From IMG/VR virus record IMGVR_UViG_3300031766_000052, positions 1-26,884 of that record: a stretch of 26,884 nt of DNA; one strand, given 5' to 3'. The DNA is from a virus. Of the stretch, positions 1 through 26,884 are shown piece after piece. A model generated the notes under the pieces. It made no database searches, was not told the origin of the DNA, and was given only the letters and a program-made list of their open reading frames with translations. A program made the position numbers and the translations under genes. Every line of letters begins with the position of its first letter. Position 1 is the first letter of the stretch.

Positions 1-261
1 GAAAACAAATCTACTATTGGATATGCAGAGGTAAGTGTGTTGGATACAGAGATGAAAGATTCGTTCCCGCTCACGGTTCAAGCGCGTAAGATTATAAAGC
101 TACGAGACAAGCGTCTACACGCAGTAATGATATGGTCTTGCATAGATGGTATATATTACTTGCCGATAGAAGGTCTAGTGGGTAGAGCTACTTGGTCAGA
201 TGAAGGCGAGCTGATGCTATCCTTTGACAACAAAAAACTATTCAAGTATGTCCGACCCTAG
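1..261 (+). CDS. Unknown phage protein, 5'-truncated by window edge
   Basis: The reading frame is open from the first base through a possible GTG at 37 to a TAG at 259-261, so the true start probably lies left of the window; 86 residues are visible. It is the only plus-strand gene and converges with the minus-strand structural block. The visible part is a small mixed alpha/beta protein with a basic segment (VQARKIIKLRDKR) followed by WSCIDGIYYLPIEGL and a terminal FDNKKLFKYV. I do not recognise the family. Its opposite orientation suggests it belongs to a separate block, such as replication or early genes, but that is inference. Either the longer frame or the 74-aa form starting at GTG 37 could be real. 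Confidence 0.6.
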   Translation, partial: ENKSTIGYAEVSVLDTEMKDSFPLTVQARKIIKLRDKRLHAVMIWSCIDGIYYLPIEGLVGRATWSDEGELMLSFDNKKLFKYVRP

Positions 262-289
262 AATAAACTTTATCATAGCCATAATAATA

Positions 290-305
290 AACACAATACT
301 GTGTT
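290..305. terminator. Weak hairpin in convergent gap, possible bidirectional terminator
   Basis: AACACA (290-295), loop ATAC, TGTGTT (300-305) gives a 6-bp perfect stem in the 59-base gap between the converging gene ends at 261 and 321. On the minus strand it is followed by TTATTATTATTAT, on the plus strand by an AT-rich stretch with a later T run. The stem is short and has few GC pairs, so this is only a candidate. Confidence 0.3.
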
Positions 306-320
306 ACTTATTATATGAGA

Positions 321-3300
321 TTATTTTTTAGTCCCCGGAATAGGCTTAGAGGTTGCAGACTTTCCTTGTTTTTTCTGAGCATTTATTCTTTCTCTTATGT
401 ACTTTTGTTTAGCAGGATTACCTTTAGCATTTTTAAAATCTTTTTCAGTATACTTACTTCCTTTTTTAGATTCTTTAGGCTTGTCCTTGAACATATCTTT
501 TAGAAGTATCCTTCTTGCATCTTTGTATAAAGGCAATAGTCCTAAATTACCAGCAGCCTCAACCGCCATTCTCAGGGTTAGCTCATCCATATACTTCTGC
601 TTAGTTTCTTCTTTTGCAGAACCCGTTAATCCCTGCACGACTTTGACACCCCTAGAAAGACTTCTAGCTAAAGGAGTGTATGGGCCTAAGAAAGCTTTAG
701 TCCCAATAACCTCTAATTTACCTTTTCTTAATTCATTGAGTCCAATTTGACTAAATACAAGTGAGTTTTCAAACTCATCATATTCCTCTCCGCCTCTTAA
801 GTCTTCACCATATTGTTCGTTAAGATATTCTATTAATAAAGATATGGGTATAGCAGGTACGTTTCCAAAAGCCCTTTTTAATATCAATGTAGAGCCAGTT
901 CCTATCAACTGCCTTTTTAGTTGGTTTTCTAATTCATCCTCTTCTTCTTCTACATCCAATCCGAACACACCTCCGATTACTGTATCAAACATATTGCTTA
1001 AAAATTGATATAGTATCATATAAGATGTCATACGAGCTACTGACCCAGCGATAAGACCAGCAGCCTGCCCTTTACTTATTTCACCATCTGTATACAAAGC
1101 CCTAACAGCTTTTCTGAAAGTAGAGTATTCAAATAAAGTAAACCTAGCCATATATCCATTAGCTTGTTTATATATTTTAATAAGACCGGAATCTCCTTTT
1201 TTGGGTTGTAATTTTAAAATACCGCTATAAGGATTAACAGTGGTAGCCATTCTAATATTTTCATCGTCAGCTTTTTCTCTAGCTTCTTTTATTTCATCAG
1301 GATATTTAGCAACATAATCCTCTATGTTTTTAAAATCCTTTGAAGTTAATTTTATTTCTTTTCCAGATTTTTTAGTAGCTTCCGCAAACGCTCTTACAAA
1401 AGTATCAAAATACAAAGGCCTTGATATCGCTTTATCAGGAGTGGATATTAAATTTTCTGATATCACCCTAGTTGCTTCAACAGGACCTTTTATAATCGGT
1501 AAATTATTATACAAATAATTTATTGTTTCAGACACTGGATTTACAGCTTTACCTCTTTTATCCTTACCTCTTTGATATAAATTAGTGTCCGCCAATTTAC
1601 CCGTTAAAGCCTCCTTATTATATAATTTTAAAGTTTGACTACTTCCTATGGCATCCAAAACTTCAGCGCCCTCTGCGCCCATAGAATATTTTCCATAGTT
1701 TTTAATTCCGGCAGATAAACCTTGTGGATTTGACAGCAAAGCAAATGAAAGGTTACTTCCTAATTCAGCTCCTGCTCTTGGCAAAGAAGCCAGCGCAGCA
1801 TAGTATCCCAACTTTTTTGCTTTTTCTAAAAACTTATCTGCAACTCCTATCTCTTGATATGTATTATCAAATATAATTGAATTTATCTCTTCAAAAGCAT
1901 CCTTAACAGCCTTAGCCGTTCCTCTTTGCAGCTTTGTTGAATTAGGGTCAGACTCTATTGTTTCTATAACATTTGATAAGGTTTTGTTTACAATTTTAAT
2001 CGGCTGAGTCATGTGAAAGTCTAGCAAGGTTTCCTTTGCCGCTCTACCGGCTGAAGATATGGGGTCAAAACTAATAGGCTTCGCCCCTGGTGTACGCTCG
2101 AGCAAAGTCTTTGACTTTGTAGAAGGCTTGGTCATCCTTTTTCTTTTATCATCAAGCATGTTTTCAACATCCTCTTGGTTCTTCATAATAACATCATGAT
2201 GAACATAGTTGGAAAACAAGTCAACTCTATTGCCCCTCAGCACTGCTGAAGTAAACAATGCTTTTTCTGCTAGAGACTGATTAGCTTGGTCAATTAAACT
2301 CAAGGCTTTCTTTTCTCTAGGGCTTAGGCTGTTTAGTATTTTATCATTATCAATCTTTCCTTCAACAGTAAATTCTTTTTTTATTTCTTCTAGTATTTTA
2401 ATGTCATTCGTTTTAAGAAAATTCTGCTCTTCAGATTTTATAGCATCAACAGTTGTGTTAATAAAATCTAGCGCAGATGCAGTGCCTTTTTTACCGCCGT
2501 TGGATTCATACTCTCGTTGCAATTGATAAGCCATTATTTTATACTTGGCTTTGATAGACTGATTTAATAATCTTTTGGAAAACCCACCTCTCTTACCTTG
2601 AGTCAATAAAGCTTCAGCCTTAGAAAGTATGTTGTCAATTTTTCCTAAAGCAACTTCATACTTAGAATATTCAGAAGCTAGATAATCAAAAGTTTCACGA
2701 GCAATATCTTTCTTGTTAAAGTTACCTAAAGCTTCATCTATGTTTGTTAACGGAACAGCTCCTATTTGTTTTCCTATAACATCTCTTTTTCTGGAATTTA
2801 ACCCAGCTTTTACTTTTGCAATAGCCTTTTCAAACCCTTGCTCTAATACATTAAATTTAAGCTTCCCTATGACAGGAGATATTTTATTACTACTTCTATT
2901 TGCCTTTCCATATACCTCTAACTCAGAAGCGGCTTTAGGAACGTACCCATTCTCTATATTATTTAAAACATTTTTTAGCTTTTCTACCTGGCTGTAGTTT
3001 TTCTTACCATCCTTTTCAGTGACTAGCCCTTCAATATCTTCTTTAGATAAAGAATTAAGATAGTCTGCAATAACTTTTTCAGGTTCAATTAAAGTCGGTA
3101 CTTCAATTCTATTGTTTACAATATTATCTATTTCTTCTTTAAGGTTATAGTCATCTTCTTTTACCTTAGCGTCATCAGTAATCTGCGCTTCATCTTCTAT
3201 AGAGTTTAATATCTCGTCTGCTTGTTTCAGCGCTAAACCTTTTTCAGGTAATGTAAGAACAGATTTTTTAACCCCAAAAGACTCGGCTAATGACAGATAA

Positions 3301-6300
3301 GAATCAATTTTATTTAATGGTATCTGATTTATATTTATATTAAATAAAGACTCCAGCGCAGGAAATAAATCTTTAGCTGTCCCTATTTTGTTTTTAATAT
3401 TCTTCTTAGCTGTTTTTCTTAAAGCATCTGCTCTGTTAATTTTTTCAGCCAACTCAGCATTCCTAACAATTTTTTCTGCATATTCAAGAAACTCTTCCAC
3501 CTTAGTTTCGTTATCTACATTTAGAGTATTTATCTTTCTGGTTAGCACCCCGGCTTGAGTAGTTGTTATTTGCGCCTTGCTTTTAATTCCTTTTATAAGT
3601 TCATTAATCTGCGCTCGTTTCTTTTTAATATCTAACTTAGCCTCTCTTGCTGCTCGGGCCTCTAATCTAATTTGGTCTTTAAGAGCTTTAGCCTCATCAA
3701 CTGTAATCTCTTTTTTAGGAGTTGCGGTAATCTTTCCAGCAGCTGGACCTTTCTTCTTGCCAAACATACCAGGCTCAGCAGCTTCACGCTGAAGTTGTTC
3801 TTGCTCTAAAGACTTGAGTAAATCTACAGGTATAGCGTCTACATCGGCAGATAAAATAAAATCTATAATATTTTTAGATGGTTTTATTTTTGTTATCTCT
3901 GTAAATTTATTTTCTAAATCCACCAAAGTTGATGAAGGCCCTAACTTTACCACCTCTCCTGTTGTTGGTTTTAATACATTTCTTGTAGGGAATTGAACAA
4001 TTATATCAACTAACTGGTCTGGAGTTAAACCAAGTCCTTCTGCTGTTTTTGCAAAATCACTTATGCCTAGCGTTTTTCTTCCAAATTTATCAGTCTCAGG
4101 GAGCACCCAATATCTTTTTATATTCTTTGAAACCCCTCTGTCTCTTCGCAAATCCTCACCAGGAGCAACGTCTTTTTCTTTTAATATACGAGCGTCATAA
4201 TATTTAGACAGGTCTTTTAAGGTAAAATATGACTGGTCTAAAGCGTTTAGCTTAGTAGCGTCTTTAGCCTCCTCTATTATTTGCTTTCTGCTTTTCGATT
4301 TTGCATTTTGGTTTTGAATAGAAAAAGCTATCTCTCTAATATTATTACTTTCATCCGCAATGTATTGGTCTATTTTTTCCTCTGTTATATCAGCTCCGGC
4401 AGGTGCTTTTTCCCCTGCATCAATATCTATAACATCTCTTAGTATTATTTTTTCTATTTTATTTAAAGCTTTACCAGAAACAGGCTGACCTTTTTTTGTT
4501 GCACTTTTTATAGTTCCGTCTTCATTAAGAACAACTTCTGTTTGACCAATGGTAAAAGGCTCAGTGATTCTACGAGGAGCTGTAACTAATTTATTAACCT
4601 TTTCTGTTGTTACCTTCTCTAGTTTTTCATCTTCAGTAAGCTCGGTTACTTCAGGCTTCTCCTCAACCTTCTGGTCCTCAACAATGACCTCTTCTTCCTG
4701 TATCCCTTCGGGTGTATCCTTTCTGGCAACTTCTTGTTCGGTGTCTCCTTCTCCCACTTCTTTGCTATCTCTGGCAGGTTTTGGTAAAGGTATCTTCGCT
4801 GAGCTTGACTCTTGAATGGCATCTTTTTCTTCTTTAGTTAATTCATCTAATTTTTCTAGTATATCTTTGTCAGAAGGCTCAGTAACCCCTTCTTCTTGCA
4901 ATGCCTTGATTGCATCTTCTTTTGTAGCTTCTTTAATGGAAAGCTCAACTCCACCTTCAAGACTAATTTCTTCAAGTCTATCATTAATTTCATCAATACG
5001 GTTTCTTTCTTTCTTCGATAGCGCCTGGTCTTTACCTGCAATTAAGTTTTCTAGCTTTCTTTTTTCATCAACCAAAAGCATAGCCTCAACTTTTTTGTCT
5101 TGAGATATGTCTAGGCCTGAAGTTTCATATACTAATGACGCGGTATTATCATACGCCTCTAGTATTGCTTTAGCCTCCCCTTCACCAAGAGTGTTGTTTT
5201 TTACTTGTTTAGCCAGTGTGCCTTCTAAGAAAAGCCTACTGTCTGGCGAAGATATTATTTCAAGCTGGTCTAGCTCCACAGTGGGCTTTCCTTTTTCTAT
5301 TTTAAAAGCTTCTGTTATATCTTTGTACTTAGATTTATCTATAAGTTTATTAAGTTTTTTCTTGCGTCTTGCTTGAGATATCGCTCTCATCCCAGGGGAC
5401 AATGTATTTAAAGGAGCACCAATAACACCTCCTATTAAAAATGTATCTAAAGATTCACCGACAATATTTACAAACGCTTCTTCATCTCCAGTAACAAAAG
5501 CATCAAGCATTTTTTGTGACAGTAAAGTTGCCGTCTCTGAACCTCCTTCAATTCCAAAACCTTTTAATAAAGAATTGCTAATTTTTTTTGCAGTTACTAA
5601 AGCCTGCTCTTTTGTTTTTCCTGCGAGTTGTTTAAATATACTTTTAGGTATTAATTTTCTAGTATAGTTTTCAAAAATACCTTCAGCAGTTCCTGAGCCT
5701 ACTGCGTTTATAAAAGTTTTATAATCTAAGTCTTCTCCCTTTTCTTGTAAAGCCCTGCTTTTTTCTGCTGCACTACCCGCTCCGATAACGCCAATTCCGC
5801 CTGGAACAAAAGCTAAAGCCAAAGATGGTACAGTGCCTACAGCTTCGTCAAGTAAACGGCTAAGACCTCTTCCTACGTTTTCTGAAAATATATCTTCAGT
5901 TATTCCTGTATCGTATTGAGTGACGGTTTGTTGTATCTCCTCAGCACTTTGTTTTAATTTTCTAGCAGCCTCATTAGAAGCTCCGGTCGTCCCCATAACT
6001 CCTCCTTGAGCATTAGCTATACTAGAAATAAAATTTTCTCTTTCTTCTAAAGGTAATTCGTCAAGATAAGATTGCAGCTCAGGGTTAAAAGCGGTGGCTG
6101 CGTTTATTGCGTTTTCAGCAACAAGCATTGGTATTCTGGAGATACCACTTGCCATTTCCAGTGCGTTAGCTTTAAACTTTTTAAAAGCTTCGCTATCTTC
6201 CTCAACAGGTTCTGGTTGCTCCAAAGAACCAACCGGCGATGGCAATCCCGTACCTTCTTTTTTTTTTAACCCAATTAATTCAGAAAACTGATTTAAATCA

Positions 6301-6449
6301 CCTGTATATCCATCAGCGCTAAATAAATTATAAGAATAATCAACAGCCCCAGAGTCTGACATCAACAATTGCGTATAGTCTTCTATTGTGCCATTATATC
6401 CGTCTTTAGTAAATAAATTATATGAATATTGTAAAGCCTCTTCGTTCAT
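321..6449 (-). CDS. Giant internal virion / ejection protein candidate (2042 aa)
   Basis: Last gene of the structural block, two bases after the 633-aa gene. Size, position and composition fit the large ejected protein of podoviruses (the role of T7 gp16), which forms part of the channel that carries DNA into the cell. The N-terminus has two 22-residue repeats with a 30-residue period (residues 8-29 and 38-59, YSYNLF..DGY.G). A Gly/Ala-rich hydrophobic stretch lies near residues 215-235 (LALAFVPGGIGVIGAG), an acidic Glu/Lys-rich linker near 525-620, long helical charged regions through the middle, and a hydrophobic segment near 1800-1840 (MILYQFLSNMFDTVIGGVFG) before a very basic C-terminus. 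I see no clear lytic-transglycosylase or peptidase motif. Related large phage proteins with polyvalent-protein domains are the main alternative. A tape-measure role is unlikely because no tail-tube genes are present. Confidence 0.65.
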   Translation of the reverse strand: MNEEALQYSYNLFTKDGYNGTIEDYTQLLMSDSGAVDYSYNLFSADGYTGDLNQFSELIGLKKKEGTGLPSPVGSLEQPEPVEEDSEAFKKFKANALEMASGISRIPMLVAENAINAATAFNPELQSYLDELPLEERENFISSIANAQGGVMGTTGASNEAARKLKQSAEEIQQTVTQYDTGITEDIFSENVGRGLSRLLDEAVGTVPSLALAFVPGGIGVIGAGSAAEKSRALQEKGEDLDYKTFINAVGSGTAEGIFENYTRKLIPKSIFKQLAGKTKEQALVTAKKISNSLLKGFGIEGGSETATLLSQKMLDAFVTGDEEAFVNIVGESLDTFLIGGVIGAPLNTLSPGMRAISQARRKKKLNKLIDKSKYKDITEAFKIEKGKPTVELDQLEIISSPDSRLFLEGTLAKQVKNNTLGEGEAKAILEAYDNTASLVYETSGLDISQDKKVEAMLLVDEKRKLENLIAGKDQALSKKERNRIDEINDRLEEISLEGGVELSIKEATKEDAIKALQEEGVTEPSDKDILEKLDELTKEEKDAIQESSSAKIPLPKPARDSKEVGEGDTEQEVARKDTPEGIQEEEVIVEDQKVEEKPEVTELTEDEKLEKVTTEKVNKLVTAPRRITEPFTIGQTEVVLNEDGTIKSATKKGQPVSGKALNKIEKIILRDVIDIDAGEKAPAGADITEEKIDQYIADESNNIREIAFSIQNQNAKSKSRKQIIEEAKDATKLNALDQSYFTLKDLSKYYDARILKEKDVAPGEDLRRDRGVSKNIKRYWVLPETDKFGRKTLGISDFAKTAEGLGLTPDQLVDIIVQFPTRNVLKPTTGEVVKLGPSSTLVDLENKFTEITKIKPSKNIIDFILSADVDAIPVDLLKSLEQEQLQREAAEPGMFGKKKGPAAGKITATPKKEITVDEAKALKDQIRLEARAAREAKLDIKKKRAQINELIKGIKSKAQITTTQAGVLTRKINTLNVDNETKVEEFLEYAEKIVRNAELAEKINRADALRKTAKKNIKNKIGTAKDLFPALESLFNININQIPLNKIDSYLSLAESFGVKKSVLTLPEKGLALKQADEILNSIEDEAQITDDAKVKEDDYNLKEEIDNIVNNRIEVPTLIEPEKVIADYLNSLSKEDIEGLVTEKDGKKNYSQVEKLKNVLNNIENGYVPKAASELEVYGKANRSSNKISPVIGKLKFNVLEQGFEKAIAKVKAGLNSRKRDVIGKQIGAVPLTNIDEALGNFNKKDIARETFDYLASEYSKYEVALGKIDNILSKAEALLTQGKRGGFSKRLLNQSIKAKYKIMAYQLQREYESNGGKKGTASALDFINTTVDAIKSEEQNFLKTNDIKILEEIKKEFTVEGKIDNDKILNSLSPREKKALSLIDQANQSLAEKALFTSAVLRGNRVDLFSNYVHHDVIMKNQEDVENMLDDKRKRMTKPSTKSKTLLERTPGAKPISFDPISSAGRAAKETLLDFHMTQPIKIVNKTLSNVIETIESDPNSTKLQRGTAKAVKDAFEEINSIIFDNTYQEIGVADKFLEKAKKLGYYAALASLPRAGAELGSNLSFALLSNPQGLSAGIKNYGKYSMGAEGAEVLDAIGSSQTLKLYNKEALTGKLADTNLYQRGKDKRGKAVNPVSETINYLYNNLPIIKGPVEATRVISENLISTPDKAISRPLYFDTFVRAFAEATKKSGKEIKLTSKDFKNIEDYVAKYPDEIKEAREKADDENIRMATTVNPYSGILKLQPKKGDSGLIKIYKQANGYMARFTLFEYSTFRKAVRALYTDGEISKGQAAGLIAGSVARMTSYMILYQFLSNMFDTVIGGVFGLDVEEEEDELENQLKRQLIGTGSTLILKRAFGNVPAIPISLLIEYLNEQYGEDLRGGEEYDEFENSLVFSQIGLNELRKGKLEVIGTKAFLGPYTPLARSLSRGVKVVQGLTGSAKEETKQKYMDELTLRMAVEAAGNLGLLPLYKDARRILLKDMFKDKPKESKKGSKYTEKDFKNAKGNPAKQKYIRERINAQKKQGKSATSKPIPGTKK
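6273..6428 (-). repeat. Two direct repeats encoding YSYNLF..DGY.G in the 2042-aa protein
   Basis: Residues 8-29 and 38-59 of the 2042-aa protein share YSYNLF, DGY, G and a following acidic/aromatic helix (IEDYTQLL versus LNQFSELI). The period is 30 residues (90 bases). This motif may be a small helical docking repeat; that function is a guess. Confidence 0.75.
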
Positions 6450-6451
6450 TA

Positions 6452-8353
6452 TTATGGGTTAAATTTTGCCGCTCCGCTAGTATTATTGTCCGTAGTTGTC
6501 GTTCCTGTTTTCGTTCCTGCTTCAACAGGCACAGCATCAGGGTTATCCTCAGGGGTTTTTCTTGCGTCTGATTTATTATATATATCATACATACCCGCTA
6601 TGATTCCGTCAATAACACTTCTTAATGTAGATTTGTCTTTAGGAGAATCATAGTCAATCTTTATATTATTACCATCACCCATTGTTACTCCTGATAAATC
6701 TTTAACAAAAGGAATAAATTCTTCAGGTAGTTTAAAATTTAAAACATCGTCTATTCCAACTCCTACTCCCGTTACTTGTATTTGGCTAATATAAGATTCA
6801 GTTCCAGGAAGAGGATAAATATCTTTTATAACATCTAAAACTTGCCCGGAATTATCTTCATCTGGGTTTGGAAGTTTATCAATTTGTTCTGAAATAGAAA
6901 CGCCTTTATCTCCCTTACTTACCTCTGATTTAGTTTGATATGTGCTAGAGTTTTCAGATGATATCGCAGTTCTTTCTCCAAACAAACCTTTCTCTGTTCT
7001 TTCCCCTATCTCATTAGACTTTAAATATCCTTGCTTTGCAGTCTCAGCTTTTGTGGCATCATACTTAGGGCTAACTGCAGCCATTAAAGAAACAGCAGTC
7101 TCTTCCCTAGCCTCTACACCGTCTCTCATTATTTTTTCAATAGTCTTGTCTGAAGTGCCATCATTATATTGAATAACATACGAAGTATCTGTCTCGTAAA
7201 CATTACCTATGGAGTTGTTATTGGCTTTAATTTTTTGTAAAGATTCACCAGCAACTGCACCACCAGAAGTTAAATCTAAAGCCAAACCATAGCCTATCTC
7301 TCCTTCTTGTTTAGAAATTCTTTCACCAGGACTTGGTCTTGACGGAGTAGGCGTAGGCATAGCCGTTTGAACCTTATCAATCCGTGACTCAAACTCTTGC
7401 TCTAGCCTTTCTCTTACCGCCGTCTCTTGAGCATCGGTTAACTTAGGGACTAAATTACCAGAGCTTGGCTGTCTAGGGTCAGGCGCTAAAAGTATCTTGG
7501 AAGCATCCCCTTCGGCTTGAAAAGAATTTTGAGTAAAGCCATATCCACCAATCCAATCCGTAAGCATACTACCTACGTTCGTAGAATTGGTCATCATTGA
7601 ATCAATCCAATTTTTTTTAGCGGTTATGTATTCATCACTTAACCTAGCGTTTTCCTCTGTTTTTACTCCACCCACATTTTGAGCTAACACTATTTTGGCT
7701 AAATTATCTACCCCTTGCTGTACGTTTGCGTTCCAATCGTACTTATCTATTTTTATGTTAAGCCTATTTTTTAAAGCTTGCATGGTAGAAAAGTCATTAG
7801 GGTCTTTACTAAGTTCGTTAATACCTCCTTTTCCGGGAACTGTTTTGCCTATGCTGAATTGTCCATTGGTAGGGTTTACATATAACCTGTGGTTTTGAAA
7901 GTTAGAGAACCCTTCAATCTGCTCCATTAAATACTGTTCTTGAGCAGCACTAACTCCTGATTGCAGGCGCTCCATCTTTTCTTTGTACTTGGTATCGTAT
8001 CCTTTAACCAGAGCTAACATTTCATTAGTTCCGTCTATAGCGTTTTGCCTCTGTACATTATAATCTTTTAATCTTAACTGACCACTTCTCAATAGTCTAT
8101 CTTGCATTAGCCTAACCTCTTGAATACTGTTAGCTCCATCTAAAAAGAATTGATTAATACCAGTGTGTCCACTTCCCTCTGCTTCAGTAAGAACTTTAGA
8201 GAACTCCCTTGAGGCATCGTCTATTTCTTTTTTCTTAGTTTCTCTTGCATCTCTTTCCTCAAGAAGCATATCACTAATGCCACTTCCAATAGAAGACCAA
8301 TCTATTTCATTGGCAACTTCTCTTTTAACGTAACCTGCATATGTCTTTGCCAT
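6452..8353 (-). CDS. Internal virion / ejection protein candidate, medium (633 aa)
   Basis: Lies between the 262-aa and 2042-aa genes with gaps of 9 and 2 bases, the position of T7 gp15 in the gp14-gp15-gp16 ejectosome series. The N-terminus (MAKTYAGYVKRE, then DWSSIGSGISDML) is followed by about 130 residues of charged helix rich in E, R, K and Q. The centre is mixed, with a short Pro-rich stretch near 330-345 (PTPTPSRPSPGER), and the tail after residue about 600 is Thr/Asn-rich and disordered. I recognise the general type from marine phage virion genes but see no enzymatic motif. The ejectosome role rests on gene order and size, not on a diagnostic domain. Confidence 0.55.
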   Translation of the reverse strand: MAKTYAGYVKREVANEIDWSSIGSGISDMLLEERDARETKKKEIDDASREFSKVLTEAEGSGHTGINQFFLDGANSIQEVRLMQDRLLRSGQLRLKDYNVQRQNAIDGTNEMLALVKGYDTKYKEKMERLQSGVSAAQEQYLMEQIEGFSNFQNHRLYVNPTNGQFSIGKTVPGKGGINELSKDPNDFSTMQALKNRLNIKIDKYDWNANVQQGVDNLAKIVLAQNVGGVKTEENARLSDEYITAKKNWIDSMMTNSTNVGSMLTDWIGGYGFTQNSFQAEGDASKILLAPDPRQPSSGNLVPKLTDAQETAVRERLEQEFESRIDKVQTAMPTPTPSRPSPGERISKQEGEIGYGLALDLTSGGAVAGESLQKIKANNNSIGNVYETDTSYVIQYNDGTSDKTIEKIMRDGVEAREETAVSLMAAVSPKYDATKAETAKQGYLKSNEIGERTEKGLFGERTAISSENSSTYQTKSEVSKGDKGVSISEQIDKLPNPDEDNSGQVLDVIKDIYPLPGTESYISQIQVTGVGVGIDDVLNFKLPEEFIPFVKDLSGVTMGDGNNIKIDYDSPKDKSTLRSVIDGIIAGMYDIYNKSDARKTPEDNPDAVPVEAGTKTGTTTTDNNTSGAAKFNP

Positions 8354-8362
8354 AATACTTTA

Positions 8363-9151
8363 TTAACCTCCTATAGTTGGAGCGATTTGTTTAGCGGGAA
8401 TATTCTGTAACTGAGGTAAAGTAGAAACCTGGTCTATTGAATTTGTAAAATTTAAACCATCTCCAAACACATCTGGTAAAAACACATTTTGCCCTTGATA
8501 TTGTCCGTATAACGTTGGGTTTGCTGCTATAGCATTTTGACTTACCATATTCCCTCCAACACTTGAAAAATCAGGACCTTTGCTTTGAAACAAAGGAAGC
8601 AATTCATTTTTATAATCTAAAGCTGTTTTTCCCATATTTTTTAATCCTTGAAACCCTTGCTGTACAGCTTGCATTTGAGACATTTGTGCGTCTCTTGCTG
8701 CTTGCTGTGCTCCAGCCACACCCATCATTTCTAAGTTAGCTAAACCAGTTTGAAGCCTAGCATCTTCTTTTGCTCCCATCATCTCTAATTCTAAAAGCCT
8801 ATCCGCTTGAGCTGTTGCAATATTTCTTTGTCCCGCTTGTTGTGCCATTTGAACTCTACCAGCGGTAGCCGCAGCTCCTCTTCCCTCGGCTTCAGCACCT
8901 GCCCGTAAGGCTTGTTCTCCTGAGCTCAGTAGCGCTTCTCGTTCTCGCTCATACGTTTCTTTAGGAAGAGAAATTCCTTTTAAGTAATTCGTTTCCAGTA
9001 TTTTTTCTGCTGCTTCCATTGACTTTGCCGCTTCGTCTTCAGCTTTTCTTCTAAGCTTTCCTTGTTTACTGGCTTGAGCGAAAGACATTCCTGTCCCTGC
9101 TGCTGAAAGCCCTAAAGCCGCTATAGTAAAACCTATACCTACTCCTGCCAT
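8363..9151 (-). CDS. Small internal virion protein candidate, T7 gp14-like (262 aa)
   Basis: The first 25 residues form a Gly/Ala-rich hydrophobic helix (MAGVGIGFTIAALGLSAAG), followed by basic residues (KQGKLRRKAEDEA) and an Ala/Gln/Met-rich coiled coil to about residue 170. The C-terminal 90 residues are Gln/Asn/Pro-rich and probably extended. This is the usual make-up of the small ejection protein that inserts in the outer membrane in T7-like systems. Its start codon overlaps the end of the cupin gene by 13 bases, suggesting coupled translation. The long ORFs for the medium and large ejection proteins follow directly. The assignment is by architecture and context. Confidence 0.6.
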   Translation of the reverse strand: MAGVGIGFTIAALGLSAAGTGMSFAQASKQGKLRRKAEDEAAKSMEAAEKILETNYLKGISLPKETYEREREALLSSGEQALRAGAEAEGRGAAATAGRVQMAQQAGQRNIATAQADRLLELEMMGAKEDARLQTGLANLEMMGVAGAQQAARDAQMSQMQAVQQGFQGLKNMGKTALDYKNELLPLFQSKGPDFSSVGGNMVSQNAIAANPTLYGQYQGQNVFLPDVFGDGLNFTNSIDQVSTLPQLQNIPAKQIAPTIGG

Positions 9152-9657
9152 GATTTTTTTATTTTATTAATAGTTTTTTTTGGCAAATCTTTATAGTCAT
9201 TAGTATAAACATCAGCCTCTGCTTGTTCAAAATTTTTTGCTTTAGTTTTATATACACAAGACCAATCTGTATCTTCATGTATGTAAAAAACTCTCTGAGC
9301 TCCTGCCTTTGTAAATATTGTTTTAGGAGCCTCTATGGTATTAATATCTCCATCATCCCCCAAGTAAGAAACCTTACCTCGAAGTAAAAAAGACGGATGG
9401 TTTTGTTTATGAATCATAGTTACTACAAACGAACCTTTAGGCATAAAAACTTCACGAGTGTATAAGCCTCCTTCAATGTGTTGTTTCAAAGGGAAAAGCT
9501 CTTGCATCTCTTTGGACTGAACATCTCCAGATTTGTGTGTTACAACACCTTGCAACTGTTCTAATCGCTTAGAAAACTCTGCAATCTTTTCCCACATCAT
9601 ACCTCTATAGGTGGTAATGTTGCTTATTATTTCTACAGGTAAAGCTTCTACACTCAT
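9139..9657 (-). CDS. Phage cupin-domain protein (172 aa)
   Basis: A helical N-terminus (about residues 17-40) precedes a single cupin barrel at roughly 55-140. Motif 1 runs from MPKGSFVVTMIHKQNH to LLRGKV, with H83 and H87 as possible metal ligands; motif 2 includes TKAGAQRV and then YIHEDTDW (H127, E128). Proteins of this type are common in phages and are usually annotated only as cupin; their substrate is unknown. The spacing of the first His motif departs slightly from the classical HxH, so metal binding is not certain. It sits between the Pro/Thr-repeat tail protein and the ejection genes and overlaps the latter by 13 bases. A TATCTTTG box lies seven bases before the ATG. It could be a small virion component or a sugar-active enzyme. 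Confidence 0.7.
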   Translation of the reverse strand: MSVEALPVEIISNITTYRGMMWEKIAEFSKRLEQLQGVVTHKSGDVQSKEMQELFPLKQHIEGGLYTREVFMPKGSFVVTMIHKQNHPSFLLRGKVSYLGDDGDINTIEAPKTIFTKAGAQRVFYIHEDTDWSCVYKTKAKNFEQAEADVYTNDYKDLPKKTINKIKKSWQE

Positions 9658-9664
9658 TTAACCA

Positions 9665-9672
9665 CAAAGATA
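9665..9672 (-). promoter_or_regulatory. TATCTTTG box before the cupin gene
   Basis: Minus-strand TATCTTTG matches the Bacteroidetes -7 consensus TAnnTTTG and lies in the 21-base gap after the 604-aa gene, seven bases before the cupin ATG. No TTG is found 17-20 bases upstream, so it is a half-site match only. If used, the transcript would be nearly leaderless. Confidence 0.35.
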
Positions 9673-9678
9673 CTAATT

Positions 9679-11493
9679 TTAGGGATAGCTTTTCATTACT
9701 TCCGACTCTACTGCAAATAATTCAGTAGGTGTGCTGTCTGTGTTTGTTATTGTGAACTCACAGTAATGACCTAGCACCCCATTAGATTCTGCTACTTGGT
9801 TTTTAATATACATTATAAACCCGTCTTGTATAGGTAATGCAACAGCTCCACTGATGCTATTGTCTATAACTATATTATTAGTAGCATTCTGCAAATCTAT
9901 GTTAATTGCCTCAACCTTTCCAACCATTTGTATAGCGTTGTACGGAGGTGGAGCATAATACATAATATCGCCAACACTCAAGTCACTTCCTATTTCTATA
10001 AGAGGATTAGTAGAAAAGTTTATAATAGTACTTGTTCCCACGACACTCACCGAAGAACTTCTTCCGATACCGTTAGCTGAACGCATAACATATTCATCCG
10101 AGCCAGCTGGTTGCGTACCATTATTCCGTATAAAAGCAAACCAAGCCCCTTCTTTCTTTTCAAAAAACGTACTGTCTATTGTAGCTCCTGTTTGTATATC
10201 ACTGTCTAGTGTAACACCCCAAGTAGCATCCGACTCTAAGTTTATAGTTTTAAACAACTTATTCTCTAAAGGCATTTCATTAAATACGCTCGTAACGGTA
10301 GAGTTATACTGTACGTTATAATAATTGTTTCGTAAAGAGTTAGTGTTGTGTCTGTATAAATTACCAGCCTTTAACGAATAGAAATAGTTGTTCATTCCAA
10401 TCATCCAGTCAGCAAAGTAAGAGTAGAATGAAGGCCATCCTTTTGCACTATCGCTATAGCTTAAAGTATACTGTTTGTCTGGGTCTCCCTGAGGAGGTAT
10501 TACTGGAGGCTGTAAGTTTGGACAAGTTACGTTGTCAAACTGTAAGTTGTTTTGACCACCCATATATCCGTGGTAATAACACTCGTAGCTAATAGTACCA
10601 TAATTTCCAGTTACGGTTACGGTTACATCTCCATAAAAATACTCATATGTATTTCCATCTAGCCCTGTTTTTAAACCTGCGCTCGTAGTTCCTGTATAGC
10701 TTATCTGACCTGTCTTACCAAAGTTGTGTATAGCAATAGGATGTGTTGAAGGAACTCCTGTCAACACAAAAATACCAGTTCCTGTTCCGTATAAACCATA
10801 GTTACCACCAAACACATAAGAGTTGATTCCTCCAATAGACTGAAATGTTACTGCATTTGTACCGCTTAAACAATAATCAGGAGAGGTTGGTATAGGAGTT
10901 GGTGTTGGCGTGGGTGTAGGTGTGGGCGTAGGAGTTGGCGTAGGAGTTGGCGTGGGCGTAGGCCCTCCTCCGCATAAGTTAAATCCTGAGCAATCATATT
11001 TATGAGTAACTACACCATTGTTTGCTAACAATAAAGACCCCGTTCCAGTTGCTGGCGTTGAGCCAGGTGTAGCTATATAAAACTGATTGCTACCACTAAA
11101 AGGAGTATTTAGATTTGCATCTAACCAAAAGTGTTGTGTGCCGCAAGATATACTTGCGTAATCTTGTACGTCGGAGTATACTGTTACGGGAGCATTAACA
11201 CAAACTGTTGGCTTTACAAAAGAACCATTTCCCTGAACCGCATTAAACTGCCAAGCATATGAAGTTACCGGCCCTGGAGTCGGTGTGGGGGCTGTACATT
11301 GAGAACAGCCATTTAAACCATAATAAGAACTATATGCTACTTGTTGACCGCTATTTCTTTGAGCCGTTACTTGCCAGCAATAACCATATATAGAATATAC
11401 ATCCAAAAGAGTTAGCTGAGGATTCCCTGGAAATGTCCAGTCGTTTTTTACACTAGAGTCATCACAGCGAGTAAATTCATAATAAAAAGACAT
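9679..11493 (-). CDS. Modular Pro/Thr-repeat tail protein with cupredoxin-like domain (604 aa)
   Basis: Five parts can be seen. Residues 3-66 form a four-Cys module (C10, C39-W40, C63, C66). Residues 76-168 form a module starting VTSYAW and containing FWLDANLNTPF. A TP stalk spans 178-202 (11 TP pairs plus IP). Residues about 207-325 look like a cupredoxin-type beta domain with candidate copper ligands H251 or H256, C305, H308 and M311 (ECYYHGYMGG). From about 340 to the end is a beta-rich domain with KGWPSFYSYFADWMIG and FFEKKEGAWFA, a type I recognise from phage tail/nozzle proteins. The first two modules have relatives in the 266- and 1890-aa proteins. It directly follows the glycosyltransferase gene, making it a candidate substrate. 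Likely a peripheral tail or fibre protein facing the host surface. Confidence 0.7.
   Translation of the reverse strand: MSFYYEFTRCDDSSVKNDWTFPGNPQLTLLDVYSIYGYCWQVTAQRNSGQQVAYSSYYGLNGCSQCTAPTPTPGPVTSYAWQFNAVQGNGSFVKPTVCVNAPVTVYSDVQDYASISCGTQHFWLDANLNTPFSGSNQFYIATPGSTPATGTGSLLLANNGVVTHKYDCSGFNLCGGGPTPTPTPTPTPTPTPTPTPTPTPIPTSPDYCLSGTNAVTFQSIGGINSYVFGGNYGLYGTGTGIFVLTGVPSTHPIAIHNFGKTGQISYTGTTSAGLKTGLDGNTYEYFYGDVTVTVTGNYGTISYECYYHGYMGGQNNLQFDNVTCPNLQPPVIPPQGDPDKQYTLSYSDSAKGWPSFYSYFADWMIGMNNYFYSLKAGNLYRHNTNSLRNNYYNVQYNSTVTSVFNEMPLENKLFKTINLESDATWGVTLDSDIQTGATIDSTFFEKKEGAWFAFIRNNGTQPAGSDEYVMRSANGIGRSSSVSVVGTSTIINFSTNPLIEIGSDLSVGDIMYYAPPPYNAIQMVGKVEAINIDLQNATNNIVIDNSISGAVALPIQDGFIMYIKNQVAESNGVLGHYCEFTITNTDSTPTELFAVESEVMKSYP
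10888..10962 (-). repeat. Pro/Thr tract, (TP)11-IP, of the 604-aa protein
   Basis: Hexanucleotide-period repeat encoding residues 178-202. Thr and Pro codons vary at the third position. It separates the VTSY module from the cupredoxin-like domain. Confidence 0.95.
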
Positions 11494-11510
11494 ATGGTTT
11501 TATTTAACTA

Positions 11511-11518
11511 CAAATTTA
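11511..11518 (-). promoter_or_regulatory. TAAATTTG box before the 604-aa tail protein gene
   Basis: Minus-strand TAAATTTG matches TAnnTTTG, 17 bases before the ATG at 11493. Its first three bases are the TAA stop codon of the glycosyltransferase. No TTG lies at the expected -33 position, so promoter activity is uncertain. Confidence 0.3.
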
Positions 11519-12379
11519 CGAATTTAATTGCTTTGTCTTTTTACACTCATCGCAATCCTTCTGAATCAAATCAACCCATCCTTTTACAGTTCTATTCGTC
11601 TCTTTTGTTTTTAATGTATTAATGAAATCCAAATTGTATTTTATTTGTTTTGGATTAAATAAATCTCTGTAAGAATCATTTACAATATACTTATGCCACA
11701 CTACATTTTGAGGTATAGCGTATATATCTAAGCCATATAAGTATATAAGAAGCGAGTATATCTCTTGTTCTTTGTTATGTAAAAAAGAATAATCATTCAG
11801 AGTAATTGCTTTTGCTAGTCTTGAATCTCCAAAAATATTACCTCCAGATATAGACATCACCTTCTCATATCTTTCTGTGGTAGTTTTTTGACAGTATGTA
11901 AAATCATTTACTAGAGGAAGTTTATCTGGAGTGTATATCGTAGTTATATTTCTTTTGCTATACTGCTCATAGGTTTGATTAAAATCAAAAGGTTGTGGAA
12001 ATGCACTTAACACTGCATTTACAGGAGCTTCTTTATAAGCGTCTATGTAAACACTATCCCATTTTTTTAAAAACCTAGAATGAGAATCTACACACATAAA
12101 ATAATTTTCATCATCATACAGTTCTTTTAGTATAATGTTTCTAGCCCATCCGCATCCCATCGCTTCTTCTGACGGTATCGTTTTAATTTTAATATTAGTC
12201 TTAAATAAAAAGCTCGAAAAGAAACTACATATTCTTGATATCTCCTCTGGAGTGTCTTGTAAAAATAAACCCACCCAAACCCTACTGGGAAACTGAGCTT
12301 TGTCATATAAATCTACAATGGTATTAATTACATCTACATCTTTATACGACGCAATGCTTACAAGTATATTGTTATTCAT
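11516..12379 (-). CDS. Glycosyltransferase resembling the GlcNAc-transferase family PF11397 / GT60 (287 aa)
   Basis: The frame opens at 12454, but I choose the ATG at 12379: the family's first beta strand (ILVSIASYKD) begins four residues later, and the 25 upstream residues only read through the end of the radical SAM gene. Motifs in order: SIASY (8-12), KAQFPSRVWVGLFLQ (27-41), EAMGCGWAR (72-80), VDSHSRF (97-103, the DSH being the DxD-like metal/nucleotide-sugar site), KKWD, LSAFP, SGGNIFG, an acidic pair E204/E206, and VVWHKY with H229. This pattern matches from memory the GlcNAc-transferase family that includes Skp1 hydroxyproline alpha-GlcNAc-transferase (Gnt1) and a trypanosome mucin Thr GlcNAc-transferase. 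There is no signal peptide or membrane anchor, so it should act in the cytoplasm. The overlap with the radical SAM gene is 8 bases. Donor sugar and acceptor are inferred; a surface-polysaccharide role is the alternative. Confidence 0.8.
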   Translation of the reverse strand: MNNNILVSIASYKDVDVINTIVDLYDKAQFPSRVWVGLFLQDTPEEISRICSFFSSFLFKTNIKIKTIPSEEAMGCGWARNIILKELYDDENYFMCVDSHSRFLKKWDSVYIDAYKEAPVNAVLSAFPQPFDFNQTYEQYSKRNITTIYTPDKLPLVNDFTYCQKTTTERYEKVMSISGGNIFGDSRLAKAITLNDYSFLHNKEQEIYSLLIYLYGLDIYAIPQNVVWHKYIVNDSYRDLFNPKQIKYNLDFINTLKTKETNRTVKGWVDLIQKDCDECKKTKQLNS

Positions 12380-13280
12380 ATTTAAATATTGCAGACGAAC
12401 AAGATGTGCAGATACTATTAAATGCAGTCTGTAAAACTCTTTTACGTTTATCACTCATCCATATATCTTTTAAAGGTGTTGTCTTTAAATCACCAAAAGT
12501 GTAATCCATATGGTAATCATTACAACATAAGAAGACCTCTCCCCTTGGACTTACATGAAGCCACTCTGTGTCTCTTTTTGTAGAGCAACCGACTACATTA
12601 CCACTAGGTAATTTACTCTCCATTACATCATCCATAAGCCCTGCCCTATCTATAAGATTCCATTGTTCGTTTATTTTTATATTCGGAAAAAGCATTTTAG
12701 CTATATTAACCTGGGCTTCAAACTCATCTGGTTCTAGCTCTGGAAAGTTTTTTTTCTTGATTATGTTTGACCTTTCATTGATACCATTTATCTGAAGTAC
12801 CAATATGTCTGGATTTAGTAAATTTTGTTCAGCGTATTTAATATTAGATATTAAAGTATCAAACAGAACCTCTTTCATTCCTGTTCTTTTTGAAAACAAT
12901 CTTTTCTCATAAACAGGAGCGTTAATAGCAATCTGCGATACTACGCCAGGGTATTTATTTATAAGGTCTATTTTGTTTGGCGTAAGAGGCACACCATTGG
13001 TTAGAACACAAAGAGTAAGATTATATTTTTGTAAAGCTTGTAACATCTGCTCAAAATACCTATAAAGCAATACCTCATTATAGTGAGAGGCATATACAAA
13101 ATATAAACCTGGGTTTACTAAGTCTCCCTTTAGCTCGCTTATCTGTCTTATTATATCTTCATAAAGCTCAGGAGACATTTGACTTATATGTTCTTTAGGA
13201 TTGCCAATTAAAGATACAGGACAAAACCAACACCCCGCATTACACAGTCCATTAGGGTCTATCTGTATAAAATTTATCAT
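12372..13280 (-). CDS. Radical SAM enzyme with SPASM-like auxiliary cysteines (302 aa)
   Basis: The N-terminal CNAGCWFC (C13, C17, C20) is the CxxxCxxC site for the SAM-binding [4Fe-4S] cluster, followed by a TIM-barrel-like pattern including LTNGVPL and QIAINAP. The C-terminus has a SPASM-type segment: C232, then HVSPRGEVFLCCND (C252, C253), TFGDL, LKDIW, and CTSC (C291, C294), consistent with at least one auxiliary iron-sulfur cluster. SPASM enzymes often modify peptides or proteins, though others act on small molecules. The start overlaps the hydroxylase stop as ATGA, and the end overlaps the glycosyltransferase start by 8 bases, so all three are probably translated as one coupled unit. 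The actual substrate is unknown; the neighbouring repeat proteins are the most attractive candidates. The reaction cannot be deduced from sequence. Confidence 0.85.
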   Translation of the reverse strand: MINFIQIDPNGLCNAGCWFCPVSLIGNPKEHISQMSPELYEDIIRQISELKGDLVNPGLYFVYASHYNEVLLYRYFEQMLQALQKYNLTLCVLTNGVPLTPNKIDLINKYPGVVSQIAINAPVYEKRLFSKRTGMKEVLFDTLISNIKYAEQNLLNPDILVLQINGINERSNIIKKKNFPELEPDEFEAQVNIAKMLFPNIKINEQWNLIDRAGLMDDVMESKLPSGNVVGCSTKRDTEWLHVSPRGEVFLCCNDYHMDYTFGDLKTTPLKDIWMSDKRKRVLQTAFNSICTSCSSAIFKYE

Positions 13281-13843
13281 TCTATAATTTTATAGTGAGC
13301 AAAAAAGTTTCTATAGTATGTGCCTTGAAAATGCTCTAGCCTTCCGTGTGGACAAATAGCAGATTCATATAATAGCATATCGCCAGGCTCTAAGTATACC
13401 TTATACCATTCTCCATCATGCCCTTTTATATCTAAAGGCCAGTCATCCCCGTTTTCTTTATTTTGGCATCCACATTTTAAATCCTTATCCACAAGTATTA
13501 CCGAAGCAATATGATGTGTTTCTATCCTATCTGTATGCTCAATCAAACTTGCGCCTCTAAGATATGACCTTATTCCGTACATTGCTGAAGGCTCAATATC
13601 TACACCCGCAAACTCCCTGTGTATAGGCAGCAGCTGGTTGTGTATTAAATTCCTTATATGTGGTATATGGTCGTAGGATATAAGCTCACTATCTCCTTTT
13701 ATAAAATGGTCCTTGCCTTCAAAAACTTCATTTACTCTTTTATCCTTCAAAAGTTCATAGGAATCTTGTATAATATTCCATATATACTCCGGAACTTTTA
13801 CAACATCAAAACCTTTCTCTGTTAATTTAGGTATATCTTTCAT
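13277..13843 (-). CDS. Prolyl 4-hydroxylase-like 2OG-Fe(II) oxygenase (188 aa)
   Basis: A double-stranded beta-helix oxygenase with a complete apparent active site: H103-x-D105 (EHTDR) and distal H166 (CPHGR) as iron ligands, and R178 in YYRNFFAHY as the probable 2-oxoglutarate-binding residue. The segment from WPLDIKGHDG through EPGDMLLYESAICPHGR to QGTYYRNFFAHY resembles prolyl-4-hydroxylase-like proteins that I recall from marine algae more than the classical bacterial P4H. C124 and C126 (KCGCQ) are unusual and might bind metal or be incidental. At 188 aa it is a bare catalytic domain with no signal peptide. It is the first gene of the cassette: its TGA overlaps the radical SAM ATG, and it directly follows a 266-aa protein with 28 and 10 X-Pro repeats. 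Prolyl hydroxylation is inferred; other hydroxylations are possible. Confidence 0.8.
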   Translation of the reverse strand: MKDIPKLTEKGFDVVKVPEYIWNIIQDSYELLKDKRVNEVFEGKDHFIKGDSELISYDHIPHIRNLIHNQLLPIHREFAGVDIEPSAMYGIRSYLRGASLIEHTDRIETHHIASVILVDKDLKCGCQNKENGDDWPLDIKGHDGEWYKVYLEPGDMLLYESAICPHGRLEHFQGTYYRNFFAHYKIIE

Positions 13844-13870
13844 TGAATTTAATTTGCATAAAGATACAAA

Positions 13871-14671
13871 TTAGTAACAACTACCTGATAATGTAAAGCT
13901 TGAACCTGTCCAAAATCTATATGAACCACCTACTGTAAAGTATCCCGATGGGTGTAAAGTAGTGTATGTAGCATCAGCATAAGCCACTGTGGCTGAAGCA
14001 AAAGATGGATTATCGAGATATATATTTCCATAACTTCCAGAACATACCGAAGAAGAGCTATACTGTCCAAATAATACATACCCAGGCGCTGGTGTAGGCG
14101 TAGGAGTGGGAGTGGGAGTTGGCGTAGGCGTAGGCGTAGGAGTGGGAGTTGCTTGACAAGCCGCACAATCATTATAATAATCTTGTGGCGATATAGCTTG
14201 AGCTGTTCCTGTAGGCGAACCTATAACTTCCCAACATACAGACTGCCATTTAATAGAAGAACCAGTACTAACTGCTTGAGGTAGTGATACGTTTTCCTGA
14301 AGTCCGCTACTACAGTTTTGTATTTGATACTGATTAGGCACTGGACTAGGCGTTGGACTAGGTGTAGGCGTAGGCGTAGGCCCAGGTGTAGGGCTAGGCG
14401 TTGGACTAGGGGTAGGCCCTGGCGTAGGCGTAGGCGTAGGCGTAGGCGTAGGTGCAGGTGTAGGAGTGGGACTAGGTGTCGGTGTAGGAGTAGGAGTGGG
14501 CACTGCACAAGATTGACCTGCAAACAACACTCCGCTCACCTGTTCTCTAACTATAGAGTTATCAGAATAAAAACCATTGGCCGATACCACTGTTAAATCA
14601 GCATCATCGTAAATCGTTGTTGCATTTGCAAAGCTTGCAGTATCAAAATAATATGTTCCTAGTGTTGCCAT
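13871..14671 (-). CDS. Pro/Thr-repeat modular virion protein (266 aa)
   Basis: This protein is built as module, stalk, module, stalk, module. Residues 6-55 ([19 protein letters not shown]) and about 213-265 ([19 protein letters not shown]) are diverged copies of one 50-residue module ending in GxSC. Residues 57-112 are 28 X-Pro pairs, mostly TP with SP, AP, GP and VP. Residues 113-172 are a four-Cys module (C120, C146-W147, C169, C172) related to the N-terminus of the 604-aa protein. Residues 175-196 are ten TP pairs plus AP. There is no signal peptide or membrane segment. It lies 10 bases after the nozzle-like gene and 27 before the hydroxylase. A peripheral tail or fibre role, and being the hydroxylase substrate, are inferred from context. 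Confidence 0.7.
14090..14149 (-). repeat. (TP)10 tract of the 266-aa protein
   Basis: Sixty bases of hexanucleotide-period repeat encoding residues 175-194; an AP pair follows at 14084-14089. It links the four-Cys module to the C-terminal module. Confidence 0.95.
14336..14503 (-). repeat. 28 X-Pro pairs of the 266-aa protein
   Basis: Encodes residues 57-112, alternating Pro with Thr (most), Ser, Ala, Gly or Val. The variety of X residues suggests an older or less homogenised tract than the pure TP tract in the nozzle-like gene. Confidence 0.95.
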
Positions 14672-14681
14672 TTTTTATAAT

Positions 14682-17600
14682 TTAAGGACAAGTTTGAAAT
14701 CCTATAACTTGCCCGCTACTATTTAATTCAAATCCTTGTCCATTACCGTTTCCTCCGCAAGGCGCTGGATTGTACCATATTCTTCCATAATAACCTCCTG
14801 AAATATCTGCAAATGTTCCGTTTTTATCAAGGTCTGCATATAGATATGATGCCGACTGTAAACAAGTCCCGCTTGATTGAGTTGAATAAGCCGTGACAGT
14901 TGCAGCAGATGGTCCATTATTACAAGCATCTAGTCCTGATGACCAATATGTTGATGGAGATGTAGTTGTTACTGCGGTCATACAGCTTGAATAAAAACTT
15001 GAACTTATTGCCTGTAAAACTCCAAGATTACTTATGCGTATAACAAAACCAGGGGACGTTCCTAATCCTGAAGCCTGATAAGAAGCAGCTCCAAAATAAT
15101 TATTAGCTCCATTATAAATCGACAAACCATCAGCAGTATAAGCTGTGATTGTTTCTCCGGCTGTATATGCACTATCTAATCCTGCTATAGTTGTAATTGT
15201 TCCGCTCGTAGAGCCTGTCAATAATATTCTGTTAGTGTCTATAGTACTTGCTCCACCACAAGCGTTAGTTATGCTAGTATATCCATTTCCTGCAAGACTG
15301 TTTAAAGCCCATATAGCTCCAGGTATAGGAGTTGGAGTAGGGGTCGGCGTTGGAGTTGGAGTAGGTGTAGGCGTTGGAGTCGGTGTTGGAGTCGGTGTTG
15401 GAGTCGGCGTAGGAGTCGGCGTAGGAGTCGGTGTTGGAGTCGGTGTTGGAGTCGGCGTAGGAGTCGGTGTTGGAGTTGGAGTAGGTGTTGGAGTTGGAGT
15501 AGGGGTAGGCGTAGGAGTAGGTGTTGAACTACAAACTCCAGAAGTATCAATATTTGAAGCTGTCCCTTGGTTTGTCATTCTAAATATACCCTGAGATATT
15601 CCATACCCTTGGTTTGGTTCTCTTACTCCAAAATAATTATCTCCGCCTTGGAATAATGTTGTTAAAGCTGCATCTGTATAGAAGAATGTACTATTAGCAA
15701 ATGTTGTGTTAAATGAACTAGACGAGCTATATAACGGTACTGTTGCAAAAGGACAAGTAGATGGACTCGTTGCGCTTCCTGAGCCAGCCTCTATAAGCCA
15801 TCTATATGATGTTACAGGCGTAGGCGTAGGTGTGGGAGTTGGAGTCGGAGTAAATGTACAACCAGTGCACGCATCTGATTTACTTGTTATAGAGTGACAC
15901 AGCTCAGCGCTAGTTGATTCTCTATAGTCCCAAACCAAATACAAGAAACTACCACCAGATGGCATGATAAAGTCAGCAACAAATTGAGTTGGATTTGTTT
16001 GAGCAACTATAGGCGTAGCATCAGTAGAAGCGGCCAATAATGCGTTTATATCCGCTCCTGTGTTACCGTAGAAAGTATTAGTTCTTAAATACTTTAATTT
16101 ATTTTTATTGATATTAAATACAAAATTATCAATATTGCTTTTTCTACTAATAATAGAAACATTAGCAGCGTCTCCAGGAATAAATCCGCCTCCTTGTTGT
16201 CCTGTTACTTGATTGTATAACGATACAATCGGAGCGTTTGTTCCAGATGAAAACTCAACATTTGGATATGTTTTTGTTGGAGATGTAAATGTTCCATCAG
16301 TCCATCTAAACTCATTTGTTATAAAGTCTCCAGCATCTGCATTACTTGTAACGGCAACACTAACAATTGTTATTGTTTGCGCGTCAGGACAAGAAGTGTT
16401 AATGTCAATAATGCTTGCAACAGAACTGTCTTGAGTTACTGTTATTTCTACCGTATCAGTATTTACATCGTTTTTATTAAATGATAAAGTTCCGCTATCA
16501 TACACTGTTCCTGTAGTATGCGATACCCCATTATATGTTGCTGTTATAGTGTAGCCAGTAGTTGAAGCATCACTCTCTGATACTATTTCATCAGACAATC
16601 CTTCACTGACGATATTATCATTAAGCTCACTAATCATTTCAGTAAACCCTCCAGTAGGAATTGTAAAGTCTATATCTACTATTCCTAATAAATCACCAAC
16701 ATTTACACAATATGTAAAAGTGGTTGCTGGATTTATTGTAATGTTTTTTGTTGAATTACAGCCTACACATTCTACAACTGGCTGTGGCAATTGAACATTG
16801 GAATGTAAAACATACTCATTCATGTAAGGGTCAAACCCTCCCATTTTTTGAGTATTAAAAGTGTCTATAAAAAGGTCTCTAAACCACGAACGCATTCCCG
16901 CTTCTGATATAACCTGAAGCTGTTCGTTGTTATACGCACCTCCTATTAAGTTTATTACCGCTCCACGCTTGGCGTCTGTAAAATATTTGTTAGGACCATA
17001 TGAAGCATAACTCTCTGGATTTTCACTAATACCGTAATCCTCTAGTCTTGCTATTTGCTGTCCTAAAACTTCAGGTACAGATGTAACAGCACCGCCTCCA
17101 GTAGAATCGCTAAGTAAATTTTTACCAGCTAAAACATAAGATATCTTATCTTCTTGCAAAGTAAGTATATCTGTTTTTCTTCCGTCTAGTAATTGAATAG
17201 GGCCATAAGAGTCTTCTAATGGCTTAAAATTAAGAAGACCTAGGTTGAACTCGTTTAGTTTATTTACGTTGGTCTCATCGTTATAAACCCCACTATACGT
17301 TAAATCAGCAAACCTATGTGACTCTTTGTAGTCCATATTAGAGGTAGAGGTTACTCGCTCTCCTATATTTTTAGTCTTACCTACAATTGAATCTAATATC
17401 TTATAACTTTCTACACCATTACCAAACGCAAAACAATCAGAAAACTCTGTATCAATTATTGCGGGCAGGCTTGAAGTTTGTGTCTGCACGTTTCCAGAAT
17501 GAATTCCATCTGCACTTACATTAAATGAAAGGTGGTTTTCATACCATACATTATCAAGTGCGTCTGTAGGCTGTGTTTCAAAAACAATAATAGAATCTGC

Positions 17601-20354
17601 TCTATATACTTGTATATCGGCTGTAACCGTAGAGCGTCTCTTTGCTCTTGACAATGTACCTCCACATCTGTTAGTACCTGTAATTAATAACGCCAATTCA
17701 TTAGTTGTGGTGTCTCTAAAAAACTTGTAGTAGTTTGTTCCTGCGGCAGTAGATATATCTGTTTTAGTTGCGGCTGTAGCCGATTCATAAGTGTTTGTTA
17801 TATCTCCGCCACCGTCACCTACTTCAGTTACCGCGTCTTCTAAAACCGCTTCTACATTATCTCCATTCCACCAATCCTGCATATTATCATATGTAGTGGA
17901 AGACACAAGGTTTACGTTTAATTCACTAATTCTTCTTTCACATTTACCATTTCCTTTTCCTGGACCTAATCTTTCTTGTCTTATAGATATTACAATTCTG
18001 CTTCCCGCAGGGACATTATAATCTGTGTGTGTGCTACCTGCAATATTAGGGTCAGGTACATTAAGATTCATTGGATAGTCCAATATAGGATAATCTCCCG
18101 CATCGTTTTCAATTGCTGTATTAGAGCCAGGCGTTATTATATCATTATCCTCTTTAACTGTAGAAAAATTATTTGGATTAATTTTCATATATGTTCCAGA
18201 AGGAACTGATGAACCATTTGAAGGAATAATAAAGTCTTCTTCTTTAGTTTCTTTTTCTAAAACTGTAGCTTCTACACATCTAAGTATAGGTCCATTACTG
18301 TCAGACTTAACAAAGTATCTATCTCCCTCTTCTACCTTATTAGCGCTCTCACCTTCTAGTAAAAAGTATGTTGCATTACTTCCAGGGTCTTCAAAATAAA
18401 TACTAGAGTAAATAGTATCGTATGTAGTCTCTGTTGGTTTTAATACAAACTTATATCTAGTAGCCCAGCTTGGAGCTAACTGCTGAGGTGGTATAGTAAC
18501 CTGTAATTCGTTTTTATTTATAGAGTTAGCGCAAGGTATCTGTATCGTATTATTTGGGCTTACAAGCGCCGTAGATGAGCGGTTAAATTCATCCATATAT
18601 ACTATACCAACTTCATAACCTCTGTTACTATGAAGACTTCTAGCTGTATCAGTATTTCTAAAACTAGCAGTTGCACTGTTTACTTCATAAAATTCATAAG
18701 CGTTATTAGCCCCGTCAACATAGTTCATTGCTATCAGTTGAAGACCAATAGTGTTGCTTGCTGGAGACGATATAATTGCAATAGGTTCTCCGGTATTACT
18801 TATACCACTTGCTGTTTTTGTATATGTACCTAATGTTGATGGCAACGCACAATTAACCTGGTCAGTCAAAGTAGTTCCATTACAAGCGTCAGTTACAGTT
18901 TGTATATTTGCAATTGTTCCTATTTTCTCAATAAAATCAGTGCTTGTAGCAAGAGAGTATGCGTTAGGAAAATATGTTGGCAAAGTATAATCAAATACTA
19001 TGTCGATATTTGAAGTTGTTGCTCCAGGTGTAGTTCCGGTAAATTGACCGTGTACTATCGTAAAGTCTAAAGTTATGCTAGAACCAGCGGTTAATTCCAA
19101 TGTAGTTCCATCTTGATTTGATAAATCAAAATATACTATAGAATTATTTATTGTAGAAGGAGTTGGTCCAATCGAGTAATATCCAGGGCCAGTCGAGTCT
19201 ATCAAGTCAGATGTAGCTATTGTCGTACTATTTAAACTGGCAAAAAACTCTAATCTTAAATCTTGATTAAACTTATCTTTTAAATTATATCCTTCTTTAT
19301 AGTTTCCGTATACGAGCCTATTGCCCATAACTGTCTGAGCCTTAGCTATATTAGGTACGTTGTCGTATAGTCTTAGTATTTCTGAATCAGGTAAAAGAGT
19401 AAATATCTTTCTGTCATCAAAGGTATATGTATAGTCTGTATTATCAGAATACCCTAAATTAGACTTGTCAAGAAACTCTATAACCTTTATATTATTAGTT
19501 GTAGACTCTTTAAATAAAAGCTCTATACCTGTGACTAAAGAACTTCCTGTATTAAAAGTTATTATTGCAGCGTTCTTGGTATTTTTCATACCCTCATTTA
19601 AATAGCTGTTATAACTAAAGTCAAATGATGAAGGTGTAAATGCGTCTTCACTAAACTGTGAAGTTGCAGAATATTGATTATCGTTATACTTATACCTATA
19701 AGCAAAAGATATAAACCTTTCCTCTAAAAAGTCGTCTTGTTGCCCTTGAAGATTTAATGTTTGAATAGATGGAGCTGCGATAGGAGGTCTCTTAATTACC
19801 AATAAAGCCTCAGCAGAAAAACCATCAAAGTAAGAAGGTGATGAAGCGGGAGCATTGTAACTCCTGTTTATATTTATATATCTAGGTGGATTTGTATTGT
19901 CTGTAAAAAACAGTAAATCATCTATTAAATTTACACCTGTAATTAAATGATAAGGACTAAAGTTTAGTGTGGTTTTTAAGTTAGTACCGTCATTTGCACT
20001 TACTACATTATAATTTGTGTTGGCAGTATTAGTATTATAAGAAACTATTAAGTCTAGTTTATTGGTTGGGCTATTTGTAAAAGCTGGGTCATGAACAAAC
20101 CAATATATGGTCTCGTTAGCCCCATCTTCAAAAGCTCCAATACACCTAGCATTATTGCTTAATTCGATATTATCAAACATTAATGTTGTAAGAATAGTAT
20201 TACCCTTAGAGTTCTCTACAGAACCAACTTCAGAGCCTTCGGTAGAACCAAGTCTTACATTTAACGCATCAATATACTCACCATTTGGAACAAGCCTTTC
20301 ATCAAGGCTTTTGTTCATACGGCCAGCAATAAAATTTCTTTGAATGTTTGCCAT
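14682..20354 (-). CDS. Tail nozzle / stabilisation protein with Pro/Thr-repeat C-terminal extension (1890 aa)
   Basis: The N-terminus ([20 protein letters not shown], then [15 protein letters not shown]) is characteristic of the crAss-like and P22 gp10-like stabilisation or nozzle proteins that close the short tail. The core runs to about residue 1185, including [15 protein letters not shown] near its end. Beyond it lie beta-rich domains starting at [12 protein letters not shown] (about 1190-1500), six TP pairs (1502-1513), a module starting VTSYRW (1514-1608), 33 TP pairs plus IP (1611-1678), and two further modules (1679 to about 1800 and about 1809-1890). The extension, about 700 residues, is probably a surface-exposed appendage; the VTSY module is paralogous to one in the 604-aa protein. 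Gaps to its neighbours are 2 and 10 bases. The nozzle call is by family resemblance; the function of the extension is inferred. Confidence 0.8.
15321..15524 (-). repeat. Uninterrupted (TP)33-IP tract with 12-bp tandem units
   Basis: 33 Thr-Pro pairs (15327-15524) followed by IP (15321-15326), residues 1611-1678 of the nozzle-like protein. Within it, 15379-15474 is eight head-to-tail 12-bp units of two sequence types on the plus strand: A = GTCGGTGTTGGA, B = GTCGGCGTAGGA, in the order A A B B A A B A. Exact repetition at synonymous sites implies recent unit duplication. Confidence 0.97.
15816..15851 (-). repeat. (TP)6 tract of the nozzle-like protein
   Basis: Encodes residues 1502-1513, joining the beta-rich region to the VTSYRW module. 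Confidence 0.95.
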
Positions 20355-20356
20355 CT

Positions 20357-21274
20357 TTATTTAATCCACTTATTCTCTCCTCTAAGATTCATTAGTAATC
20401 TTCCAGGATGAATATTGCTTAATCTAATTTTTGCATTTCTAAGTAAAGCTGATTTTCTTTTTCTAGCTCTATTGATAATATACTCTTGAACATTAAATTT
20501 GCTATTTAAAATAGCATACTCAATATAAGCATAAACATAATCTTCAAAAAGTTTGTTTACTGAAACTTGAGAATCATCTCCTCCTTCCATTCCATCAGAG
20601 ATGTATTCTAATATACAACTTTCGTTAAGCATTGTAGAATCAAAATTTATAACTCCTGCTTTTTTATCTATCCTAAATGTAGGATTTATATTAGCGGTTT
20701 CTGTATTTAAACCATAACGCGCTCCGATAGTATAATCTGCATACCAATTTGCTTGTGTGTCAGCAGGTATTTGGTCGTCAGCATTATTCTGATTTAAATA
20801 TATACTGTTTTGTTGACCGTTTTTTCTTTCAGTGTCGAGCTGCGATTCAGTAGTAATTACAGTTCCGTCTGAGTTAAATGTTAAAGTTCCTCCTGCACCT
20901 TGCAAGTATGATTGAGCAGAGTTAACTTGAATGTTCTCATTCAGAGGTCTAAGCCAGCCGTCTTTATATAAAGATATACGAATCCAGTTTACATAATCGT
21001 TAGGTAAAACAAAAGTAAGATTATCAAATACAGTTAGCTCTAAAGCTTTTATCTCCATAAAAGCATCATAATTAAGTTCCTGTATCCCACGCTTTGCGTG
21101 AAACAATATCTTGTACCTATCTTCGTTATTAACTAGCGAATGGTTTCCAGAATACATTAACTGAAAATTATTTACTATATCTTCCAAGCTTACATACTGG
21201 TAAGACCCCCAATTTTTATTGGTAGGAGCCGCTCCTGCATTTTCGTAATATTGATATTGTGATAAATATGCCAT
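20357..21274 (-). CDS. Head-tail ring / tail tubular protein A-like adaptor (305 aa)
   Basis: Residues around 30-100 contain [40 protein letters not shown] and [13 protein letters not shown], the conserved core of the T7 gp11-like / crAss-like ring proteins that form the tail part next to the connector. The C-terminus is helical and very basic ([20 protein letters not shown]), ending in [17 protein letters not shown]. It lies one base from the upstream gene and two bases from the nozzle-like gene, matching the order of assembly partners. It probably forms a dodecameric ring between the portal-side adaptor and the nozzle. The family match is from memory; the exact ring number is uncertain. Confidence 0.75.
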
Positions 21275-21275
21275 A

Positions 21276-22235
21276 CTATTGTTCTTGGTTTTCTTGTTGT
21301 TCTATAGCTTGACCAAACTGCACTGTGGCTATCTCTCTAATAGACATACCTGCGTATTGTAATATTCTAGCCACTAAGTTATTTACATCATCTGGAGGCA
21401 ACTCAAAGTCTTGATAGTCTGATTGAGACTGGTCAAATATAGGCTCTCCTCCTGTTAATGATACATAAGTCCACTTAGGGTCTTTAGGGTATCTTATATA
21501 CTGCGATACCACTCTTCCTATTTCGTTTAGTGAATCAGGGTGTAGTGTTAATATATTTCCTTGTTGAGTGTAAGCAGGGAAAGTAATGTTAGGAGCAGTA
21601 AGCATAGACTTATTAAGCATAGTTATTTTACTATGATTTACTTGCTCTGCTTCATTTTTTAAATCAGATTTCTTGTAAATAGAATATGAAACATTGGCAG
21701 TAACTAAAGATGCCACACTAACAACTAGAGTAGTTTGATTGGTTATAGAGACAACACTTAAATTAGTCACCACTGAATTAGCTAGAACTACCGATACCAC
21801 ATCTCCAACAGATACTCCGTCAGACTGAAATGTTGCGGATGAATCTATTAATTCTGTATTACCTCCTCCAGTAGATGTAGTAACTCCTGAAGAAGTTACG
21901 GTACTATAAATTAATATTTTATTTAATAAATAATAGTCTGAACCTGTAGTAGCTGGTGTAGGAACTACATATTCATTTAATATGTTTTTAGATAAACTGG
22001 CTGTAATTGAAAAAGTATCTATTACCTCTTCGTATCCTTTTTTTATATCAGCATATCCGCTTCCTGATACCCTTCCATTCTCTTTATTAATCTGATTATT
22101 ATATGCTATAAAATATTCATCAAAAATATCTAACTGTGCTTGTTTTGCAAACAAATTAAAATCTGATGGAGATATATAGCCGTAATTATTCTTATTAAGT
22201 ATAGCAAGAACTGTATTTCTAACAGCATTTATCAT
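21276..22235 (-). CDS. Head-tail connector / ring-like structural protein (319 aa)
   Basis: The frame opens at 22277, but that start lies inside a terminator stem and adds only 14 odd residues; the ATG at 22235, just after a promoter, gives MINAVRNTVLAILNKNNYGY, the N-terminus I recognise in Bacteroidetes phage connector proteins. Residues 21-60 (SPSDFNLFAKQAQLDIFDEY) are helical. A compact beta domain is inserted at about 126-188 (LIDSSATF, DGVSVGDVV, TLVVSVASL, VSYSIY), a module common in phage structural proteins. The C-terminus (ELPPDDVNNLVARILQYAG, then IREIATVQ) is also family-like and ends Gln/Glu-rich. Likely an adaptor between portal and tail ring. It heads the tail transcription unit. 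Confidence 0.65.
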   Translation of the reverse strand: MINAVRNTVLAILNKNNYGYISPSDFNLFAKQAQLDIFDEYFIAYNNQINKENGRVSGSGYADIKKGYEEVIDTFSITASLSKNILNEYVVPTPATTGSDYYLLNKILIYSTVTSSGVTTSTGGGNTELIDSSATFQSDGVSVGDVVSVVLANSVVTNLSVVSITNQTTLVVSVASLVTANVSYSIYKKSDLKNEAEQVNHSKITMLNKSMLTAPNITFPAYTQQGNILTLHPDSLNEIGRVVSQYIRYPKDPKWTYVSLTGGEPIFDQSQSDYQDFELPPDDVNNLVARILQYAGMSIREIATVQFGQAIEQQENQEQ

Positions 22236-22249
22236 CGCTTTCTTTTTTA

Positions 22250-22277
22250 CAAAGATAAGCAAAAAAAAAGAGGTCAA
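22250..22277 (-). promoter_or_regulatory. Bacteroidetes-type promoter for the tail unit
   Basis: TTG (22277-22275), a 17-base spacer, then TATCTTTG (22257-22250), matching the TTG-N17-20-TAnnTTTG consensus known for Bacteroidetes sigma. The TTG belongs to the 3' arm of the preceding terminator. Transcription would start roughly 5-7 bases downstream, leaving a leader of about ten bases before the ATG at 22235. Confidence 0.6.
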
Positions 22278-22292
22278 TTATTTTTGACCTCT
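22261..22292 (-). terminator. Rho-independent terminator after the 248-aa gene
   Basis: Perfect 9-bp stem AGAGGTCAA / TTGACCTCT (22292-22284 and 22277-22269 read on the minus strand) with a 6-base loop, followed on the minus strand by a run of Ts (22268-22261). It lies 12 bases after the TAG stop of the 248-aa gene. Confidence 0.9.
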
Positions 22293-22303
22293 CTTAGCAA
22301 TCA

Positions 22304-23050
22304 CTAATCTTCTAGTAATTTTTCTAACATTTTTAAAGACTCTATTCCGTCATCACTCTGTAAATATGACGATACAATATACATAGGGTCTTCTCCAAAG
22401 GGCACGGTCAACATCTTCTTTTTGTTTGATGATGTATTAAACCATACTTCTTTTTGTTTGTTCCTAAACGATAGCAATCCTTTATCAAAGAATAACTGTA
22501 CATTAGAGTGTAGCTTTAACATAGGGTCATTAACCATTTTTAAGAACGTATCAGGTTCTCGCTTAACAAAGATTAATATATCTCTACGAAGCTCTGCTGT
22601 GCTCATTTGCTCTGTATTTCTTCCTAGCAAAACTCTGGATATAGTTTCCACCTGGTCTACTGAAAGCTTTCTAGCTTCAATAAGAGCATCTGCCTCTATA
22701 TTTAATTGTTCAATTTCTGCTGCTGCATCTTTTTCTTCATTCACCTCAATAAACTTTTTACCATTCAATGGGTGATAATATAAAAACTCTTGCAATACAG
22801 GATTGTTTTTTGGAACTGATAAGAAACCATCTACAAAGTCAATAGGTTCTCTAACTACTTGTCCATCTTGCTCATCTTCAAAACAAGACCTTTGGTTAGG
22901 AGAATATCTCAACACTCGGTTGATTCCTTTGTCTTCGTCAAAATGTAATAAGGGTTGTCTTCTTGAGCCACCTGAAGGTAATAAAAAAGATATTGGGGCT
23001 CTATCTCTAGTAAGTTTGTAGACTTTATCTACTAATGTGTTTTTTTTCAT
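22304..23050 (-). CDS. Unknown structural-region protein (248 aa)
   Basis: Lies alone between two terminators, directly downstream of the MCP. It starts MKKNTLVDKVYKLTRDRAPI and contains a short hydrophobic/Gly segment (FLLPSGGSRR), FVDGFLSVPKNNPVLQEFLYYHP, and a helical charged C-terminal half (residues about 110-248) ending in acidic EKLLED. There is no signal peptide or membrane segment and no enzymatic motif I can name. Its place next to the MCP and its isolation by terminators suggest a virion protein made at its own level, for example a head accessory or a small connector protein, but that is inference. I have seen similar proteins in flavobacterial phages without a known function. Confidence 0.6.
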   Translation of the reverse strand: MKKNTLVDKVYKLTRDRAPISFLLPSGGSRRQPLLHFDEDKGINRVLRYSPNQRSCFEDEQDGQVVREPIDFVDGFLSVPKNNPVLQEFLYYHPLNGKKFIEVNEEKDAAAEIEQLNIEADALIEARKLSVDQVETISRVLLGRNTEQMSTAELRRDILIFVKREPDTFLKMVNDPMLKLHSNVQLFFDKGLLSFRNKQKEVWFNTSSNKKKMLTVPFGEDPMYIVSSYLQSDDGIESLKMLEKLLED

Positions 23051-23073
23051 TATATATAAATTTAATTAGATTT

Positions 23074-23103
23074 AAAAAAAAGGGAGGCGGTTAAACCTCC
23101 CTT
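23074..23103 (-). terminator. Rho-independent terminator after the major capsid gene
   Basis: 8-bp stem AAGGGAGG / CCTCCCTT (23103-23096 and 23087-23080 on the minus strand), 8-base loop, then a T run (23079-23074) in the transcript. It lies about 10 bases after the MCP stop codon. Confidence 0.9.
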
Positions 23104-23113
23104 GGTATTAATA

Positions 23114-24535
23114 CTACTCTTGGAATAAGAAGAAGTTGTTTGCACCTAACGTACATACAGCTCTCTCAGACAAGAAGTGTACTTCCATAGCATCTAAGCT
23201 AGAAGTTGCAGCACCGCCAGCAGAACCTGTAATCCAAGTTTTGTAACGTCTGTCTTCTGTTTCAGAAGCTCTGTATCGAACATGCAAGAATGGTCTCTTC
23301 GCGTTCTTACCTAAAATCTGGTCGTATACTGTAGTAGAACCAGCTGGTACTAATAGTCCGTTGATACGGCCTGAGTTAGCTCCAGTAGGAAGACCACCAC
23401 GCATAGTTGGGTCATTTAAGTATTTCCAGTCAGACTTGTAGAAGTCATATCCTCTACGGAATCCAGTGAATCCTAAGTTTAATGCCATGTCTTTGTCATT
23501 GTCAAATAAACCATAAGATGTTCCACCAGCTCCATAAGAGTTTTGAGCTGCTAACATATCATCAATATCAAAGCTAAAATCTCTATCAACGAAAATTACA
23601 TTTTCTTCAATAGAACCTTGCTTATCTAAACGAGAGATTACTGCATCAAAGTCAGCTAGTGCAGCTGGGTTTCCACCGCCCCACACATTTCCACGATTCT
23701 CAACTGCATAGAAGATACCTTCAGAACCTTTGTTCCCTACATCTCCTCCAGCTGCGATTGCTCCTGACGCAGCTTCTGCTGGTACAGCTTCAATCATTGC
23801 TGTTTCTAAGTAGTCGTCAAAACGTAGACGAGTTTCGTGCTCTGATTTAAGATACCATAAGTATCCAGATGCTCCGTTTTCAGTAGTTACTTCTACCCAT
23901 CCAATTTGCGCCATGTCAGACCCGCTTACAGCGTATTTGTCTTTGATGATAATTGGTGAGTTATCAAAGATAACGTCATCAGCTTCTAATGAGCCTACCA
24001 TTCCACTAGTTCCTTTTTTAAATTCAGAACCATAAATAAACACTGTTCTTGTAAGTCCAGCTGCACCAACTTGTCCAGCTGCTTCATAATAAGCTACATC
24101 AAAAGTTGCTGCTCCCGTATTCACGGCTGTAACAATACCTTTGTTTAATCCAGCTCCTGCATTATCAGAGATAACAACAGTCTGTCCTACTCTAATTGCA
24201 ATGCTTCCAGTACCAGGTACTAATGCATCACCTACTGTGATTGTAGCTGTATCGTCACCAGCTGCTCCTGCTGATGCACAGTTAGTATATTTAGTGTGTA
24301 ATCTTCCTTGCTCTGCCCATTTGATAAGGTCAGAATTAGAAGGCATCTCTGCTCCTACTAAACGTAAGAAAGATGCGATTGTACGATTTCCATATCGCTC
24401 AAACTCTTTTTCATAAGTATCAGGTAAATACTGATTTAAGAAATCAAAGTTTGTAATGTAGTTAGTTGCCAAAGGCACCTGTTCTGCACTCGGTTGTAAA
24501 GCAAACCCAGGGGTTGCTTGAACTGCTCCTGCCAT
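23114..24535 (-). CDS. Major capsid protein, HK97-fold (473 aa)
   Basis: Position after a scaffold-like gene, size, and a strong terminator behind it fit the MCP. The N-terminal arm is followed by a conserved-looking stretch (residues 29-75: NFDFLNQYLPDTYEKEF, RTIASFLRLVGAEM, SDLIKWAEQGRLH). A Gly/Ala-rich beta insertion spans about 85-170 (TATITVGDAL, IRVGQTVVISD, FDVAYYEAAG), similar to the extra domains of crAss-like capsid proteins. Later segments such as EHETRLRFDDYLETAMI, NVIFVDRDFSFDIDDML and GFTGFRRGYDFYKSDWKYL are typical of the P and A domains. The codon use looks optimised relative to its neighbours (fewer rare synonymous choices by eye). It ends in TAG, showing that codon is a stop here. 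Confidence 0.85.
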   Translation of the reverse strand: MAGAVQATPGFALQPSAEQVPLATNYITNFDFLNQYLPDTYEKEFERYGNRTIASFLRLVGAEMPSNSDLIKWAEQGRLHTKYTNCASAGAAGDDTATITVGDALVPGTGSIAIRVGQTVVISDNAGAGLNKGIVTAVNTGAATFDVAYYEAAGQVGAAGLTRTVFIYGSEFKKGTSGMVGSLEADDVIFDNSPIIIKDKYAVSGSDMAQIGWVEVTTENGASGYLWYLKSEHETRLRFDDYLETAMIEAVPAEAASGAIAAGGDVGNKGSEGIFYAVENRGNVWGGGNPAALADFDAVISRLDKQGSIEENVIFVDRDFSFDIDDMLAAQNSYGAGGTSYGLFDNDKDMALNLGFTGFRRGYDFYKSDWKYLNDPTMRGGLPTGANSGRINGLLVPAGSTTVYDQILGKNAKRPFLHVRYRASETEDRRYKTWITGSAGGAATSSLDAMEVHFLSERAVCTLGANNFFLFQE

Positions 24536-24554
24536 AATAATTAATTTTTAAAAT

Positions 24555-25712
24555 TTATTTTCGTTTAATACTTCTTATTTTTAAGCCGCGTCCCGAATCA
24601 GGGTTAACTGACTTGACTTGAAATCCTCCTTTATTAGTTACTTCAGGTGCTCTACGCTCGCTCATATTTATATTTTTAGTTTTGCGTATTACATCTTCAG
24701 TAGCCTCAGACTTGCCTTGCTCATAAAAGAACTTAGCAAATTTGTCAGGATTCATTGCAATTGATAAAGCTCGATGGTATCCGGCAGCATCACTAACCAA
24801 ACCTTTATCATCCAAATACTTATTTATAAAGTTCATTGGAGTTTCTTGGCTCTTCTTGATTGTCTGCACATCACCGGGAGAGAAGGTTACTGTTTTGTCG
24901 TCAAGCACGAAATCAAAACCTTTGAAATCTTCAGTAAAAACTTTATCGGTTTCTTTTAAAAACCAATTACGTTTTGCCTCACTTTCCTGTTGTTGAGTTT
25001 TAACAGATTCTAAATATTGCCTATACTCTTGAAGTTCTTCATTGTTGCTCTGAGAATCAACAACCGGTCTTGACTCAAGTGGTTGTTTGTATAATTCTTT
25101 TTGCTCATTAAAATACTTCTTTGCTTTAGCAATAGTTTTCTTTTTTGCTAATTTTGTTTTTTTAATTACAGATTCTTCATCTAGTTCTTCATCCCAAGAA
25201 TAATCCTCCATTAGAGAATCAATATCTTCAGCGTCTAAACCTTCGCCTTCTGTAACTGTCAAATACTCTCTTAGCAAAGAATCAGGATTCATAGCACTAA
25301 AGTCTCTTTGTAATTTTACATAGTCTTCAATACCTCTTCCCGTTTCTTTTTTATACTTAAAGTAAGCCGCAACATCTTCTGGAAGCTGTTCAGCCTCTTC
25401 TCTTGTTGCATTTAATTCATCTAATGAATTAATTTCCTTACCATATCTTTTTCCAATATATGAAAGAACGTCTTCTTCTGATAACTCTGCCTGCTCTTGA
25501 ACTGGCTCTGGTGTTTCTTCAGAAGTTTCCTCTGCTTTAGGAGTGTCTTCTACGACACTCTCTTCAGCAAAATCCATTTTTACTTGAGGATTATTTTCTT
25601 TTGTCTCGCTAGAGTCACTAAACTTTTCCTCATGCTTATCAAGAAGCTCTTGTTCAACCTCTTGTACTGATTTTTCTTCAACGGCATCTACCGCTCTTAC
25701 TTTTAATTCCAT
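24555..25712 (-). CDS. Capsid scaffolding-like protein (385 aa)
   Basis: Lies between portal and MCP, the usual scaffold position. The first 100 residues are very acidic and disordered (many E, S, T, P), the middle is helical and charged (for example KKTKLAKKKTIAKAKKYFNE near 185-205), and the C-terminus is strongly basic (SGRGLKIRSIKRK), as in scaffold proteins whose basic tail binds the MCP. There is no protease signature visible, so it is probably not a fused prohead protease. No family-specific motif is recognised; the call rests on position and composition. The 45-base gap upstream contains a TAAATTTG box. Confidence 0.65.
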   Translation of the reverse strand: MELKVRAVDAVEEKSVQEVEQELLDKHEEKFSDSSETKENNPQVKMDFAEESVVEDTPKAEETSEETPEPVQEQAELSEEDVLSYIGKRYGKEINSLDELNATREEAEQLPEDVAAYFKYKKETGRGIEDYVKLQRDFSAMNPDSLLREYLTVTEGEGLDAEDIDSLMEDYSWDEELDEESVIKKTKLAKKKTIAKAKKYFNEQKELYKQPLESRPVVDSQSNNEELQEYRQYLESVKTQQQESEAKRNWFLKETDKVFTEDFKGFDFVLDDKTVTFSPGDVQTIKKSQETPMNFINKYLDDKGLVSDAAGYHRALSIAMNPDKFAKFFYEQGKSEATEDVIRKTKNINMSERRAPEVTNKGGFQVKSVNPDSGRGLKIRSIKRK

Positions 25713-25730
25713 TTAATTTAATTTAGATTA

Positions 25731-25738
25731 CAAATTTA
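25731..25738 (-). promoter_or_regulatory. TAAATTTG box before the scaffold-like gene
   Basis: Minus-strand TAAATTTG matches TAnnTTTG, 18 bases before the ATG at 25712 in the gap after the portal gene. No TTG at the expected -33 distance, so only a half-site match; if active it would drive scaffold and MCP. Confidence 0.35.
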
Positions 25739-25757
25739 CTTAAAATTTTAACGCTCA

Positions 25758-26884
25758 TTATCGGGGTGAAAACTCAGATAAATCAAAGCCGTCAAGGCTA
25801 TCTTCATTAGATTCAAAATTCTGTGGAGGTAAATTATTTTTACGTTGTGAAATCAATTTACTCTGTTCAGTATTTTGCTGACTAATTCTATTAGACTTAG
25901 CTTTCTCTCTTGAATCTTCCCTGTTTGATAAAGACTGCTCTGTCATACCATGCATTTGTAAGTTATAATTAAACTCTTGTTGCATTAAGTTAGACTTGAG
26001 TTGAGCTTCCGCTTTTTGTCTTTCAATTTCAAAAGCTACTTCAGCTTGCTTCACTTTCATTTTAGATTGTGTTTCAAGCTCTATCTTTTGCATAGCTGTT
26101 TGTGCAGCCATTTCTTGAGACTTGAGTTGTTGTTGAGCTGTCATCGCTTGCTTTTGCATAGCCATTTTATCATCACGCTCTTGTTTAGCAAGTCTCTTAA
26201 CTTTCAATAATTGATTAGCAAGTTTCAAGTTTTTAATCTCACGAATATCAATAGCATCTTCAAGATTAATATCTTGTTTAGATAAAGCCATTTGTATATT
26301 CTGTTCGAGCATAGCTTTTTGCTCTTCGTCTGGAGACAGTTCTATGAATACACCGAAGTCATAAATATATAAATCAGATATTTCCCCAAGTATACTTACG
26401 TTGTATTTACCAATCTTATTTATAAAGTCCTCCTTAAAGTCTGCATACTCTAAAATATCTGCGATACGATAAGTTAAAGCTTCTGATAAACTTCTGTATA
26501 TATATAGACTTCCGTCTAATATATGTCTTGTTGCTGTATTTGAGTTTAATGCAGCTAACTTCTGAACACCAACCAAAGCATCTGGAGATGGTGTAGAGCC
26601 GTCTCTCGCTTCATTTAAGCCTGTTACAGAACGAATCATACCTAAGTAATGATTATAGTTAGCTATAAGCATTTGCGTCTTAGAAGCTCCAGAACTGCTT
26701 GTAAGCTGTTGAATAGGAACTTTACCTTGATTGTATTCTCCGTCTTGAGTATAACTTCTACCAACTACACTACCAGTTTGGAAGTATAGCCTTAATGCAT
26801 CCGAAGGGTCATACGAAGCTCCTGTTCCCAAGTCAACCTCATTCAATCCATCGGCATCAATATAGACTCCATCAGGTACAGTTC
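25758..26884 (-). CDS. Portal protein, N-terminus cut off by window edge
   Basis: The frame stays open to the right edge; the TTG at 26846 is not a credible start because the residues before it (VPDGVYIDADG) continue a beta-rich region. About 374 C-terminal residues are visible. NYNHYLGMIRSVTGLNEARDG and ALVGVQKLAALNSNTATRHI, followed by helices and FGVFIELSPDEEQKAMLEQNIQ, IDIREIKNLKLANQLL, are typical of crAss-like/Bacteroidetes phage portals, where they belong to the stem-to-barrel part. From about 185 residues after that TTG the protein is a long Gln/Lys/Met-rich coiled coil ending in a Ser/Asn-rich tail. It forms the dodecameric DNA gate at the tail vertex. The large terminase would be expected beyond the edge. 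Confidence 0.8.
   Translation of the reverse strand, partial: TVPDGVYIDADGLNEVDLGTGASYDPSDALRLYFQTGSVVGRSYTQDGEYNQGKVPIQQLTSSSGASKTQMLIANYNHYLGMIRSVTGLNEARDGSTPSPDALVGVQKLAALNSNTATRHILDGSLYIYRSLSEALTYRIADILEYADFKEDFINKIGKYNVSILGEISDLYIYDFGVFIELSPDEEQKAMLEQNIQMALSKQDINLEDAIDIREIKNLKLANQLLKVKRLAKQERDDKMAMQKQAMTAQQQLKSQEMAAQTAMQKIELETQSKMKVKQAEVAFEIERQKAEAQLKSNLMQQEFNYNLQMHGMTEQSLSNREDSREKAKSNRISQQNTEQSKLISQRKNNLPPQNFESNEDSLDGFDLSEFSPR

Follow-up and report, generated by a model that had tools for sequence, protein, structure and literature searches.

Hydroxyproline-linked glycosylation is known mainly from eukaryotes, among them plants, algae and protists (PMC8724618). In the Skp1 pathway, the transferase Gnt1 acts after the prolyl hydroxylase PhyA and glycosylates hydroxyproline, and a Trypanosoma cruzi enzyme acts on Thr/Ser (both named in PMC6939170; see also PMC8724618). 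Prolyl 4-hydroxylase (P4H) genes are also abundant in a survey of Baltic Sea viruses, where their use by viruses 'remains cryptic' (PMC9301287). Our searches of the open-access literature turned up no report connecting phage P4H, PF11397 or HPAT proteins with virion repeats.

The DNA examined here (the window) is the whole 26,884-nucleotide stretch of a viral record, and appears to be a late module of a crAss-like podovirus that includes a muzzle protein with PF25729 (E = 3e-16) and a large virion structural protein. The Pfam crAss capsid family matches the major capsid protein at E = 0.18 only. Relatives of the major capsid gene occur in phages of Flavobacterium, Cellulophaga and Maribacter, and this is probably a marine crAss-like phage whose hosts are Flavobacteria. 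Its nearest sequenced capsid relatives carry neither the repeats nor the gene cassette described below.

Placed between virion proteins that bear (Pro-Thr)n runs is a unit of three overlapping genes encoding a 2-oxoglutarate (2OG)-Fe(II) oxygenase, a radical-SAM/SPASM protein and, as the last gene, a PF11397 glycosyltransferase (Table 1). We propose, with a probability of roughly 70%, that these genes are part of a phage-encoded system for modifying the phage's own virion, in which Pro-X repeats are hydroxylated and O-glycosylated. The support for this reading is computational, and nearly all of the sequences are metagenomic. It comprises the families and folds of the enzymes, the overlap of their genes, their location between virion genes, the conservation of the trio and the covariation of repeats with glycosyltransferases, all of which were computed here.

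Table 1. The three-gene cassette and the flanking virion genes in the window.
Feature	Position	Strand	Size	Basis
PF11397 glycosyltransferase, soluble, predicted GT-A fold, D98-S-H100 site	11516..12379	minus	287 aa	Pfam, AF2, Foldseek
Radical SAM/SPASM protein, CxxxCxxC	12372..13280	minus	302 aa	PF04055 4e-10, PF13186 1e-11
2OG-Fe(II) oxygenase, triad H103/D105/H166	13277..13843	minus	188 aa	AF2, Foldseek, alignment with relatives
Protein with two Pro-Thr-rich runs, candidate substrate	13871..14671	minus	266 aa	Repeat listing, PHROG 15511
Virion structural protein, candidate substrate	14682..20354	minus	1890 aa	PHROG E = 5e-234 over residues 5-741
Muzzle-like virion protein, GPTPTP...IPTSP run, candidate substrate	9679..11493	minus	604 aa	PF25729 crAss_MUZ_C E = 3.2e-16

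The glycosyltransferase ORF was read from an ATG at 12379 to the stop codon at 11516. A GTG at 12454 would give a protein of 312 aa, and the ATG is favoured because it overlaps the stop codon of the upstream radical SAM gene by 8 nt. A preliminary description of this gene had assigned it to the Skp1-type (GT60-like) family PF11397 from a series of short motifs, all of which are present in the order of that family: VSIASY (residues 7-12 of the 287-aa protein), EAMGCGWAR (72-80), VDSHSRF (97-103), WD (107-108), E204/E206 and VVWHKY (226-231). Across 18 aligned phage homologues, residues D98 and H100 never vary, and the same holds for R80, F103 and D108. In a profile search PF11397 is the top Pfam family, with E = 3.6e-33 and 115.9 bits where the gathering cut-off is 21, and two close phage relatives score 122-123 bits against it; as judged by these profile scores, membership of the family is far beyond chance. 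The next family is the generic GT2 family PF00535 at 27.4 bits, so the better match to GT2 that the preliminary description had named as counting against its assignment did not occur. A GT2-type role in polysaccharide synthesis is ruled out by this weaker profile match and by the position of the gene in a virion module. Three other phage records and one Stenotrophomonas maltophilia contig carry PF11397 relatives, and the family is therefore not confined to eukaryotes. We also considered a bacterial origin for the gene and rejected it, as two scans of genome contigs gave a single distant S. maltophilia relative with 22% identity.

An AlphaFold2 model of the glycosyltransferase, built from the 18 phage homologues, has the GT-A fold (pLDDT 86, pTM 0.88), as had been anticipated. 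The top PDB matches found by Foldseek are GalNAc-T2, PGANT9 and TgGalNAc-T3, with E-values from 8.5e-11, and the predicted fold is thus nearest to polypeptide GalNAc-transferases; sequence identity to the solved members of this type is only about 14%. In a profile alignment (E = 0.004, weak when taken alone) the phage DSH lies over the DxH metal motif (DAH) of Toxoplasma GalNAc-T3, and a phage Trp-His lies over the late Gly-His of the same enzyme.

A 4-nt overlap joins the oxygenase gene to the radical SAM gene. Its 188-aa product has no Pfam match, and no P4H/PF13640 domain is recognised in it. The AlphaFold2 model (pLDDT 95) is that of a 2OG-Fe(II) oxygenase, for which the best Foldseek E-values are to the Pseudomonas putida P4H (4j25), a Dictyostelium PHD (6t8m) and PHD2, with a TM-score of 0.64 that is common to many 2OG enzymes. 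The lysine halogenase HalA exceeds these prolyl hydroxylases in TM-score (0.71). Because the TM-scores are moderate and the halogenase scores higher, the fold alone is no proof of prolyl hydroxylation. The HxD..H triad of this type of domain is kept in 90-92 of 92 relatives. The 'ferrochelatase' label carried by matching PHROGs (phrog_2954 and phrog_3531) was rejected on the basis of the triad and the prolyl-hydroxylase-like fold; cyanophage homologues are also named ferrochelatase, and the label looks wrong there as well. Neither the oxygenase profile nor the HPAT-like profile had a credible match among PDB sequences.

Among the candidate substrates, the 1890-aa protein has a TPTPTP run of 69 residues, the longest in the three flanking proteins, and a second, shorter one. 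Its C-terminal part shares PHROG 15511 with the 266-aa protein. Long plus-strand ORFs at 14318-14596 and 15145-15594, with translations of the GVGVGV or RRRRR kind, read the Pro-Thr repeats in antisense and are not genes. A 172-aa tail-fibre-like gene of the window (9139-9657) is replaced in several relatives by a gene of 136-140 aa (for example L003:10779-11189), and the homologous position carries an acetyltransferase annotation in the Manatee Spring phage.

Sister contigs share the gene order tail protein, Pro-Thr protein, oxygenase, radical SAM protein, glycosyltransferase and muzzle. Sister-contig oxygenases are 380-389 aa long, and the window protein aligns with their C-terminal half. 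Their N-terminal half is that of a canonical, collagen-type P4H, with PF13640 and a PDB match to a Bacillus P4H (E = 2.4e-27), and in this half H92, D94, H161 and the 2OG-binding K171 are invariant in 92 of 92 relatives. The window oxygenase lacks this half by what appears to be a clean loss; a second contig agrees, and an assembly effect is possible. Because the canonical half is absent, hydroxylation in the window would depend on a domain that Pfam does not recognise.

A scan for the two-domain protein gave 161 relatives, 80 of which were kept and examined. A virion protein with at least eight Pro in 24 residues adjoins the two-domain oxygenase in 79 of these 80, the sole exception (L032) being a contig that starts immediately upstream of that gene. 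Another 31 contigs, examined under thresholds set in advance, show the arrangement in 30 cases, and the remaining contig is truncated. A second scan took as its anchor the end of the tail protein that has no repeats; repeats were found in 12/12 loci with the hydroxylase versus 1/17 without it, for which the Fisher value (p = 2.5e-7) is inflated by kinship and is not to be taken at face value because the tree holds only 1-2 independent events. When loci are placed on the tree, repeats are present in 48/48 that bear the P4H versus 1/14 without it, and within the clade the two are gained or lost together. The preliminary description had suggested protein glycosylation from the mere proximity of repeat tail proteins, and this idea is now stronger because of the neighbouring oxygenase and the conservation of the cassette in relatives.

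The association does not extend to every phage P4H, as the single-domain enzymes of six named phages are without Pro-rich neighbours. The trio does recur in an unrelated lineage (L016, with a Peptidase_S74 tail fibre), which has PTVTPTAAPT repeats, a PF11397-PF04488 fusion and a P4H. Next to the glycosyltransferase cluster of that contig, L016:6538-7257 encodes a 12-proline run followed by what by eye resembles a Hint/intein-type domain (CFLYGTEIKMADG ... VHN). Three other contigs carry PF11397 proteins with neither a P4H nor clear Pro repeats; these transferases are 407-408 aa long (L148:15566-16789, L149:18012-19235 and L166:9356-10582), and their neighbours are Ser/Thr/Asn/Cys-rich proteins of about 740-780 aa. 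They weigh against hydroxyproline as the sole acceptor and possibly represent a second, Thr/Ser-directed branch.

In relatives, the slot after the hydroxylase holds different sugar enzymes. Its contents are a radical SAM protein with PF11397, a short PF04488 glycosyltransferase, a PF11397-PF04488 fusion, an O-FucT protein with PF11397 and an epimerase, an O-FucT protein with a carbamoyltransferase, or a protein of 277 aa that scores narrowly above the cut-off of the hydroxyproline O-arabinosyltransferase (HPAT) family PF23452 (25.2 versus 23.9 bits; 2 of 10 members match). Genes for O-FucT, a carbamoyltransferase and an NAD-dependent epimerase lie in the slot at L062:9738-13690 and L099:2476-6876, suggesting more elaborate sugars at loci of this kind. 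Wherever the radical SAM protein is present, it accompanies the PF11397 subtype found in the window, and this is the case at several separate places on the tree, so the two appear to travel as a unit.

The repeats change with the enzyme. Loci with the radical SAM protein and PF11397 have strictly alternating P-X repeats in which 65-86% of the non-Pro residues are Thr/Ser and PP/P is at most 0.07. PPX triplets are typical of PF04488 loci, in which PP/P is 0.24 or more wherever there are repeats, and the repeats of O-FucT plus carbamoyltransferase loci are mostly P-A/P-V. HPAT-like loci are mixed (PP/P 0.01-0.41), so that a strict rule of one glycosyltransferase and one repeat motif is only partly true. 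The hydroxylase tree contains five independent pairs that differ by gain or loss of PF04488, and PP content follows in 4.5 pairs on average and is opposite in none (p = 0.0625, the floor for five pairs). The PP/P threshold for this comparison was picked after the data had been seen, and cut-offs of 0.15-0.3 give the same direction.

These observations are consistent with a post-translational modification unit that would act on the phage's own virion proteins. In the proposed first step, prolines within Pro-X runs of tail and muzzle proteins would be hydroxylated, presumably in the cytoplasm and before assembly, by the 2OG-Fe(II) oxygenase. Most relatives have this oxygenase in a two-domain form that includes the canonical P4H half, and the window keeps the second half only. 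The PF11397 glycosyltransferase would then use a nucleotide sugar bound at the DSH site to add a HexNAc to the repeats, and by family analogy this HexNAc may be GlcNAc. We consider it an even chance that the acceptor is hydroxyproline, by analogy with Skp1 Gnt1; Thr/Ser of the same repeats, the acceptor type of the T. cruzi mucin enzyme, is a possible but less favoured alternative. The radical SAM protein is an obligate partner of this glycosyltransferase subtype and may contribute an extra step. The likely outcome would be rigid stalks with a coat of sugars, which would shield the tail surface or make it more diverse. That the trio is kept while the sugar enzyme is swapped suggests that phages glycosylate their own tails, in a mode so far mainly eukaryotic. 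A more general proposal, to which we give somewhat less than even odds, is that marine phages of Bacteroidota have a modular hydroxyproline O-glycosylation system, in which a tandem prolyl hydroxylase and an exchangeable slot for GT60-, GT32-, HPAT- or O-FucT-type transferases serve Pro-rich tail and muzzle arrays whose code is rewritten with each swap, diversifying virion surfaces.

The alternative that survives best, though we judge it unlikely, is direct, mucin-type glycosylation of Thr/Ser residues in the Pro-Thr repeats by the PF11397 enzyme, hydroxyproline being no acceptor and the oxygenase having a separate or accessory role. The nearest solved folds are indeed Thr/Ser GalNAc-transferases, and the T. 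cruzi mucin enzyme belongs to GT60 (PMC6939170, PMC8724618). The repeats found with the radical SAM protein and PF11397 also have the highest Thr/Ser share of any in the slot series, one locus (L108) combines PF11397 with Thr-rich repeats (TPTATPTQ) and lacks a neighbouring P4H, and the canonical P4H half is missing from the window itself. However, a P4H-type protein is retained in every lineage with the two-domain cassette, and under other glycosyltransferases Pro is retained and the non-Pro letters shift towards Val/Ala (L044, L064 and L062). In addition, one of the alternative glycosyltransferases matches a hydroxyproline-specific family.

Modification of the host is a more improbable explanation. 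The oxygenase would hydroxylate a host protein and the glycosyltransferase would alter a host glycan or surface, changing metabolism or blocking superinfection. The P. putida P4H that is nearest in fold to the oxygenase has also been solved with EF-Tu, phage glycosyltransferases are often labelled moron or auxiliary genes, and the single-domain P4Hs of other phages lie away from Pro-rich repeats. Such a role is difficult to reconcile with a cassette of overlapping genes inside a late structural module, with its near-universal linkage to Pro-rich virion proteins and with the covariation of glycosyltransferase type and repeat type; moreover, the closest solved folds have polypeptide acceptors. 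Least probable by our estimate is a coincidence of flexible linkers, spread by repeat slippage, with unrelated enzyme genes inserted as mobile elements at a hot spot of variation. In its favour, slippage readily makes low-complexity Pro-Thr runs, tail loci are mosaic and the co-occurrence of P4H and repeats in the clade amounts to 1-2 independent events. Coincidence would not account for the distribution of repeats between loci with and without the P4H, for their persistence though the letters change, for the same trio in an unrelated phage or for glycosyltransferase swaps that shift repeat grammar in one direction.

Modification of the phage's own virion therefore remains our preferred reading, and the larger finding, beyond the family of one glycosyltransferase, is a conserved cassette with matched repeats. 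Its presence across more than 100 viral contigs, with the likely substrates adjoining, offers a concrete and testable role for viral prolyl hydroxylases. The matched natural set of transferases and acceptor repeats could reveal acceptor rules and help to make glycosylated Pro-rich proteins in bacteria.

Several described systems resemble the proposed one in part. The P4H of Chlorella virus PBCV-1 (Eriksson 1999, cited in PMC9301287) is likewise encoded by a virus and is presumed to act on viral proteins; it belongs to a eukaryotic virus and is not linked to a PF11397 glycosyltransferase in the sources consulted. Hydroxyproline O-glycosylation of plant extensins by P4H and HPAT has in common with the phage loci the Pro-rich repeats, the P4H and, in sister phages, the PF23452 match, whereas the window has no HPAT and the sister match is weak. 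Mucin-type GalNAc- and GlcNAc-transferases (GT27; GT60 in T. cruzi) share the GT-A fold, the DxH metal motif and Pro/Thr-rich polypeptide acceptors, the phage acceptor being predicted, but the phage enzyme lacks a lectin domain and is distant in sequence from the solved members. The Skp1 pathway of Dictyostelium and Toxoplasma (PhyA and the GT60 enzyme Gnt1, with GT32 and other transferases acting later) also combines a cytoplasmic 2OG prolyl hydroxylase with a soluble PF11397/GT60-type transferase, and in Toxoplasma it includes a GT32-type enzyme (PMC6939170), as do the phage slots that hold PF04488 glycosyltransferases. Skp1 carries one glycan on one proline, whereas the phages lack Skp1 and have virion proteins with extended Pro-X arrays, glycosyltransferases that can be exchanged and a partner of the radical SAM type. 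If the proposed function is correct, the cassette would be the counterpart, in viruses of prokaryotes, of Skp1, extensin and mucin glycosylation.
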